Of a stretch of 64,000 nt of DNA, positions 1 to 64,000 are shown in pieces. How positions within the stretch are numbered: position 1 is the first letter of the stretch; the number at the start of each line of letters is the position of its first letter. The position numbers and the translations under genes were made by a program. The notes beneath the pieces are model-generated. The model made no database searches, had not been told where the DNA came from, and saw nothing but the letters and a program-made list of their open reading frames with translations. The stretch is from the NCBI GenBank assembly GCA_007693945.1, contig RECP01000063.1, positions 1-64,000 of the forward strand, read 5' to 3'. The DNA is from Spirochaetaceae bacterium (lineage in GTDB: Bacteria > Spirochaetota > Spirochaetia > DSM-27196 > PWMO01).

Positions 1-76
1 GGGGGGGGGGGGGGGGGGCGGGGCCCCCCCCCCCCCCCCCCCCCCACCCCGGGGCCCGGGGGGGGGGGGGGGCCCC
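1..76. other. G/C homopolymer at contig edge, probable artefact
   Basis: The first bases are runs of G and C with a single A and no other composition, unlike anything else in the window, which is about 60% GC with normal complexity. Long poly-G is typical of two-colour sequencing dark cycles and of poorly resolved contig ends. I see no gene, repeat unit or site in it, and nothing recognisable between it and the first stop codon at 128. Confidence 0.75.
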
Positions 77-127
77 GACGCCCTCGGCTCAATCGCACTG
101 CGTGCAGACGACTACCGTGAACGCCAG

Positions 128-1324
128 CTATCTGGCAAAATAGGCAAACTCAACCGTCTTGATCTCGTCCCTCTCGAACTTGAGAATCGACAGCGGGATG
201 TCGACCGCACGATGCGTACCGGGATCGATCTCGATGCTCGTCACCACCCCCTCGTACGGGGTACCATCGGAAAGGGCGGCCTGCACGGCCTGCGGATCAT
301 CCGATCCGGCCCGCTGGATGGCGTCGATGATCAGGCCGACGTCGTCATAGCCTGAGAAAGAGTGCAGCCGCGGGTCAACACCATATTCGGCGCGATAACG
401 TGCGAAGAAGTCCTGCAGCTTGGGATCATCAAAGGTGATGTTATTGGGAAAGTACGCCCCGTCGGCAGCCGGTCCGGCAACCTCGTCCATCGGCTTGTAC
501 CACGAGTTGTTGCCGAGGAAGCGCGAACGCACCCCGATTTCGCGCGCCTGGCGCACCGCGTTGGCATTCTCGGTCACGTAGTTGGGAATGAACAGGCCTT
601 CGGGGTTGAGTTCGCGGATGCGCGTGAGCTGCGAACGGTAATCGAGGTCACCGGCCTGGAACTCGAAGTTCCCCAGCATTCTGCCGCCGTTGTTGTTGAC
701 GTAGTGTTCAAAACCGCGGGCAAGGTAGAGTGAGTACGAGTTTGACGGCGTATAGAGCATGGCAAAGGACCGCATGCCGAGCTCGTGCATAGCGTAGCTG
801 GCAATGATGGCGGCCTGCTGGAACGCCGACGGCTGGGTGAGGAAAAAGTACGGATTGACCGGAATGTCGCGGTCGGGATTCTCCGCGTCGAAATCCGGGG
901 TAGTCGCTCTCTCGTCCATGGCGCGCGATACAATCGGAACGCGCAGCCTCTCGGCAACCGGAGATACCGCCAGCGCCGTGTTGGACAGCAGCGACCCGTT
1001 CACCGCCGCAACCCGATCCTCCTGTGCCAGGCGGGTGTAGGCGCGAACCGCTTCGGTCGGGCTCATCTCGATGTCGTAGACGATCAGTTCCACCGGCCTT
1101 CCGCCCAGAATACCACCGGCCTCGTTGACCTCTTTGACTTTCAGACGGGCGCCCTTCTCGGCATCGGTACCCCACTGAGCCGTACCGGCGCTCAGGTCGG
1201 CGTAGAACCCTACGCGAACCGGCCGATCGACGGCTTCCTCCGGCTGGCCGGTAGCGAACGCCAGCGTGGTGGTTACCAGCAGCAGAGCCACGGCAATTGC
1301 CGTGCAGCGCATGATTGTCTTCAT
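128..1324 (-). CDS. LIV-type ABC transporter substrate-binding protein
   Basis: This is a 398-residue periplasmic binding protein of the type 1 (leucine/isoleucine/valine-receptor-like) fold. Residues 1-24 form a Sec signal peptide ending LAFA-TG, without a lipobox Cys, and the mature protein begins GQPEEA as in many spirochaete binding proteins. The body opens with RVGFYADLSAGTAQWG and continues with KVKEVNEAGGILGGRPV, the usual ligand-cleft region of this family. It is divergent from livHMGF and should deliver ligand to that permease. The start ATG follows TAAGGAGG. The ligand is unknown; branched-chain amino acid is only the family default, and the PreA-like gene downstream of the permease leaves other small amides or nucleobases open. 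Confidence 0.9.
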   Translation of the reverse strand: MKTIMRCTAIAVALLLVTTTLAFATGQPEEAVDRPVRVGFYADLSAGTAQWGTDAEKGARLKVKEVNEAGGILGGRPVELIVYDIEMSPTEAVRAYTRLAQEDRVAAVNGSLLSNTALAVSPVAERLRVPIVSRAMDERATTPDFDAENPDRDIPVNPYFFLTQPSAFQQAAIIASYAMHELGMRSFAMLYTPSNSYSLYLARGFEHYVNNNGGRMLGNFEFQAGDLDYRSQLTRIRELNPEGLFIPNYVTENANAVRQAREIGVRSRFLGNNSWYKPMDEVAGPAADGAYFPNNITFDDPKLQDFFARYRAEYGVDPRLHSFSGYDDVGLIIDAIQRAGSDDPQAVQAALSDGTPYEGVVTSIEIDPGTHRAVDIPLSILKFERDEIKTVEFAYFAR

Positions 1325-1357
1325 CAGAAAACCTCCTTAACGTTGGTCAGGAAACAG

Positions 1358-1386
1358 TTGAAGTATGCGTGATCCTAGCCTATAAT
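1358..1386 (+). promoter_or_regulatory. Sigma70-type promoter of livHMGF operon
   Basis: TTGAAG (1358-1363), a 17-base spacer and a perfect TATAAT (1381-1386) lie 107 bases before livH. On the opposite strand TTGCAT-N16-TATTAT (1409 back to 1382) could serve livJ, so the two promoters would overlap back to back. Confidence 0.6.
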
Positions 1387-1401
1387 ATCACAACCTGATA
1401 A

Positions 1402-1415
1402 TAATGCAAGCATTA
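1402..1415. promoter_or_regulatory. Palindromic operator-like site between livJ and livH
   Basis: TAATGC-AA-GCATTA is a perfect inverted repeat with six-base arms. It begins about 16 bases downstream of the livH -10 box and overlaps the probable -35 of livJ, a position where one bound repressor could block both genes. No regulator is assigned to it. Confidence 0.4.
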
Positions 1416-1492
1416 ACGCGCGCACACTCTGACGTGGGATGTGCGGCTGAAGCGTTGAACGACAAAGACGCGGCATCAAGGGAAGGCGCGAA

Positions 1493-2377
1493 ATGGGATC
1501 GAGTATCTTCTTTCAGCAACTGATAAACGGCGTATCGCTCGGAGGCGTGTACGCCGTCATGGCAGTGGGCTTCGGCATTGTCTTCAACGTACTGAAGTTC
1601 TCCAATTTCTCCCACGGCGGCGTGGTGGCAATCTCGGCCTACGTCGGCTACTACCTGTCCCGTAACGTGACCGACAACTTCTGGCTCGCGCTGGCCGCCA
1701 CCACAATGATCGGCGGCGCGGTGGGGTTACTGGTTGAACGGCTGGTATTCCGCCCGGTGCGCAGGGCCGGCAAGCCGCTGACCTACTTCTTCGTCAACTC
1801 GATCACGGTCGCGATGGTCGTGCAGCAGTTCTTCTCAGCCATGTGGGGAGCACACTACTTCGCGTACCCGGATTTCTTCGAGAGAACGGCCTTCCACGTC
1901 TCGGGGCTGGTGATTTCGCGAACCTACCTGCTGATGCTGGTGATCTCGGCCGTGGTGCTGCTGGCGCTGACGCTGTTCTTGCGGGCTACCAAACTGGGGA
2001 TTGCCATCCGCGCCGCGTCGAGCGACATCTACACCCCGCCGCTGATGGGGGTCAATACCGACGTCGTGACCGGCCTGACCTTCGTAATTGCCGGCCTGCT
2101 GGCTGGTATTACCGGTTTCTTCCTGGGAATGACGTATACGGTCACGCCGTTCATCGGCTCAATGATGCTCAGAGGCATCATCGCGGCCATTATCGGCGGG
2201 ATGGGGAGCCTGGCCGGCGGCGTGATCGCCGGCATCCTGCTGGGCGCGGTCGAGGCGCTGCTCATCGCCGAAGTCGGGTCTTCGGTAACACCAATCATTA
2301 TCTATCTTGGTATCGTCGTGCTGCTGCTCGTCCGGCCCCAGGGCATTGCGGGTAAGCCGTACACGGTCAAGGCATAG
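1493..2377 (+). CDS. livH: LIV-type ABC transporter permease (LivH family)
   Basis: This 294-residue inner-membrane protein belongs to the LivH branch of branched-chain-type permeases. The N-terminus (FFQQLINGVSLGGVYAVMAV) and the later GGMGSLAGGVIAG segment, which carries the EAA-like loop contacting the ATPases, are family hallmarks, and about eight hydrophobic segments are visible. It pairs with LivM from the next gene, 20 bases on. The ATG follows GGAAGG. The substrate is set by the divergent binding protein and is not known. Confidence 0.93.
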   Translation: MGSSIFFQQLINGVSLGGVYAVMAVGFGIVFNVLKFSNFSHGGVVAISAYVGYYLSRNVTDNFWLALAATTMIGGAVGLLVERLVFRPVRRAGKPLTYFFVNSITVAMVVQQFFSAMWGAHYFAYPDFFERTAFHVSGLVISRTYLLMLVISAVVLLALTLFLRATKLGIAIRAASSDIYTPPLMGVNTDVVTGLTFVIAGLLAGITGFFLGMTYTVTPFIGSMMLRGIIAAIIGGMGSLAGGVIAGILLGAVEALLIAEVGSSVTPIIIYLGIVVLLLVRPQGIAGKPYTVKA

Positions 2378-2397
2378 ACAAGGCACGAGGAGCAGCC

Positions 2398-3267
2398 ATG
2401 GTTTTCTACGCCAAAGTCCTGGAGACAACGCTTCTGTTCACCATGTTCGTACTCTCGGTCTATATGCTCAGCGGACTCACCGGCCTTTTTTCGCTGGGCC
2501 ACGGTGCATTCATCACCATAGGAGCGTACACCGCCGGGCTGGCAACCACGCGCTTCGGTCTTCCGATCTGGCTCAGCCTGATCCTGGCAGTTGTGGTCGG
2601 CATGATCGGCGGTCTGATCATCGGCGCCCCGACGCTCAAGCTGCGGCGCGACTACTTCCTGCTGGTGACGTTCGGATTCGGTGAAATGGTCAGGGCACTG
2701 CTGCTGTGGACGGCACAACTTACCGGCGGAGCAATGGGGCTTGCGGGGATCCCGTACGCCGCCGAGCTGCCGCTGATCGCCGTTTCGACGCTGGTGGTGG
2801 TGCTGTTTGTCGCCAACCTCAAGAAGACGGCGTTCGGCAGAACCTGCATCGCTATCCGCGATGACGAACTGGCGGCTCAGGCGATGGGCGTCAACGTCTA
2901 TGCGCACAAGATAAAGGTCTTTCTGCTCTCGGCGGCCATTGCGTCGTACGGAGGCGCGCTGCTGGCGTTCAATATGTCGTTCATCGAACCCAACCTGTTC
3001 AACTGGCTGGAATCGGCCAAGTTGATTGTCATCATCTTCGTTGGCGGAATCAACAGCGTTACCGGCGCGCTGATTACCGGGATCTTCTACTACAGCTTTG
3101 GAGAGCTGTTCCGGTTTGCGCACGTGTGGCGCGACGTCATCCTCGGGCTGCTGGTGATTCTGGTGATCGTTTTCCGTGCCCAGGGGGTATTCGGAAGCTG
3201 GGAGTTCTCGCCGGCGTGGATTCGCAGTCGCTTTCATCGCAGGCCGGCTCGCAATCAGGAAGCGTGA
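2398..3267 (+). CDS. livM: LIV-type ABC transporter permease (LivM family)
   Basis: This is a 289-residue permease, the second membrane subunit of the importer. It has about eight to nine hydrophobic segments and family motifs such as GLTGLFSLGHGAFITIGAY near the N-terminus and FVGGINSVTGALITGIFYY in the coupling loop. The start ATG lies behind GAGGAGCAGCC. It ends in a GTGA overlap with livG, so the two are translationally coupled. Length is slightly below most LivM proteins, which often carry an N-terminal extension. Confidence 0.93.
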   Translation: MVFYAKVLETTLLFTMFVLSVYMLSGLTGLFSLGHGAFITIGAYTAGLATTRFGLPIWLSLILAVVVGMIGGLIIGAPTLKLRRDYFLLVTFGFGEMVRALLLWTAQLTGGAMGLAGIPYAAELPLIAVSTLVVVLFVANLKKTAFGRTCIAIRDDELAAQAMGVNVYAHKIKVFLLSAAIASYGGALLAFNMSFIEPNLFNWLESAKLIVIIFVGGINSVTGALITGIFYYSFGELFRFAHVWRDVILGLLVILVIVFRAQGVFGSWEFSPAWIRSRFHRRPARNQEA

Positions 3268-4036
3268 TCGTGGAACTGTTGCGGGTTGACTCGATCTCCA
3301 AGAACTTCGGCGGCGTCGCGGCAGTAGCGGATTTCTCGATGAGTCAGGGTGCCGCGGAGATAAGCGCGATCATCGGACCCAACGGTGCCGGCAAGACCAC
3401 CACCTTTAATCTGATCTCGGGCGTCCAGACCGTGGACAAGGGCAGTCTCCGCTTCGGCCAAAGCGACATCACCCGCCTCCCGTCCCACCGGATACAGGCG
3501 CTCGGTGTCTCACGCACCTTTCAGAACATTCGCCTGTTCGACGGACTGTCGGTTGTCGATAACGTCAAGATCTCGTACACCCCTCAACTTGGGTACAGTG
3601 TCCTCGATGAACTGCTGAGTACCCCGAGGGTCCGCCGTAAGGAGAGGCTGATCGAGGAACGCGCCATGGAACAGCTTGCGTTCCTGGGTCTGGCCGAACA
3701 CGCTAAAAAAAAGCCGAAGAGTCTGTCGTACGGGCTGCGCCGGCGCCTCGAACTCGCCCGCGCCCTCATGCCCGAGCCCAGACTGTTGCTGCTCGACGAG
3801 CCCGCGGCGGGTCTGAACGCGGCCGAAATCCGCGAGTTGATGAGCACTATAGAGCATATCCATCGTGAGAAGAACCTCTCGGTGATAGTCGTGGAACACC
3901 ACATGGAGCTGGTGATGAATATCTGCACCAGAATCCACGTGATGGACTTCGGGCGCAAGATTGCGGAGGGAACTCCGCAGGAGATCACGCGCAACGAGAA
4001 AGTGCTGCAGGCCTACCTCGGCGACATGGGGGACGT

Positions 4037-4040
<4 letters not shown>
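3264..4040 (+). CDS. livG: LIV-type ABC transporter ATP-binding protein (LivG family)
   Basis: This is a cytoplasmic ATPase of about 258 residues. Walker A is GPNGAGKTT, Walker B is LLLLDEPAAGLN, and the switch His lies in VVEHHM. The signature is SYGLRRRLELARAL instead of a strict LSGGQ, as is common in LivG. The ORF track begins at 3126 inside livM, but homology starts at LLRVDSISKNFGG. I therefore use the GTG at 3264, which overlaps the livM stop by four bases; the in-frame GTG at 3270 is an equally reasonable start behind AGGA. It works with LivF as a heterodimer. Confidence 0.92.
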
Positions 4041-4744
<704 letters not shown>

Positions 4745-4793
4745 GCGCCGGGGGCGTTGACCGATGGAGGGTTGGGATGAAAGGAGCACGCGG

Positions 4794-6026
4794 GTGAACA
4801 GCGGCGGCAGCGTCGATCTGCAGGTACGGCTGGGGACACTGACCCTGCGCAACCCTTTTCTGGTGGGATCTGGGCCCACGGTCAAAAACGCCGACCAGGT
4901 CCGCATGGCGGCGGACAACGGGTGGGCCGGGGCGTCCATAAAACTGGCCATCGATCCGCAGCCCTATCTGAGCTTTCCACCGCGCTACCGCTGGCTCAAG
5001 AAGGAAAAGATTCACATCTTTACGGCCGAGAAGCGCCTGACTGCCGATGAAGCGCTGGCCGTGGTCGGGGAAGCACGGGCTGCGGTTGACGATTTTGCGA
5101 TTATTCCTACCATCACCTACGACGGCCAGGACTACGAAGGATGGGGCCGCCTTGCGCGGCGCTTCGAAGAGGCAGGCGCCCACGCCGTTGAGCTCAACAT
5201 GTGCTGTCCAAATATGTCGTTCAACCTCTCGAGCACCGGAACCTCCACCGAGAAGAGCACCGGCGCCAGCCTCGGCAACGATCTGGCCAATCTGCCCAGG
5301 GCGGTCCGTTCCGTGGTCGATGCGGTGAGCGTGCCGGTGATTGTCAAGTTCAGCCCCGAAGGCAACCAGCTGGCCGCAGCGGGGCGCGTTGCGCTGGACG
5401 CCGGAGCCGCGGCCGTCGGACACGCGGGGAACCGGCTCGGCATTCCCGACATCGACATAACCAGACCACTGGATCCGGTCTACCGCCTGCAGGACCAGGT
5501 GACGCTCGGCTGCATTTCCGGGCCGTGGCTGCGCCCGCTTGCGCTACGCGACACCTACCAGATGCGCCACTATCTGGGTCCGGACGCGTTCATCATCGGG
5601 TCCGGCGGAATCAGCGACCTGCAGAGCAGCGTCCAACAGATCATGGTCGGCTCGGACGCCGTCTGGATCTGCACCGAGACGATGATCCGCGGCTTTGACT
5701 GGCTGCCGCGGCTGCTGGACAAGCTCGTTGACTACATGCGCTCCATGCAGTTCTGCACAATTGGCGACATGCGCGACCTGCTGCATCAGAACATCGCTTC
5801 GGCTCAAGAGCTGACAATTCACGACGGCTACGCCGCTGTGGATCCCGACACGTGCACCAACTGCGGTCTGTGCTGGAAGATCGGTCATTGTGACGCCATC
5901 AGGCACGATGAGGGCACCACCGTGATTGATCCGGAGCTGTGTTTAGCCTGCTCCACGTGCGTCGACGTGTGCCCCAGGAGCGCGATTCGGATGGTCGAGC
6001 GGTCAGCGGCGGGAGTAAAGGAGTAA
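4794..6026 (+). CDS. PreA-like dihydropyrimidine/dihydroorotate dehydrogenase with ferredoxin domain
   Basis: The protein is about 410 residues long. The N-terminal 300 residues form the FMN TIM barrel of the DHOD/PreA family, with the active-site Cys region ELNMCCPN and phosphate-binding GSGGISD. The C-terminus has two four-Cys clusters, CTNCGLCWKIGHC and CLACSTCVDVCP, for 4Fe-4S centres. In PreA the enzyme reduces uracil or thymine with a PreT partner; no preT is present here. The GTG at 4794 follows AAGGAG by seven bases, whereas the ORF-track ATG at 4764 has no ribosome site. Its place in the transporter operon suggests it acts on the imported compound, but the substrate is inferred, not shown. 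Confidence 0.8.
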   Translation: MNSGGSVDLQVRLGTLTLRNPFLVGSGPTVKNADQVRMAADNGWAGASIKLAIDPQPYLSFPPRYRWLKKEKIHIFTAEKRLTADEALAVVGEARAAVDDFAIIPTITYDGQDYEGWGRLARRFEEAGAHAVELNMCCPNMSFNLSSTGTSTEKSTGASLGNDLANLPRAVRSVVDAVSVPVIVKFSPEGNQLAAAGRVALDAGAAAVGHAGNRLGIPDIDITRPLDPVYRLQDQVTLGCISGPWLRPLALRDTYQMRHYLGPDAFIIGSGGISDLQSSVQQIMVGSDAVWICTETMIRGFDWLPRLLDKLVDYMRSMQFCTIGDMRDLLHQNIASAQELTIHDGYAAVDPDTCTNCGLCWKIGHCDAIRHDEGTTVIDPELCLACSTCVDVCPRSAIRMVERSAAGVKE

Positions 6027-6030
6027 CGCA

Positions 6031-7080
6031 ATGAGCGGAGTTACCGGTATCGGTATCGTCGGCGCCCAGTTCGCCGGCAGGTTTCATGCAGAGATCTGGC
6101 GCACTCTGCCCGAAGCAAGGGTGGTTGCGGTTGCCGATCTGTCCGCAGAGGCGCGAGACGGGTTTGCAAGGGCATTCGGGCCGATGCGGACGTACCAGGA
6201 CCTCGCCGGTCTGTTGTCCGACGGCGAGGTAGAGGTCGTAGACCTCTGCGTGCCGAACTTCCTGCACGCGGAAATGGCGATTGCCTCGATGGAGGCCGGC
6301 AGGCACGTGATCTGCGAGAAGCCGCTTGCCACCCGGCTCGACGACGGTGAACGTGTGGTCGAAGTCCAGCAGAAGACCGCACGCCGCTATTTCTACGCCG
6401 AAGACTGGATATTCGCCCCGGCCCTGGTGCGAGCTGAACAGATCATTCGGGAAGGCGGGATCGGGCGTCCACTGTTCTTCAAGGGCCAGGAGTGTCACAA
6501 CGGTTCACATTCACCGTACGCCAGAACAATAGCGTACTGCGGCGGCGGGTCGGTGATCCACGTCGGCATACATCCCATCGGCTATGCCTACCACCTTTTC
6601 GGCCTGCCGCAGCGTGTCACCGGCTGCTGCAGCGGCGGAAGCGGGCAGAATTTCGTTCACACCGATTTCGAAGGCGAGGACTGGGGTCTGGGCGTGCTGC
6701 ACTATCACGACGGACGGCAAGCTCTGATAGAGGGCAACTACATCACCACCGGCGGAATGGACGATCGCGTCGAGGTGTACGGGAGTGACGGCGTGGTAAA
6801 GGTGGATCTGACCTTCGGCAGTCCACTTTCGGTCTTCTCCCGCAACGGGATCTCCTACGCCGTGGAGAAAGCCGAGTTTACCCAGGGATGGACACGACCG
6901 GCAATCAACGAGAACGAGTCGCTCGGCTACAAGGACGAACTGACCCATTTCCTGGGTTGTATACGGCACAACGGTGAACAGGTTGCTTCGACCACCGCCG
7001 AGGCCGGCCACGCCGTCCTGCGCGTCGTCGACGCCATCTATCGTTCAAACCGTGAGGGACGCACGGTAACTCTGGCCTGA
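6031..7080 (+). CDS. Gfo/Idh/MocA family oxidoreductase
   Basis: This is a 349-residue NAD(P)-dependent dehydrogenase of sugars or sugar derivatives. The Rossmann N-terminus reads GIGIVGAQFAGRFHA and the family cofactor/catalytic motif EKP appears in CEKPLATRLDDG. The C-terminal sheet domain carries the GGGSVIHVGIHPIGYAYHLF helix with the likely catalytic His. It follows the PreA-like gene by four bases and precedes a NagB-like gene by about 30 bases, so all three are probably co-transcribed. Substrate cannot be read from the sequence. Confidence 0.88.
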   Translation: MSGVTGIGIVGAQFAGRFHAEIWRTLPEARVVAVADLSAEARDGFARAFGPMRTYQDLAGLLSDGEVEVVDLCVPNFLHAEMAIASMEAGRHVICEKPLATRLDDGERVVEVQQKTARRYFYAEDWIFAPALVRAEQIIREGGIGRPLFFKGQECHNGSHSPYARTIAYCGGGSVIHVGIHPIGYAYHLFGLPQRVTGCCSGGSGQNFVHTDFEGEDWGLGVLHYHDGRQALIEGNYITTGGMDDRVEVYGSDGVVKVDLTFGSPLSVFSRNGISYAVEKAEFTQGWTRPAINENESLGYKDELTHFLGCIRHNGEQVASTTAEAGHAVLRVVDAIYRSNREGRTVTLA

Positions 7081-7111
7081 CGAGCCAACAGATCACGGGG
7101 AGGGAGGTTCT

Positions 7112-7888
7112 ATGGAGATTCACGTATCCGACAGTCAAGCGGCACTGGCTGCGGCGGCAGCGGAGAAGGCCGCCGCGGTGCTCAAGCAGGCGCTGAGCGC
7201 CGCGGAGCGCGTGCGCGTGATAGCAGCCACCGGCAATTCACAGCTGCAGTTCCTCGAGGATCTCTGCAGCCGAAGCGACATCGAGTGGAACAGAACCGAG
7301 ATCTTCCACCTCGACGAGTACGTCGGAATACCGAAGACGCATCCGGCCAGCTTCTCGGGGTATATCCAGAGCAGAATCGTTGACCGGATTCATCCGGCCG
7401 CGGCGCATCTGATCAACGGTGAGGCCGCGGATGCGGAGGCCGAGCGGCAACGCATATCCTCCCTGATCCAAAGTGCCGAAGTGGACGTCGCCTTTCTGGG
7501 GATCGGGGAGAACGGGCACCTCGCGTTCAATGATCCCCCGGCCGACTTCCAGACCGACGAACCGTACATCATTGCGGAGCTCGACCGTCGATGCCGACTG
7601 CAGCAAGTCGGCGAAGGATGGTTCGCCTCGCTGGGCGACGTTCCATCACGGGCTTACACGATGTCGATACGGCAGATCCTCAAGAGCCGTACGATTGTCT
7701 GCGTGGTTCCCGACGAACGCAAGGCGGAGGCCGTCCGCGACTGCCTCGACCCCCAGGGCGCAGTCTCTCCCGCCTACCCGGCGTCGGTACTCAAGACGCA
7801 CGCCGACGCGCACGTCTTCCTTGACCGCAGCTCGGCATCGCTGCTCTCAGGAGGCGGGCAGCGGCGATCAGCCGCGAGCGTGCCGTAA
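7112..7888 (+). CDS. NagB-like glucosamine-6-phosphate deaminase family protein
   Basis: The protein has 258 residues, the normal NagB length. The proposed proton-abstracting Asp lies in FHLDEYVGI, and the ring-opening motif is GENGHLAFNDP, where E. coli NagB has GNDGHIAFNEP. The Asp and Glu of that motif are therefore Asn and Asp, the form seen in the broad NagB-like branch. It would turn an amino-sugar phosphate into a ketose phosphate plus ammonia. It sits between a Gfo/Idh dehydrogenase and a ROK regulator, a setting typical of amino-sugar use. The ATG follows GGGAGGGAGG. Confidence 0.8.
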   Translation: MEIHVSDSQAALAAAAAEKAAAVLKQALSAAERVRVIAATGNSQLQFLEDLCSRSDIEWNRTEIFHLDEYVGIPKTHPASFSGYIQSRIVDRIHPAAAHLINGEAADAEAERQRISSLIQSAEVDVAFLGIGENGHLAFNDPPADFQTDEPYIIAELDRRCRLQQVGEGWFASLGDVPSRAYTMSIRQILKSRTIVCVVPDERKAEAVRDCLDPQGAVSPAYPASVLKTHADAHVFLDRSSASLLSGGGQRRSAASVP

Positions 7889-7912
7889 CAAACGCAACGT
7901 AATGGAGGCCGG

Positions 7913-9121
7913 GTGGTGCTGACTACCGTTGGCTCGATCCACGATGGTGAGAGATACCGACTCAAGGACCGCGAGAAGGCCCTGGTGTTCCAGGAACTGG
8001 CGACCAACGGTCCCTGCAGCCGCAAATCAATCGCCGAACGCACCGGCATCCGGCCTACTACGGTCTCACGGGCAGTCAAGGAACTGATCGAAGATCGCTT
8101 TGTCACGTCGACCGCTACGGTTGAAGGCGAACGCCCCGGCAGACCGGAGGTGATGTTGCGGATCGAGAGCAACCGCCTGGTTGCGGTCTCGATGTACGTC
8201 CAGGCGCGCGAGCTGCGCACGGCGCTTATCAACCTCGGTGAGCAGACTATCTGTGAGCACGTGGCGCCGCTCTCGCCCCACACCGACAATACCGGGTTCC
8301 TGAAGGCGTGCTCGGATTCGTTCCGATCCGTATTGCCGTGCGTGCCGCCCCGTTCCGAGATGCTTGGAATTGCACTGTCGCTGGTGGGAACGGTTGCGGC
8401 CGGCAACAATACGTGGATCTCGGCCGCACGGTGGCGCAACATCAGGGCACTCGATTTCGGACTGCTGAGCCGCCGGCTCGAGCTGCCGGTGACAATCAAC
8501 CGAATGCAGGATGCAGAACTCCAGTACCTGGTGCAGAAGAACCCCGCGTACCACGACAAGAACGTTCTGTTTCTGCACTGGGGGTTCGGGATAGGCGCTT
8601 CCTACGCCCACGGCGGCGTGGTAATGGGGTCAACCATCGGCCGGTTCTGTGAAATCGGGCATACACGGCTGTCGATCGAACACGGCAAGGCGTGTCAGTG
8701 CGGTGCAGTCGGCTGCCTGGAGACCGAGGCCGCGCTGTGGGCCATCCGACAGGAAATCGCGGATCATATCAAGGGCAGCCTGACGGACGAGCGTGAGCTC
8801 GGCCGTACCATGAGTACGATGGATATTGCCGACCATCCGGCAATCGATCGCGCCACACGCCACGTAATGCTGGCGCTGCTCAACCTCCACCAGGTCTTCT
8901 ACCCGGACGTGATTGTGATTGCCGGACCGTTTACCGAGAACCAGGCCGTGTTCCAGCGGCTGTGCGCGTTTCTGCGCTCCGAGCTCCCGGACTATGCCAG
9001 GGATCAGGTTGAGGTTCTTGCCGTAACCGGCGGGTTCCACGGCTCCGTGCGCGGCAGTGTCTACCGCTTCTTCCGCTCCAGGCTGAAGGGCACGCTGACG
9101 CTCAACGGCAGCCCCAATTAG
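7913..9121 (+). CDS. ROK family transcriptional regulator
   Basis: This is a 402-residue repressor with a winged helix-turn-helix near residues 20-80 (SRKSIAERTGIRPTTVSRAVKEL), followed by a ROK sugar-kinase-like domain. The zinc motif HGKACQCGAVGCLE is complete. A GTG start (7913, or 7916) follows ATGGAGG. It is the last gene of the liv/NagB strand and lies just upstream of the tct promoter, whose palindrome is a plausible target. ROK regulators usually respond to sugars or sugar phosphates, here perhaps an amino sugar. Confidence 0.88.
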   Translation: MVLTTVGSIHDGERYRLKDREKALVFQELATNGPCSRKSIAERTGIRPTTVSRAVKELIEDRFVTSTATVEGERPGRPEVMLRIESNRLVAVSMYVQARELRTALINLGEQTICEHVAPLSPHTDNTGFLKACSDSFRSVLPCVPPRSEMLGIALSLVGTVAAGNNTWISAARWRNIRALDFGLLSRRLELPVTINRMQDAELQYLVQKNPAYHDKNVLFLHWGFGIGASYAHGGVVMGSTIGRFCEIGHTRLSIEHGKACQCGAVGCLETEAALWAIRQEIADHIKGSLTDERELGRTMSTMDIADHPAIDRATRHVMLALLNLHQVFYPDVIVIAGPFTENQAVFQRLCAFLRSELPDYARDQVEVLAVTGGFHGSVRGSVYRFFRSRLKGTLTLNGSPN

Positions 9122-9190
9122 GGTGCCGTGATGCCGGCAGGCAGCAGGGGGCAGGCAGACAGAGGATTGGAGCGGCACAGGAGAACAAAA

Positions 9191-9239
9191 TTGACACCAG
9201 CCGTCGGCTGGGCTATTCTGAACCGCCCTCACGGGGCGG
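9191..9239 (+). promoter_or_regulatory. tct operon promoter with palindromic operator in the spacer
   Basis: TTGACA (9191-9196), a 17-base spacer and TATTCT (9214-9219) form a near-consensus promoter. The first 15 spacer bases, CCAGCCGTCGGCTGG (9197-9211), are a perfect palindrome with seven-base arms, so a bound protein would compete with RNA polymerase. A small hairpin, CCGCCC-TCACG-GGGCGG (9223-9239), would lie at the very 5' end of the transcript and may protect it or the leader. Confidence 0.7.
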
Positions 9240-9256
9240 AAACCAAGGAGAATGCC

Positions 9257-10225
9257 ATGAAACAAACGATGGTACTGCTACTTGCGGTGGTTGTAGCGGC
9301 AGGCGCATTTGCCACGGGACGGGCCGAGACTGAGGCCCCCGAAGACTATCCGACAAGATCGATAGAGCTTGTCGTTCCGTGGGGAGCGGGCGGCCGCACC
9401 GATATCAACGCCCGCATGTTTGCCACGATCGCGCCCAGTTATCTGGGACAACCGATGGTTGTGGTCAACCGCGCGGGCGGCGGGAGCGTTATCGGCGGGC
9501 AGTACGTAGCCGAGGCCACACCGGACGGCTACACCCTGATCGCCATAACTCCCGGAACAAACGTCTTCCCGGTTGTGTTTGGTCGCGCCCCGTATGATAC
9601 GTTCGACTTCACGCCCATCGGGCAGATCGGCAGCAGCACGATGGCAATTGCGTCGCGCCCCGACCGGCCGTGGAGCAGTGTCCGTGAACTGGTACAGTAT
9701 GCGCGCGCCAACCCGGACCAGGTGACCTACGCCTGCGTCACGCTCTCCGGGCCGCAGCTCGGGTTCCTGCGCTGGGCGGAGGCTGCCGGGCTGGAGTTTT
9801 CGCACGTGCCGGTAGGCAACGACGCCGAGGCGGTTGAAGCCGCGCTGGGCGGTCACGTTGACATAGCTATGACGTCCAGCGTGGCAACCATCACCTCGCA
9901 CGTCAATACCGGTGCGCTCAAGGCGATCATGGTCTTCAGCGAGCGACGTGATACTGCGGTTCCTGACACGCCTACCGCAACTGAGATGGGCTGGAACGTG
10001 GTGGCCAGTCCGTTTACCGGCATCGCCGGACCCAAAGGCATGCCGGAAGAGGTAACTCGCAAGCTTCGAGAGGTGTTCATGCAGGTCATGGAGGATCAGG
10101 ACTTCCAGACGCTGCTGCAGCGAGTCGGCGAGAGCTTTGATCCCAAGGATGGCGACGAGTTCTACCAGGTATGGGTCAACGACTTCGAAGGCTACAGCGG
10201 CATCATCGAGCGCATGGGGTTATAG
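9257..10225 (+). CDS. tctC: Tripartite tricarboxylate transporter substrate-binding protein (TctC family)
   Basis: This is a 322-residue periplasmic receptor. Residues 1-22 are a signal peptide ending AFATG and the mature part begins RAETEAPEDYP. The TctC hallmarks are clear: YPTRSIELVVPWGAGGRTD, VVNRAGGGSVIGGQYVA and GIAGPKGMPEEV. The ORF-track start at 9128 lies before the promoter, so I use the ATG at 9257 behind AAGGAG. It captures a carboxylate-like solute for TctA/TctB encoded directly downstream. Confidence 0.93.
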   Translation: MKQTMVLLLAVVVAAGAFATGRAETEAPEDYPTRSIELVVPWGAGGRTDINARMFATIAPSYLGQPMVVVNRAGGGSVIGGQYVAEATPDGYTLIAITPGTNVFPVVFGRAPYDTFDFTPIGQIGSSTMAIASRPDRPWSSVRELVQYARANPDQVTYACVTLSGPQLGFLRWAEAAGLEFSHVPVGNDAEAVEAALGGHVDIAMTSSVATITSHVNTGALKAIMVFSERRDTAVPDTPTATEMGWNVVASPFTGIAGPKGMPEEVTRKLREVFMQVMEDQDFQTLLQRVGESFDPKDGDEFYQVWVNDFEGYSGIIERMGL

Positions 10226-10262
10226 CAAACCGCGCGGCGGAATGGCGCAGGGAGAGATCGGC

Positions 10263-10733
10263 GTGGTAAAGCAACCAGATTGGCAGCGGTTGGCAGAAGC
10301 AGTGGTATTCATTCTGATCGGTGTCGCTATCCTGTTGCTGATACCGTCGCAGGTTGCCGCCACGCCGTCGGTCCGGACCCGAACATCGCCGGCGTTCATT
10401 CCGCGGGTGGTGGCCGTTCTGCTGATAGCTGCCGGCGTCGCCATGCTGGTTGTGGCGTTTGCCGGCCGCGAGAAGCAGAAGCAGGCCACGTTCGAGCGGC
10501 AAGGTACTATGCGTGTCGTCGCTGCCATGCTGTTGCTGCTGGCGTACTCGATGCTCTTCGCCACGGTGGGGTTTGTCGTCACCAGCGCGCTGTTCCTGGC
10601 TGTATTCAGTGTAATGTTCGGCGCGCGCAGCGTGTTCAAGATAGCCGCGGCGGCGGTCTGTGTCCCGATTGTCGTGTGGCTACTGTTTGAATACGTGTTT
10701 CGTGTTCCCCTGCCTCACGGCCTGCTGTTCTAA
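10263..10733 (+). CDS. tctB: Tripartite tricarboxylate transporter small membrane subunit (TctB family)
   Basis: This is a small hydrophobic protein of about 156 residues with four predicted membrane segments (AVVFILIGVAILLLI, VVAVLLIAAGVAMLVVA, MLLLLAYSMLFATVGF and the C-terminal pair), the TctB layout. The length and the position between tctC and tctA match the family. I chose the GTG at 10263, eight bases after GGAG; the ATG at 10242 would add seven residues and lacks a good ribosome site. Confidence 0.85.
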   Translation: MVKQPDWQRLAEAVVFILIGVAILLLIPSQVAATPSVRTRTSPAFIPRVVAVLLIAAGVAMLVVAFAGREKQKQATFERQGTMRVVAAMLLLLAYSMLFATVGFVVTSALFLAVFSVMFGARSVFKIAAAAVCVPIVVWLLFEYVFRVPLPHGLLF

Positions 10734-10758
10734 GTGCTCATACAAGCGGGGGAAGACG

Positions 10759-12252
10759 GTGTTCGACGTCCTGTTCAGTGCGATCTCGATATTCTTCACA
10801 CTCCAGAACATGCTCGTTGTGATCCTGGGGCTCTTCATCGGTATCACGATCGGTGCAATTCCGGGTCTCAACGTTCCGATGACCGTCGCCCTGCTGCTTC
10901 CGATCACGTTCTACATGGATCCCGTTGCCGGACTCAGTTTACTGATGGGGGTCTACAAGGGGGGCACGTACGGGGGCTCGATATCCGCGGTTCTGCTCAA
11001 CACGCCCGGGGCACCGGCCGCCGCAGTCACCGGTATCGACGGCTATCCGCTGGCACAGCAGGGCAAGGCCGGCAAGGCGCTGCGCGCCTCGATCTACGGC
11101 TCGGTCATCGGTGAGTTCATCGCCGACATCGTATTGATCAGTCTGGCGGCCCAGATCGCCCGCGTTGCTCTCAGATTCGGACCGACCGAGAAGTTCTCGC
11201 TGGTGGTCTTCGCACTGGTGACTATCGGCGTGGTATCGAGCCGCCACAAGCTGAAAGGCATCGCCGCCGGTCTGCTGGGGATTGCCTTCTACACTGTCGG
11301 GATCGAACCGGTTTCGGCGGCAACGCGCTTCACATTCGGGATCTTCCAGCTCATCGGCGGCGTACCGTTCCTGCCGATGCTGATCGGACTGTTTGCCGTA
11401 TCCGAGTTCTTCGTGCATATCGAAAGGAAGAGCGGCGCCGGCGGCGCGGAAACGGTGGTTCCCGTCTCATCGCGGCGTGAGGACAACTACGTTACGTGGG
11501 CCGAGTTCAAGGCGAGCATCCGGACCGTGCTACGGTCAACGGCTATCGGTATCGGAATAGGGGCTCTTCCCGGCAGCGGATCGGCGATCTCAGCCTACGT
11601 CTCATACGGTGCTGCCAAGAGCGCCTCCCGGAATCCGGAGTCATTTGGTGAAGGCTCTCTGGAAGGCGTGTTTGCCGCGGAAACCGCCAACAACGCCGCC
11701 GTGGGAGGTGCGTTGATACCGCTGCTGACGCTGGGAATTCCCGGCGATGCCATTACGGCCATTCTGCTGGGTGTGTTTCTGGTGCACGGCATCGTGCCCG
11801 GCCCCGAGCTGTTCACCCGCTCAGCGGACATCATCTACCCGGTGTTTGTCGGACTGATTGTGGCCAACATCCTGCATTACGTCATCGCGTCGGCCGGCCT
11901 GCGGCTGTTCATGCGGGTCATCCAGGTCAGCCGGGCACTGCTGTTTCCGGCCGTCATCGTTATCTGCGTAACCGGGGCCTACACGGTCAGCAGCACCGTC
12001 TTTGACGTCTACATAATGCTCTTCTTCGGCATCCTCGGTTACCTTATGAAGAAGTTCGACTTCCCTGTCGCGCCGCTGCTGATGGGCTACATCCTCGGCA
12101 GCCTGCTGGAAAAATCGCTGGTCCAGGCCCTGATTGTAGGCCGGGGCTCGCTGCTTCCGTTTGTGACCCGTCCTATCTCGCTGCTGTTTCTGCTGCTGAC
12201 GCTGTTCTTCGTGGTCTGGTCGGCAATCGGCCACCGCAGACAGTGCCGCTGA
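10759..12252 (+). CDS. tctA: Tripartite tricarboxylate transporter large permease (TctA family)
   Basis: The protein is about 497 residues with ten or more membrane segments. It carries the TctA signatures GAIPGLNVPMTVALLLPITF near the N-terminus, YGGSISAVLLNTPGAPAA, and the second-half repeat GALPGSGSAISAYVSYGAA with IPLLTLGIPGDAITA. The ORF track extends upstream into tctB; homology begins at the GTG at 10759 behind GGGGGAAG. It is the translocating subunit, driven by an ion gradient. The substrate is not readable from sequence. Confidence 0.93.
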   Translation: MFDVLFSAISIFFTLQNMLVVILGLFIGITIGAIPGLNVPMTVALLLPITFYMDPVAGLSLLMGVYKGGTYGGSISAVLLNTPGAPAAAVTGIDGYPLAQQGKAGKALRASIYGSVIGEFIADIVLISLAAQIARVALRFGPTEKFSLVVFALVTIGVVSSRHKLKGIAAGLLGIAFYTVGIEPVSAATRFTFGIFQLIGGVPFLPMLIGLFAVSEFFVHIERKSGAGGAETVVPVSSRREDNYVTWAEFKASIRTVLRSTAIGIGIGALPGSGSAISAYVSYGAAKSASRNPESFGEGSLEGVFAAETANNAAVGGALIPLLTLGIPGDAITAILLGVFLVHGIVPGPELFTRSADIIYPVFVGLIVANILHYVIASAGLRLFMRVIQVSRALLFPAVIVICVTGAYTVSSTVFDVYIMLFFGILGYLMKKFDFPVAPLLMGYILGSLLEKSLVQALIVGRGSLLPFVTRPISLLFLLLTLFFVVWSAIGHRRQCR

Positions 12253-12329
12253 GCCTCGGCTCGCAGGTGCAGCACACCAACCGCCACCGCACGGTCGAGT
12301 CAAGAGCTGCTGCGAGAGTTCACTTCTTC

Positions 12330-12387
12330 TTGACAGACCGTTACACACAGGATACGCTTGCCAATCACGCATTGTTGCATGCAACAA
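12330..12387 (+). promoter_or_regulatory. Promoter and LacI-type palindromic operator before SDR operon
   Basis: A perfect TTGACA (12330-12335) is followed at 17 bases by TACGCT (12353-12358), a fair -10 box. Just downstream, TTGTTGCATGCAACAA (12372-12387) is a perfect 16-base palindrome around the start of transcription. Its left 13 bases recur exactly in the promoter of the LacI-family gene at 29.3-30.4 kb, so that protein is the likely regulator. The rest of the 12253-12409 gap shows nothing further. Confidence 0.7.
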
Positions 12388-12409
12388 CTATGAAGGGACG
12401 GTATGCGTC

Positions 12410-13213
12410 ATGTTGGAACGAGACAGGCCTGTGGCGCTGGTTACCGGTGCCAGCAGAGGGATCGGTCGCGGAATCGCGCTCGAGCTGGCGCAGAAAGGAT
12501 ACTCGGTGGCCATAAACTACGCCGGGAACCGCAAGGCGGCCGAAGAGACGCGGGCGGCGTGTGCTGAACGCGGCGGCCGTGATTGTGCGGTCTTCCAGGC
12601 CAACATCGGTTCCGCTGCCGACCGCGCGCGCCTGGTGGACGAAATCTGGGAGCGCTTCGGCACGGTCGACGCTCTGGTCAACAACGCCGGCATCGGCCCC
12701 AGCCAGAGGCTGGACATCACCGAGGCCACCGAAGAGTCGTTTCACGAGGTGATCGACGTCAACCTCACCGGTCCGTACTTCCTGACGCAGGCGATAGTGC
12801 GCCGCTGGCTCGGTCTGGAGCAAGGAGCCGCGGCGCAGCCCAGCCGGATCGACTCCGGCCGCAAGGTGGTCTTTGTCGGCTCAATCTCCGCCGACACTGC
12901 CTCGATACAGCGCGGCGAGTACTGCATATCCAAGGCCGGCCTGGCAATGGCCGTTCGCCTGTGGGCTGCCCGGCTTGCCGCCGATGACATCCAGGTCTAT
13001 GAGGTTCGCCCGGGCATCATGGAGACCGATATGACCAGTCGGGTAAAAGCCAAGTACGATGCCCTGATTGCCGACGGCCTGATCCCTCAGAATCGTTGGG
13101 GCACGCCTCAGGATGTAGGCAGACTGGTACGCGCCATCCTGGACGGTGACCTGGCCTACTCAACCGGAGCGGTTATTCACTCCGACGGCGGGTTCCACCT
13201 GTCACGACTGTAG
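12410..13213 (+). CDS. SDR family oxidoreductase
   Basis: This is a 267-residue classical short-chain dehydrogenase. It has the NAD(P) motif TGASRGIG, the NNAG motif in LVNNAGIG, the catalytic Ser in FVGSISAD and the YCISK catalytic Tyr/Lys pair. Among SDRs it resembles 3-oxoacyl-ACP-reductase-like proteins that act on sugars or polyols. It is the first gene of an operon with an isomerase and a Gfo/Idh dehydrogenase under the TTGCATGCAA operator, which points to a carbohydrate or uronate oxidation route. Confidence 0.9.
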   Translation: MLERDRPVALVTGASRGIGRGIALELAQKGYSVAINYAGNRKAAEETRAACAERGGRDCAVFQANIGSAADRARLVDEIWERFGTVDALVNNAGIGPSQRLDITEATEESFHEVIDVNLTGPYFLTQAIVRRWLGLEQGAAAQPSRIDSGRKVVFVGSISADTASIQRGEYCISKAGLAMAVRLWAARLAADDIQVYEVRPGIMETDMTSRVKAKYDALIADGLIPQNRWGTPQDVGRLVRAILDGDLAYSTGAVIHSDGGFHLSRL

Positions 13214-13224
13214 GAGCCAAGACG

Positions 13225-14043
13225 ATGCAGGACCTCTCTCGACTCTGTATTCACACCGCGACCACCAAACCGTGGAGCATCGAAATCGCGGTGGAGCAGT
13301 ACGCACGCGCCAACGTGGCCGGCATAACCGTGTGGCGTGATGCGTTGACCGGCCGCAACCCGGCAACCGTGGGGCGTGCGATCCGTGACGCCGGGCTGGA
13401 GGTAGTCAGCCTGTGTCGCGGCGGATTCTTCCCGTCCGTTGACGCCGACGCCCGGGCACGCGCGCAGGCCGACAACCTGCGCGCTGTTGAGGAGGCCGAA
13501 GCCCTGGGAGCGCCGCTGATCGTGCTGGTATGCGGCGCCGACCCCGCGCAATCGCTCGATGATTCGCGCGCGCAGATCATCGAAGGTATCCGTGCCGTTG
13601 CCGGCCGGGCACAGGACGCCGGCGTCAGGCTGGCCATTGAGCCGCTGCACCCGATGTACGCCGACGCGAAGTCGGCCGTTAACACAATGCAGAGCGCCAA
13701 CGACATGTGTGACGCAATTCAACTGCCGAACGTCGGTGTTGCCGTGGATGTATACCACATCTGGTGGGATCCGGGTGCATTCGACCAGATAGCGCGCTGC
13801 GGCACGGCAGGCCGTCTGTTTGCGTTTCATGTTTGCGACTGGCGCGTTCCAACGCGCGACTTGCTGCTTGACCGCGGTCTGATGGGGGAAGGGTGCATCG
13901 ACATCCCGCGCTTCCGCAGCGCCGTCGAAAAAGCGGGGTTCAGCGGCTTCAACGAAGTTGAGATCTTCTCGACCGACTACTGGAGTGGCGACCAGTCGGC
14001 ATACCTGCAACGCATCATAGAGGCTTACAGGCAACACGTATAG
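13225..14043 (+). CDS. Sugar phosphate isomerase/epimerase family TIM-barrel protein
   Basis: This is a 272-residue protein of the xylose-isomerase-like TIM-barrel family. Metal-binding positions are visible in order: Glu in LAIEPLHPMY, Asp/His in AVDVYHIWWD, His in FAFHVCDW and Glu in NEVEIFST. It would isomerise or epimerise a keto sugar or sugar acid. It starts 11 bases after the SDR gene and is followed by a Gfo/Idh gene, a trio frequent in pathways using oxidised sugar intermediates. The exact reaction is not assigned. Confidence 0.88.
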   Translation: MQDLSRLCIHTATTKPWSIEIAVEQYARANVAGITVWRDALTGRNPATVGRAIRDAGLEVVSLCRGGFFPSVDADARARAQADNLRAVEEAEALGAPLIVLVCGADPAQSLDDSRAQIIEGIRAVAGRAQDAGVRLAIEPLHPMYADAKSAVNTMQSANDMCDAIQLPNVGVAVDVYHIWWDPGAFDQIARCGTAGRLFAFHVCDWRVPTRDLLLDRGLMGEGCIDIPRFRSAVEKAGFSGFNEVEIFSTDYWSGDQSAYLQRIIEAYRQHV

Positions 14044-14093
14044 GCACGCAGAGGCACGGGCGAAACAGAGTCACACACGCAAGGAGAGAATCG

Positions 14094-15239
14094 ATGCAAC
14101 GCACAATCGGGATTATCATGAACGGCGTCACCGGTCGCATGGGTACCAACCAGCATCTGGAGCGGTCGATTATCGCCATCCGCGACCGGGGCGGAGTCCG
14201 TCTGGCCAATGGCGACACACTCATGCCTGAGCCGGTGCTGGTCGGTCGTAACCGCGGCAAACTGGAGGCGCTGGCCCACAGGTATCAGGTCGCGCAGTTC
14301 ACCACCGACCTCGATGCCGCACTGGCCGATTCCGCCAACGAGATATACTTTGACGCTCAGGTGACACAGTTACGCGTCCCCGCCGTGAAAAAGGCAATTG
14401 CTGCCGGCAAGTCGATCTACTGCGAGAAGCCAACCGCCGAGAACACCGACGACGCACTGGCTCTGTACCACCAGGCTGAAGCGGCCGGGCTCAAGCACGG
14501 AGTGGTACAGGATAAACTGTGGCTGCCCGGGCTGCTGAAGCTCAAGTATCTGATTGACGGGGGTTTCTTCGGGCGCATCGTCAACGTACGCATGGAGTTC
14601 GGCTACTGGGTATTCGACGGATTCCGGCAGACCGCTCAGCGCCCGTCGTGGAACTACCGCAAGGAGGACGGCGGCGGGATTTTTGTCGACATGTTCCCGC
14701 ACTGGCGCTATGTAGTGGACAATCTGTTTGGTCCCATCAAGGCGATCTCGGCCGTGGGCGCTATCACCATTCCCCGCCGCGTTGACGAGAACGGAACTCC
14801 GTACGATTCAACCGCCGAGGACACCGCCTACGCGACGTTTGAACTGCAGAACGGGGTCTTTGTGCACTTCAACAGCTCGTGGCAGATCAGGTTGCGGCGT
14901 GACGAGATCATGGGCCTGCAGGTCGACGGTACCGACGGATCGGCCTGGGTCGGCCTGCGCGATGTCTTTATCCAGAGCGAAGGTGCCACACCCAAGCCGG
15001 TCTGGAATCCCGACATCCCCAACCCGGTCGACTTCTATGAAAACTGGACCAGGATGCCCGACCGCGATCCGTACGAAAACGCGTTCAAAGTGCAGTGGGA
15101 GCTGTTTCTCAAGCATCACGCCGCTGAGGGCGACTTCCACTGGAACCTGCTCGAGGCTGCCAAGGGCGTGCAACTGGCAGAGCTGGGCCTGGAGAGCTGG
15201 AAGCAGCGCGCCTGGATGGACGTGCCGAAGCTGTCCTAA
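14094..15239 (+). CDS. Gfo/Idh/MocA family oxidoreductase
   Basis: This 381-residue dehydrogenase has the Rossmann start IIMNGVTGRMGTNQH and the EKP motif in YCEKPTAENTDD. The C-terminal domain includes the likely catalytic His in DMFPHWRYVVDNL. The ATG follows AAGGAG. Its stop codon overlaps the stop of the convergent MFS gene by four bases. It closes the operon begun by the SDR at 12.4 kb and probably reduces or oxidises the same pathway's sugar intermediate. Confidence 0.9.
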   Translation: MQRTIGIIMNGVTGRMGTNQHLERSIIAIRDRGGVRLANGDTLMPEPVLVGRNRGKLEALAHRYQVAQFTTDLDAALADSANEIYFDAQVTQLRVPAVKKAIAAGKSIYCEKPTAENTDDALALYHQAEAAGLKHGVVQDKLWLPGLLKLKYLIDGGFFGRIVNVRMEFGYWVFDGFRQTAQRPSWNYRKEDGGGIFVDMFPHWRYVVDNLFGPIKAISAVGAITIPRRVDENGTPYDSTAEDTAYATFELQNGVFVHFNSSWQIRLRRDEIMGLQVDGTDGSAWVGLRDVFIQSEGATPKPVWNPDIPNPVDFYENWTRMPDRDPYENAFKVQWELFLKHHAAEGDFHWNLLEAAKGVQLAELGLESWKQRAWMDVPKLS

Positions 15240-16570
15240 GGACCGGGCGCACCCGGAACGCCGGCCGGCAGACTTCCGGCGCGCTGCCGCAGTGTGAAAT
15301 AGATGTTGCGGCAGCGCGTTTCGGTCACCAGGACGGCGCCGAGGGTACCGAACGCGGCACCGGCGACGCAGACGTAGAGCGCGTAGCGGTAGGCGGTTGC
15401 GACGGCAACAATCGGTTCAAAGCTGTCCAGAACGCGTCCCATGATCACCGGGATCAGCGCCGAGCCAACGAACCCGCCGACATTGACAACCGAAGTCGAG
15501 GTGCCCGAGAACGCCGGATGATTAACCTCCTTGCCGCACGGCAGGGCGGTCATGGTTACGCCGGCCGCCAGGCCGATAGCGAGTATCAGCGCGCGCAGGG
15601 CGGCGACGCTCTGAACCGTCCCGCTGACAAACGTCACCCACAGCACCAGATAGATCGAGGAGCAGACAATCATCGGCAGCCGACGGCGGCGCACGGCATC
15701 GGATATGCGCGCGAACAGGACGCCACCGACCGCAATGCCGATAACCGCCATCGTAAGCAATCCGGCCGCCTGTTCAGCGGGAACCCCCAGTGCCAGCACC
15801 AGGTAACTCTGGCCCCAGGTTCCCGCCAGGCCGATAAAGGAACCGTAGACGCCCGCAAACATCAGCCACGGCGGCCAGGTGCGCCGGTTGCGCAGCGTGG
15901 CTGCCAGTTCACGCCGCAGGCTGGTTCCGCCGGGCGGCAAGACGGGCTCGCTACGGTGCCGCGCGGGAGGCCGATCACGAACGATAGTGTAGCAGAGTAA
16001 CGCGCTCAAGGCGCTGAACAGCGCAACGGCCAGCAAAGCGGTGCGCCACCCCCAGCGCTGCGACGCCAGATAGAGTGGAGTCTGGGCCCCTATGGCGCCG
16101 AGAGTTCCTACCCCGGCCGTCAAACCGGTCAAGGTGGCGAACTCGCCTTCACTGAACCAGAGCGCCAGCACCTTCAGAATGGCAACAAACACGGTCGAAA
16201 CCCCGATCCCGATGACCATGCGCCCCAGAAACAGCGCCGCGGACGAACCGGCCAGCGCGAACAGAGCCGAGCCGAGTGCCGTAATCAGGGCGGCCATTGT
16301 CACGGTTCGTCGCGGCCCAAGCGAATCGGACAGAATTCCGGCCGGAATCTGCAGTATGGCGTAGGCGTAGAAGTACGCGGCCCCAATCTGGGCAAACGCC
16401 GTAGCCGACAGCGAAAACTGCGCGGCGAGATCCTCACGCAGGACACCTATTGAGAGTCGGTGGAAATAGACCACCGTGTACGGGAGAATCAGCACTGCCC
16501 ACAGTAGCCAGCGATACGATGTGTCGTGTGTGCGATCTATGCTGGTAACCCTCGTGCCCGACCCGTGCAA
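15236..16570 (-). CDS. MFS transporter
   Basis: This 444-residue protein has about twelve hydrophobic segments in two six-helix halves. The loop 2-3 motif reads GILSDSLGPRRTV, close to the MFS GxLaDrxGrR(K/R) signature. It probably moves an organic anion or sugar acid, given the neighbouring sugar dehydrogenases. The only upstream in-frame start is a TTG at 16570 with a weak ribosome site, so the exact N-terminus is uncertain. The C-terminus overlaps the convergent gene by four bases (CTAA serves both stops). Confidence 0.87.
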   Translation of the reverse strand: MHGSGTRVTSIDRTHDTSYRWLLWAVLILPYTVVYFHRLSIGVLREDLAAQFSLSATAFAQIGAAYFYAYAILQIPAGILSDSLGPRRTVTMAALITALGSALFALAGSSAALFLGRMVIGIGVSTVFVAILKVLALWFSEGEFATLTGLTAGVGTLGAIGAQTPLYLASQRWGWRTALLAVALFSALSALLCYTIVRDRPPARHRSEPVLPPGGTSLRRELAATLRNRRTWPPWLMFAGVYGSFIGLAGTWGQSYLVLALGVPAEQAAGLLTMAVIGIAVGGVLFARISDAVRRRRLPMIVCSSIYLVLWVTFVSGTVQSVAALRALILAIGLAAGVTMTALPCGKEVNHPAFSGTSTSVVNVGGFVGSALIPVIMGRVLDSFEPIVAVATAYRYALYVCVAGAAFGTLGAVLVTETRCRNIYFTLRQRAGSLPAGVPGAPGP

Positions 16571-16588
16571 CCCTCACTCTGTGCGAGA

Positions 16589-18322
16589 TCAGGCCGGTTC
16601 CCAGGTGGAGATAAATGTTTCCAGTACATTACCCTTTGTCACCGGCAGTAGCAAGTGCGACGGGTTTTGGCGGTTGTGGTATACGGTGACCCGTGACGGA
16701 GCCTGCCGCCGAATGTGCCCGCGGGCTGCCGTGGGCTCATGGTCGTGTCGGGGCTCATCGTCGGTACAGCGTATCCGCAAGCCTATCCGTGACCCGGCCT
16801 TGAACAGAGAGCCTACAGGCGCAAGGGGGATGTTGAACTCGTAAATGCTGCCCGGCACCAGCGGATCTCGCGCCGTGTGCGCGTGATACGGCAACCACGG
16901 TCTGGATTGCCGCTCATCGACCCGTCGCTGGGATCCCCGGAGAAACCCCCGCGAGAGAATCTTTTCGCGGTCGCCGCCATCCCTTTCCACTAACGTGGCG
17001 AAGAACAACACTTCTTCGTCGGTTGTGGAGGCAAACAGGTTGAGCACGATGCTGCCTATGACCTCGGTCTGCTCGACAAACCGCGCCGACCAGAACTCGA
17101 TGTGCCCACGACCCCAGGGAGAATCATCGAACGAAGTCTGGCCTTCGTTGGGCCAGTGTTCACGTTCAAACAGATACCCCTTCTCGTGCAGATAGAAAGG
17201 GGTCCAGCGGGTCCCGGCCAGAGGATAGTTGTCAGTCTCCTTCCAGCTGTCGCTGCCGTTGACAAAGATCCTGATCGGAGCTTCATCCATCAATCCGGTG
17301 TCAATGCCTTTCAGCCAGTGATCAAACCAGCGCAATGACTCATACGCCAGCTGATACATCGGACGATCAAGATGCATCGGCCCGATGAGCATCTTCCTGG
17401 GCGTCTCGATGGCCTGCCAGCTGCGGAATGCCGCCGGCAGGTGCAACGCGTAATGGTCCCAGCAGCAGCCGATATAGCACGGTATGCGTATCTTCGAGTA
17501 GTCGAGTACGCGCTCCTGCCAGTAGGGGCTGAACTGCGGATTCAACAGAATATCGACAACCAGCGAATTAGCGCCCCGAGCAGGCTCCCGCAGACACTCG
17601 ACCAGAATCGGAATCGAACGTATGTCCTCATCCTGCAGCAGTACGTCGATTGCCTGATAGTATTGCCGCTCTCCAAGAGTCTCAAGCGAGTAGTTGTACG
17701 GTCGTGCATTCAGGCTGCGGCACCACCTGGCCTGCCACTCGTATCCCAGAATGCCACCGTGATAGAAATTGTCGCGATACTGATCGGTCGAAGCGCACGG
17801 GGCAAACACGGTGCGCAGATGCGGCGGGGCCGGATCCTGGGCGGCGATAAAGAGCGACAGGAACGCGAAGTACGAGATTCCGTGCATGGCGACGTTGCCG
17901 TCACACCACGGCTGTTCGGCAATCCACTCGATCACCTCGTAACCGTCTCGAACCTCGCGCGGTCCGGTGAGATGGAATTCACCTTCAGACTTTCCCGTGC
18001 CGCGCACATTGCCGATGACATGCACGTATCCGCGCATCGCATAGAAGTATGGATCGCCCGATTCCAGCGAGGCGTTGCCCTTTTCGCGGCCAGTCCCTAT
18101 GCCCAGCTGGCCGCTGGGTACCATGTCGCGCGGCAACAGCGGAGCCGCCTGCCCGCGCTGATCATACGGGTGCAACCCCAGAATGGCCGGAAAACGGCCG
18201 CCGGCTGCAGGACGCCAGATGTCAACGTTGATATGCACACCGTCGGAAAGCGGAACTCTCACGTCGCGATCAACGGCGACCTCATACTGCCTGGGCGACG
18301 TACTCCAATTCGTGCCGAACAC
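16589..18322 (-). CDS. CocE/NonD family (S15-type) hydrolase
   Basis: This 577-residue protein has an N-terminal alpha/beta hydrolase domain and a C-terminal jelly-roll, as in cocaine esterase and X-Pro dipeptidyl peptidase. The nucleophile lies in MHGISYFAFLS (GxSYxx, with Ala where a Gly often stands) and the His region reads GPMHLDRPMY instead of the usual GPWxH. The C-terminal part (GSIYEFNIPLAPVGSLFKAG) fits the family. It starts with GTG behind GGGAG. It would cleave an ester or amide; the substrate is unknown. It is co-directional with the MFS gene. Confidence 0.85.
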   Translation of the reverse strand: MFGTNWSTSPRQYEVAVDRDVRVPLSDGVHINVDIWRPAAGGRFPAILGLHPYDQRGQAAPLLPRDMVPSGQLGIGTGREKGNASLESGDPYFYAMRGYVHVIGNVRGTGKSEGEFHLTGPREVRDGYEVIEWIAEQPWCDGNVAMHGISYFAFLSLFIAAQDPAPPHLRTVFAPCASTDQYRDNFYHGGILGYEWQARWCRSLNARPYNYSLETLGERQYYQAIDVLLQDEDIRSIPILVECLREPARGANSLVVDILLNPQFSPYWQERVLDYSKIRIPCYIGCCWDHYALHLPAAFRSWQAIETPRKMLIGPMHLDRPMYQLAYESLRWFDHWLKGIDTGLMDEAPIRIFVNGSDSWKETDNYPLAGTRWTPFYLHEKGYLFEREHWPNEGQTSFDDSPWGRGHIEFWSARFVEQTEVIGSIVLNLFASTTDEEVLFFATLVERDGGDREKILSRGFLRGSQRRVDERQSRPWLPYHAHTARDPLVPGSIYEFNIPLAPVGSLFKAGSRIGLRIRCTDDEPRHDHEPTAARGHIRRQAPSRVTVYHNRQNPSHLLLPVTKGNVLETFISTWEPA

Positions 18323-18325
18323 GCC

Positions 18326-19318
18326 TCAGCTCCCGTCGATTGTGACCACAGAACCGGTCTCAAAGGAGCGAATGGTGGCTTCTATGAGGCGCGTGGCGGC
18401 CAATGCATCGCGCGCGGGGGCCGGATCCGGGTTGCCGTGTATGACCGCATCCAGAAACGCCTCGATCCGGTTATCGATTGTCAGGTTGAAATCGTACTCG
18501 GACTGCACGTCGCGCCTGGTGTAGTTCACCGGTGTCCATACCGTTGCTTCTTGCCTGTCGTGCTGATAATAGGTCAGGCCGGCCGTTACGTTGTCCAGCA
18601 CCAAACGCCCTTTGGTACCGCCCACCTCGACGCGTTCCATCGGATGCACATTGGACATGTCGTAGCTGCCGACCAGCGCACCGACGGCGCCGTTGTTGAA
18701 CAGCATGCCGACGGCGCAGTTGGAATGGAAGGTACGCCCCGGCGGCCTGGAGAGAAAGCCGTGAACCTGGCGGATCTCTCCGGCAAGGTAGCGCAGCATG
18801 TCGAACGAGTGCCCGTGAAGCGAGCGCAGGTGGAAGTACTCGCTGACTTCCGCCGTCACCGCTATGGTCAGCCACATGTTCACAAAGCAGATATCGCCGA
18901 TATCACCGTCCATAATCCGCCGTTTGGCCGTCTGCGCCACCCGTGCGAACCGGTGATTGAAGTTGGCGCCCAGCAACACTCCCCGGCGATCGGCAGCCTC
19001 GATCATCGTCTCGATGTCCGGGACGTTGCCGGACATCGGTTTCTCGCACAGCACGTGCGCGCCCGCTTCTATTGCCGGCAGCACGCATTCGAGATGGTGT
19101 GCGGCGTCGGTGCATACGCTCACGACATCGGGCCTCTGTGCGGCCAGCATCTGCTGCAGCACGGTATATCCGGGTACGCCGGTGCGCGCGGCAACCGCGT
19201 TCACGCGGTCACCGTCGAGGTCACAGACCCCTGCCAGCCGGACGCGCCGGCCGCGCGCGTAGGAGTTGGCGTGAATTGAGCCCATCCGTCCGCAGCCGAT
19301 CACGGCAGCTTTCAACAT
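18326..19318 (-). CDS. Gfo/Idh/MocA family oxidoreductase
   Basis: This 330-residue dehydrogenase begins MLKAAVIGCGRMGSIHA, a clean Rossmann start; the 20 extra residues of the ORF-track version lie beyond it and are not family-like. The EKP motif is in VLCEKPMSGNVPD. It lies three bases before the CocE/NonD gene and 20 bases after the TRAP permease, all on the minus strand, so it probably handles the solute imported by that transporter. It is the third paralogue of this family in the window. Confidence 0.9.
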   Translation of the reverse strand: MLKAAVIGCGRMGSIHANSYARGRRVRLAGVCDLDGDRVNAVAARTGVPGYTVLQQMLAAQRPDVVSVCTDAAHHLECVLPAIEAGAHVLCEKPMSGNVPDIETMIEAADRRGVLLGANFNHRFARVAQTAKRRIMDGDIGDICFVNMWLTIAVTAEVSEYFHLRSLHGHSFDMLRYLAGEIRQVHGFLSRPPGRTFHSNCAVGMLFNNGAVGALVGSYDMSNVHPMERVEVGGTKGRLVLDNVTAGLTYYQHDRQEATVWTPVNYTRRDVQSEYDFNLTIDNRIEAFLDAVIHGNPDPAPARDALAATRLIEATIRSFETGSVVTIDGS

Positions 19319-19337
19319 CACGCCCTCTGTTCCAAGC

Positions 19338-21224
19338 CTATACGGCAACTGCCTTGCGCAGCTGCGTCTCCTCAACAATAACCAGCGACACGCTCACGGC
19401 CAACACCGCGTAGCCGACAACCGTAAACCGTACGCTGGGGAAGATAAGTGCCGCCCCGGCTACAAAGAAGAGCATCTGTTTCACGAGCGAGAGTTTTCGC
19501 AGCAGATATCCCTGCACAGCGGCACCAAACGCCATACTGCCAATCGCAAACGTGCCCACGGTGGCAACGATCTCCATTACGGAGCCACGCATCAGCAACG
19601 CGGGACGATAGACAAACACGTACGGAATCACGAATCCGATACCGCCAAGCTTCAGTGACTCGATTGCGGTAGGCCATATCCTGGCCCCCGATATGCCGAC
19701 CGACGCAAAGACGGCGGTGCAAATAGGAGGCGTGATAATTGCCAGCATCCCGAACCAGAAGACGAACAAGTGCGCCGTCATCGGGTCAACTCCCAGGCGG
19801 ATCATCGCCGGGGCGATGGTAATAGCCACGATGATATAGGCCGGTGTTGCCGGAATACCCATGCCCAGAAAGATGGTGGCGACCGTGGTGATCATCAGCA
19901 GGCGAAGCAACGAGTCACCCGCCAGCAGTCCGACGCGGCTGGAAAAGGCAAGTCCCAAACCGGTCAGCGAGACCACCGCAAGGACGATACCCGCCACTGC
20001 GCAGGCTGCAATGACCATTCGCGCGTTCATCGCCGCCGAATGCAATGCGTCGAGGTAGGTCCTGGGCACCCGCTTCACGCCGGCAACCGGTTTCAACAAG
20101 GAAAGCACCAGCATCGCCGAGATTCCGGTCATGGCGGCAAACGTAGGGGTGGAGCGCCGGATCACGAGCATGTAGACGATAACCAGAAGCACCAACACAA
20201 AATGCCAACCTTCTTTCAGCACTGCCGATGTTTTCGGGCATTGCGCGGCCGGCAGTCCGACCTTCCCCGTCTTGGCGGCGTGAAAATCGAGCATCCAGAA
20301 AACGGTCCAGAAGTACAGCAGCGCCGGAATCACCGCCGCAATGATCACCTCGCGGTAGGTGCTGCCGATGAACTCGGGAATCAGAAACGCGGCGGCCGCC
20401 ATCATCGGGGGCAGCATCGGCCCTCCGGTCGAGGCCACGCACTCGATTGCGCCGGCGACGTGCGGCTTGTAGCCCTGGCTCTTCATCATTGGAATGGTGA
20501 TCGAGCCGGTTGCCACCACGTTACCGGTACCGGTGCCGCTGATTGTCCCGAATAACGCACTGGCCACCACCGAGACCTTTGCGATCCCGCCACGGACACG
20601 CCCCACCAGAGACATTGAGATATCGATCAAGAACTTGCCGCCACCGGTGGCGTTCATCAGACTGCCGAAAAGAATGAACAGATAGACGAACGAGGCCGAA
20701 ACGCCGAGCGCCATCCCCCACAACCCCTCGCTGGACATCGTGAGTTGGGCAATAAGACGCGGAATACCGTAACCACGGTGACCAAAGAGTCCGGGAAGCA
20801 TATTTCCGAACATCGCGTAGGACAGAAAGATGACCCCGATGCCCGTCAGCACCAGGCCGAGCGTGCGGCGCGCGATCTCCAGCACAAACACAACGGTGAT
20901 GATCCCGACCACCAGATCCATCTGCGTGGGGAGTCCGGCGCGCTGTGAAATCGGCACGTAATTGACGTAGTAATAGAGCCCGGTCAGCAGCGCAGTGACT
21001 GCGCATGCAAGATCGAGAACAGAGGACCACAGGCGCCGGGGAGAAACCAGCGGCACACTAAGAAAGACTACTGCCATGCCCATCGCAAGGTGCCACGCGC
21101 GCAGCGAAAGCGAAGGCAGCCGCAGAAAGAGAAAAAAGAGCTGGAAGGTAGAAAAGAAGACGGTCAGGCTGTACAGCGCGTAGCGAAACACCCGATCATA
21201 GGTGGACGTGTTCATAGTGGACAT
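19338..21224 (-). CDS. TRAP transporter fused permease (TAXI-type, DctQM fusion)
   Basis: This is a protein of about 629 residues in which the small (four-helix, N-terminal) and large (twelve-helix) TRAP subunits are fused, as usual for TAXI systems. DctM-type motifs include GTISGTGTGNVVATGSITIPMM and FLGMGIPATPAYIIVA. It uses the sodium or proton gradient to import the solute caught by the TAXI protein encoded just upstream. I start at MSTMNTSTYD, three bases after GAGG; the ATG nine bases further on is also possible. Confidence 0.9.
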   Translation of the reverse strand: MSTMNTSTYDRVFRYALYSLTVFFSTFQLFFLFLRLPSLSLRAWHLAMGMAVVFLSVPLVSPRRLWSSVLDLACAVTALLTGLYYYVNYVPISQRAGLPTQMDLVVGIITVVFVLEIARRTLGLVLTGIGVIFLSYAMFGNMLPGLFGHRGYGIPRLIAQLTMSSEGLWGMALGVSASFVYLFILFGSLMNATGGGKFLIDISMSLVGRVRGGIAKVSVVASALFGTISGTGTGNVVATGSITIPMMKSQGYKPHVAGAIECVASTGGPMLPPMMAAAAFLIPEFIGSTYREVIIAAVIPALLYFWTVFWMLDFHAAKTGKVGLPAAQCPKTSAVLKEGWHFVLVLLVIVYMLVIRRSTPTFAAMTGISAMLVLSLLKPVAGVKRVPRTYLDALHSAAMNARMVIAACAVAGIVLAVVSLTGLGLAFSSRVGLLAGDSLLRLLMITTVATIFLGMGIPATPAYIIVAITIAPAMIRLGVDPMTAHLFVFWFGMLAIITPPICTAVFASVGISGARIWPTAIESLKLGGIGFVIPYVFVYRPALLMRGSVMEIVATVGTFAIGSMAFGAAVQGYLLRKLSLVKQMLFFVAGAALIFPSVRFTVVGYAVLAVSVSLVIVEETQLRKAVAV

Positions 21225-21310
21225 ATGCCTCGGAGTGATCTCTCGAAATCGGGTAAGCCGCAAACCGGCTTACCCGCGTCGATCATAACTTCATCGATGA
21301 TCCACAAGGA

Positions 21311-22285
21311 TCACTGCACTATTCCGGCTTCCCGATAGTACTGCAGGGCACCGGGGTGAAACGGTATGGGAAGATCCTGTTCGTAGAATAGCTGAATATT
21401 CTCCGGACTGACATACTCAGCGGCAAACGGGTGAAACGATGCAATCTCCTCCCGGTGCTCGATCATTGCTTTGGTGATGCGATAGACAAGATCATCAGAC
21501 AGATCACCGCGCACTCCCGTCAGTGTGGTGAATGCAACGCCGGTCATGTCTTCGGTGATCGCTCTGAAGGTGCCGCGAGGAACGGTAACCACCACGTACA
21601 GGGGGAACTCCTGCCGGCTGCGTTGAATCACTTCCTGATCCGGGTAAGGCGATATGAAGCGGATTCGCGTCGTTGCTTCCAGCTCGGATACTACCGGGTA
21701 AGGGCTGCCCGCGGAGATGATTGTACAACCCAGTGCGTCAATCAATCCGTCACGCAACGCGTCGGCGGCGTCGGTGTACGAGAGGTAATCGGAGATGTAG
21801 TCGCCCTCGTGCAGGCCGTGAAGCGTGAATACCGCCTCCCACATCACCACACCGGATGATCCGGCCGGGCCGAAGCTGACGCGCCTGCCGCGAAGGTCGG
21901 CGATGCTGCGGATGTCCGAGTCGGCACGCACGATCAAGAGCTGGTTGTACAATACCCCCGAGCTGAGGATGCGAAGGTGATCAGCGCCCCTGTTGGCATA
22001 GGCGTCGTACAACGCATCGAGGGTGACGATACCTACATCGGTTTGCCTGGCCGCCAGCAGGGAGACGTTCTCCACTCCACCGCCGGTGGATTCAGCACTG
22101 GCGCGCACGCCGGGTACCTGGTCTTCTATGACTTTGGCAATGCCGGCCGCCACGGGATAGAACGAACCGCCGGTGGGCCCGCCGGATATTCCCAGAAACG
22201 CCTCTTCCGTTTCACCCCGCGCAAAGCCGGGCGCAATCACAACGACTGCCAGAAGACCAACAAGCAATAGATTTCGAATTCTCAT
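21311..22285 (-). CDS. TAXI family TRAP transporter solute-binding protein
   Basis: This is a 324-residue periplasmic receptor. Residues 1-21 form a signal peptide ending APGFARG, followed by ETEEAFLGISGGPTGGSFYPVA, the TAXI family hallmark at the mature N-terminus. Further family features are GAADHLRILSSGVLYNQ-like positions and the RRVSFGPAGSSGVVMWEA segment. The ORF track adds 71 residues from beyond the promoter; I use the ATG at 22285 behind AAGGAG. It works with the fused permease 86 bases downstream. Confidence 0.92.
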   Translation of the reverse strand: MRIRNLLLVGLLAVVVIAPGFARGETEEAFLGISGGPTGGSFYPVAAGIAKVIEDQVPGVRASAESTGGGVENVSLLAARQTDVGIVTLDALYDAYANRGADHLRILSSGVLYNQLLIVRADSDIRSIADLRGRRVSFGPAGSSGVVMWEAVFTLHGLHEGDYISDYLSYTDAADALRDGLIDALGCTIISAGSPYPVVSELEATTRIRFISPYPDQEVIQRSRQEFPLYVVVTVPRGTFRAITEDMTGVAFTTLTGVRGDLSDDLVYRITKAMIEHREEIASFHPFAAEYVSPENIQLFYEQDLPIPFHPGALQYYREAGIVQ

Positions 22286-22469
22286 CACAAGCAACTCCTT
22301 TTTTTGCGTTTTCCACCCGGCCACACCGGCCGAGCATTTGCAGACCATTTCTGGATACCGGGCTTCCTGCTTCGGCGGCCCGGACTCGCCGCCGCTTTGT
22401 CGTCGGATCTCTTCAACTATGCCTGCATCTCCGCGTTTGCTCGAGACCCTGAGCCCCGCATTGGCGATA

Positions 22470-22498
22470 ATCGTAGCTCGGAGTCTGTACTTTGTCAA
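22470..22498 (-). promoter_or_regulatory. Promoter of TAXI-TRAP operon
   Basis: On the minus strand a perfect TTGACA (22498-22493) is followed after 17 bases by TACGAT (22475-22470). This places transcription start near 22463, leaving a leader of about 180 bases before the TAXI gene. TTAC and GTAA half-sites (around 22500-22516) flank the -35 side and could be part of an operator. Confidence 0.65.
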
Positions 22499-22542
22499 TG
22501 TTACAGTTAAAGTAATGTAGCGTCAGGGCGCCGATCAGGGTC

Positions 22543-22637
22543 CATAAACAATATTTAGTTCATAAACTCTATAGTATCGGCATCCGGTCTCGCCATTTGT
22601 TCTTTGTGTTGCAGAAGTTATCGCTTATCGCTATGAT
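22543..22637 (+). promoter_or_regulatory. Divergent regulatory region with direct repeats, ROK gene promoter
   Basis: This AT-rich stretch lies between the divergent TAXI and ROK genes. CATAAAC occurs twice, at 22543-22549 and 22561-22567, 18 bases apart. A tandem TTATCGC TTATCGC (22618-22631) precedes TATGAT (22632-22637), a good -10 box with a weak TTGCAG at -35 (22609-22614). Either the tandem or the direct repeats could be where the ROK protein binds. The rest of the 22286-22730 gap shows nothing else clear. Confidence 0.45.
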
Positions 22638-22730
22638 CTGAGTGTGAAGGCCGTACCGGCGATAGCACAAATGGAGCCGTGACCGCGCTTCGCCGAGTCA
22701 CAGCCGGTGCTTGTTTCCGAGGAGTGCGAC

Positions 22731-24008
22731 GTGAACCCGCGAATTGGACAGCCCGAACTGCTGAAAGAGATCAACCGCGCCCGGGTGTTCGAAATTCTGC
22801 GTCATGCGCGAACCATCTCGCGGCCTGAACTCGCCGACCTCACCGGCTTGAGCCGTGCGACCGTAAGCCTTCTGATCGACAGCCTCTTGCAGGCCGGCAT
22901 TGTACGGGAAGCAGGTCTGGGCGCCTCCTCCGGCGGCCGGCCGCCGGTGGTGCTCGAGTTTTGTCCCGATGCGGTCTGCGCGCTCGGCGCGCGTATGCGC
23001 GATTACCAGTGGAGCGTGGTGCTTACCAATCTGGATGCCGCACCGCTTGATCGTGAGCAGATCGAGATACCCGGCAGCAGCGCCGAGGCCGCCACCGAGG
23101 CGCTGGCGCGCGCGGTGGAAAACCTGATCCAACGCACGCGCACCCGGCGAATCCTGCCGGCACTGGGGGTTGGTTCACCCGGGCTCGTCGATATGCGCAG
23201 TGGAATCATCCAGAGCGCAACCGACGTGGGATGGTTCGGGGTACCCCTGAAGACGATGCTCGAAGAACGAATCGGCCTTGAAGTGTACCTCGCTAATCGC
23301 AGCAAAGTCGGCGCGCTCGGAGAGCACTGGCGAGGTGCGGCGATCGGCACCCAGGAGCTGATCTATATCGCAATTGGCACCGGCGTGGCCTGCGGTATCA
23401 TTCACCGGGGCGAGCTGTATGCCGGTACCAACTCGAGCGCAGGCGAGCTGGGCCACGTGACGGTCGTACCCGACGGCCCGCTGTGCCCCTGCGGCAATCG
23501 CGGCTGTCTACAGCAGCTGGTCTCCGACCCCGCACTCGCCAGGAGCGCCCGCGTGCGCCTGCGTGAGGCACAGCACGGGCTGCTGTTCGAGCGGTTTGGA
23601 AGCCAGCTTGAAGCGCTCGATGCCGCGGCGGTGTTTGCCGCGGCCGAAGCAGGGGATGAGCTCGCCTGCGAGCTGCTCGATGAGGCGGCCGAGCACCTCG
23701 CGGTAGCCGTCGGCAATCTGGTGAACCTGTTCAACCCCGAGATGATTGTAATCGGCGGACAGTCGGGCGCCGGAAGCGAGCTTTTCGTGGAGATGCTCAG
23801 GCGCAAGACGCGAAGACGCGCAATGACCTATCCGCTTTCGGCCGCGAGCATTACAACCGCAAAGCTCGGCGCCGATGCGGCCGCGGTTGGCGCGGCGGTA
23901 CTGGTGCTGCAGCACGCACCGGATCTGCTGCTGGGTGAACGGATGAACAGCATGACGGCGGCCGCGCCGTTCTGCGGACAGCAAAGCCGACACAGCTGTC
24001 GAAGCTGA
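22731..24008 (+). CDS. ROK family transcriptional regulator
   Basis: The protein is about 425 residues. The winged helix-turn-helix is at residues 20-65 (ISRPELADLTGLSRATVSLLIDSLLQAG), followed by the ROK domain with the zinc motif CPCGNRGCLQQ and the glycine-rich IAIGTGVACGIIHRGELYAGT. The GTG at 22731 follows GAGGAG by six bases. It is divergent from the TAXI-TRAP operon and upstream of an enolase-superfamily gene, so it probably regulates both in response to a sugar or sugar acid. Confidence 0.9.
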   Translation: MNPRIGQPELLKEINRARVFEILRHARTISRPELADLTGLSRATVSLLIDSLLQAGIVREAGLGASSGGRPPVVLEFCPDAVCALGARMRDYQWSVVLTNLDAAPLDREQIEIPGSSAEAATEALARAVENLIQRTRTRRILPALGVGSPGLVDMRSGIIQSATDVGWFGVPLKTMLEERIGLEVYLANRSKVGALGEHWRGAAIGTQELIYIAIGTGVACGIIHRGELYAGTNSSAGELGHVTVVPDGPLCPCGNRGCLQQLVSDPALARSARVRLREAQHGLLFERFGSQLEALDAAAVFAAAEAGDELACELLDEAAEHLAVAVGNLVNLFNPEMIVIGGQSGAGSELFVEMLRRKTRRRAMTYPLSAASITTAKLGADAAAVGAAVLVLQHAPDLLLGERMNSMTAAAPFCGQQSRHSCRS

Positions 24009-24109
24009 TCCAACCGGTCTGAAGTCCTGTCCGGGCCGCATCGGCAGGGGCTTGACGCACCGAGGATGCAGTCCGGCGTACGGCGAGTCGCACAAGGAGC
24101 CTGTCAACG

Positions 24110-25462
24110 ATGAGCAAACCGACGGATATGCACTTGAAGGGCGTGGAAATCTCAACGCAGCGTATCGACTATCGTGTTCCGATCAAGTTTGGCGGGCGGG
24201 TGGTGATTGACGTCGTACTGCTGGACGTCACGGTCGACGTCGAGACGCGCGACGGTCGGCGTGCCCGGGGTTACGGTTCGATGCCCATGGGCAATGTCTG
24301 GGCGTGGCCCAGCCAGACATCCACGAGTGACCATACGTTGGCGGCCATGGTCCGGGTGGGCGAACGCCTGGCAGTCGTCGCCAACGATTACCGTGAAGCC
24401 GGACATCCGTTGGAGATCACCCACGACCTGGCGTCCGAGTATCAGGCGGCGGCCGACCGGACCGTCGCCGAATTGGCAATCTCCGAGCCGATGCCCCGCC
24501 TGGCGCAGTTGGTCGCGGCCAGTCCTTTGGAGGCCGCGATTCACGACGCCTACGGGATGGCGTTGGACCAGAACTCGTACAACGTGCTGGGGGCGTCGTT
24601 TGCCAACCGTGACCTGGCGGCTTATCTGACCGATGAGTTTGGCGGTGAATATCTCGACCGCTACACGCTGCGAGAACCCAGGCCGCGGATGCCTTTGTAT
24701 CACCTGGTCGGCGCGCTGGACGCGCTCAGTGAGGCCGAGTTGCTGAATCCGGTCCGCGACGGACTCCCCGAAACGCTCGGCCAATGGATTGTGGCTGATG
24801 GACTGACTCATCTGAAGATCAAACTGGCGGGCGACGATCTGAAGTGGGACCTGGATCGGGTGGTCGGCGTTGAGCGCGTGGCCGGCGAGGCCCAGAGGCA
24901 GCGTGGTTGCAGGCAATGGTGGTACTCGCTGGATTTCAATGAGAAGTGTGCCAGTGTGGACTACGTGCTTGAATTCCTGCGACAGCTCCAGCAGCAATCC
25001 CCGGAGGCTCTGGATCGCGTGCAGTACATCGAGCAACCAACGCACCGCGATCTGAGGTCCAACCCCGAAAACCGTATGCACGAGGCGGCAAAGATCAAGC
25101 CCGTGGTGATTGACGAGTCGCTGGTGGATCTCGAGAGTCTGTTGCTGGCACGGGAGCAGGGCTACTCGGGAGTTGCGCTCAAAGCGTGTAAAGGCCACAC
25201 TGAAGCATTACTTATGGGCGCCGCCGCTCAGAAGTATCAGCTGTTCCTGTGCGTTCAGGACCTGACCTGTATCGGGCGCTCCTTTCTGCATTCCGCGTCC
25301 CTGGCCGCTCGTATCCCGACCATTACGGCAATCGAAGGCAACGGAAGACAGTACTGTCCGGCCGGCAATCACGGCTGGGACGAGCGTTTCCCGGGCATGT
25401 TTCAAATCACTGATGGAACGGTACGGACCGGCGATTTGAGCTCGCTCGGCCTGGGATACTGA
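24110..25462 (+). CDS. Enolase superfamily protein (mandelate racemase/muconate lactonizing type)
   Basis: This 450-residue protein has the enolase-superfamily two-domain layout. The barrel carries LKIKLAG (catalytic KxK), metal ligands in SLDFNEKC (Asp), YIEQPTHRD (Glu) and VVIDESLVD (Asp/Glu), and a late Lys in VALKACKGHTE. Family members dehydrate or racemise sugar acids and related carboxylates through an enolate. The neighbouring ROK regulator and TAXI-TRAP importer suggest an imported sugar acid as substrate. It is longer than the typical 350-400 residues, with an extended capping domain. Confidence 0.85.
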   Translation: MSKPTDMHLKGVEISTQRIDYRVPIKFGGRVVIDVVLLDVTVDVETRDGRRARGYGSMPMGNVWAWPSQTSTSDHTLAAMVRVGERLAVVANDYREAGHPLEITHDLASEYQAAADRTVAELAISEPMPRLAQLVAASPLEAAIHDAYGMALDQNSYNVLGASFANRDLAAYLTDEFGGEYLDRYTLREPRPRMPLYHLVGALDALSEAELLNPVRDGLPETLGQWIVADGLTHLKIKLAGDDLKWDLDRVVGVERVAGEAQRQRGCRQWWYSLDFNEKCASVDYVLEFLRQLQQQSPEALDRVQYIEQPTHRDLRSNPENRMHEAAKIKPVVIDESLVDLESLLLAREQGYSGVALKACKGHTEALLMGAAAQKYQLFLCVQDLTCIGRSFLHSASLAARIPTITAIEGNGRQYCPAGNHGWDERFPGMFQITDGTVRTGDLSSLGLGY

Positions 25463-25485
25463 TCACGTCTCGTATCGCCTCACAC

Positions 25486-26283
25486 CTAGCGGCCCTGGAA
25501 CCGCGGCGGACGCTTGTCACGAAACGATGCAACGCCCTCGGCTCCGTCGTGCGTCAGCGCGCTCAAGCCGCCGGCAATCGACTCCATCGCGCCGGCGGTC
25601 CAGCGGCTCTGCTGGTGCGTGCGCAGCAGCTGCTTTGCCGCACCGACCGCCACCGGTGCGTTTTGCGCGATGCGATCGAGCAACTGCGAAGCGCCGGCCT
25701 CCATGGCCTCACGATCGTCGTACAATCCGTTAACCAGCCCCCACTGGGCGGCAATTGAGGCGGCGATCGGCTCGCCGGTGAAAATCATCTGCTTGGCGCG
25801 CGAAACACCGACGCGTTCGGCCAGCCTCAGCGTGCCGCCCCAGCCGGGTATTGCCGCGATGCCGACCTCGGGAAAGGCGAAACGGCTGTTCCCGGTGGTC
25901 AGGATCAGATCGCACGTCAGAGCCAGCTCGAGCCCGCCGCCGTAGGCTACTCCGTCGATCAGCGCGACCGTGGGCTGCAGCAGCCGTTCAAACCGTTCGA
26001 AGATCTCGTGGCCGCGGCGCGTCCACGAGCGCCACATCTCGAGCGGCGGCAGATCGGCCCACGCCTTGATGTCGGCACCGGCACAGAACGCCCGGTCACC
26101 GGCGGCACCGAGTATCACGCCGCGGCAATCTCCGTCGCGGTCTATTTCGCTTACCAGACGCTCGATGGTATCGAGCATCTCGCTGTCAAGGACGTTGAGC
26201 TTGTCCGGACGGTTCAGCGTTATGCGTGCCACACTGCCCTGGCGCGAGAAGAGAACTTTCGGTTCCTGCTGTGGATCAGACAT
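25486..26283 (-). CDS. Enoyl-CoA hydratase/isomerase family protein
   Basis: This 265-residue crotonase-fold protein has the oxyanion-hole segments GDRAFCAGADIKAWAD and IDGVAYGGGLELALTCDLILTT, and the catalytic-loop region FPEVGIAAIPGWGGTLRLAERVG. It hydrates or isomerises a CoA thioester. It is the last gene of a minus-strand operon behind a CoA-transferase, so the pair probably activates a carboxylic acid to its CoA ester and then transforms it. The specific acid is not known. Confidence 0.88.
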   Translation of the reverse strand: MSDPQQEPKVLFSRQGSVARITLNRPDKLNVLDSEMLDTIERLVSEIDRDGDCRGVILGAAGDRAFCAGADIKAWADLPPLEMWRSWTRRGHEIFERFERLLQPTVALIDGVAYGGGLELALTCDLILTTGNSRFAFPEVGIAAIPGWGGTLRLAERVGVSRAKQMIFTGEPIAASIAAQWGLVNGLYDDREAMEAGASQLLDRIAQNAPVAVGAAKQLLRTHQQSRWTAGAMESIAGGLSALTHDGAEGVASFRDKRPPRFQGR

Positions 26284-26309
26284 TGGCCCCCCGGTTTATC
26301 ACCGCGCTA

Positions 26310-27908
26310 TCATGCGTCGCCGTACAAGCCGACGGCTCCCGAACGGAACAGACGCTCATCCATCGGTTTGAGTTCGCGGGCCACCCGTAACGGAGCATCG
26401 GAGCGCTGCAGCACGTGCGCCTGCAGGTCTATGCCGGGCGCGATCTCGGTGACGGTCAGCCCTTCGGGGCGCAGTTTGATGACGCAGCGCTCCGTTACGT
26501 AGGTTACGTCCTGCCGTCTGGCCAGGCCCTGGTTTCCCGAGAAGGTGACGTGCTCGACCTGAGGCACAAACTTGTTCACCTTGCCGTCGCGCACGATATT
26601 CAGCTGCCCATCATCGATGCGTACGTCCAGACCACCGGCGGTGAACGTGCCGCAGAACACAATGCGGCGCACCGCGGTGACAATATCGACGAAACCTCCA
26701 CAGCCGGCGGTGACGTGCGGCATGGCAGCCAGCCTCGACACATTGACGCAGCCCTGGCTGTCAACCTGCATGAAGGATAACAGTGCAGCGTCGATGCCGC
26801 CGCCCTGGAAAAGGGTGAACTGGTACGGCGAAGCCAGGATCGCTTCGGCGTTCACGGCGCAACCAAAGGCAAAGCCCGTTAGCGGCACGCCGCCGGTGGC
26901 GCCCTGCTCGATGGCCCAGGTGACGCGCCCGGCGGCGCCCTCTTCAATCAAGACCCGCGGTACCAGCGCCGAGATACCGAATCCCAGGTTTACTGTATCG
27001 CCCGCGGCGAGCTCCAGCGCCGCACGGCGCGCGATGATCTTCTCTATACTCTCAGGCACCGGCTCAAAGAAGGAGATCGGCGTGCGCACCTCGCCGCTGA
27101 TCGCCGGATCGTAGAGCGTCTCGGTAGTCTGCATCTGGTCGGGCGCGACCACGACGTAGTCCACCAGGGTCGACGGGACGTAGGCGCGCTGGGCCGGAAT
27201 CGAGAACGCCTCGGTAATCCGCTTGACCTGCGCGATGATGATGCCGCCGTTGTTGCGCGCCGCGAGCGCCTGCTCGATCACACCGAGATAGGCGCCTTCG
27301 TGCTCCATCGAGATATTGCCGCGTTCATCGGCGGTTGTTCCGCGGATGATCGTACAGTCGGGGGCGAAGTTGCGGAAATGGAGCCACTTGCACCCGGCGA
27401 AGTCTACCAGCTCAACGATGTCCTCGACCGCCGCATCGTTCATCCTGCAGCCGTTGCGCCGCGGATCGACGAAGGTGTCCATACCTACCATGGTAAGTAC
27501 GCCCGGGCGGTGGGCGGCCACGTCGCGATGCATGTCAAACAGGACGCCGCTGGGCACGTTGTAGGCCGCCACCGTATTATCGCGGATCATCTGCCAGATT
27601 CTGGGAGATTGGCGGTTGGACGGACCCGAAGGGTAGGATCCGGCGATCACCCGCGCCAGCAGCCCCTCCTGTGCCAGGTGATCGATCCCGTCAATGCCGT
27701 ACATGTCGCCAGCGGCAATAGGGTGGATGGTCGTCAGGTTGCGAGGCGAGCCGGTCTGGCGGAACCGCCTGCCCAGCGCCGAGAGCACGCTGTCGGGGCA
27801 GCCCAGTCCACTCGAGCTGCTGACGCTCACCACGGCGTTGTCGGTGATCAGCTCCGCCGCGCGCTCGGCACTGATGATCTTTGTTCGACTTGCTGCAGCG
27901 TTGTTCAT
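26310..27908 (-). CDS. Fused acyl-CoA:acetate/3-ketoacid CoA-transferase
   Basis: This 532-residue protein contains both halves (alpha about 1-270, beta about 280-520) of a family I CoA-transferase in one chain, like propionate CoA-transferase. The catalytic Glu is in VTWAIEQGATGGVP, and beta-half glycine-rich motifs such as NLGFGISALVPRVL and MPHVTAGCGGFVDI are present. It moves CoA from a donor such as acetyl-CoA to a carboxylate. It lies 12 bases downstream of a GH88 gene and ahead of an enoyl-CoA hydratase. Confidence 0.9.
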   Translation of the reverse strand: MNNAAASRTKIISAERAAELITDNAVVSVSSSSGLGCPDSVLSALGRRFRQTGSPRNLTTIHPIAAGDMYGIDGIDHLAQEGLLARVIAGSYPSGPSNRQSPRIWQMIRDNTVAAYNVPSGVLFDMHRDVAAHRPGVLTMVGMDTFVDPRRNGCRMNDAAVEDIVELVDFAGCKWLHFRNFAPDCTIIRGTTADERGNISMEHEGAYLGVIEQALAARNNGGIIIAQVKRITEAFSIPAQRAYVPSTLVDYVVVAPDQMQTTETLYDPAISGEVRTPISFFEPVPESIEKIIARRAALELAAGDTVNLGFGISALVPRVLIEEGAAGRVTWAIEQGATGGVPLTGFAFGCAVNAEAILASPYQFTLFQGGGIDAALLSFMQVDSQGCVNVSRLAAMPHVTAGCGGFVDIVTAVRRIVFCGTFTAGGLDVRIDDGQLNIVRDGKVNKFVPQVEHVTFSGNQGLARRQDVTYVTERCVIKLRPEGLTVTEIAPGIDLQAHVLQRSDAPLRVARELKPMDERLFRSGAVGLYGDA

Positions 27909-27920
27909 GGTAGCGGCTCC

Positions 27921-29315
27921 TTACACGCCAAAGAACGTCAGATAGGGGCCTTGCGCGGCCAGGCGCTGCAGGTAGACCGCAAGCTCCATCAGGTGGTAAT
28001 CGCCCCACATGCACGACTCACCACTGGCAATCCTGCGACCACGCGGGACATGATCCCAACCGTTGGGCTGATGATAGATCGAATGCAGCAGCATACCCTC
28101 GTGAGACGCATCGACCGAGAGATACGGTTCGGCCAGGAGCGTCCGTGCAATACTCAAACCGGTTTGAACGTAGCGTGATCCCGCCGCGCGGTCTCCGTGC
28201 GCACTCAGATGGCGCCCCAGACGCAGATAGCCCTGAGCACAGATGGCGGCCGCCGAGCTGTCGACCGGTTCGTAGTCGTTGAAGGGGTCGGCGGGCCGGT
28301 CGAGATAGCCGGGCATCCTGGCAAGTCCAGGAGCTCCCGTATCCCAGTAGGGAACGCCGTCGGTGGGAGTGTTTTCAATGAAGAAGTCGGCCGCGGCGGT
28401 GGCGGTCTGGATGAAGCGTTCGATCACCGCATCCTTGGTGGGAAGGTCGGCCAGGCCGGCTGCCGCGATCTCCCGCTGATCAACGGTTGCCAGAAACTCG
28501 AGCTCTTCGGCATACCCGCACAGCACCCATGCCAGACCCCGTGTCCAGGTACTGAACGGGGAATAGCCCTGCTGGGTTGAGGGACAGCGGTAGACGCCGT
28601 TGTGCACGTTGAAGATCGATTCGTGGACTACGCGCCCGCGCACGTCGTAGCTGTCACGTCCCCGGCCGAAGTAGACGTTGTACCTGGCGGTTGCCTCGGC
28701 GTGCTGCAGAAATCGCAGCAGCAGCGAGACTTTCTGATCCTGCTCGCCCATCAGCACGTGCCCGAAGCGATGCCCCAGCGCGAGCATCCGCAACGAACGG
28801 ACTGTATCGGAGAAGAGCGAATGAGGTCCGTTGAACGAATGGATGAATCCCAGTCCATCGGCCGTGGGTGTCCAGCGAGCTGCCTGAACCGCTCCGGAGA
28901 TCTTGAGCGCCAGCCGGTAGAACTCCCGCTCCCAGCGATCTTCGGCAATCCGGCCTTCGCTCATCAGGCGCAGCAGGTTACCGTAGGTGCTGACATTGTT
29001 GAACCCGTGATCGTGGACGCCCATGTGGCTGACGTGAGAAGCCATTACTTCAACCGTGGCCCGCCGCCCGATCTGCAGGAACTGCTGGTCCCCGGTGGCA
29101 TCGAACTGGTAGATGGCATTGCCGAACTGAAAGCCCTGCGTCCATTCAGTCCATCCGCGAGAGGTGTACCTGCCGTCCACGGTGAATACCGGCGTACCGT
29201 CTTGCGGATTCCAGCGCGCATCAAGCGCGCGGATCTTGCCCGCGGCCAGAGCAAAGAACCGGTTCAGTGCCGGTTGTAGATCGGCCGGCTTCAAATGCTG
29301 GTCAGCGTTAATCAT
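27921..29315 (-). CDS. Glycoside hydrolase family 88 / unsaturated uronyl hydrolase
   Basis: This 464-residue (alpha/alpha)6 protein resembles unsaturated glucuronyl hydrolase. Supporting segments include YSPFSTWTRGLAWVLCGY, GVPYWDTGAPG, VDSSAAAICAQGYLRL and the C-terminal GESCMWGDYHLMEL; the acid Asp candidates lie in HDHGFNN and in VDSS. It has no signal peptide, so it acts in the cytoplasm on unsaturated uronyl oligosaccharides produced by polysaccharide lyases. It starts in an ATGA overlap with the LacI gene, which probably controls it. Confidence 0.85.
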   Translation of the reverse strand: MINADQHLKPADLQPALNRFFALAAGKIRALDARWNPQDGTPVFTVDGRYTSRGWTEWTQGFQFGNAIYQFDATGDQQFLQIGRRATVEVMASHVSHMGVHDHGFNNVSTYGNLLRLMSEGRIAEDRWEREFYRLALKISGAVQAARWTPTADGLGFIHSFNGPHSLFSDTVRSLRMLALGHRFGHVLMGEQDQKVSLLLRFLQHAEATARYNVYFGRGRDSYDVRGRVVHESIFNVHNGVYRCPSTQQGYSPFSTWTRGLAWVLCGYAEELEFLATVDQREIAAAGLADLPTKDAVIERFIQTATAAADFFIENTPTDGVPYWDTGAPGLARMPGYLDRPADPFNDYEPVDSSAAAICAQGYLRLGRHLSAHGDRAAGSRYVQTGLSIARTLLAEPYLSVDASHEGMLLHSIYHQPNGWDHVPRGRRIASGESCMWGDYHLMELAVYLQRLAAQGPYLTFFGV

Positions 29316-30367
29316 CTGGCTCCTCCTGCCTGTGCAGCTGCCCGTCCGCGGCGCCGCGGACGCCCGATGGTGGTACCGGCAATCAACCTTCCCGGCACGT
29401 GCAGCCGTAGCGATGCATCGGTCTTGTCAATAATGGTTTCCCGCAGCCACTTGCCGGCCTGGTAGCCGAGCTCCGGTACGGCAAGGTCAACGGTTAGCAC
29501 CGGATCCGAAATCAGACTGCGAACCGGAGAATTGTCGAATCCGGTCAACGAGAAATCGTCCGGTATCCGCAAACCCATGTGCAGAGCGCACTGATAGGTG
29601 TAGACGGCCATCACGTCGTTGAAACACACCAGCGCGTCGTAACCGCGCTGCAAGAGAGCTTCGATCTGCCGCGGCGCAATCTCGCTGATAGCGTTGAAGT
29701 TGCGCACGTCCCCGCCGCCAAAGTCTATCCCCCGCCGTCGGGCGGCCTTCAGCAATCCCCGGTGGCGCAGTTCGGAAACCTGCGGCACGACCGGAAACCC
29801 CAGATAGCACGGGCGAACGTCGGGGTTTGCCCTGATGAGTTCATCGAGCAGCAGTTCCATTCCCGCCGCGTGGTCCGACACGACGTAGTTGCGCCGACTG
29901 TCAATGCGGTTGATGAGAACCACCGGTATGTCGCGCGAATCTATGACGTCGAGCAGTTCGGGGCTCGGAGAGGTAAAACCAAAGACGCACGCGTCTATGT
30001 CACCCATCTTCTTGTGGTCAAAGAGCCGCACACTGGGTCCGTTGACTACCGAGATGATGTTGGCGCGCACGTCGCCAAAACCGGAATCAAGCGCGTGAAC
30101 AAGCTCGGCCGTATCGTAGAACAGGTGCAGATGGTTGTCGGTGCCGAACGGCAGAAACAGTGCAACGTTGAGTATCGCGCGCCGCCGATGGCGGCGAATC
30201 GTGCGTTTGTGATACCCCATTTCATTAGCAACTCTGATGATGCGCTCGCGCGTTTCGATTCCAACCAGGTTGGAGTTGTTCAGCACGCGCGAGACCGTGC
30301 TGGCCGACATGTTGAGTTTGCGGGCGATATCGTACACCGTAACCTTGCGGTCAGTCCTGCCAGCCGT
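29312..30367 (-). CDS. LacI family transcriptional regulator
   Basis: The N-terminal helix-turn-helix and hinge read VTVYDIARKLNMSASTVSRV, the LacI signature, followed by a periplasmic-binding-protein-like sensor domain (FDNSPVRSLISDPVLTVDLAV). The start is unusual: a strong AAGGAGG (30379-30373) sits five bases before an in-frame ACG (30367), and the first standard start is a GTG at 30337, which would cut off VTV. The ORF-track start at 30481 lies upstream of the promoter and is not credible. I give the ACG position to include the whole DNA-binding domain. It probably represses itself, GH88 and the SDR operon at 12.4 kb. Confidence 0.85.
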   Translation of the reverse strand, partial: TAGRTDRKVTVYDIARKLNMSASTVSRVLNNSNLVGIETRERIIRVANEMGYHKRTIRRHRRRAILNVALFLPFGTDNHLHLFYDTAELVHALDSGFGDVRANIISVVNGPSVRLFDHKKMGDIDACVFGFTSPSPELLDVIDSRDIPVVLINRIDSRRNYVVSDHAAGMELLLDELIRANPDVRPCYLGFPVVPQVSELRHRGLLKAARRRGIDFGGGDVRNFNAISEIAPRQIEALLQRGYDALVCFNDVMAVYTYQCALHMGLRIPDDFSLTGFDNSPVRSLISDPVLTVDLAVPELGYQAGKWLRETIIDKTDASLRLHVPGRLIAGTTIGRPRRRGRAAAQAGGAR

Positions 30368-30372
30368 ACCGT

Positions 30373-30430
30373 CCTCCTTGTTGCATGCAATTAATCCCAG
30401 GATTATACAGCCGTACAGGGGCTCTGTCGA
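30373..30430 (-). promoter_or_regulatory. LacI gene promoter with TTGCATGCAA autoregulatory operator
   Basis: On the minus strand TCGACA (30430-30425), 17 bases and a perfect TATAAT (30407-30402) form a strong promoter. TTGCATGCAA (30390-30381) lies about five bases past the expected start point and directly before AAGGAGG (30379-30373). Read on the plus strand, TTGTTGCATGCAA is identical to the left 13 bases of the palindrome at 12372. This arrangement fits negative autoregulation. Confidence 0.7.
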
Positions 30431-30523
30431 GCGCGCTGACCGGCGCGCCGCGCCTGCCGCCAAATTCCTGGCACGGTGCAACCCTGCTCACAGGGAACCC
30501 GTCTGTCAATACAGGAGGATGCC

Positions 30524-32059
30524 ATGCACACCGAGCACATCCGGAAGCGGTTTCTGTTTGTCTATCCCCGCATTCCGGAGACCTACTGGAGTTACCGTCA
30601 CGCGCTGCGATTTGTCGGCAAGCGTGCGCTGATGCCGCCGCTCGGTCTGGCAACGGTTGCGGCGATGCTGCCGGCCGAATACGGCTGCCGAATCGTCGAC
30701 ATGAACGTCGAAACGCTCACCGACAATGACATCCACGCAGCCGATCTGGTGCTGCTGTCGGCCATGATCGTACAGAGACAGTCGATGCAGGAGGTGATAG
30801 CGCGCTGTCGGAGGCTGGGAACCGCAATCGCCGCCGGTGGCCCCTACCCTACCGCCAATCCCGATGAGATCGACGGCGTCGATTACCTGATCCTCGGTGA
30901 AGCCGAGGAGAGCTTCCGGGAGTTCCTCGACGATTACGCAGCAGGGCTTCCCGCGGCGCGCTACCGGAGCACCAGCCGACCGAGTCTGGACGCCACGCCG
31001 ATTCCGCGTTTCGATCTGCTCGACATGGCAAAATACGACACGGTACCGATCCAGTTCTCACGTGGCTGTCCGTACGACTGCGAATTCTGCGACATCATCC
31101 AGCTCTTCGGCCGAAAGGTCAGGACCAAACGACCGCAGCGCTTCATTGCCGAGATGGAAGCCGCCCGGGACACGGGATTCCGCGGCTCGATGTTCATCGT
31201 CGATGACAACTTTGTCGGCAACCATCGGCGCGCCAAGCAACTGCTACGATCGGTGGTGGCCTGGCAGCGACAGCACGGCTTCCCGTTCAACCTGTGCACC
31301 GAGGCCAGCATTGATCTGGCGCACGACCGCGAACTGCTCGATCTGATGGTTGACGCCGGGTTTCGGATGGTCTTCGTCGGACTGGAAAGCCCGGAGGAAA
31401 CGTCGCTGGCTGCGGTTGGGAAACGCCAGAACCTGCGTCGTGACATCGTCGAGAGCGTCAGGGCGATCCAGCGCAGCGGAATCGAGGTTACCGGTGGATT
31501 CATCATCGGATTCGACAGCGACCCGCCGCAGATCTTCGAACGCCAGATCCGTTTTGTGCAGGAGCTGGCAATCCCCACCGCCATGGTGGGGCTGCTGATG
31601 GCGCTGCCGCAGACCCGCCTCTACCATCGGCTGCAACAGGAACAGCGGTTGCGCGACGACTCCAACGGCAACAACCTGAGCGCCGATCGCATGAACTTCG
31701 TTCCACTGCTTCCCGAGCAGCTGATCCGCGACGGCTATCGACGCGTGCTGCGCACGATCTACTCGCCGTCGCGCTATTTTGCGCGCTGCAGGCAACTGCT
31801 GGAACTTCTGCCCCCGCGTCGGCGCTCGGACCGTGGCGCGGCCAGGATCAGGTGGCGCGAGCTGCTCGGCGCCACCCACTCGCTGTTGCGCCAGAGTTTT
31901 TCGCGTTACGGCCCGCACTATCTGCGGTTCATGATACGCTCATTGCTGCGCCGACCGGACCGCATCGTGCACATCTTCACAATGGCAATTCAGGGCCATC
32001 ACTACATGAAGGTGACCGATTCGCTGTTCCCGCGGCACGACGTCGATGGTAGAATGTGA
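30524..32059 (+). CDS. B12-binding domain radical SAM protein
   Basis: The protein is about 511 residues. Residues 1-150 resemble the cobalamin-binding Rossmann domain found in class B radical SAM enzymes (MPPLGLATVAAMLPAEYGC). The radical SAM cluster motif is SRGCPYDCEFCDI (CxxxCxxC), and the C-terminal region after the barrel resembles that of HpnP-type and related proteins. Such enzymes methylate unactivated carbons or rearrange lipids. No hopanoid genes are nearby, so no substrate is assigned. The ATG at 30524 follows AGGAGG; the ORF-track start is 48 bases earlier without a site. Confidence 0.85.
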   Translation: MHTEHIRKRFLFVYPRIPETYWSYRHALRFVGKRALMPPLGLATVAAMLPAEYGCRIVDMNVETLTDNDIHAADLVLLSAMIVQRQSMQEVIARCRRLGTAIAAGGPYPTANPDEIDGVDYLILGEAEESFREFLDDYAAGLPAARYRSTSRPSLDATPIPRFDLLDMAKYDTVPIQFSRGCPYDCEFCDIIQLFGRKVRTKRPQRFIAEMEAARDTGFRGSMFIVDDNFVGNHRRAKQLLRSVVAWQRQHGFPFNLCTEASIDLAHDRELLDLMVDAGFRMVFVGLESPEETSLAAVGKRQNLRRDIVESVRAIQRSGIEVTGGFIIGFDSDPPQIFERQIRFVQELAIPTAMVGLLMALPQTRLYHRLQQEQRLRDDSNGNNLSADRMNFVPLLPEQLIRDGYRRVLRTIYSPSRYFARCRQLLELLPPRRRSDRGAARIRWRELLGATHSLLRQSFSRYGPHYLRFMIRSLLRRPDRIVHIFTMAIQGHHYMKVTDSLFPRHDVDGRM

Positions 32060-32089
32060 TGCAACACGCCCACACCGCAAGGAGCAGAT

Positions 32090-32434
32090 ATGCAATCCAT
32101 TCCGTCGACCGCCGCCGCGCAGATTATTATCTCGATTATCCCGATTGTGGGCATTGTGATGGGCGCTACCATAGCGTTCTTCTTTCTCCTGTGGAGCCAC
32201 CGTCAGAAGATGCGGCTGATCGAGCAGGGAATCGCCCCGCCGGGCGAGTTCGATCTGGATGCTTACGCACTGCTGGCCGGGCTGCTGACAACCGCCGTGG
32301 GCGCGGTGCTGACGCTGTTCTTCGCCGTAATGGAGGGCGTTTCCTACGTGCTGCTGGGAGGGCTCATCCCGCTGGCGCTAGGCGCCGGGTTGCTGCTGTT
32401 CTGCCTTATCCGAGGCAGCTTGAGGCGGAAGTAG
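32090..32434 (+). CDS. Small integral membrane protein, function unknown
   Basis: This 114-residue protein has an N-terminal membrane segment (IIISIIPIVGIVMGATIAFFFLLW), a short basic loop (SHRQKMRLIEQGIAPPGEF) and two more hydrophobic segments, ending in basic residues. The layout of one helix, an RxxLIExG-type loop and two helices is common in small proteins encoded next to ECF sigma factors. It precedes the sigma gene by three bases and is very likely translationally linked to it. The ATG follows AAGGAG. Confidence 0.75.
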   Translation: MQSIPSTAAAQIIISIIPIVGIVMGATIAFFFLLWSHRQKMRLIEQGIAPPGEFDLDAYALLAGLLTTAVGAVLTLFFAVMEGVSYVLLGGLIPLALGAGLLLFCLIRGSLRRK

Positions 32435-32437
32435 CCG

Positions 32438-33004
32438 GTGACCGCGGGAGGCGTGGATCCCGACCTCGCGGCGATCAGGCGAGTACTGTCAGGAGACACC
32501 AACGCCTTTGGGCTGCTGGTCGACCGCTACCAGCGGCAAGTCTATCGGCTCGGGAAACGCTTCCACCGCAGCAGCGAGGACGCGCAGGACTACGTGCAGG
32601 AGGTCTTTCTGAAGGCGTTCGAGCGACTGCGCCAGTACCGACGCACCGGACGATTCTACTCGTGGCTGATGCGGATAGCGTACAACCACGGCATGGATCG
32701 CATCGGCCGCAGGCAGGTTCACCATTTCGTGGAGCAGATCGAAACACCGGATCAACGCAGCAATCCGGAGACGGCTGCGTTGCGCAGAATCGCGAACAAC
32801 GAGCTGCGCAGGGCAGTGGCGCAATTGCCGCAGCCCGCGGCGGCCTGCGTCGACCTGTTCTTCTTTTTCGATCTTACCTACGGCGAGGTCAGCCGAACCA
32901 CCGGCCTGCCGATCAATACGGTGAAGTCACATGTATTGCGGGCCAAGCAGCGACTACGGCTGCGGCTGGCCGGGAGCGTTGCGGAGGAGTACGATGAACT
33001 GTGA
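32438..33004 (+). CDS. RNA polymerase sigma factor, ECF (sigma-70) family
   Basis: This is a 188-residue ECF sigma factor. Region 2 reads RSSEDAQDYVQEVFLKAFERL with the -10-contacting stretch FYSWLMRIAYNHGMDRI, and region 4 is FDLTYGEVSRTTGLPINTVKSHVLRAKQRL, a standard helix-turn-helix. It starts with GTG immediately after the membrane-protein gene and overlaps the anti-sigma gene, so the three form one unit. The stress or signal it answers to is unknown. I could not identify its target promoters. Confidence 0.92.
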   Translation: MTAGGVDPDLAAIRRVLSGDTNAFGLLVDRYQRQVYRLGKRFHRSSEDAQDYVQEVFLKAFERLRQYRRTGRFYSWLMRIAYNHGMDRIGRRQVHHFVEQIETPDQRSNPETAALRRIANNELRRAVAQLPQPAAACVDLFFFFDLTYGEVSRTTGLPINTVKSHVLRAKQRLRLRLAGSVAEEYDEL

Positions 33005-33485
33005 CACAACCATGAAGCGCGTGTTGGCACTGGACAACGGCAGGCAGCCGACCGGACGCACCGCGACACACCTGCGATCCTGCCCGCGCTGCAATGCAGA
33101 GTTCGCGCGCCTGCAGCAGGCCCTCGCGTTGCAGCCCGGCTGGGAGCCGAAGTCAATCGCCGACGGCGGACTCACTGAACGGATCATGCGATCGGTTCGG
33201 CGGCGGGCACAGGCGCACGAACGCAGACGCACACTATTCTGGTCTGGTTACTCCAAGTGGATTGTGAGCGGCACGCTGATCGTAACAGGAATGATGACCC
33301 TGCCCTACAGCGCGACGCTTACCGGCCTGCGGCGCGTACCAGGCAGCCGTATCGATGCAACCCTGGCGGTGGCACTAGGGCTGATCCTGTGCTCGTACAT
33401 CGGCATATTCATAGCCACGCATCTGGCGGACCTGATGCGTCTGCTGCGCCGGCATCAGCAGAATACCTCGTGCGCACCGCCATAA
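32994..33485 (+). CDS. Putative zinc-binding anti-sigma factor, membrane-anchored
   Basis: The protein is about 163 residues. The N-terminal cytoplasmic part carries THLRSCPRCNAEF, the HxxxCxxC motif of zinc anti-sigma domains. Two hydrophobic segments (WIVSGTLIVTGMMTL and LAVALGLILCSYIGIFIAT) anchor it. It begins inside the sigma gene (11-base overlap), the usual coupling of a sigma factor and its inhibitor. The ORF-track version starts earlier within the sigma gene. Binding to the sigma factor is inferred from motif and position. Confidence 0.8.
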   Translation: MNCDTTMKRVLALDNGRQPTGRTATHLRSCPRCNAEFARLQQALALQPGWEPKSIADGGLTERIMRSVRRRAQAHERRRTLFWSGYSKWIVSGTLIVTGMMTLPYSATLTGLRRVPGSRIDATLAVALGLILCSYIGIFIATHLADLMRLLRRHQQNTSCAPP

Positions 33486-34829
33486 TTACTGGCGGTCAGC
33501 GTCGATCAAGGCCTGCAGCTCATCCTGGAAGAAGAAGCGTTCAGCCGTCCCGGCGGGTTTGAGCTCGTTGATCCAGGTGGCCTTCTCATCGTAACGCGCG
33601 AAAAACGGCTTATAGGTCCAGTCCGGGTTGCGGCCCTGCAGAAAGCGCAGCACCAGCACCTGTTCATCGCCCACAAAACTCGTTCCCAGGATCTCTATCT
33701 TGCCGGCGAGTGTCGACATGCTCGGTCCGCGCACCGTACGCGCCAGGCCGGAGACCGCGGCAGCGGCCTCACGGTACACCTGCCAGGCGCGCACCAGCGG
33801 TACCGAGAAGTAGTCGCGCGCACCGGTATCGCGCTCGACGAACATGTAGTACGGCATCATGCCCAGCCTGATGCTTTCACGCCACAACCGGCGCCACACG
33901 TCAGGGCTGTCGTTGATGTGGCGCACAATTGGTGACTGCGTACGGATCATCGCGCCGGTTGAACGGATGCGCCGGATTGCCTCCTGCACGACCGGCGTAG
34001 ACAGTTCGGTGTCGTGGGTGAAATGCGCCATAAACGCCAGGTTGCGCCCCGATGCCACTATCTGCTCGAAGAAACGCAGCAGGTCATCGGCGTCATCGTC
34101 GGTAACAAAACGCGCCGGCCAGTAGGCCAGGGACTTGGAGCCGATACGGATCGTGTTCGGCATCTCCGAGCCGTCATCCAGCAGCGGCTGCAGATAGCGG
34201 CGCAGCACATCGGTCGACATCACCATCGGATCGCCCCCGGTCAGCAGGACGTCGGTGACCTGGGGCTGCTCATCGAGATACGCGATCAGGTCTTCGGTTT
34301 CCCGCGCGGCAAACTTGTAATCCGGCATACCGACAAACTGGGGCCAGCGAAAGCAGAACGTGCAGTAACTGTGACACGTCTGCCCGGCGGCCGGAAAGAA
34401 GAGCACGGTCTCGCGGTACTTGTGCTGAACACCGGGAATCGGATTGCCTTCTACGATGGGCACGTTGAGTTCCATCTGGCCGGCCGGATTGGGATTGAGA
34501 CCCATCCGCACCTCGTGTACGACCCGATCGAGCTCATCGGCGGCACCGTGACGCTGCAGCGCGTCAGCCACGCGCCGAAAATCGGACTCCGAGAGCATCC
34601 CGGGCTGCGGAAAGACCAGCTGGAAGATCGGATCCTGTGGAATTGCATCCCAGTCTATCAGCTGTTCCAGAACGTAATCATTGACCCGGAACGGCAGAAC
34701 GTGACCCACAACCCGGATTGCCGCGCGAATGTCCGCGGGAATACTGTTCCAGCGGTCGTGACTTTCGATATTGCGCAGCGTGTAGTAACGCAGCTTACGC
34801 ACCGTTGAGTCGTTCTGTTTACGTTTCAT
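33486..34829 (-). CDS. KamA family radical SAM protein (lysine 2,3-aminomutase-like)
   Basis: This 448-residue protein is similar to lysine 2,3-aminomutase. The radical SAM motif is CHSYCTFCFRWPQF (CxxxCxxC) and the barrel contains VLLTGGDPMVMS and TIRIGSKSLAYWPAR. Where KamA has a PGGGGK PLP-lysine motif, this protein has GPSMSTLAGKIEI; the Lys there may serve instead. It could be an aminomutase for another amino acid or a non-PLP relative. ATG 34829 follows GGAGA; the five residues upstream in the ORF track are unlikely. It is divergent from hppA. Confidence 0.82.
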   Translation of the reverse strand: MKRKQNDSTVRKLRYYTLRNIESHDRWNSIPADIRAAIRVVGHVLPFRVNDYVLEQLIDWDAIPQDPIFQLVFPQPGMLSESDFRRVADALQRHGAADELDRVVHEVRMGLNPNPAGQMELNVPIVEGNPIPGVQHKYRETVLFFPAAGQTCHSYCTFCFRWPQFVGMPDYKFAARETEDLIAYLDEQPQVTDVLLTGGDPMVMSTDVLRRYLQPLLDDGSEMPNTIRIGSKSLAYWPARFVTDDDADDLLRFFEQIVASGRNLAFMAHFTHDTELSTPVVQEAIRRIRSTGAMIRTQSPIVRHINDSPDVWRRLWRESIRLGMMPYYMFVERDTGARDYFSVPLVRAWQVYREAAAAVSGLARTVRGPSMSTLAGKIEILGTSFVGDEQVLVLRFLQGRNPDWTYKPFFARYDEKATWINELKPAGTAERFFFQDELQALIDADRQ

Positions 34830-34905
34830 CGCGCTCTCCCCCACGGCGGCTACCAGTTAAGAAGACAATCGGGATGCGGGTGGATAATGCCGTGGATGTC
34901 AGAAG

Positions 34906-34959
34906 AATTTAGCACGATTGCACTTTGCGGTCAACGTACCGCCAAAACCGTGCTACAAT
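34906..34959. promoter_or_regulatory. Back-to-back promoters of kamA-like gene and hppA
   Basis: For the minus strand, TTGACC (34934-34929), 17 bases and TAAATT (34911-34906) make a good promoter about 75 bases before the KamA-like gene. For the plus strand, TACAAT (34954-34959) is a good -10 about 100 bases before hppA, but its -35 is poor. An imperfect repeat, TTGCGGT facing ACCGCCAA (34925-34942), covers both -35 regions. Confidence 0.5.
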
Positions 34960-35062
34960 CGGGCAATCCCTGATTTCTGCGGACTGGCATACATCGGAAC
35001 ACACGAGGTTGAACCCCGGTTGTGCCATATAGACCGCAAGCAATTTGCAACGAGGAGGAGTT

Positions 35063-37075
35063 ATGCAATCAGCAGTCTTACGCATCGTTATCCTGGCCTG
35101 CGGTGTATCGGGTCTGGCCTTTGTCTGGTACCTGCTGCGGCGCATTCTGCGTGAGGAGGAAGGTACCGAGGCCATGAGCGAGATTGCCGCGGCAATACGC
35201 TCGGGGGCTCGAGCGTTTCTCAGCCGCGAGTACCGCATTCTGGCGATCTTCACTCTGATCATGTTCGTCGTGCTGGCGATCTTTATCGAACCGCGGCCGC
35301 TGGCCGGCATTGTGTATATCTTCGGTACGCTGACCTCGGCCCTGGCGGGTTACATAGGCATGGCTGCCGCCACGCGCGCCAACGTGCGAACCGCCAACGC
35401 CAGCCGCCGCGCGTGGGAAGCCGGCCTCAAGGTGGCGTTCTCGGCCGGTGCCGTGATGGGGTTTTCGGTGGTCAGTCTGGGTTTGCTGGGACTGGCCATT
35501 ACCACTTTTCTGTTCAACGATCCCTACATAACGTTGAGCTTTGCCTTCGGAGCTTCGGCAGTCGCGCTGTTTCTGCGTGTGGGTGGCGGCATCTTCACCA
35601 AGAGCGCGGACGTCGGCGCAGACCTGGTGGGCAAGGTCGAGCAGAGTATTCCGGAGGATGACCCGCGCAACGCCGCGGTGATCGCGGACAACGTCGGTGA
35701 CAATGTCGGCGACATTGCGGGCATGGGATCGGACCTCTACGAGTCATACGTCTCCGCAATCGCGGCAGCAATGGTGCTGGGCGTCGCAACCCTGGGACAG
35801 GAGCAGGGAATCAAAGTTCCCCTGTTGCTGGCCGGAGTCGGCCTGCTTGTCTCAGTGGTAGGCGTGCTCATGGTGCGCCCCAAAGCGGTGGAGGACAACT
35901 TCGAGAAGGAAGTTGCCGGGGCACAGAAGGCTATGAACACCGGCGTGTACGTCAGCAATCTGCTGATGCTGGTGGTGAGTTTCGTGATCATCCGCACTTA
36001 TGTCGGTGACTTGAGCGTGTTCTGGGCACTGGTTTCGGGACTTGTAGCCGGGTTCCTGATTTCTGTCGTCACCGAGTACTACACATCCGCGGACCACCGC
36101 CCGGCACAGCTGATTGCGCGCTCCTCGCAGAGCGGCCCGGCCATTACCATTATCGAAGGCCTGGGTACCGGAATGATGAGTACCGTCCTGCCGGTCATTC
36201 TTGTCATGTTGGCCACCGTTTCTGCCTACGCGTTGGGAGGCCTCTTCGGTATCGCCGTAGCCGCCATGGGCATGCTGATAAACCTGGGCATGCTGCTCTC
36301 GATGGACTGCTATGGCCCGATTGCCGACAACGCGGCCGGAATCGCCGAGATGGCGTCGCTGGGCAGTAACGTGCGGGAACGCTGTGAAGCGCTCGATGCG
36401 GTCGGCAACACGACCGCGGCACTGGGCAAAGGATTCTCGGTGGCATCGGCGGGGCTGGCGTCACTGGCGTGGCTGGCGACCTACTTTGAGGTCACCGGCA
36501 TTCCCGGCGCGGATTTGCGCAACGTCACCGTAATTGCCGGCGTACTGATTGGAGGCATGCTGCCGTTTGTGTTCAGTGCGCTGGCCATCGGCGGTGTCAG
36601 CAAGGGTTCGTTCGACGTCGTCACCGAGGTTCGGCGGCAGTTTGCCGAGATTCCCGGCTTGCTGGAAGGCACAAACAAGCCGGATTACGTCGCCTGTGTA
36701 GACATCGCTACACGGCGTGCGTTGCGCTCAATGCTTGTGCCCGGCCTTATTGTAATCGCGGTACCGCTGATTCTGGGCTTCACGCTGGGGGCTGAAGCGG
36801 TCACCGGTCTGCTGGTGGGCTCGCTTCTGACCGGCTTCCTGCTGGCGGTTATGATGTCCAACTCCGGCGGAGCGTGGGACAACGCCAAGAAGTATATCGA
36901 GTCCGGCAAATTCGGCGGCAAGGGCGGTGAGGCTCACAAGGCGGCTGTCATTGGCGACACCGTTGGCGACCCGTTCAAGGATACCGCCGGACCCTCGCTG
37001 AATATCCTGATTAAGCTGGTTGGGAAGGTGGCGGTCATCTTCGGCCCGATATTCGTGGCCCTGATCGCGCTGTAG
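35063..37075 (+). CDS. hppA: Membrane-bound ion-pumping pyrophosphatase (K+-dependent type)
   Basis: This 670-residue protein of about 16 membrane helices hydrolyses pyrophosphate and pumps Na+ or H+. The substrate motifs are intact: [41 protein letters not shown] and [15 protein letters not shown]. The potassium-determining segment is [11 protein letters not shown], with Ala where K+-independent enzymes have Lys, so it should need K+; that class is mostly sodium-pumping. ATG 35063 follows GAGGAGGAG. A perfect hairpin lies directly after the stop. Confidence 0.95.
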
Positions 37076-37086
37076 CGCTTCAATCC

Positions 37087-37111
37087 GCCGGCCGGCGTAA
37101 CGCCGGCCGGC
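37087..37111. terminator. Hairpin terminator between hppA and convergent gene
   Basis: GCCGGCCGGCG-TAA-CGCCGGCCGGC is a perfect 11-base stem with a three-base loop, 12 bases after the hppA stop. There is no U-run on either side, so it may act as a bidirectional terminator or as a 3' stabiliser for both convergent transcripts. Confidence 0.6.
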
Positions 37112-37142
37112 CCACTGCCCGATTGGACGGCCTTCAGCAGGC

Positions 37143-37886
37143 TTAACGGCAGTCTCCAAACAGATTCCGCACCGCCCGGTAGCTCTCCAGTGTGCCAATG
37201 TCATAGCGTGCGCCCTGGAAACGGTAGGCGTACACCGTGCCGCGCCGTATCAGCCACGGAATAAAGGCCCCGGGAGCATCTGCGCTGAAGCCGCTGCGCA
37301 GGTAATCGTCCAGCGGTTGCTGCAACGTTGCGGCTCGGTAGATATAGAGCGGCGGAGCCCCCCAGCTCGATCTCGGCCGGGCCGGCTTTTCTTCAAACGA
37401 GACTACCCTGCCGTCAGCATCGAACTCGACCACGCCGGTGCGCCTCAGTTGCGTCGGGTCGTCGATACGGCCCACCGCGATGCAGTCGCCGTCAACATCC
37501 CTGAAGTAGGCGGCAAACTCCGCAAGCTCGAAGTCGAACAGGTTGTCACCGGCAACCACCAGCGCATCATCGCGGATACCGCTCTGCCGCACCGCATATT
37601 GAAGATCGCCCAGCGCTCCGAGGCGGTTACCGTTATTCGTCGAACCATCGCTCAGAACCGCTAGCGGTACGCCGTAGTCGGCTCCGTCGGCCCAGAGTCG
37701 GAACTGCCGGTAAAAGCGCGCATTGCTGACCACCACCACTGAATCAAGCCCGTCAACGCGCGCAACGTTTTCCAGAATACGGTCGAGTATGGTGCGCCCG
37801 GCAACATCGAGCAGCGGCTTGGGCGTATCGCGCGTCAATGGATAGAGCCGCGTGGCGTAACCGGCGGCCAGAACAACCGCGATCAA
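37143..37886 (-). CDS. Sugar-1-phosphate nucleotidyltransferase family protein
   Basis: This 247-residue protein begins [24 protein letters not shown], the nucleotide-binding start and PKP motif of the RmlA/GlmU-N-like family, with the metal-binding [10 protein letters not shown] and the later [11 protein letters not shown]. It couples a sugar-1-phosphate to NTP to give an NDP-sugar. Its start overlaps the stop of the upstream galacturonokinase-like gene by four bases, so the natural partner substrate is galacturonate-1-phosphate or a related sugar phosphate. Confidence 0.88.
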
Positions 37887-39076
37887 AGTGCCTGCACCCG
37901 CGCACCGTCGGCGGTGTCAGAAAAGAAGACGCGGTAGACGTCGCTGTATCGCGGATGGCGCAGCGGGTAGACGGCATCGATCTTGCGCCTGACCGCCTCG
38001 CGGGCGTCAGGATCAACCAGACCGATGCAGCAGCCGCGGTAGCCGGCACCGCTGAAGCGAGCGCCGTAGACACCCGGCGATTCCCGCAGAACCTGATAGA
38101 TGGTAGTCAACTCCGGACAACCGCTCTCGTACTGGTCTATGGAACTCTGACCGGACTCGAACATGCAGCTGCCGAAGCTCTCGATGTCGCCCCCGGCCCA
38201 CGCGGCCACCCCGGCCTCAACACGCTCCAGTTCACTGAAGAAGTGATCGGCGCGGCGACGGAATCGTCCCGGCAGCTGCTCGCGATGAGCGAGATAGACG
38301 TCGCGCGGAATGTCGCGCAGCTTCACCTGCTTGAAGGGGCTGACCTGCAGACCGGCGAGCTCCTGCAGTAGCCAGGCAGCGACCTTGCACTCATCAACGC
38401 GGTTGTTGTAGTCGGTCTGAATCAGCGTGGTGCTGATTCCCGAGTAGACAATCGCCACGTCAAACGGTCGCATCGCGGCCGCCCGTGGCACCATCTCGAA
38501 CTCCTCGCTGCGGCAGTCCATTCGCATCAGGTGCTTGTCAAGGCTCAGTATGTTGGCCGACTGATCAAGGATCCCATTGTTGAGTCCGATGAACTCGCGC
38601 TCGACCCAGTGGCTGAACCGGATCAGCGCGTGGGCCTCGACCGGCAACTCGTTGACCTCGCATAGCGCCATGAGGTAAGCGGTGGTCACCGCGGCCGATG
38701 AACTCAGGCCGCCAATCGGCAACCGGCCCCGCACCACGGCGTGAATACCGTGGCGCAGCTTGTACTTGCCCTGCAGCGAGAGCACCGCGCCGCGCAGGTA
38801 GTTGCCCCAGAAGGTGGGCATCATCTCCGGAACCTGGTCGACGTGGAAGTACTCTTCGTCGGGGAAATCCATGCTCTGTACGCGCACGTAGCCCTGGTCG
38901 TTGCGGCTGAAGACCAGATTCACGCTCTCGGTCAGAGCCATCCCGGTCACGATGCCGTCCTGGTGATCAACGTGCGCACCCAGCGGACACACCCTCAGCG
39001 GTGAGCGCACCGCCGCTGTCGGCGAATGGCCAAACTTGGCCCGAAATGCATCAACGAGTTCCTGCCGTTCGTTCAT
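37883..39076 (-). CDS. GHMP kinase, galacturonokinase-like
   Basis: This 397-residue protein belongs to the galactokinase branch of GHMP kinases. In place of the galactokinase GEHTDY motif it has RVCPLGAHVDHQDG, and it also carries GGLSSSAAVTTAYL, GLNNGILDQSANILS and PGVYGARFSGAGYRGCC. As I recall, these match plant galacturonokinase better than galactokinase. It would make galacturonate-1-phosphate for the overlapping nucleotidyltransferase gene. The ORF-track version adds 43 unlikely residues; homology starts at MNERQELVDAFRAKFG. No ribosome site precedes that ATG, and the promoter lies so close that the mRNA may be leaderless. Confidence 0.82.
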   Translation of the reverse strand: MNERQELVDAFRAKFGHSPTAAVRSPLRVCPLGAHVDHQDGIVTGMALTESVNLVFSRNDQGYVRVQSMDFPDEEYFHVDQVPEMMPTFWGNYLRGAVLSLQGKYKLRHGIHAVVRGRLPIGGLSSSAAVTTAYLMALCEVNELPVEAHALIRFSHWVEREFIGLNNGILDQSANILSLDKHLMRMDCRSEEFEMVPRAAAMRPFDVAIVYSGISTTLIQTDYNNRVDECKVAAWLLQELAGLQVSPFKQVKLRDIPRDVYLAHREQLPGRFRRRADHFFSELERVEAGVAAWAGGDIESFGSCMFESGQSSIDQYESGCPELTTIYQVLRESPGVYGARFSGAGYRGCCIGLVDPDAREAVRRKIDAVYPLRHPRYSDVYRVFFSDTADGARVQAL

Positions 39077-39085
39077 TGAGAGCAG

Positions 39086-39114
39086 AGTGTAGCGTAGAGT
39101 GCGAACGCGCGCAA
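39086..39114 (-). promoter_or_regulatory. Possible leaderless promoter of galacturonokinase-like gene
   Basis: On the minus strand TTGCGC (39114-39109), 17 bases and TACACT (39091-39086) end ten bases before the ATG at 39076. Transcription would start within about three bases of the initiation codon. No Shine-Dalgarno sequence is seen, consistent with leaderless translation. Between here and 39298 I see no other feature. Confidence 0.4.
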
Positions 39115-39298
39115 GCGGCCCTCGTCCCGCCAGGGAACTCGCGCTTTGATCGCAACCTCGGTACGAACCGGGTAAGGGTTGGGTACGCAGAATCGGCAGA
39201 CGCATTCGCCCCCAGCGCTGCGCCCGCAGGCAGCGGTGGCGACGTTTTTGCCGCCGCTGGATTCGATTCTTCGCGCCACGGCATCAATCCGAAAAGGC

Positions 39299-39375
39299 TT
39301 GACAGGTAATTACCCGGGTGTATAATAAAATTATCGAAACGTAACAGATGTTTTAATTATGACTATAGATGTTAC
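39299..39375 (+). promoter_or_regulatory. Consensus promoter and inverted repeat before the carbohydrate operon
   Basis: TTGACA (39299-39304), a 16-base spacer and TATAAT (39321-39326) are both perfect hexamers. Downstream, in an AT-rich leader unlike its surroundings, GTAACA (39341-39346) and TGTTAC (39370-39375) form an inverted repeat with a 23-base gap, starting near +9. Such a strong promoter needs control, and the repeat is a candidate operator. The leader from here to the SDR gene at 39512 is about 180 bases and shows no known riboswitch. Confidence 0.65.
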
Positions 39376-39511
39376 AAAAATAGCAATTTGATCAGGCTCG
39401 TCACAGGCTGCGCGCAGCAAGACCGGCTTCCAAACGATGTACACCCGCGCGTCTGCGACAGACCGGATCGTTGATCCGGAAAGACGGGGAGACGTTAAGG
39501 AGGCTATCGAC

Positions 39512-40264
39512 ATGAGGCTGGAAGGCAAAGTTGCCGTTGTCACCGGCGGCGCAGCGGGCATCGGGGAAGCGTACTCTATCGGCATGGCGCGCGAAGGTGC
39601 AAAAGTAGTCATCGCCGATATTGACGAAAAGGCCGGAGCCCAACTGGCTGAGCGTATCAACGCCGAGGGCGCCACGGCGCTCTTCGTGCCAACCGATGTA
39701 AGCAGCAAGGCCGACGCCGAGACGATGGCGCAGCGGACCGTGGATCAGTTCGGCCGGCTGGACGTGCTTGTCAACAACGCGTCAATTCTTGATGCCCAAC
39801 CGGTGGAAGAGATCACAGAAGAGATGTGGGATCGTCAGATGGCGGTAAACGCCAAAGGCACCATCTTCTGCTCCCAGGCGGCGATCCCCATCATGAAACA
39901 GAACAAGCGCGGCAAGATTGTCAACATCTCCTCCATTGGAGCGCTGGCCGCTCAGCCGGGACTCTGCGCCTATCATTCCACCAAAGCCGCCATCTTCACC
40001 ATCACCCGGTCCTTTGCCGCCGAGCTGATTGACTGGAACATCCAGGTGAATGCGGTGGTCCCGGGAACAACAAGCACCGGCATGGCCGAACGCGCCATGC
40101 GGGATCCGGCGTTCAAGAAGCGTGTGGTGGATACCATTCCAATGGGGAGGCTTGGAAACCCGCAAGAGCTGTTAGGGGCCGTGCTCTACTTCTCTACGGA
40201 CGACTCCAACTACTGTACCGGCCAAACCCTGATAGTGGATGGTGGTGTTCTGGCAATAATGTAG
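39512..40264 (+). CDS. SDR family oxidoreductase
   Basis: This 250-residue classical SDR has VVTGGAAGIGEA (TGxxxGxG), LVNNASI, the catalytic Ser in VNISSIGAL and YHSTK as the Tyr/Lys pair. It ends with the family-typical ILIVDGG-like segment (LIVDGGVLAIM). The ATG at 39512 follows TAAGGAGG; the ORF-track start is upstream of that. It is the first gene of an operon with a ribose-type ABC transporter, a glycerol-kinase-like kinase and a Zn alcohol dehydrogenase, so it probably oxidises the imported sugar or polyol. Confidence 0.9.
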   Translation: MRLEGKVAVVTGGAAGIGEAYSIGMAREGAKVVIADIDEKAGAQLAERINAEGATALFVPTDVSSKADAETMAQRTVDQFGRLDVLVNNASILDAQPVEEITEEMWDRQMAVNAKGTIFCSQAAIPIMKQNKRGKIVNISSIGALAAQPGLCAYHSTKAAIFTITRSFAAELIDWNIQVNAVVPGTTSTGMAERAMRDPAFKKRVVDTIPMGRLGNPQELLGAVLYFSTDDSNYCTGQTLIVDGGVLAIM

Positions 40265-40328
40265 TACCACGCGGATGTACCTGCCGTCCGGATGTGTTCC
40301 GGCCGGTGTCGTAGAGGAGATGAAGCCA

Positions 40329-41894
40329 ATGGCGGAAAGCGGAAATCTGATCGAGATACGCGGCCTGACCAAGAGCTACCCCGGTGTCACAGCCCTCGAC
40401 AGCGTTGATTTCACGGTGCAGCAGGGAGAAACTCACGTGCTTGTGGGCGAAAACGGCGCCGGCAAGACGACTTTGGTGAAGGTCCTGTGCGGAGCAACCA
40501 AGCCGGACTCGTTCGAGACCTTCCGGTTCAACGGTCATGCCACCGAACTCAAGTCGCCGCAGGATGCAATCAAACTCGGCGTGGCAGCAATCCAGCAGCA
40601 ATTCAGTCTGGTAGAGCAGATGACGGTGGCGGAGAACATCTTCCTTGGAAGAGAATTCTCCAGCGGTCTACGCCCGGTGGACCGGGATGCAATGGAGCGC
40701 AAAGCGCGTGAGATCCTCAGCACCATGGGGGTGGATATCAACCCCAAGTCACTGGTCTCCAGGCTCGACATGAGTCACCAGCAGGTTGTCGAGATCAGCA
40801 AGGCGCTCTCACAGGAACCGCGGCTGCTGATAATGGATGAGCCTACCTCCGGTCTCACTCGAGAAGAGACGTTCCGACTGTTCGAGATTATCAAAAAGCT
40901 CAAAGAGCGGGGCATCACCATTCTGTACATCAGTCATCGTCTTGAAGAGGTGTTTGAAGTTGGAGACCGCGTAACGGTGCTGCGAAACGGCAGGAAAGTA
41001 CACGAAGGCCGGCTTGCCGAGACCAGCCACGCCCAACTGACGCAGCACATTATCGGGCGTGAGCTCGGAAGGCGTTACCCCAAGCAAGACCTTGACCATG
41101 GAGAGGTCATCCTGTCGCTGCAGAGAATCGGCAACAGTGCAACCAAACCGCAGCTGCACGAAATCAGCTTTGACGTACGTACCGGGGAGATAGTGGCGCT
41201 GTACGGAATTCTGGGCTGCGGTAAAGATGAACTGGGCGATACTCTGTTCGGGCGTGCGCCGGCCACCGAGGGCAGCATCATGATTGACGGGCGGGAAGTG
41301 TCAATTCGTACGCCCTCGGATGCGATCCGCTACGGAATGGGCTACCTGACCGCCAACCGTCATGAGGAGGGTCTGGTCGAGCTCATGTCGCTGCGAACCA
41401 ACCTCAGTCTGCCCTCGCTGGAGGCGCAGTTCAGTCACTTCGGCCGGCTGGATGAGAAGCGGGAACACCAGGTTGCCCAGAAGTACATGACCGATCTGCA
41501 GCTTCACGCTCCCCACACCGAAATCCAGACGCGTAACCTCAGCGGCGGAAACCAGCAGAAGGTTGTTTTCGGCAAGTGGCTGCTAACGCAGGCACGTCTG
41601 CTCATTCTGAATGAACCAACAAAAGGCATCGACGTCGGATCCAAGGTTCAGATGTTCGAGCTGATGACTCAGGCGGCCAAGCGCGGTGCGGCGGTTGTTT
41701 TCATGACCGCTGAGGCCGAGGAAGCGTTTGAGATGGGAGACCAGATTCTGGTGATGCGAAACGGACGCGTCGCCGCGCGGTATGAGCGCAGGCAGATAGT
41801 AGAGAATCAGGTTTCGCTTGACGAAGTACTGCGTGTGGCCACGGCGCGTGAGGCTGATGAGACTGTAGCCCAGCAGGCGGCGGGTACCACATGA
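40329..41894 (+). CDS. Sugar ABC transporter ATP-binding protein (RbsA/MglA family)
   Basis: The protein is about 521 residues with two ABC domains in tandem. The first has Walker A GENGAGKTT and Walker B LLIMDEPTSGLT. The second has a degenerate Walker A (GILGCGKDE), a signature LSGGNQQKV and LILNEPTKGIDVG, the usual RbsA pattern in which one site is catalytically weak. ATG 40329 lies nine bases after GAGGAG, better than the ATG at 40320, which abuts it. It powers uptake with the permease and binding protein downstream. Confidence 0.93.
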   Translation: MAESGNLIEIRGLTKSYPGVTALDSVDFTVQQGETHVLVGENGAGKTTLVKVLCGATKPDSFETFRFNGHATELKSPQDAIKLGVAAIQQQFSLVEQMTVAENIFLGREFSSGLRPVDRDAMERKAREILSTMGVDINPKSLVSRLDMSHQQVVEISKALSQEPRLLIMDEPTSGLTREETFRLFEIIKKLKERGITILYISHRLEEVFEVGDRVTVLRNGRKVHEGRLAETSHAQLTQHIIGRELGRRYPKQDLDHGEVILSLQRIGNSATKPQLHEISFDVRTGEIVALYGILGCGKDELGDTLFGRAPATEGSIMIDGREVSIRTPSDAIRYGMGYLTANRHEEGLVELMSLRTNLSLPSLEAQFSHFGRLDEKREHQVAQKYMTDLQLHAPHTEIQTRNLSGGNQQKVVFGKWLLTQARLLILNEPTKGIDVGSKVQMFELMTQAAKRGAAVVFMTAEAEEAFEMGDQILVMRNGRVAARYERRQIVENQVSLDEVLRVATAREADETVAQQAAGTT

Positions 41895-41932
41895 ACACTG
41901 TGATGGAGAGTCATTCATAAGGAGGATCCAAC

Positions 41933-42952
41933 ATGAGCACGGCTCAAGGTGAACCACGCGGCGCACTGGGCGCGGTTCAGAGCAGATGGAAACAGATTAC
42001 CGAGCGCCACCCAAACTTTGGAATCACGTTCTCGCTGTTTGTAATCCTGATCGTGATGTCACTCTTTGTCGGCATGATGAATCCCCGGTTCTTCATGCCG
42101 CGCAACATCGTCAATATCCTGGTGCAGGTTGCCGGTTTTACGTGTCTGGCCGTGGGAATGACGCTGGTGATGACTACCGGAGGACTTGATATCTCGGTTG
42201 GCGCCACTGTAGGAGTGGCAACCGCGGTCATGGGGGTTGCCATGGCGTGGTGGGAGGTCGGCGGCATCACGGCCATCATACTGGGGCTGCTGGTCGGGAC
42301 GGTTGCCGGGTTCATCAACGGCATGTTCGTGGTTCTGTTCAAGGTTCCATCGTTGATTGTGACCCTTGGCACACGGGCCGCATTCCGCAACCTCGGTTAC
42401 GTATTCACCGAGGGCGAGCTGCTGTTCGGGTTTCCGGATTCCTTCCGCTGGGTGGCGCGTGCGCGCGTGCTCGGCATTCCGTTTCCGGTGGTCATCGCTC
42501 TGATCACCTCGATATGGGGAATCTACTTTCTGTACAAAACCAAGACCGGACGGCACATTACCGCAATCGGTGGAAACCGGGAAGCTGCTCGCCTGGCCGG
42601 CATCAAGGTCAGACGCACAACATGGCTGGTATTCGTCATCAGCGGCCTGATGGCCGGTATTGCAGCGGTCATTGCGGTCTCGCGGCTGGACGCCGCGCAG
42701 CCCTCCACCGGCTATGAGTACGAAATACACACCATTGCGGCGGTGGTGCTGGGCGGAACGCTGCTTTCGGGTGGCCGGGGGCTGATGCTCGGCTCAATAC
42801 TGGCAATGGTGATTCTTCAGGTCATGGGCAACGGCATGGTGCTGATGGGTGTTTCGTTCTTCTGGCAGCAGGTAGTGATCGGCATTGTGTTCATCATGGT
42901 TGTAGCCGTCAGAACGCTGAGGGCCAGAGAGATGCAGAAGATCGGACTGTAG
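41933..42952 (+). CDS. Sugar ABC transporter permease (RbsC family)
   Basis: This is a 339-residue membrane protein with about eight to ten hydrophobic segments. RbsC-type motifs are the TTGGLDISVGATVG segment after the second helix, INGMFVVLFKVPSLIVTLGTRA and GGNREAARLAGIKV, and the C-terminal GGTLLSGGRGLMLGSILA. The ATG follows AAGGAGGATCCAAC. It forms the pore with the RbsA-like ATPase. The 211-base gap to the binding protein holds only a weak G/C-rich repeat and a possible 44-codon ORF that I do not support. Confidence 0.93.
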   Translation: MSTAQGEPRGALGAVQSRWKQITERHPNFGITFSLFVILIVMSLFVGMMNPRFFMPRNIVNILVQVAGFTCLAVGMTLVMTTGGLDISVGATVGVATAVMGVAMAWWEVGGITAIILGLLVGTVAGFINGMFVVLFKVPSLIVTLGTRAAFRNLGYVFTEGELLFGFPDSFRWVARARVLGIPFPVVIALITSIWGIYFLYKTKTGRHITAIGGNREAARLAGIKVRRTTWLVFVISGLMAGIAAVIAVSRLDAAQPSTGYEYEIHTIAAVVLGGTLLSGGRGLMLGSILAMVILQVMGNGMVLMGVSFFWQQVVIGIVFIMVVAVRTLRAREMQKIGL

Positions 42953-43163
42953 CGCGCGCTTGATTCGCGCCTCAGTCCGGCCCGCGAATAAGCGCGGAGA
43001 GAGCGAAAAAAGCTGAAAGGAGGTGCTTCTGATAGTGAGGAACGATGAATAACAGACAGGGCGCGCCGACGGACGGACAGGCCGGATGCGGTACGGCAGG
43101 TGGCCGGACGACTCGGGACAGCGCACGAATCAGAGAGATTACGCAAGTAAGGAGGACGAAGAC

Positions 43164-44216
43164 ATGCGCACATCGATGAAAGTCACCGTGTTGGTGGTGG
43201 TTGTGCTGTCCGTTCTGGCAGCACAAATGGCCTTTGGGAGAGGGCAGACGGAGCCTGTGGATGTCGAGGTGGTAGACGAAGTACTGATTGCGGGAATCCC
43301 GACCTACCTGGACAGGTTCGATTCGTTTCTGCTCTACTCTCGTGGTATGGAGGACAGGCTGGAAGCATTGGGCGTACCGTATCGTTACGTTCTCAGGGCG
43401 CCTTCCGGAGGCTTCTCGGATCATACCGGGCAGCGTGCAATTTTTGAGGATATGCTTGTAATCGGGTCCAATATCATCATGACGCTCCCCACGAGCATTG
43501 AAGTACAGCATGCCGCATTCGAGATGATCGTGGACGAGTACGAGACCCCGCTGGTCATCACCGATTATCTGGAGTTTGCCGAAGGCGCACGACCCTTGGG
43601 CAATGAGGATCTGGTCCGTTTTGCTTCATACCGCCACAGCGACATGGGGAAAGCGGTTGCGGACTACGTGGCTCAGAACTATCCTGCCGGAACCAGGATG
43701 GCCATGATTCACGGAATCCCGGGTGTTATCACTTCCGAGCGCGCGGCGGAGGAACTGCATCTTGCCAACGGCATGGAGATCATCTATCGTCACTTCGCCA
43801 ACTTCGACCGTGAGATGGCCTACCGTGCCACACAGGACCTGCTGGTTGCGCGACCGGATGTCGAGGTGATCCTCGGCATGAACAGCACCATGGCTATCGG
43901 AGTGGTACGCGCGGTAGAGGAAGCCGACATGCTCGATCAGGTGGACGTCATAGGATTCGGTGGCGTTGTCGAAGAGCTTGCTTCGGTTGCCCAGGGCAAG
44001 ATGAAGGCCACCGCCGGCAGAAATCATTTTATCATCGGTGAGTATATGGCCGACCTGGTAGTGGCATATCGCGAAGGCCGCTGGGAAGAGACGGAGAAGA
44101 CGTTCGCCGCACCAATCACAATCTACGACTCCAAGGAATCGATTGTGCGGGATCTCGATGAACGCTACTATCCAATGCTCGGAGACGAGGTGCTTGGGCT
44201 TCTTGGATTAAAGTAG
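43164..44216 (+). CDS. Sugar ABC transporter substrate-binding protein (type 1 fold)
   Basis: This is a 350-residue periplasmic receptor. Residues 1-26 form a signal peptide ending AAQMAFGRGQTE. The mature part has the two-lobed type 1 layout (IPTYLDRFDSFLLYSRGMED, then ILGMNSTMAIGVVRAV and VDVIGFGGVVEEL in the hinge region), as in ribose and autoinducer-2-like binding proteins. ATG 43164 follows TAAGGAGG; the ORF-track start is 78 bases upstream. The ligand is unknown; the downstream kinase and alcohol dehydrogenase suggest a polyol or small sugar. Confidence 0.9.
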   Translation: MRTSMKVTVLVVVVLSVLAAQMAFGRGQTEPVDVEVVDEVLIAGIPTYLDRFDSFLLYSRGMEDRLEALGVPYRYVLRAPSGGFSDHTGQRAIFEDMLVIGSNIIMTLPTSIEVQHAAFEMIVDEYETPLVITDYLEFAEGARPLGNEDLVRFASYRHSDMGKAVADYVAQNYPAGTRMAMIHGIPGVITSERAAEELHLANGMEIIYRHFANFDREMAYRATQDLLVARPDVEVILGMNSTMAIGVVRAVEEADMLDQVDVIGFGGVVEELASVAQGKMKATAGRNHFIIGEYMADLVVAYREGRWEETEKTFAAPITIYDSKESIVRDLDERYYPMLGDEVLGLLGLK

Positions 44217-44282
44217 AACCCCGACGTCTGCAGCGGCGAGCGCAGAAGAGCTCATATGAATACTGCACAAGGCAAGCGCTGG

Positions 44283-44308
44283 TACCGGCCACCTTTGAGT
44301 GGCCGGTA
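44283..44308 (+). terminator. Intercistronic stem-loop after binding-protein gene
   Basis: TACCGGCCAC-CTTTGA-GTGGCCGGTA is a perfect ten-base stem with a six-base loop, 67 bases after the binding-protein stop. No U-run follows. In ABC operons such a structure often protects the upstream mRNA so that more binding protein is made than downstream enzymes; partial termination is the alternative. Confidence 0.6.
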
Positions 44309-44355
44309 TTGTCCGGGGGCGGCCCCGATCATGCCCAATATGGAGGCGACACGCA

Positions 44356-45885
44356 ATGGGAATGGACAAGAAGTATGTCATGGCCGTCGACCAGGGAACA
44401 ACCGGCACGCGGGTGATACTGTTCACCCGAGACGGGCGGCCGGCAGCCAGCAGCTACGAGGAGGTCGATCAGATCTATCCGCACCCCGGGTGGGTGGAAC
44501 ACGATCCGCAACAGTATTACGAGGGGACGCGGCGCCTGATGCAAAACGCTCTGCAGGAGTGCGCCGCTTCGCTTGACGACGTTGCCGCTATCGGGATCAC
44601 ATGCCAACGAGAAACTACCGTCCTGTGGGATCGCGAGACAGGTCAGCCGCTCTGGAATGCGATAGTCTGGATGTGCCGCCGAAGCGCCGGCATCTGCGAA
44701 GAGCTGAAGGCGGCCGGCTATGAGCAGGCAGTACGAGAGAAGACCGGTCTGTTCATAGATCCCTACTTTTCGGGATCCAAGATCAAATGGATTCTGGACA
44801 ACGTTCCCGATGCCCGCCGCAGGGCCGAGGCAGGCACAGTCTGCATGGGTACCGTGGACAGCTGGCTCATGTGGAAGCTGAGCGGCGGCCGCTACCACGT
44901 CACCGACTTCTCAAATGCATCACGAACCATGCTGCTCAATATTCATTCGCTCGAGTGGGACAGCGAACTGCTGGATGCGTTGACAATCCCTCACAACATC
45001 TTGCCGCAGCTGATGCCATCCAGCGGCGTGATGGCCTACACTGACGAGGCTATATGCGGCACCAGAGTGCCCTTTGCCGGTGACGCCGGTGACCAGCACG
45101 CCGCCACCTTTGGTCAGGCGTGCTTTGAGCCGGGAATGGTGAAGAATACGTACGGGACGGGACTGGCGCTGATGATGAACATCGGGGCCGAACCAAAACT
45201 CTCAACGCACGGGCTGACCACCAACCTGGGCTGGCACGTGGACGGACAGGTTGATTACGCGCTGGAGGGTGTCATTTTCACGGGTGGGGCCTCAACCCAG
45301 TGGCTTCGTGACGGCATAAAGATTATCCACGATGTTGCGGAATCCGAGTCACTGGCAACGCAGGTCCCGGATACCGGCGGCGTCTACCTGGTGCCGGCCT
45401 TCACGGGACTGTGCGCACCGTATTGGGACATGTACGCGAGAGGTGTGATTGTAGGAATCACGCGCGGTACCTCGCAACAGCATATTGCCAGAGCAGCCCT
45501 GGAGGCTATCGCCTATCAGACTCGCGATATCGTTGAGTCAATGGAGGCGGACTCCGGCAGGAAGATGACATCGCTGCGCGTGGATGGCGGGGCAACGAAG
45601 AACAACTTCCTGATGCAATTCCAGGCTGACATACTCGATACTGTCATAGAGCGGCCGGCGGTTACCGAAATGGCTGCGCTGGGGGCGGCCTATCTGGCGG
45701 GACTGGGTGTTGGGTTCTGGCGTGATAAGGAGGAGCTTTCGCGTAACTGGCGCCTTGAGCGGGTCTTTGAGCCGCGCATGAATCAGGAAACCAGAGAGCA
45801 GTTGTACGCCGGCTGGAAGGAAGCCGTCAGCCGATCTCTTGGCTGGGCGAAGAAGGTCGCTTTGGCGGGCAATCCAGATGCCTGA
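44356..45885 (+). CDS. FGGY family kinase, glycerol kinase-like
   Basis: This 509-residue kinase has the glycerol kinase signatures MAVDQGTTGTRV, GITCQRETTVLWDRE, FIDPYFSGSKIKWILDNV, HVTDFSNASRTML, GDAGDQHAATFGQ and KNTYGTG. Positions equivalent to the E. coli GlpK glycerol contacts (Arg and Glu in QRET, Tyr in DPYFSG, Asp and Gln in GDQ) are present. It phosphorylates glycerol or a close polyol. Its place behind a ribose-type ABC importer, not a GlpF facilitator, leaves the true substrate open. ATG 44356 follows GGAGG. Confidence 0.85.
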   Translation: MGMDKKYVMAVDQGTTGTRVILFTRDGRPAASSYEEVDQIYPHPGWVEHDPQQYYEGTRRLMQNALQECAASLDDVAAIGITCQRETTVLWDRETGQPLWNAIVWMCRRSAGICEELKAAGYEQAVREKTGLFIDPYFSGSKIKWILDNVPDARRRAEAGTVCMGTVDSWLMWKLSGGRYHVTDFSNASRTMLLNIHSLEWDSELLDALTIPHNILPQLMPSSGVMAYTDEAICGTRVPFAGDAGDQHAATFGQACFEPGMVKNTYGTGLALMMNIGAEPKLSTHGLTTNLGWHVDGQVDYALEGVIFTGGASTQWLRDGIKIIHDVAESESLATQVPDTGGVYLVPAFTGLCAPYWDMYARGVIVGITRGTSQQHIARAALEAIAYQTRDIVESMEADSGRKMTSLRVDGGATKNNFLMQFQADILDTVIERPAVTEMAALGAAYLAGLGVGFWRDKEELSRNWRLERVFEPRMNQETREQLYAGWKEAVSRSLGWAKKVALAGNPDA

Positions 45886-45901
45886 GAGGGGCCGCAACGC
45901 G

Positions 45902-46978
45902 ATGCGGGCGGGGGCAATCCTGAACATACCGAATCAGATCGGCATACTGGAGCTAGATAGACCGACTGCGGGCCCGGACGATGTCATCGTGAAACCGCAC
46001 CGCGTCGGCCTCTGCATGACAAACGTCAAAATGGCGCGCCACGGCTATTACGCCATCGACCAGCGCGGGCTGCCGTTCATGGAGGGACACGAGGTCTCGG
46101 GTGAGGTGGTGGAAGTTGGTGCGCAGGTCAAAGAGCTGGCACCCGGTGATCGCGTGGCGGTCTACATCTATGTGCCGTGTCACAACTGCTACTACTGTCA
46201 ACGTGGCCACCCAACCATGTGCGACAATTTCATTCTGGGTGGGATATATCCGGGGGGATGGGCGGAGTACGTCGTGATCTCGCGACATCAGCAGTTCGCG
46301 CGTCGTCTGCACCGTATCGCGGCTGCCGTTTCGTACGACGACGCCGCGCTGCTTGAACCGTTATCATGCGTGGTTCACTCGCTTGAACGCAGCACCGTAG
46401 GCGCCGGGGACAGAGTGGTTGTACTGGGCGCCGGTTTCATGGGGCTGTTGCACACTACCGTACTCGGCCTCTATCCGCTGGCTTTGAGCATCAGCGTTGA
46501 TCTGAGTGCGTTCCGTCTTGGCCGTGCCGCGGCGTGCGGTGCGCACGAGACAGTTCTCAACAGTGATCCCGAAGCGGTAGTTGAACGCGTGCAGGAACTG
46601 ACCGGCGGACGCGGCGCGGACGTTGTCTTTGAAGTGACCGGCAACGTCCAGGCGTACGAGCTCGCACCGCGGCTGCTGGCAAAAGGAGGGACGGCACTGT
46701 TCTTCGGCGGAGTCCCTTCGTCTGAACCAGTCCGTGTTGACCCGCGCGCACTCCATTACAACATGTATCGCCTGGTGGGATGCCAGAGCGCAGAGGATCA
46801 TCACGTCAGCACAGCAATGGCTTTGATAAACAGCGGCCGTGTGAAACCGTCCGCATTCATCACCCAGCGCTTCCCTATGGAACGGTTGAGCGACGCTATC
46901 CTCTTTCCGCAGCAGCCGGACAATCGCGAGCAGATGATCAAAGTGATGCTGCACGGGTTTGACTGTGAGTTGCCCTGA
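45902..46978 (+). CDS. Zinc-dependent alcohol dehydrogenase family protein
   Basis: This 358-residue medium-chain dehydrogenase has catalytic zinc ligands in GLCMTN (Cys) and GHEVSGEVV (His, Glu). The structural zinc loop is PCHNCYYCQRGHPTMC (CxxCxxCx7C), and the NAD-binding site is VVVLGAGFMGLLH. It oxidises a sugar alcohol or alcohol. The ATG at 45902 follows the kinase stop by 14 bases. The ORF-track version would overlap the kinase by 47 bases and is not needed. Confidence 0.88.
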   Translation: MRAGAILNIPNQIGILELDRPTAGPDDVIVKPHRVGLCMTNVKMARHGYYAIDQRGLPFMEGHEVSGEVVEVGAQVKELAPGDRVAVYIYVPCHNCYYCQRGHPTMCDNFILGGIYPGGWAEYVVISRHQQFARRLHRIAAAVSYDDAALLEPLSCVVHSLERSTVGAGDRVVVLGAGFMGLLHTTVLGLYPLALSISVDLSAFRLGRAAACGAHETVLNSDPEAVVERVQELTGGRGADVVFEVTGNVQAYELAPRLLAKGGTALFFGGVPSSEPVRVDPRALHYNMYRLVGCQSAEDHHVSTAMALINSGRVKPSAFITQRFPMERLSDAILFPQQPDNREQMIKVMLHGFDCELP

Positions 46979-46997
46979 GTACGCGCGCAACGGCATT

Positions 46998-47181
46998 ATG
47001 AATCCCGGAGAGCTTGCGGCGGTCATTGATAACACCATCGCTGACCCGTTGCTGCCACGGACGGGTATTCCAGACGCGTGCCGCTGACGCTGCAGAGATG
47101 CCGGCTGCCGGGGCCGCGCGAATCGGTAAAAGCCGCGGCACATCGACTATCGACAACTATAACGCCGAAAACAGTGGTTGA
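46998..47181 (+). pseudogene. Collapsed deoxyribose-phosphate aldolase (deoC) remnant
   Basis: A 29-codon ORF from the ATG at 46998 reads MNPGELAAVIDNTIADP, matching the DeoC N-terminus (ELAxxIDHTLLKP). After it, in another frame, comes PAAGAARIGKSRGTSTIDNY up to a stop at 47181, matching the DeoC C-terminal EAGATRIGTSxG segment. About 180 residues of the barrel between them are missing. The gene has been reduced to its two ends by an internal deletion plus a frameshift. A deoC gene would fit the surrounding pentose/polyol operon. Confidence 0.65.
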
Positions 47182-47215
47182 TCGGGACCTGGAGAAAAGG
47201 ACGGAGGGAGGGAGA

Positions 47216-47650
47216 ATGATGGCCACGACACGTACCAGGACGGAACTTTGCAGCCAGGGAGCACAGAACGTCTTGCGGGCAGCAGTGGCGGCAGCTGAGT
47301 TGAGGCACGTAGCGGTCTGCGTTGCTGTGTCCGATTGTGGAGGGCACCCGTTGGCACTGTTGCGGATGGACGCGTGCGGCGCGCACGCGTCCTACATCGC
47401 CATGCGGAAGGCGTGCGCTGCTGCAGTAACCGGAGCAGCCACCGGTCGCGAGCTGCCGCAAGGAACCATTGATCCCGGTCTTGGGGCTTGCATCATGCTG
47501 AGCGCTGCCAACGGGACATTCGTAGCTCTGGAAGGCGGTGAACCGGTGCTGGCGGAAGGCCAGGTAGCCGGCGGTGTTGGCGTGAGCGGCGCCACGGAGG
47601 CCATAGACCGCGAAATAGCCCGTATTGCCGCAGCGGCCTGCGCTCGTTAG
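47216..47650 (+). CDS. GlcG/HbpS family heme-binding-like protein
   Basis: This 144-residue protein belongs to the GlcG/HbpS (DUF336) family: it has ALLRMDACGAHASYIAMRKA, the conserved LRMDGA-like stretch after an N-terminal helix, and GEPVLAEGQVAGGVGVSGA near the C-terminus. HbpS binds heme; many members lie in glycolate, propanediol or polyol operons with unclear roles. The ATG at 47216 follows GGAGGGAGGGAG. It appears intact although both flanking genes are decayed, which may mean it is still under selection. Confidence 0.8.
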   Translation: MMATTRTRTELCSQGAQNVLRAAVAAAELRHVAVCVAVSDCGGHPLALLRMDACGAHASYIAMRKACAAAVTGAATGRELPQGTIDPGLGACIMLSAANGTFVALEGGEPVLAEGQVAGGVGVSGATEAIDREIARIAAAACAR

Positions 47651-47739
47651 GTACCGCGTCGTGCAACGGCAGCAGTGAAACACGCTCGTCTATTGGCACT
47701 GCTCCATTGATATTCAGGCATTGGCGCACTATGGTGCAC

Positions 47740-48340
47740 GGGGAGTCGGTTTTGGCTTCGAGAGTCCGAGCGCTGGAGAAGCAGTGTGGAAGCCGGGTAG
47801 CCCGACAGTTCCCTGACTTTCGGGCCGTATTCCACAGGCGGCTGAGGCCGCGCTTCACTCTGCGTTCCACGCCCTCGGTATTGGCCCCGGGGACGAGGTG
47901 CTCGGAGCACGAGTGATGTTTTGCGAAACGGACCCCGCGACACTCAACGTTGATCCTGAGGACCTCCGGCAGCGGAGGACGCAGCGCACGCCCACGGTGC
48001 TGAGTACATGGGCAGGCGTGAAGCGAGTCTACTATGAAAACAGCATCGTCTATGATGAGGCGCAAACAGGAGTCCTGTTAGGCCGTCTCATTGAAATGCG
48101 GCAAACCGAGAGAGCGCTGGTGCGCGGCGACCGCTATCCGTTACTGCAGATTCAACCCTGCTTCGTCGAACGCGGCAGAAACTTCCAACGAGTACGGTAC
48201 ACGTCCGGCGTCTTGCCGCAGTATCGATCAACGCGTGCTGAAGACGTCACGCAGGTCGGCCTTTCCTGCAAGCGGTACCGGAAAAGGCGTCAGCCACGGC
48301 AACGGTGGAAGCCGCAGGGCTACAGACTTTGCGCGCAATG
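47740..48340 (+). pseudogene. Decayed DegT/DnrJ/EryC1/StrS family aminotransferase
   Basis: Pieces of a PLP sugar aminotransferase appear in order but in broken frames. SRVRALEKQ resembles the family's N-terminal helix. EAALHSAFHALGIGPGDEVL matches the conserved SGTxALHxALxALGIGPGDEV region and is followed at once by FCETDPATLNVDPEDL, so the VPxYTFxAT segment normally between them is deleted. DRYPLLQIQPCFVERG and AFPAS resemble C-terminal motifs. Most of the catalytic middle is absent. This fills the 775-base gap between glcG and the esterase; borders are approximate. Confidence 0.7.
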
Positions 48341-48425
48341 TCGAATACTATCGTGGCAGTCGTGAAAGAAAGACGCGAGGTCGGCGCGAGATGCGGAGCC
48401 GCGCTCGCCTGGCAGGGAGGCGTTC

Positions 48426-49409
48426 GTGACGGTGCTCCTGGTCACCATTTTCGTCATCACCGTGCTTGGTATCGTCTATCTGCTCGGACCGCGTCTTCGC
48501 TTCAGCACCGGGACAACCACGCCGCAATTGCCGGGCTCTCTGGCAGAACTGGTTGAATGGCTGGCATGGCGGGAAGCGCAGTATGCGGATATTGTCGAGG
48601 GCACTCAAAAGGAAATCGTCTGGCGACAAGCCGGCGCTCCGTCGCGCTCGTGCTACGCGGTTGTTTACGTGCACGGTTTCTCAGCCAGCCGCCGCGAAAT
48701 AGACCCTTTTCCGCAACTGGTAGCCGACGCGCTGAACGCTAATCTCTTCTATACCCGCCTCTGCGGCCATGGCAGCACCGACCCTGACGCCATGGGTAGA
48801 GCGCTTCCTTCGCAATGGTACCAGGACGCCCTGGAGGCACTGGCGGTCGGCCGTGCCATCGGCGAGAGGATCGTGCTGGTGGCGACATCGACCGGCGCAA
48901 CGCTTTCGACAGCGCTGGCGGAACGGTTCTCCGACCAAATCCACGCCCTGGTGGCGGTGAGCCCCAACTACGGTCCCGCCACACGCATCGCCTGGCTTAC
49001 CGCCGGACCGTGGGGCGTGCAGCTGGCGCGCCTGCTGCTGCCCAACTACCTCAACTGGGAGTCTTCCAGCGAGCTGCACGAGCGTTTTTGGACCACGCGC
49101 TACCCGGGAACCGCAATCCCGGCATTGATGAGCCTGGTCGCCTATGGCCGACGTATCGACCACCGCGCGCTGCGCGTTCCGTTAATTCAGTTCTCGGCTC
49201 CCGGCGATCAGGTGATCGATTACCGCTGGTCGATACGGGTCTTCGAGCGGTGGGGCACTGCGGCTGCGCCGCGGCCGCCCAAGAACCTGGTCCTGGTACA
49301 CGACTCGAGCGAACCTGAGCAGCACGTCATAACCGGAGAGATCCGCTCACCGGAAAACACCGAGCGCCTGGCGGCGCTGGCGGTCGAGTTCCTGCGGGAA
49401 CTGCGGTAG
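48426..49409 (+). CDS. Alpha/beta hydrolase, membrane-anchored esterase-like
   Basis: The protein is 327 residues long. Residues 1-22 form an uncleaved-looking membrane segment (TVLLVTIFVITVLGIVYLLG). The hydrolase core has the oxyanion-hole VVYVHGFSASRRE, LCGHGSTDPDAMG and a nucleophile elbow VATSTGATLS (AxSxG instead of GxSxG). Asp in FSAPGDQVIDY and His in EQHVITG complete a likely triad. It resembles monoacylglycerol lipase or carboxylesterase families. GTG start; the gene is convergent with tonB. Confidence 0.8.
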   Translation: MTVLLVTIFVITVLGIVYLLGPRLRFSTGTTTPQLPGSLAELVEWLAWREAQYADIVEGTQKEIVWRQAGAPSRSCYAVVYVHGFSASRREIDPFPQLVADALNANLFYTRLCGHGSTDPDAMGRALPSQWYQDALEALAVGRAIGERIVLVATSTGATLSTALAERFSDQIHALVAVSPNYGPATRIAWLTAGPWGVQLARLLLPNYLNWESSSELHERFWTTRYPGTAIPALMSLVAYGRRIDHRALRVPLIQFSAPGDQVIDYRWSIRVFERWGTAAAPRPPKNLVLVHDSSEPEQHVITGEIRSPENTERLAALAVEFLRELR

Positions 49410-49472
49410 CGCGCGGCGGCACCAGCTCGGCATATCTTCGAGTAACGAGCGTCACACGGAAATCCCTCTGCG

Positions 49473-50243
49473 TCAGGTCAGCGAGTATTCGATTCTCACC
49501 GTTATCGCTACCGGCCCTCCGGCGCGATGACTGATGGGAAATATCCGTTCCAGCGAATCCAGCGCTGCGCGATCGAGCATAGAATAGCCGGAGGAGCCTT
49601 CCACTTCGCGGCTGCCGAGACTGCCATCCGGCTCGACCTGGATCCGGACGATCACGATCCCCTGAACGTTGCGTCGTCGCGCCGCCATCGGATAGACCAG
49701 ATTGTCCTGCAACCGCCGGTAGATATCCTCCACCAGCGCATCGACGGCCGAACCTTCGGTGAGCGGCCCATCGGGGTCGCCTGCGCCGGCCATCGAGTCT
49801 AGCGAATGGTCCGGCAACCCGGTGCCGGCGCTTGAGCTCGATTCGGAACTCTCTGCCTCAGATCGCGCAAGACGCTCACTGTCGCCGGTGCCGGACTGAG
49901 CCCTTGCGGGCTTACCGCTGGTCGCATCAGCAGCTGCCGTCTGTGGTGGCGCGGCTTTGGCGACAGTTTCTCTTTCTGCTGACGACTGCTCCGCAGGCGC
50001 TTGCTCGATATGCAGGACGTTCTCCCCGCTGCGCGATGCGCGAGGCCCGTCACCGGAACCGGATCCAGCGACGGGCGGCTCCATGACCACAGTCAGGCGA
50101 TGGTCACCGCCCTGCCCGGCATGCTCACTGAAAGGCACGAACTCGACGACGAGCAACAGACACAGGTGCAGCAGCACGGCGGCTATCACTGCCTGCCGCA
50201 TGCGCCTGCGCTCAACTGTATCTCGCCGTCTCGCCCGTGCCAT
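49473..50243 (-). CDS. tonB: TonB family energy transducer
   Basis: This 256-residue protein has a single N-terminal membrane segment (AVIAAVLLHLCLLLVVEFVPF) with the TonB-type His, then a low-complexity Ser/Ala/Glu-rich periplasmic linker. The linker lacks the usual Pro-Lys repeats. The C-terminal TonB domain reads LVYPMAARRRNVQGIVIVRIQVEPDGSL. It transmits proton-motive energy to the outer-membrane receptor encoded 16 bases upstream. exbB and exbD are not in this window, so they must be elsewhere. ATG behind AGGAG. Confidence 0.88.
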   Translation of the reverse strand: MARARRRDTVERRRMRQAVIAAVLLHLCLLLVVEFVPFSEHAGQGGDHRLTVVMEPPVAGSGSGDGPRASRSGENVLHIEQAPAEQSSAERETVAKAAPPQTAAADATSGKPARAQSGTGDSERLARSEAESSESSSSAGTGLPDHSLDSMAGAGDPDGPLTEGSAVDALVEDIYRRLQDNLVYPMAARRRNVQGIVIVRIQVEPDGSLGSREVEGSSGYSMLDRAALDSLERIFPISHRAGGPVAITVRIEYSLT

Positions 50244-50259
50244 GCGCGGCTCCTATTCT

Positions 50260-52257
50260 CTAGTAGCTGTACGCCGCCGAGATCCGGAAACTGCGGCCGG
50301 GGGCGGGATAATATGATCCGAAGAAGACCAAGGGTGCGTAACGAACGTCGAAAAGATTCTTTACCTCGGCACTGAGCGACAGATCGCCCGGCAGACGCTC
50401 GGGTCGGAAGCGCACAAACACGTCGGTCAGGAAGTAGGAATCGATCTTGTCTGACTCGTTCGCGGTATCGCCGCCCTGGTACGCTTGGCTGCGGCAGGTA
50501 ATCGCCGGTCCGAACTCGAGACCGCCAAGTGGGCGCACGCCCAGTTCCGCATCGATGGAATGATTGGGGACGAGAGGCACCTGATTACCCTTGTCATCGC
50601 CCGCGATGAAGACGGCGTTGACGTAGCTGTAACCCGCGCTCAGGCGCAGCTGGTCGATGGGTTCACTTGACAGCTGCACGTCACCGCCGATGCGGCGAGT
50701 TTGATCAAAGTTTTCGTTTGCGCCTTCGAACGTCACGGGATCAAAAACGTACGCTATTTCGTCACGCATCTGCAGCCAGTAGAAGCTGAGATCCGCCCGA
50801 AGTGCGCGTGACAGATAGAGCCCACCTCCGACCTCGACAGTGAAACCACGCTCAGGTTCAAGTGCATCTTCGAACTGATTGGCGAAGTTGACATCAGCCT
50901 GCTCATCCAGAAACGGATAACGAAACAGCGTTCCACCCGATACAAAAAGCTTGGAGACATCACTCGGCCGATACACTACGCCAAGATCAAAGACCACGGC
51001 CTGGTGCGTCTTTGACTCGTCAATTTCGGGGTCGTCTTTCTCGGCAGACAACACACTCCGGTCATAGCGAACGGCCGCCGACGCGTCCAACTGCTCGGTC
51101 AGATAGACCGTGTTTGAGAGCGCGGCACCGAACGTCCACTGTCCCAGCCTGAAATCATTGATCTTATTGTCACGATCAGCGGAATCGTAGCCTCGACCGT
51201 CCTGCCAGGCCCAGCTTCCGTCGATACCGAAGCGAGAACGAACCGGAACGGCACCGGCATCCCAGTCCACAATCACGGCCGGCGACCCCGTCAGTGTGTG
51301 AAGGCTTGCGTCCGTGTAACTGCCGAACGTTACGTTGTCGATTTCGACAAGCTTCAACGAGTAACCCAATACCAGGTCAAGGTGCGCACGATCGCCGATC
51401 CCCCAATCAAGGCCGGCATCGACGGCAAACTGATCCTCGCTCGCCTCATCTTCCTCATTTACTGCCTGCCCCGGATCATCCTCGAACTCTTCCTTCGTCA
51501 ACCCGCCCGGCAACTCGTAGGATACATTGGCGTAGCGGCCGCCGAGACTCAAGCTGAGCCGGTCGCTGACATCGAGGTCGCTGCCGAGGGAGAAATTGAG
51601 CGCCTGGTAAGCGCTGCGGTCGCGGTGGCCGTCGGTCGCAAAGTGTTCGGCGGAGGCGCGCAGGCGGGCGCGCCGGCCGGCAGTGGCGAGTCCGAGACGT
51701 TGCTGGTTGGTCATGAAGCTGCCGAACGACCCGAACGCCGTTACCTCCAGCGGCCGCTCAGGCGTCCTGGTGATGATGTTGATAACGCCGGCCACAGCGT
51801 AGTTGCCGTAGAGCGCGCTCTCGCTGCCGCGCACGACCTCGATGCGCTCGATCGCATCGACAGGTACAGACAGCCAGTTGATGCCCGACATATCGGGGTT
51901 GTTCTGGCGGCGGCCGTCGACCAGCACCAGCACGCGGCCATAAGAGCCTTCGCCGAAGCCGCGCATGTCGACCTGCGCCTGGGCCTCGTTGGAGAACGAG
52001 CGAAACGAGACGCCCGGCTGGCGCTCCAGCAGCTCCACCACGTTGGTGGCGCCGGAGCGGCGAATGTCTTCGGCAGTGATGATGGACACGTGCGCGGCGG
52101 TAGACAGTATGTCGGTGAGCACGCGGTCGGCGGTGATCACAACGTCGATAACCGGCACAGGCTGCGACCTGTCGTCCCGTGGCGAATCCGCCGCCGCGGA
52201 CAGCGGCCCAAAGGCCAGTGGGGCTGCCAGCAGCGATACAAGAAATCGGAATTTCAT
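50260..52257 (-). CDS. btuB: TonB-dependent outer-membrane receptor, BtuB-like
   Basis: This is a 665-residue receptor. Residues 1-22 are a signal peptide (LAAPLAFGPLSAAADS), followed by a TonB box-like stretch (IDVVITADRV), the plug domain (VVELLERQPGVSFRSF, GRVLVLVDGRRQNNPDMSG, VVRGSESALYGNYAVAGVINIITR) and a beta-barrel ending in aromatic FRISAAYSY. ATG 52257 follows AAGGAG; the ORF track adds 40 residues from the leader. A cobalamin riboswitch precedes it, so it most likely imports vitamin B12 or other corrinoids, feeding the methyltransferase genes next door. Confidence 0.9.
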   Translation of the reverse strand: MKFRFLVSLLAAPLAFGPLSAAADSPRDDRSQPVPVIDVVITADRVLTDILSTAAHVSIITAEDIRRSGATNVVELLERQPGVSFRSFSNEAQAQVDMRGFGEGSYGRVLVLVDGRRQNNPDMSGINWLSVPVDAIERIEVVRGSESALYGNYAVAGVINIITRTPERPLEVTAFGSFGSFMTNQQRLGLATAGRRARLRASAEHFATDGHRDRSAYQALNFSLGSDLDVSDRLSLSLGGRYANVSYELPGGLTKEEFEDDPGQAVNEEDEASEDQFAVDAGLDWGIGDRAHLDLVLGYSLKLVEIDNVTFGSYTDASLHTLTGSPAVIVDWDAGAVPVRSRFGIDGSWAWQDGRGYDSADRDNKINDFRLGQWTFGAALSNTVYLTEQLDASAAVRYDRSVLSAEKDDPEIDESKTHQAVVFDLGVVYRPSDVSKLFVSGGTLFRYPFLDEQADVNFANQFEDALEPERGFTVEVGGGLYLSRALRADLSFYWLQMRDEIAYVFDPVTFEGANENFDQTRRIGGDVQLSSEPIDQLRLSAGYSYVNAVFIAGDDKGNQVPLVPNHSIDAELGVRPLGGLEFGPAITCRSQAYQGGDTANESDKIDSYFLTDVFVRFRPERLPGDLSLSAEVKNLFDVRYAPLVFFGSYYPAPGRSFRISAAYSY

Positions 52258-52393
52258 GAAACGGTACTCCTTCTTTGACCCACCGCCTGCGGCGATGAGC
52301 GTGCGGCTACACAGAAGGAATGGTAAGAGCGGATCGGTACACCAGGCTCGTGGGTACGCCACGGCTACGTTACGCATTCCCTGTACGTGAGAG

Positions 52394-52421
52394 AACGAAG
52401 CACGGTGTTGACTGCTTCGTT
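52394..52421 (-). promoter_or_regulatory. Riboswitch expression-platform hairpin
   Basis: AACGAAGCA and TGCTTCGTT form a perfect nine-base stem with a ten-base loop directly after the B12 box in the btuB leader. There is no strong U-run behind it, so it may switch by terminating, by pausing or by competing with another fold when cobalamin binds. Confidence 0.5.
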
Positions 52422-52429
52422 TTGAGAAA

Positions 52430-52600
52430 GGAATCGTCTTCTGGCTAACGGATATTCAGCGTCTCGCCTTCCCATCCCATGAGGACAGTGGCAATGAGGC
52501 ACCTCGAATCCGCACACAGCGGCACGCCCGCACCTGATTCACACAGGTTTCCGTTCTTCCTTTCCGCTTGTTGGTTCGCGGTCTGAGCACCTCCTGATGA
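52430..52600 (-). ncRNA. Cobalamin riboswitch upstream of btuB
   Basis: Read on the minus strand, the leader has the cobalamin aptamer elements in the right order: GAGGTGCTCAG at the 5' side, GGAAACC then AATCAGGTGCGGGCGTGCCGC, TTGCCACTGTCC, GGGAAGGCGAGACGC and finally AGCCAGAAGAC, a B12-box variant (usual form AGCCAGGAGACC). Spacing fits an aptamer of about 170 bases. It should lower btuB and tonB expression when cobalamin is plentiful. A covariance-model search would settle the fold. Confidence 0.88.
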
Positions 52601-52621
52601 CAGTTGGATTCGTTGCGTAAG

Positions 52622-52648
52622 ACTATACCGGGTTCAGGCGGCTGTCAA
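52622..52648 (-). promoter_or_regulatory. Promoter of cobalamin riboswitch-btuB-tonB operon
   Basis: On the minus strand TTGACA (52648-52643) and TATAGT (52627-52622) are separated by 15 bases, slightly short but with strong hexamers. Transcription would start near 52615, just ahead of the aptamer. Confidence 0.6.
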
Positions 52649-52659
52649 CTGCCGGTTTA

Positions 52660-52683
52660 CGCCGGCTTGCGCCGCGGCCGGCG
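52660..52683 (-). terminator. Hairpin after methyltransferase gene
   Basis: CGCCGGC and GCCGGCG form a perfect seven-base G/C stem around a ten-base loop, about 28 bases past the stop of the minus-strand UroD/MtaA gene and before the btuB promoter. It probably ends that transcript, although no U-run is present. Confidence 0.45.
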
Positions 52684-52710
52684 ACGCCGGACAGCCTGAA
52701 GCCCTGACAT

Positions 52711-53736
52711 TCATAGCGGCCGGGCGCGGTTCTCGCGGGCAAAGCGGCGCATAGCATCGATATTCTCTGCCGGCGTGTCACGCGGCACTTCACAGCCGGC
52801 GTTTACCGCGTAGCAGCTGCCCCCGGCCTGGTCGTAGCACTCCTGAAACGCCCGGTAGACCGATTCGGGTGTTCCGTCGCGCAAGGCGCGGACGGGGTCA
52901 ATGTTGCCGGACAGAAGTTGCCGTGGGCCGGTCTCCCGCCGGGCGGCAGTCAGCGCCACCATTGAATCCAGATCGAGTATGTCAGCGCCAACTTCCCTGA
53001 GCATCGCCAGCAATGGTGTGGTATTGCCGCAGATGTGCAAGCGCACCAGCGCGCCCATCTCGTGCAGAGTCTGCACGTATCTCTTCTGGTACTCCCAGAT
53101 GAAGGCACGGTACAACTTCGGGCCGGCCAGCGAAGCTGCCGCATCGCCAACTCCAATGATGTCGGCTCCGGCTGCAATCTGCGCGCGCGCAAAGGTCATC
53201 TCCATTTCGAATACAAAGTCGAACAGATCGCGCACAAAGCCTTCGTCATCGTAGAGATCCATCATGAAGGTGTTGATGCCGCGCAGGTCACAACTCTCGG
53301 CAATTGGGCCTTCGACCCAACCTTCAACCAGTTTCTGATCACCGACCTCGGTCTTCAACCGTGAGATGACCTCCAGACGTTTGGACATGCGCGGACCGCT
53401 GCCCGGATCGGGCACGTTGAGCGATCGCAGCCGTGACTTGTCCTGCAGCAGCGCATTACTTTCGTCGACAGCCGGCGGCTGGTTTTCGTAGTAGATGATG
53501 GCAGCTCCGAGGTCCGCCGCCTCGGTGGTCGGGCACGAAATCGCCGAAACGTGATCGACATCGTACCGCTCGGCGAACGCGATCTGGCCCCGAGCGTGTG
53601 CCGCGGCATCGAGTACGTACTGCCTGTAGCAAACGCCTGCCTGATCAGCGGCTATCATCATCGAGATCGGAATGAGCGGCAACGAGTCGGTCTGTTCGCC
53701 CCGCACAGTAAGCGTAATTCGTTCTCTGCCGGTCAT
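52711..53736 (-). CDS. UroD/MtaA family corrinoid methyltransferase
   Basis: This 341-residue TIM-barrel protein is of the uroporphyrinogen decarboxylase/MtaA superfamily. The zinc-binding motif used by the methyltransferases is intact: RLHICGNTTPLL (HxCG) and, near the C-terminus, NAGCEVPRDTPAENI. It should move a methyl group between a substrate and the corrinoid protein encoded divergently at 53.9 kb. It is not heme synthesis: UroD's own residues are absent and no hem genes are nearby. ATG 53736 follows AGGAGG; the ORF track adds 23 residues. Confidence 0.87.
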   Translation of the reverse strand: MTGRERITLTVRGEQTDSLPLIPISMMIAADQAGVCYRQYVLDAAAHARGQIAFAERYDVDHVSAISCPTTEAADLGAAIIYYENQPPAVDESNALLQDKSRLRSLNVPDPGSGPRMSKRLEVISRLKTEVGDQKLVEGWVEGPIAESCDLRGINTFMMDLYDDEGFVRDLFDFVFEMEMTFARAQIAAGADIIGVGDAAASLAGPKLYRAFIWEYQKRYVQTLHEMGALVRLHICGNTTPLLAMLREVGADILDLDSMVALTAARRETGPRQLLSGNIDPVRALRDGTPESVYRAFQECYDQAGGSCYAVNAGCEVPRDTPAENIDAMRRFARENRARPL

Positions 53737-53781
53737 TTGGTACCTCCTGCGCGGTATGGCGCCACCATGCGCACGTTTGTG

Positions 53782-53842
53782 GCAGAATTCTGCAATACAG
53801 CGCAAAATTGTCTTATACAGATGGGGTTCATCGGTTTATACT
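53782..53842 (+). promoter_or_regulatory. Divergent control region of corrinoid genes (AraC-type repeats, palindrome)
   Basis: TATACA (53814-53819), 17 bases and TATACT (53837-53842) form a promoter for the corrinoid protein. ATACAG occurs at 53795-53800 and again at 53815-53820, a 20-base spacing on one helix face, with the second copy covering the -35 as in class II AraC activation. GCAGAATTCTGC (53782-53793) is a perfect 12-base palindrome next to the first repeat. The PocR-AraC protein at 54.6 kb is the obvious candidate to bind here. Confidence 0.55.
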
Positions 53843-53889
53843 TTATCTGCTTTTGATGAGCGGTGACAACGACTCGGAGGAGGAAAACA

Positions 53890-54534
53890 ATGAGTCTACT
53901 GAGTGAGCTGTCGGAGCAACTGCAGCGGGGCAAAGCAAACGAAGTCAAGGATCTGGTGCAGAAGGCGCTTGACGAAGGCATCGAGCCACGTGCGGTCCTT
54001 GAGGAAGGCCTGATGGACGGAATGGGCATCATTGGCGAAAAGTTCAAGAACAACGAGTGCTACGTGCCGGAAGTGCTGATCGCCGCGCGGGCGATGAACG
54101 CCGGCATAACGGTACTGAAACCGCACCTGGTGACAAGTGGTGTGAAGGCTCAAGGCACTGTGGTCCTCGGAACAGTCAAGGGTGATCTTCACGACATCGG
54201 CAAGAATCTGGTGCGGATGATGATGGAGGGCAAGGGGCTTGAAGTCATTGATATCGGCGTCGATGTTCCGGCCGAGAAGTTCGTAACCACGGCAATCGAA
54301 CACAACGCCGACATCATCGCGTGCTCTGCGCTGTTGACTACTACCATGACGGAAATGCGCAACATCGTGGACAGGATTGTTGAAGACGGCGTTCGCGACC
54401 GCTTCAAGATCATGGTGGGTGGGGCGCCGGTCACCGACAGCTTCTGCAAAACCGTTGGTGCAGACCTCTACGCCCCGGATGCCTCAAGCGCAGCCGACGT
54501 CGCCGTTGAGTACTGCAAATCAAAGGCCAGCTGA
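53890..54534 (+). CDS. Corrinoid (methyl-carrier) protein, MtbC/MtaC-like
   Basis: The protein is 214 residues, normal for the family. Residues 1-85 form the helical cap (VLEEGLMDGMGIIGEKFKNNECYVPEVLIAARAM) and the rest is the B12-binding domain, with GDLHDIGKNLV (DxHxxG, the His that ligates cobalt), SALLTTTM and the VGGAPV phosphate loop. It shuttles a methyl group between methyltransferases. The ATG at 53890 follows GGAGGAGGAAAACA. It is transcribed alone up to a strong terminator. Confidence 0.95.
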   Translation: MSLLSELSEQLQRGKANEVKDLVQKALDEGIEPRAVLEEGLMDGMGIIGEKFKNNECYVPEVLIAARAMNAGITVLKPHLVTSGVKAQGTVVLGTVKGDLHDIGKNLVRMMMEGKGLEVIDIGVDVPAEKFVTTAIEHNADIIACSALLTTTMTEMRNIVDRIVEDGVRDRFKIMVGGAPVTDSFCKTVGADLYAPDASSAADVAVEYCKSKAS

Positions 54535-54538
54535 AAAC

Positions 54539-54569
54539 CACGGGAGGCACCGCGCGGGTGCCTCCCGTG
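54539..54569 (+). terminator. Rho-independent terminator after corrinoid protein gene
   Basis: CACGGGAGGCACC and GGTGCCTCCCGTG form a perfect 13-base stem with a five-base loop immediately after the stop, followed a few bases later by TTTT. This is the clearest terminator in the window. Confidence 0.8.
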
Positions 54570-54649
54570 CCGATGACTTTTCGCGTTTCAGACGTCGTCG
54601 CGCTCCACCGATTACACAACGGTCTTTCTTGAGGTACTCTTGGTCAGAC

Positions 54650-55942
54650 ATGCAGATCAAGGCAGAAGGCACCCTGTTCGATTTCGACAAGGCAGTCGCT
54701 TGCGTCGATGACTACAGTCGCGCCACGGGCGTGAGTTGCTCGATTCTCGACCGCAACGGAAACTCGCTCTTCCGCGCCGGTGACGGCCCCGATCCGTGTG
54801 TCGGCTGCTGTAAGCTTCAGTCGCTGGCGGACAGGCCACGCGGTTGCCGTGACACCCACCTTTACAGCATCTATCACGCCGAGCGCTTCGGGGGTCGCTA
54901 CATCTTCTTCTGCCCCATATCTCTGATCCACTGGACCTCGCCGATTGTCGTCGGAGGATCTACCGTTGGTGCCCTGCTCGGCGGACCGGTGCTGGCGGTT
55001 GATGAGAAGGACTTTTTTGAGCAGGAATTCTTCCGCATGTTTCCTGAGGTGCTGCCCGACCCCGACGAGCTGAGAGCCCGTTTCAGCAACGTGCCGTACG
55101 TTGATCCGGCGCGCATCAAGAGCCTTTCCGAGCTGCTCTACGCGCTGGGCTGTCTGCTTTCCGAAGGCGATCAGCCGGCCTTTTCGGCAGAGTACGAGAA
55201 GCTGGTGGTGGATTCGCGCATATCCGAGTACATCCACTATATCAAGCAGCTCGACCAGAGCAACGACGAGACTCTGGCCTACCCGGTGGAAAAGGAATCT
55301 CTGCTGCTCGAGTGCATCCGCAACGGCAATCAAGCCGAGGCACAGAAGATACTCAACGAGATTCTGGGGTATGTGTTTTTTACGTCGGGCCGTGATCTCG
55401 ATGTGATCAAGGCGCGCGTACTCGAGCTCGCCGTGCTGCTCTCGCGCGCAGCCCTGCAGGGAGGCGCCGACAACGAGCAGATCTTCGGACTCAACTTCCG
55501 CTACCTGCAGCAGCTATACACGATGAAAGACGTGGATGATATCGCCTACGGGCTCTCGCAGATCATGCGCCGCTTCACCGACTGCGTGTTCATTCTCAAG
55601 GACGTAAAACACGTTGATGTAATCCAGCGCAGCATCGCCTACATCCGGAAACACTACAACGAGCGTATTCCGCTGGAGGAGATCGCGCGGCACGTCTCGC
55701 TCAGCCCGGCCTATTTCAGTCGGCTGTTCAAGGAGGAGATGAAGACAACATTCATCGAGTTTCTGAATCGCTACCGAATCACCAAGGCCAAGTCGCTCCT
55801 GGTGAACTCGCGCACACCGATAATAGACGTTGCCGGCATGGTTGGATTCGATGACCAGAGCTACTTTACCAAGGTATTCAAGAAGCTCTCCGGCGTCAGT
55901 CCGGGGCGGTTCCGCGAGTCCGGCGGACAACCGAAGGGGTGA
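54650..55942 (+). CDS. AraC family regulator with PocR ligand-sensing domain
   Basis: The protein is 430 residues long. Residues 1-160 are a PocR-type sensory domain: CSILDRNGNSLFRAG, paired cysteines in CVGCCKLQ, GCRDTHLYSIYHAERFGGRY and FFCPISLIHWTSPI. The C-terminus (330-425) is a double helix-turn-helix AraC domain with IPLEEIARHVSLSPAYFSRLFKEE and the closing FKKLSGVSPGRFRES. PocR-AraC proteins commonly control B12-dependent pathways such as propanediol use and corrinoid methyltransferases. It probably activates the divergent promoter at 53.8 kb. Its stop overlaps the next gene's ribosome site. Confidence 0.92.
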   Translation: MQIKAEGTLFDFDKAVACVDDYSRATGVSCSILDRNGNSLFRAGDGPDPCVGCCKLQSLADRPRGCRDTHLYSIYHAERFGGRYIFFCPISLIHWTSPIVVGGSTVGALLGGPVLAVDEKDFFEQEFFRMFPEVLPDPDELRARFSNVPYVDPARIKSLSELLYALGCLLSEGDQPAFSAEYEKLVVDSRISEYIHYIKQLDQSNDETLAYPVEKESLLLECIRNGNQAEAQKILNEILGYVFFTSGRDLDVIKARVLELAVLLSRAALQGGADNEQIFGLNFRYLQQLYTMKDVDDIAYGLSQIMRRFTDCVFILKDVKHVDVIQRSIAYIRKHYNERIPLEEIARHVSLSPAYFSRLFKEEMKTTFIEFLNRYRITKAKSLLVNSRTPIIDVAGMVGFDDQSYFTKVFKKLSGVSPGRFRESGGQPKG

Positions 55943-55944
55943 AG

Positions 55945-56688
55945 ATGCGACTGAAGATCATCGCCTGCAAGGTACTGTTCCGCGAGTTGAGTCTGCTGGC
56001 GGCCCGATCCGGGAATACTATCGATACCGTATTCCTTGATCAACGCTATCACGATCAGCCGGAAGGGCTGCGGGCGAAGCTGCAGCAAAAGATCATCGAA
56101 ATCGAGAATGAGGTAGCGCCGCCGGCCCATAGCCCGTACGCCAGATCGCATGACTACGAGGCAATTCTGCTGGGCTACGCGCTGTGCAGTAATGCGATCG
56201 TCGGTCTCCGGTCCAGCAAGTACCGTTTGGTAGTACCTCGCGCGCACGACTGTATCTCGCTGTTTCTGGGAAGCCGCAGACGCTACAAGCAATACTTCGA
56301 CAAGCATCCGGGCACGTACTGGTACACGCGCGGATGGATGGAAAATGTCCTGATGCCGGGCAAGGAGCGCTACCAGGAGAGCTATCAGCACTACAGTCAG
56401 CAGTACGGTGAAGATAACGCCGATTACCTGATGAAGATGGAGCAGGACTGGCTTTCGAAGTACAACCGCTGTACGTTCATCGAATGGCCCGACATACCCG
56501 CTGAGCAACACAAACAGCAGGCCAGGAGCGCATCGCGCTACCTTGACTGGGCGTACGACGAGCAACTGGGCAGCTCCGAATTACTGCGCGATTTTGTGGA
56601 AGGAAACTGGGACAACCGTTTCCTGGTCATCGAGCCGGGCAAGAGCATAGCACCGTCATTCGACGAGGGAGTCATTACCGAGTCATGA
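55945..56688 (+). CDS. DUF1638 family protein
   Basis: This 247-residue protein matches the DUF1638 family: it starts RLKIIACKVLFREL and has FLDQRYHDQPEGLR, LLGYALCSNAIVGL, VPRAHDCISLFLGS and PGTYWYTRGWMEN. The conserved Cys and His positions (ACKV, LCSN, AHDC) suggest metal or cofactor binding. The biochemical role is not established; family members are often encoded with corrinoid methyltransferases and their activators, as here. I use the ATG at 55945 behind AAGGGG; the GTG at 55939 has no site. It overlaps the next gene by ATGA. Confidence 0.88.
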   Translation: MRLKIIACKVLFRELSLLAARSGNTIDTVFLDQRYHDQPEGLRAKLQQKIIEIENEVAPPAHSPYARSHDYEAILLGYALCSNAIVGLRSSKYRLVVPRAHDCISLFLGSRRRYKQYFDKHPGTYWYTRGWMENVLMPGKERYQESYQHYSQQYGEDNADYLMKMEQDWLSKYNRCTFIEWPDIPAEQHKQQARSASRYLDWAYDEQLGSSELLRDFVEGNWDNRFLVIEPGKSIAPSFDEGVITES

Positions 56689-58571
56689 AGTCTGACCGGA
56701 CCATCGGTGTCATACAGGACGGCCGACAACACCAGGTCGACATCGGCGGCGCCGCGGATATCCTCGCAGTGCTGCAGCACAGCCGGTTTACGATCGCCGC
56801 ACCGTGCGGTGGTTCCGGCACGTGCGGTAAGTGCCTGGTCCGGGTGGCCGCCGGCGATCCCGGACAGCCGAGCACGATGGAGCAGCGGCTGCTCTCCTCC
56901 GGGCGCCTGTCGGCGGGGATGCGCTTTGCCTGCCGCCTGGTTCCGGCGGACGGGATGCTGATCGAGATTCCCCGCTGGCACGCCGAGACCCTCAACAAGG
57001 CTTCACTGATCAGCGTTCCGCTGCAGAATGACCCTCCGCTGATCAAGCGTGCTCTTCGTCTCGCACCGCCTTCAATCGACGACCAGACCCCCGATCTGGA
57101 GCGGGTTCTCAGAACAAGCGGTTGTGCGAAGCAACGCTTGTCGGTCCACGCGCTGCGGACACTCGCGCAGGACCTGCGTCGGGGCGGCTTTGCGGTTACC
57201 GCGCTGATAGAAAACAACGCAGACGATTGCGACTGCCTGGTGGCGATTGAGTGCGGTGACACAGCCGCCACCCTGTGGGGCGCCGCGGTGGATATCGGCA
57301 CTACCACGGTTGCGGCCTACCTGGTGAATCTGGTCAGCGCTCGTGCCGTCGATGTCTTTTCCGAGATCAACAGACAGGCCGAGTTCGGCGCCGACGTTGT
57401 GACACGCATCAGCTATTCTCAGAAGCACGGCGTAACCGCCGTTCGGCAGGTAATTGTCGCTCAGATCAACGCCATGCTTGCGAAACTGGCGCAGCGCAAC
57501 GGTCTCGCGGTCAGCGACATCTACCTGGCCGCGGTGGCCGGCAACACGACAATGCTGCACTTTTTCACCGGCCTGGACCCCGCGGCAATCGGCGTGTCGC
57601 CGTTCATTCCGGTTGCGACGCGTGCTCTATCGCTCGCGGCCGCAGATCTCGACGTCGCAATCAATCCGCACGGTGTGGTGGCGACACTGCCCGGGATCTC
57701 CGGATACGTGGGTGCCGACGTGGTAGCCGCAATTGTTGCGTCGCGCATGCGGCAGCGCACTGAGATCAGTCTACTGATCGATATTGGAACCAACGGCGAA
57801 ATCGTGCTCGGAAACGTCGACTGGCTGGCTGCCTGCTCGACCGCGGCGGGCCCGGCGTTCGAGGGTGCCCAGATCCGCTTTGGTGTCGGCGGAGTCGACG
57901 GAGCGGTAAACTCATTCTCGTTCGACCCGGAAGGTTCCCGGGCTGACGCGCAGAACGGCGGCCAGGTGTCACTCACAACCATCAACTCCACACCGGTCAG
58001 CGGTATCTGCGGCTCGGGCATGCTGGATATTGCAGCGGTCCTGGTGCAGACCGGCGCCGTCGATAAGACCGGGCGGCTGCTGCCGCGCGATCGATTGCCG
58101 CGCAGCGTGCCTCCCGCGATCCGTGAGCGGTGTACCGAGTTTGAGTCAAGCCCCGCGTTCCTGGTAGCGGACTCGGAACTGACCCGTGACGGCGAACCTG
58201 TCTACCTGACCGAGCACGACGTCCGTGAGCTGCAGCTTGCCAAAGCCGCGATAGCCGCCGGAATCGATACGCTGCTGACAGACGCGGGAGTCGAGGCCGG
58301 CGAAGTGGCCGCAGTCTACCTGGCCGGCGGGTTCGGCAGTTATATGAACGCCGCGAGCGCACTGGCGGTCGGCCTCATCCCGCACCGGCTTGGTGGCCGC
58401 ATCGAGGTGCTCGGTAACGCAGCGGGAATCGGCACTGTAATGAGTATCACTTCGCGCACGGTATCGAGGCAGTGCCGCGGCATCGCGCGGAACGTGCGCT
58501 ACATAGAGCTGTCCAGTTCGGCGAGTTTTCAGAACGCCTACATAGAGCACATGGGGTTCGGGGAGTTGTAG
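56685..58571 (+). CDS. RACo-type corrinoid reductive activator (ferredoxin-ASKHA protein)
   Basis: This 628-residue protein has an N-terminal 2Fe-2S ferredoxin domain with PCGGSGTCGKC and a fourth Cys in RFACRLVP, followed by a linker and a large ASKHA ATPase domain (GAAVDIGTTTVAAYL, AAVAGNTTMLHFF, LLIDIGTNGEIVLG, CGSGMLDIAAVL and AVYLAGGFGSYMNA). Proteins of this type reduce inactive Co(II) corrinoid to Co(I) at the expense of ATP. It is the maintenance enzyme for the corrinoid protein at 53.9 kb. The start overlaps DUF1638 by four bases, so the two are probably made together. Confidence 0.92.
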   Translation: MKSDRTIGVIQDGRQHQVDIGGAADILAVLQHSRFTIAAPCGGSGTCGKCLVRVAAGDPGQPSTMEQRLLSSGRLSAGMRFACRLVPADGMLIEIPRWHAETLNKASLISVPLQNDPPLIKRALRLAPPSIDDQTPDLERVLRTSGCAKQRLSVHALRTLAQDLRRGGFAVTALIENNADDCDCLVAIECGDTAATLWGAAVDIGTTTVAAYLVNLVSARAVDVFSEINRQAEFGADVVTRISYSQKHGVTAVRQVIVAQINAMLAKLAQRNGLAVSDIYLAAVAGNTTMLHFFTGLDPAAIGVSPFIPVATRALSLAAADLDVAINPHGVVATLPGISGYVGADVVAAIVASRMRQRTEISLLIDIGTNGEIVLGNVDWLAACSTAAGPAFEGAQIRFGVGGVDGAVNSFSFDPEGSRADAQNGGQVSLTTINSTPVSGICGSGMLDIAAVLVQTGAVDKTGRLLPRDRLPRSVPPAIRERCTEFESSPAFLVADSELTRDGEPVYLTEHDVRELQLAKAAIAAGIDTLLTDAGVEAGEVAAVYLAGGFGSYMNAASALAVGLIPHRLGGRIEVLGNAAGIGTVMSITSRTVSRQCRGIARNVRYIELSSSASFQNAYIEHMGFGEL

Positions 58572-58638
58572 GCAATACGTGACACCGACGCACGCGTTGG
58601 CAACGACGGCGTTGACCATCGTGCGTGTTCCCGCCTGT

Positions 58639-58822
58639 GCCTGCCTCGAGACAGCAATTCTGGCCGTACGGCGCCGCACGCGCCGACGTTGTCCTTACCC
58701 CCAAGCGAGCGGCAGCCGTCGCCATATGGTGCACGGGGGTGCTCTCGAGGCAGGCGCGCAGGAGCTCCATGCCAACCGACCCCGTACCCCGGTACGCCAA
58801 AATGAGAATTGCTGGCCTCGAG
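58639..58822. repeat. Nested inverted repeats in intergenic region
   Basis: GCCTGCCTCGAGA (58639-58651) recurs inverted as TCTCGAGGCAGGC (58743-58755). The adjacent CAGCAATTCT (58653-58662) recurs inverted as AGAATTGCTG (58804-58813), again beside a CCTCGAGAG. The ends therefore form imperfect arms of about 22 bases facing each other over 180 bases. This could be a small non-autonomous mobile element or a large RNA structure. No intact gene lies in the 58572-58882 gap. Confidence 0.5.
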
Positions 58823-58882
58823 AGTGTCCGTCTTGCGCTTATTGGACAATAGTGCAACAATCGCGTGCAGCAAGGAGCGCGC

Positions 58883-59890
58883 ATGCAGCAACACGAATTC
58901 CCGCGCACCACGGTGGTTGGCAGCTACCCGCTTCCCGAATGGCTCAAGGTCATGCCGAGTCGTCCCAATCTGCGCGACGCGATCATGACGGTGATCGCCA
59001 CCCAGGAACTGGCGGGTATCGACGTGGTAACCGACGGCGAGCTGAGCCGCTTCGACGTCAACCACCCCGAAACCAACGGCATGATAGAGAGCTTCATCGC
59101 GCCGATGGCTGGTGTCTATCGCGACTTCACCCGCGAGGAGATGGAGGGGTTCAGCCGGCAGCAGGGGATGGGGTTCCGCACACAGCCGGCCGGCGTCGTC
59201 AGGGACAGGATCGGTGAGGGCCGGCTCAACCTGGTTGAGCAGTACCGCTTTGCTCGACCACTGGCAAGGAACGAGCTCAAGTGCACGGTTACGGCTCCCT
59301 ACATGCTGTCCAAGACGCTCTACGACACCTACTACCGTGATCTTCCCGCGTTGAACTGGGATATCTCGGAGGCCCTCAAGGCGCAGGTCAGCCGGATCGA
59401 TGCACCCGTGGTCCAGCTGGACGAGGCAAACCTGCCCGGGCATCCCGAAGACACCGCCTGGGCTCACGAGTCGATCAACAACCTCCTCGCGGCAATCAAG
59501 GGCCGCCGCGGCCTGCACCTCTGCTTCGGCAACTACGGCGGCCAGTCGATCCAGCGCGGTTTCTGGCGCGACATGATCCCGTTCCTCAACAAGCTGCAGC
59601 TTGACCACCTGGTGCTGGAGTTTGCCCGCCGTGGATATGACGAGCTTGAAGCGTTTCGCGAGTTGCGGCCCGACATCGCGCTCGGTATCGGCGTCATCGA
59701 TATCAAGGACAACGAGGTGGAGACGCCGGAAACGGTGGCACGCCGGATTGAGAAGGCCGTGGACGTCCTGGGTGCCGAGCGCATCAAGTGGGTGCACCCG
59801 GACTGCGGTTTCTGGATGCTGTTGCGTTCCGTGGCGGACCGCAAGATGGAGGCCCTGGTACAGGGGCGCAACGCGTTTCTCGGGCGGTGA
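58883..59890 (+). CDS. MetE C-terminal-like (cobalamin-independent methionine synthase family) methyltransferase
   Basis: This 335-residue protein corresponds to the catalytic C-terminal half of MetE only, as in short archaeal-type and corrinoid-linked forms. The zinc ligands are present in order: His and Cys in GLHLCFGNYGG, Glu in LVLEFARRG and Cys in VHPDCGFWML. The N-terminus reads TTVVGSYPLPEW and TDGELSRFD. It probably accepts a methyl group onto a thiol such as homocysteine or coenzyme-like thiol, or takes it from the island's corrinoid protein. ATG 58883 follows AAGGAG; the ORF track begins earlier with GTG. Confidence 0.85.
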   Translation: MQQHEFPRTTVVGSYPLPEWLKVMPSRPNLRDAIMTVIATQELAGIDVVTDGELSRFDVNHPETNGMIESFIAPMAGVYRDFTREEMEGFSRQQGMGFRTQPAGVVRDRIGEGRLNLVEQYRFARPLARNELKCTVTAPYMLSKTLYDTYYRDLPALNWDISEALKAQVSRIDAPVVQLDEANLPGHPEDTAWAHESINNLLAAIKGRRGLHLCFGNYGGQSIQRGFWRDMIPFLNKLQLDHLVLEFARRGYDELEAFRELRPDIALGIGVIDIKDNEVETPETVARRIEKAVDVLGAERIKWVHPDCGFWMLLRSVADRKMEALVQGRNAFLGR

Positions 59891-59935
59891 GAGCTCGCGT
59901 CGAAGTCGAGCAGAGCGCTCCGGGGTTACCGCCTT

Positions 59936-60979
59936 TCAGCGATCCTGATCCATGCACATCCGCCGGAAATGCAGAACGTCGGCCGGGCTGGTGCTGTAGG
60001 AGACACAGCCGCAGCCCCACACGAAGCGGGCCATCCCGCGCGACTTCTCGGCGAGCACCGACAGGGCACGCTGCACGCCGGCCCACTCCGCTCGCTCGAT
60101 CATCTTGGGATCGGCGCAGCCCCTTACGACTATATCGCTGTCGTGCTGCTCCAGCGCCTTCCGGATGTGCGTGAAGTCCGCGTTGTAGTCCGCGGCAATC
60201 AGCGAGGCACCGCTCTGTATGAAGAACCGGATCAGTTCAGAGACGTTGCCGCCCATAATGATTGCCGGCGGAGGCGTAGCGAAATCGGCGCGCAGCGCCT
60301 CAATGATTGTGCGCTCGTAGGGCACAACGAACTGCTCGAAGATGCCCGGGTCAATCAGGGGCAACGTTGCCCACGATTCGTAAATATTGATACCGACGCC
60401 GCAACGCGACAGATTGGAAGCGTGACGCAGAGAGAACTCGGACGTCCTTCTCATCAGCGCGTGGACCTGTTGCGGCGCCGTCAGCATGTCCATCAACAGG
60501 TTCTCGAAACCTCGCAATTCCACAGCCTGCGAGAACGGTCCTCCCATACAGGCGTAGACCCAGACATCGTTGCCGATCGCGGTCATCACCCTGTCACACG
60601 CGTCCGCGACAAGGCTCAGACGGTTACCGGAATCTGCCGAACCGGACACGTCGATCGCGTCCGGATCGAGCGAATCCTGACCGGCCAGCGGATGCGAGAC
60701 AACGCCGGGCACGGCGGTGCTGGTGTCCTCATACTTCACGCTGCATCCAAGCGCCTCGGCTTCAACGTTATAGACATCGATACCCACCGTCACCAGATCG
60801 TGGCTGTAGGTTTCGTAAGCCGCGACGGCCGCCTCCGCCATCAGGGCTGCATCGCGGGCCACCACCGAAGGCGTGCGCTCGAGCAGTGCAGCGCCGTGCT
60901 CGTAGATCGACGGTACAAAGGGGGTACGATCCGGCGTCCGGCCGCCGAACACCGCCTGCATTCGCTCTATCGCCCGCAT
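59936..60979 (-). CDS. UroD/MtaA family protein lacking the zinc HxC motif
   Basis: This 347-residue TIM-barrel protein starts IERMQAVFGGRTPDRTPFVPS, a typical UroD/MtaA-family opening. Where the methyltransferases have HxCGN it has AIIMGGNVSELI, so both zinc ligands are gone, although the GGN and the following helix remain. Near the end GCGCVSYSTSP keeps a Cys pair. It may not be a zinc thiol methyltransferase but an acceptor-, substrate-specificity or methyl-donor-side subunit. It is convergent with the MetE-like gene and overlaps nothing. Confidence 0.82.
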   Translation of the reverse strand: MRAIERMQAVFGGRTPDRTPFVPSIYEHGAALLERTPSVVARDAALMAEAAVAAYETYSHDLVTVGIDVYNVEAEALGCSVKYEDTSTAVPGVVSHPLAGQDSLDPDAIDVSGSADSGNRLSLVADACDRVMTAIGNDVWVYACMGGPFSQAVELRGFENLLMDMLTAPQQVHALMRRTSEFSLRHASNLSRCGVGINIYESWATLPLIDPGIFEQFVVPYERTIIEALRADFATPPPAIIMGGNVSELIRFFIQSGASLIAADYNADFTHIRKALEQHDSDIVVRGCADPKMIERAEWAGVQRALSVLAEKSRGMARFVWGCGCVSYSTSPADVLHFRRMCMDQDR

Positions 60980-61001
60980 GCTGCCTCCCTGGTCTCCGAT
61001 C

Positions 61002-62069
61002 TCACCCGCGCCACTCGGCCAGATGCCGGTTCACAAAATCATCATCAGTCAGATGCGGGTACGCACGGCAGACACGGGTAATCTCTTCGCTCTGCCCGGG
61101 GCTCATACGCTCCTCGCGGTCCAGGCACGTAACGCCGCCAAAGATACCCTGACGACGCAGCACCTCATGGATTCCCGGAAGACAGCCGGCGTAGCCGTTG
61201 GCGGCATCAAAAATCGCCCCGTTCATGTCGGTGATCTCGGCTGCCAGCGTCAGCATCCCGGCTGGAACTCCGGCCTCGGAGTCCGCGAGCTCACGGCACT
61301 GCCGGTGAATCTCGACCGCTCGTTTTGTCCACACGCCCCAGTGACCCAACAGCCCACCGCATATGCGCATCGTCCGTGTCCGTTGAGTGCCAACGACGCG
61401 AAACGGCGTCAGCAAGTCCGCCACGATTGTGTCGTCGTTGCCGGTATAGAGCGCAACTTCATCGGCCCGTCCTGAATCCGCGATCCCACGTAGCACCGTT
61501 AGAGTGGCGTAACGATCAAACGGGGCGATCTTGACGCCCCAGACATCGTCCAGGGCCGCGAAGCGGCGCCAGAAATCGTACGACAGCATCATTCCGCCAA
61601 CCGCAGTCTGCAGGTAGAACCCGATGACCGCTATCTCCCGCGACACCGCGCGAATATGCTCCACGAGCAGGTCAACCGAAGCATTACGCAGCGCGGCCAG
61701 ACTCACCAGAGCGGCGTGGTAGCCGCGTGACCGCGCCAGACGAGCCTCGGACAGCGCCTGTTCACGTTCACCGCAGATGCCGGCAATCATGACCATCGGT
61801 CGGCCGCGACGGTCCGACCACTCGCCGACCGTTTCGTACGCAAACTCGAGTATCCGCTGATAGAAACCGGGCGTATCGCGAATTGCAAACTGGGTTGAAT
61901 GCACGCCGACGGCGATCCCGCCCGCTCCGGCGTCAACATAGTAGCGCAGTACGGCTCGCTGGCTCTGCTGATCAAGCCGTCGCTGCGGTGTCAGCGCCAG
62001 CGGCATCGCCGGGATCACCAGTCCGTTGTGAAAGCGTTTGCGGGCTTCGGGTACACTAAGTATGCTCAC
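61002..62069 (-). CDS. Dihydrodipicolinate synthase (DapA) family-like protein
   Basis: This 355-residue protein resembles the DapA/N-acetylneuraminate lyase barrel family. It has VIPAMPLALTPQRRLDQQSQ at the start, GAGGIAVGVHSTQF where classical members read GxTGE-like residues, and VWGVKIAPFDR with the Schiff-base Lys position (GVKIA). It probably acts as an aldolase or lyase on a keto acid. I use the GTG at 62069 behind GGGGGAG; the ORF-track extension is not family-like. It is co-directional with the UroD-like gene 22 bases downstream. Confidence 0.78.
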   Translation of the reverse strand: MSILSVPEARKRFHNGLVIPAMPLALTPQRRLDQQSQRAVLRYYVDAGAGGIAVGVHSTQFAIRDTPGFYQRILEFAYETVGEWSDRRGRPMVMIAGICGEREQALSEARLARSRGYHAALVSLAALRNASVDLLVEHIRAVSREIAVIGFYLQTAVGGMMLSYDFWRRFAALDDVWGVKIAPFDRYATLTVLRGIADSGRADEVALYTGNDDTIVADLLTPFRVVGTQRTRTMRICGGLLGHWGVWTKRAVEIHRQCRELADSEAGVPAGMLTLAAEITDMNGAIFDAANGYAGCLPGIHEVLRRQGIFGGVTCLDREERMSPGQSEEITRVCRAYPHLTDDDFVNRHLAEWRG

Positions 62070-62107
62070 GCTCCCCCCTGAGCGCCGCGCCGGCAACGGC
62101 CGACGCG

Positions 62108-63142
62108 TCAGTAGCGCCCATCGCGTACTTCCCAGTGAGTCGGTTTGCCCAGACCGCGCCCGCCGGAGGCGACCCATCCCGCGGTCCAGCGAATCACGTG
62201 CTCGAGCGGAACCTGCGGATAGCCAAAAAGGCCAGCCGCCCGGGACGCGTTACCCAGCAGCGCATCGGATGCGCTCTCGTTGCTGAGCACGGGGGTCTTG
62301 CCGAGCAGCTCACCGAACCGTTGGGCCAGATATCGAACCGAGACGGTCTCCGGACCGGTGATGTTGAGTGCCGAGGCCGGCACTTCGGCACACGCAAACG
62401 CCCGCAAAGAGAGGTCGACAGCATCGCCCTGCCAGATCAGGTTCACAAAACCCATCGAGAGATCAACCGGACGCTCGTTGTAGACGTTTTCGGCAATATC
62501 CCTGATCACGCCGTAGCGCAGGTCGTTGGCGTAGTACAGCCGAATCAGACAGACCGGAGTACCGAAGCGTATCGATGCCCATTGAAACAGACGTTCACGC
62601 GCCACCGCCGCGTTGCCGTACTCACCGCGTGGCTCGAGAGGATCGTGTTCGCGCGACCCGCCGGAGGCCACCGGAACCAGATCGTATACGGCGCCGGTCG
62701 AGTAAGCAACCAACGGTATACCGGCATAGCGGCGACATACAAAAAGCGGCGGGACGGCGTTCATGGCCCAGGTCTCAGCCTCTGCACCACTTGTACCAAA
62801 CTTTCGTCCCACCAGGTAGACGACCCGATCGGCATCCGGCAGAGCTGCTACCTGGTCGGGATCCAGAACGTCAGCCGTGACGGTCTCAACCGCTCTCTGC
62901 TCGAGGAATTGGCGTGCATGCTCATCCGAAAAGCGCGAAACACCGATGACCCGCGCCGAACTGCCGGCCCGCTCAAGCGCACGGCGCAACCGAACCGCCA
63001 GCGTGCCTCCCATCTTGCCGCCGACACCGAGCACGACCACGTTCCCTGAAAGACCGGCGACGCTCGCAACCAGCGCATCCGAGGGCACCGTAAGCACGTC
63101 GTCGAGTTGTTGCTCGTCGCTGATCATCTCAGGCAGTTGCAT
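62108..63142 (-). CDS. NAD-dependent epimerase/dehydratase family protein, catalytic Lys missing
   Basis: This 344-residue extended SDR-like protein has the Rossmann motif VVVLGVGGKMGGTLA and the strand YSTGAVYD. At the usual YxxxK active site the sequence is EYGNAAVARERLF: the Tyr is present but the Lys is replaced by Ala. The substrate-binding end (LNITGPETVSVRYLAQ) is retained. It may be a non-catalytic sugar-nucleotide binder or use a different residue. ATG 63142; a weak ribosome site precedes it. It lies upstream of the DapA-like gene and probably shares its operon. Confidence 0.8.
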   Translation of the reverse strand: MQLPEMISDEQQLDDVLTVPSDALVASVAGLSGNVVVLGVGGKMGGTLAVRLRRALERAGSSARVIGVSRFSDEHARQFLEQRAVETVTADVLDPDQVAALPDADRVVYLVGRKFGTSGAEAETWAMNAVPPLFVCRRYAGIPLVAYSTGAVYDLVPVASGGSREHDPLEPRGEYGNAAVARERLFQWASIRFGTPVCLIRLYYANDLRYGVIRDIAENVYNERPVDLSMGFVNLIWQGDAVDLSLRAFACAEVPASALNITGPETVSVRYLAQRFGELLGKTPVLSNESASDALLGNASRAAGLFGYPQVPLEHVIRWTAGWVASGGRGLGKPTHWEVRDGRY

Positions 63143-63256
63143 GCGGCCTACTCTATGCATCTGCTGCCGGGCAGTCAAGCAGCGGGCTATTGTACCGGTG
63201 GACGTAGTGGATTACACTGCCGCTGAACCATCCGGCGCGCAGCTCGGAGACCAGAC

Positions 63257-64000
63257 ATGACACTCAACGACTTCTATCGGATCGTGGAGATTCGGACCAA
63301 GATCATCAGCGTATCGGCCTTCCTGATCGGAACACTGTTTGCCGCGTACCACGCCGGTGAGATCTCACCGTTGATAGTGCTGCTGATGCTCGGGGCCACG
63401 CTGAGCGTTGACATGGGTACCACCGGATTCAACAGCTACTTCGACTTCAAGAGCGGCGTGGACAACGCGCGTTACAACAAGGAATGCGACAAGGTACTTG
63501 TGCACCGCGGCGTGGGACCCGACACGGCGCTGCTGATCAGCCTGGGGCTGTTCGCCGCCGCCGGCGTTCTGGGACTGTCGCTGGGCTACCTGGTCGGCTG
63601 GGAGATCATTCTGGTCGGTGCAGCCTGCATGGCGGTCGGATTTCTCTATAACGCCGGGCCCTATCCGCTCTCGAACACCCCGCTGGGGGAATTGTTTGCC
63701 GGCGGGTTCCTTGGGTTTGTGCTGGTCGCGCTGTCGTACTACGTCCAGACACAGTCACTCGACCCGGCGGCGTTGCTTCTGGGCCTGCCGTCGTTACTGC
63801 TGGTGGCCTCAATTCTGACGGTCAACAATACCTGCGACATCGAGGGGGATCGCGCCGCCGGCAGACATACGCTCTCGATTCTGCTGGGACCTGTGCGTGC
63901 TGAGCTGATAGTCTACTCACTGGGCGCCGCGGGCTACGCGGCAGCGCTGCTGGTTGTGCTGCGCTACCTGCCCTCGGCGTCGGTGCTACCACTGCTGGCT
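63257..64000 (+). CDS. UbiA/MenA family prenyltransferase, cut by window end
   Basis: This gene is not in the ORF track because it has no stop before the edge. From the ATG at 63257 (behind GGAGA) it reads MTLNDFYRIVEIRTKIISVS and has several membrane segments. The two prenyl-diphosphate metal motifs are visible: NSYFDFKSGVDN and NNTCDIEGDRAAGRHTL, the latter close to the MenA form NNxRDxxxDxxAGKxT. It probably attaches a polyprenyl chain to an aromatic head group, as in menaquinone synthesis. At least 248 residues are present. It is divergent from the epimerase. Confidence 0.85.
   Translation, partial: MTLNDFYRIVEIRTKIISVSAFLIGTLFAAYHAGEISPLIVLLMLGATLSVDMGTTGFNSYFDFKSGVDNARYNKECDKVLVHRGVGPDTALLISLGLFAAAGVLGLSLGYLVGWEIILVGAACMAVGFLYNAGPYPLSNTPLGELFAGGFLGFVLVALSYYVQTQSLDPAALLLGLPSLLLVASILTVNNTCDIEGDRAAGRHTLSILLGPVRAELIVYSLGAAGYAAALLVVLRYLPSASVLPLLA

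Follow-up and report, generated by a model that had tools for sequence, protein, structure and literature searches.

A DUF1638 protein with three invariant cysteines, encoded with a RACo-type corrinoid activator in Spirochaetota

Genes of the DUF1638-RACo locus

The window, the 64,000-nucleotide stretch of Spirochaetaceae DNA analyzed here, carries a group of corrinoid-related genes (Table 1), among them an open reading frame that runs from an ATG at 55945 to a TGA ending at 56688. Its product matches PF07796 with 132.7 bits (cutoff, 27) and covers model positions 1 to 160 of 161, in agreement with the original prediction that it is a DUF1638 protein. The source draft genome is 86% complete, and its relatives in sequence are MAGs of Spirochaetaceae and Spirochaetales. 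The gene had also been described as overlapping its two neighbors, and this was borne out: its stop codon and the RACo start share ATGA at 56685 to 56688, the stop codon of the regulator (TGA) occupies 55940 to 55942, and a putative ribosome site lies within the last codons of the regulator. The ATGA overlap and an ATGCGA start were kept in four close relatives (L002 to L005; 75 to 81% protein identity), that is, in 5/5 congeneric loci when the window is counted. Since the overlap is the same in all four relatives, it is conserved and not a product of chance. It is reasonable to infer that DUF1638 and RACo are made in a fixed ratio, or in near equal amounts, through this coupling.

Table 1. 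Features of the window and of DUF1638 fusion and cassette loci in other Spirochaetota
Feature	Position	Strand	Evidence
TonB-dependent receptor, probably BtuB-like, behind riboswitch	50260..52377	-	PF00593 1.8e-34, PF07715 1.8e-27
Cobalamin riboswitch, upstream of TonB-dependent receptor; B12-uptake context	52436..52552	-	Rfam RF00174, 64.7 bits vs 31.5
MtaA/CmuA-like UroD-superfamily corrinoid methyltransferase, divergent from corrinoid gene	52711..53805	-	PF01208 8.7e-57
Stand-alone corrinoid (methyl-carrier) protein, DLHDIG (DxHxxG) motif	53890..54534	+	PF02310/PF02607; motif
PocR-domain AraC-family regulator, stops just ahead of DUF1638 start	54608..55942	+	PF10114 3.8e-22, HTH_18 6e-24
Putative Shine-Dalgarno AAGGGG of DUF1638, within regulator's last codons	55934..55939	+	Sequence
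DUF1638 protein, type I, 247 aa	55945..56688	+	PF07796 E 1.5e-38; 45-sequence alignment
RACo-type reductive activator of corrinoid protein: Fer2, linker, middle, ASKHA domains	56685..58571	+	PF14574 4e-71, PF17651 8e-54, PF17650 3e-11, PF00111 2e-6
DUF1638-ASKHA fusions	L033 5841-8762; L037 6343-9171; L038 7727-10630; L179 196-3012; L183 6317-9127
Type II cassette loci	L042, L046, L047, L052, L054, L055, L190, L191, L192, L193		Kinase HisKA_2, or HisKA with receiver

The MtaA/CmuA-like protein scored 148.7 bits with TIGR01463 (cutoff, 235.4), and the corrinoid protein scored below the cutoffs of the MtgC and pyl_corrinoid models. The window genome also encodes a complete MetH of 1237 aa. This enzyme has its own activation domain (PF02965), and on that ground MetH was rejected as the protein served by the DUF1638-RACo pair in this genome. 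Besides MetH, the only PF02607 protein found in a search of the draft genome was the stand-alone corrinoid protein of the cluster. As far as a draft genome can tell, RACo and DUF1638 have no other candidate client.

Several further genes lie near the cluster. A core-MetE-like (Meth_synt_2) protein is encoded at 58865 to 59890, 294 nt past RACo, and scores below every methionine synthase cutoff; it could be a methyl acceptor partner. Its gene was rejected as a member of the unit, as it was not seen downstream of RACo in L004 or L005. It is followed by a second UroD-superfamily MtaA-like gene on the minus strand (59936 to 60979) and by a 391-aa open reading frame (61002 to 62177) that by eye resembles dihydrodipicolinate-synthase-type aldolases and gave no Pfam or NCBIfam match at 1e-3. 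On the other side, an HbpS-like gene (haem-degrading protein family; 47078 to 47650) adjoins a zinc-type alcohol dehydrogenase gene.

Distribution of DUF1638 across genomes and RACo types

DUF1638 proteins of Spirochaetota were divided, by sequence and length and after the data had been seen, into a long, window-like form (type I; about 220 to 265 aa) and a short form (type II; about 190 to 215 aa). A search of 393 Spirochaetota genomes placed type I in 20 genomes from 13 families. The RACo middle domain (PF17651) was present in 19 of these 20, compared with 90/393 genomes overall, and the twentieth (G144) has the RACo C-terminal domain (PF14574) at a contig edge. RACo accompanied type I in 13/13 genomes among the first 198 searched and in 7/7 among those added. 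A divergent DUF1638 protein in G077, a genome without RACo, was left out of the 20; with it included, the count becomes 20/21. Under independence, the chance probability is 2.6e-14 for 20/20 and about 100 times larger for 19/20, values that are indicative only, as the genomes are related. The divergences of DUF1638 and RACo were correlated (r, 0.58; one per genus), a correlation that is confounded by species relatedness and was not used as evidence.

In most genomes, the DUF1638 and RACo genes are unlinked. DUF1638 followed directly by RACo was also seen in G011 (L040), where the regulator, MtaA-like, and corrinoid genes lie on another contig (L143). In G245, which belongs to another family, DUF1638 is divergent from a RACo-PocR regulator-corrinoid protein series (L169) whose regulator and corrinoid protein resemble those of the window (3e-101 and 4e-93, respectively), and the order regulator-corrinoid-RACo occurs in G044 (L132). 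At L005, the regulator-DUF1638-RACo trio stands without recognizable corrinoid or methyltransferase genes alongside, and its standing alone marks the trio as a separable unit.

A pairing of DUF1638 with a corrinoid activator is already known from bacterial genetics, without a mechanism. In Phaeobacter inhibens, DUF1638 mutants behave like mutants of a RamA-like protein and of a three-part B12-dependent methionine synthase, with which the gene is cofit; loss of the DUF1638 homologue leads to methionine auxotrophy, as does loss of the activase; DUF1638 and RamA-like genes co-occur across the alpha-Proteobacteria; and no specific proposal for DUF1638 was offered (Price et al., 2018; PMC5764234). 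The Phaeobacter pair (PGA1_c13340, DUF1638; PGA1_c15200, RamA-like) shares with the window a DUF1638 protein, a ferredoxin/DUF4445 activator, and a stand-alone corrinoid protein. However, its genes are unlinked and its client is a split methionine synthase, whereas the window genes overlap behind a PocR/AraC regulator in a genome with a complete MetH. The client described by Price et al. is a methionine synthase lacking PF02965, and the candidate client in the window genome is another corrinoid protein. In Ruegeria pomeroyi, DUF1638 and RamA rise together on methylated N-osmolytes (2025 PNAS, PMC12478193). That DUF1638-RamA pair (SPO2162 and SPO2041, with MtgC) is likewise comparable to the window pair, but Ruegeria is an aerobe with a glycine betaine MtgBCD system, while the methyltransferases of the window are MtaA/CmuA-like.

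The relation to RACo differed between RACo types. In a tree of 62 RACo proteins, an AcsV-type clade of 24 rows was recovered (SH-aLRT, 100); those of its members that were scanned score 560 to 676 against the AcsV model. Of the AcsV-clade RACos of the first tree, 15/19 lie within about 10 kb of a CoFeSP subunit gene on the same contig. The window RACo falls outside this clade, scoring 407 bits with the AcsV model (NF040756; cutoff, 800) and 126 bits with the RamA model (TIGR04270; cutoff, 500), and a search of the window genome for CoFeSP (PF03599) gave no match. Type I DUF1638 was found in 0/16 genomes whose long RACo is of AcsV type only, compared with 17/26 genomes with a non-AcsV RACo (Fisher P value, 1.4e-5; the genomes are not phylogenetically independent). 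The Carboxydothermus RACo/CoFeSP system, of AcsV type, resembles the window in having an ASKHA ATPase that reduces Co(II) with a [2Fe-2S] cluster but differs in that its Spirochaetota counterparts, where they occur alone, are without type I DUF1638.

All six type I genomes represented in the AcsV clade carry a second RACo outside it. Non-AcsV RACos without DUF1638 were also found, in one family (G224, G261, and G326) and in the single genomes G256, G371, G143, and G366, as well as in G016 and G028, which are incomplete. An apparent concentration of DUF1638 in one RACo clade (15/17) weakened after 195 genomes had been added, and only the lack of DUF1638 on the AcsV side held. In G174, a RACo outside the AcsV clade (G174b), which groups with those of DUF1638 genomes, is embedded in an acetyl-CoA synthase/pterin methyltransferase cluster (L136, G174:C137), and an AcsV-clade RACo lies on a different contig. 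CoFeSP has its own [4Fe-4S] cluster and provides no lower axial ligand to cobalt. The DxHxxG motif, as in MetH, denotes base-off/His-on corrinoid binding, and the client protein of the window carries it as DLHDIG. Either the Fe-S cluster of CoFeSP or its absent lower ligand could account for DUF1638 being needed on the non-AcsV side only.

Conserved cysteines, fusions, and kinase cassettes

To the window protein and those of L002 to L005 were added loci from two genome searches, giving an alignment of 45 diverse Spirochaetota DUF1638 proteins in which identity to the window protein drops to about 14%. Three cysteines, C8, C81, and C103, are identical in 45/45 sequences and form the sole invariant columns; two apparently N-truncated members recover C8 if translated from a non-ATG start. 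Position 36 is His in 41/45 and Asp in two (L186 and L189), and in L054 and L055, which are kinase- or UroD-associated forms, a Cys adjoins it. E14 is conserved in 42/45. The absolute conservation of the cysteines and the alternation of His and Asp at position 36 strongly suggest a metal site, and, judged from the alignment, C8, C81, and C103, with H36, probably hold a metal. The motifs that the original prediction had singled out as possible metal or corrinoid ligands all exist (IIACK with C8, ALCSN with C81, and AHDC with C103), although H36 had been missed.

An AF2 model built from five sequences was unusable (pLDDT, 45.3); each cysteine follows a predicted strand in it, an arrangement that carries no weight at pLDDT 45, and Foldseek with this model, for which a Rossmann-like alpha/beta fold was considered, returned no match at an E value of ≤0.001. 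The family profile found no relative in a PDB sequence search (best E value, 0.92), and no DUF1638 homologue was found in the viral contigs and plasmids searched. Homology to the D-type Fe-S protein of 2-hydroxyacyl-CoA dehydratases (HGD-D, PF06050) was rejected at an hhalign probability of 0.6%.

One DUF1638 gene (L043 7807 to 8600, in G003) has an in-frame TAG where its nearest relatives carry Gln. Pyrrolysyl-tRNA synthetase is encoded in the vicinity of corrinoid genes in G003, G039, and G068 (L122, L123, and L124), which raises the possibility of pyrrolysine use in these Spirochaetota; in the stretches scanned, ARAGORN detected no tRNA-Pyl near PylS.

In five genomes from four families (G054, G068, G087, G350, and G375), DUF1638 is the N-terminal portion of an approximately 940- to 970-aa protein that otherwise consists of a hydantoinase/oxoprolinase-type ASKHA protein. 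Of the congeneric genomes G350 and G362, whose RACos are 58% identical, one has only a fused DUF1638 and the other only a free one, which suggests that the two forms can replace each other. The main short group, type II, has a different setting: in 10/10 loci, a corrinoid protein, a UroD methyltransferase, DUF1638, and a histidine kinase adjoin one another. In L052, L055, and L193, DUF1638 and the kinase form a single protein, and in L054, DUF1638 is joined to UroD; most genomes with this set of genes are without RACo. This cassette looks like a corrinoid-based two-component sensor. As the corrinoid protein is the partner common to types I and II, we assign DUF1638 to that protein rather than to RACo alone.

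Possible roles in corrinoid reactivation

Gene order, co-occurrence, fusion, and published genetics (PMC5764234, PMC12478193) support the predicted coupling of DUF1638 to the corrinoid activator, and DUF1638 very probably has a role in RACo-dependent reactivation. On balance, we lean toward a reading in which type I DUF1638 is a module that carries a metal, docks on the corrinoid protein, and aids its reactivation by RACo; docking itself, which we infer, is somewhat favored. The corrinoid protein of the cluster would work as Co(I) and would sometimes oxidize to inactive Co(II), which RACo would re-reduce with ATP and its own [2Fe-2S] cluster. DUF1638 would dock on this base-off/His-on type of corrinoid protein and assist RACo there. 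Its working site would be a metal center, most likely Fe-S, on C8, C81, C103, and H36, and this center would either relay electrons or free the lower axial ligand, so that Co(II) becomes reducible. Between these two actions we make no choice, and the metal, its identity, and its electron or ligand role are all proposals.

The activating enzyme of the Acetobacterium dehalogenans O-demethylase bears on how far such help is needed. It is likewise a [2Fe-2S], ATP-dependent activator, which with ATP raises the Co(II)/Co(I) potential and reduces the corrinoid protein, and the available part of the source describes the four-component system without a DUF1638 partner (PMC6739815). Because this activator works with no further partner mentioned there, DUF1638 would not be chemically indispensable, and it may be needed by some RACos only.

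Taken separately, an electron relay is possible rather than probable. Here, a [4Fe-4S]-like cluster on DUF1638 would replace the Fe-S domain of CoFeSP, which is absent from MtgC/MetH-type proteins, and would pass electrons to RACo or to cobalt. Three invariant cysteines with His or Asp at a fourth position are consistent with such a cluster, as is the absence of type I DUF1638 where the only RACo is of AcsV type and serves the Fe-S-bearing CoFeSP. In addition, ASKHA ATPases are known to pair with Fe-S partners in 2-hydroxyacyl-CoA dehydratases, where the activator meets the cysteine-ligated HGD-D. This comparison is an analogy only, and the profile comparison with HGD-D above speaks against the relay. 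Moreover, some non-AcsV RACos occur without DUF1638, and, in the available part of PMC6739815, an activator with only a [2Fe-2S] cluster reduces the Fe-S-free O-demethylase corrinoid protein.

A second possibility, which we consider doubtful, is that DUF1638 acts as the MetH activation domain does, keeping a His-on corrinoid protein His-off and four-coordinate for RACo, with the Cys3-His site as structural Zn. That the client has DxHxxG and CoFeSP no lower ligand would fit, and the short DUF1638 proteins that accompany corrinoid proteins without RACo point to the corrinoid protein as the common partner. However, DUF1638 is present in the window genome and in G011 even though the MetH of each already contains an activation domain, binding is only predicted, and a purely structural site is seldom the sole invariant feature of a family.

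The kinase cassettes, present at all ten type II loci and fused in four, raise the alternative that DUF1638 performs no chemistry and serves purely as a sensor of the redox or methylation state of the corrinoid protein, signaling to RACo in type I and to the kinase in type II. This is unlikely, as the methionine auxotrophy that follows loss of the homologue, like that of the activase, suggests an active role (PMC5764234).

Nothing suggests that DUF1638 transfers methyl groups. Least likely of all is that it is a methyltransferase subunit with a thiol-activating Zn-Cys3 site and not a reactivation factor: Cys3 Zn sites are known in methionine synthase and thiol-activating Zn in UroD-type methyltransferases, and there is one DUF1638-UroD fusion, but type I follows RACo and no particular methyltransferase, DUF1638 stays with RACo and the regulator at L005, where the MtaA-like and corrinoid genes are elsewhere, and Phaeobacter has separate methyltransferase subunits (PMC5764234).

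Returning to the docking module, we tentatively entertain a wider form of it, in which DUF1638 bears a metal, serves as a general reader of corrinoid proteins, and has two uses. Combined with an ASKHA ATPase, either RACo in trans or the hydantoinase type in cis, it would drive the reactivation of corrinoid proteins that lack an Fe-S cluster of their own; combined with a histidine kinase, it would turn the methyltransferase of the type II cassette into a two-component sensor.

The original prediction as a whole is partly supported. Its statement that the role in methyl transfer is unknown was half right, in that a mechanism is still lacking but the literature already puts DUF1638 on the side of B12 reactivation. 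The literature searched contained no mention of the Cys3/His site, the tie to one RACo type, or the use next to sensor kinases. DUF1638 is one of two genes tied to B12 reactivation by a genome-wide screen (PMC5764234), and the Cys3/His site, the AcsV/non-AcsV split, the ASKHA fusions, and the kinase cassettes make the question of its function testable at the bench. Should the sensor cassette prove real, a corrinoid methyltransferase would be coupled there to a histidine kinase.
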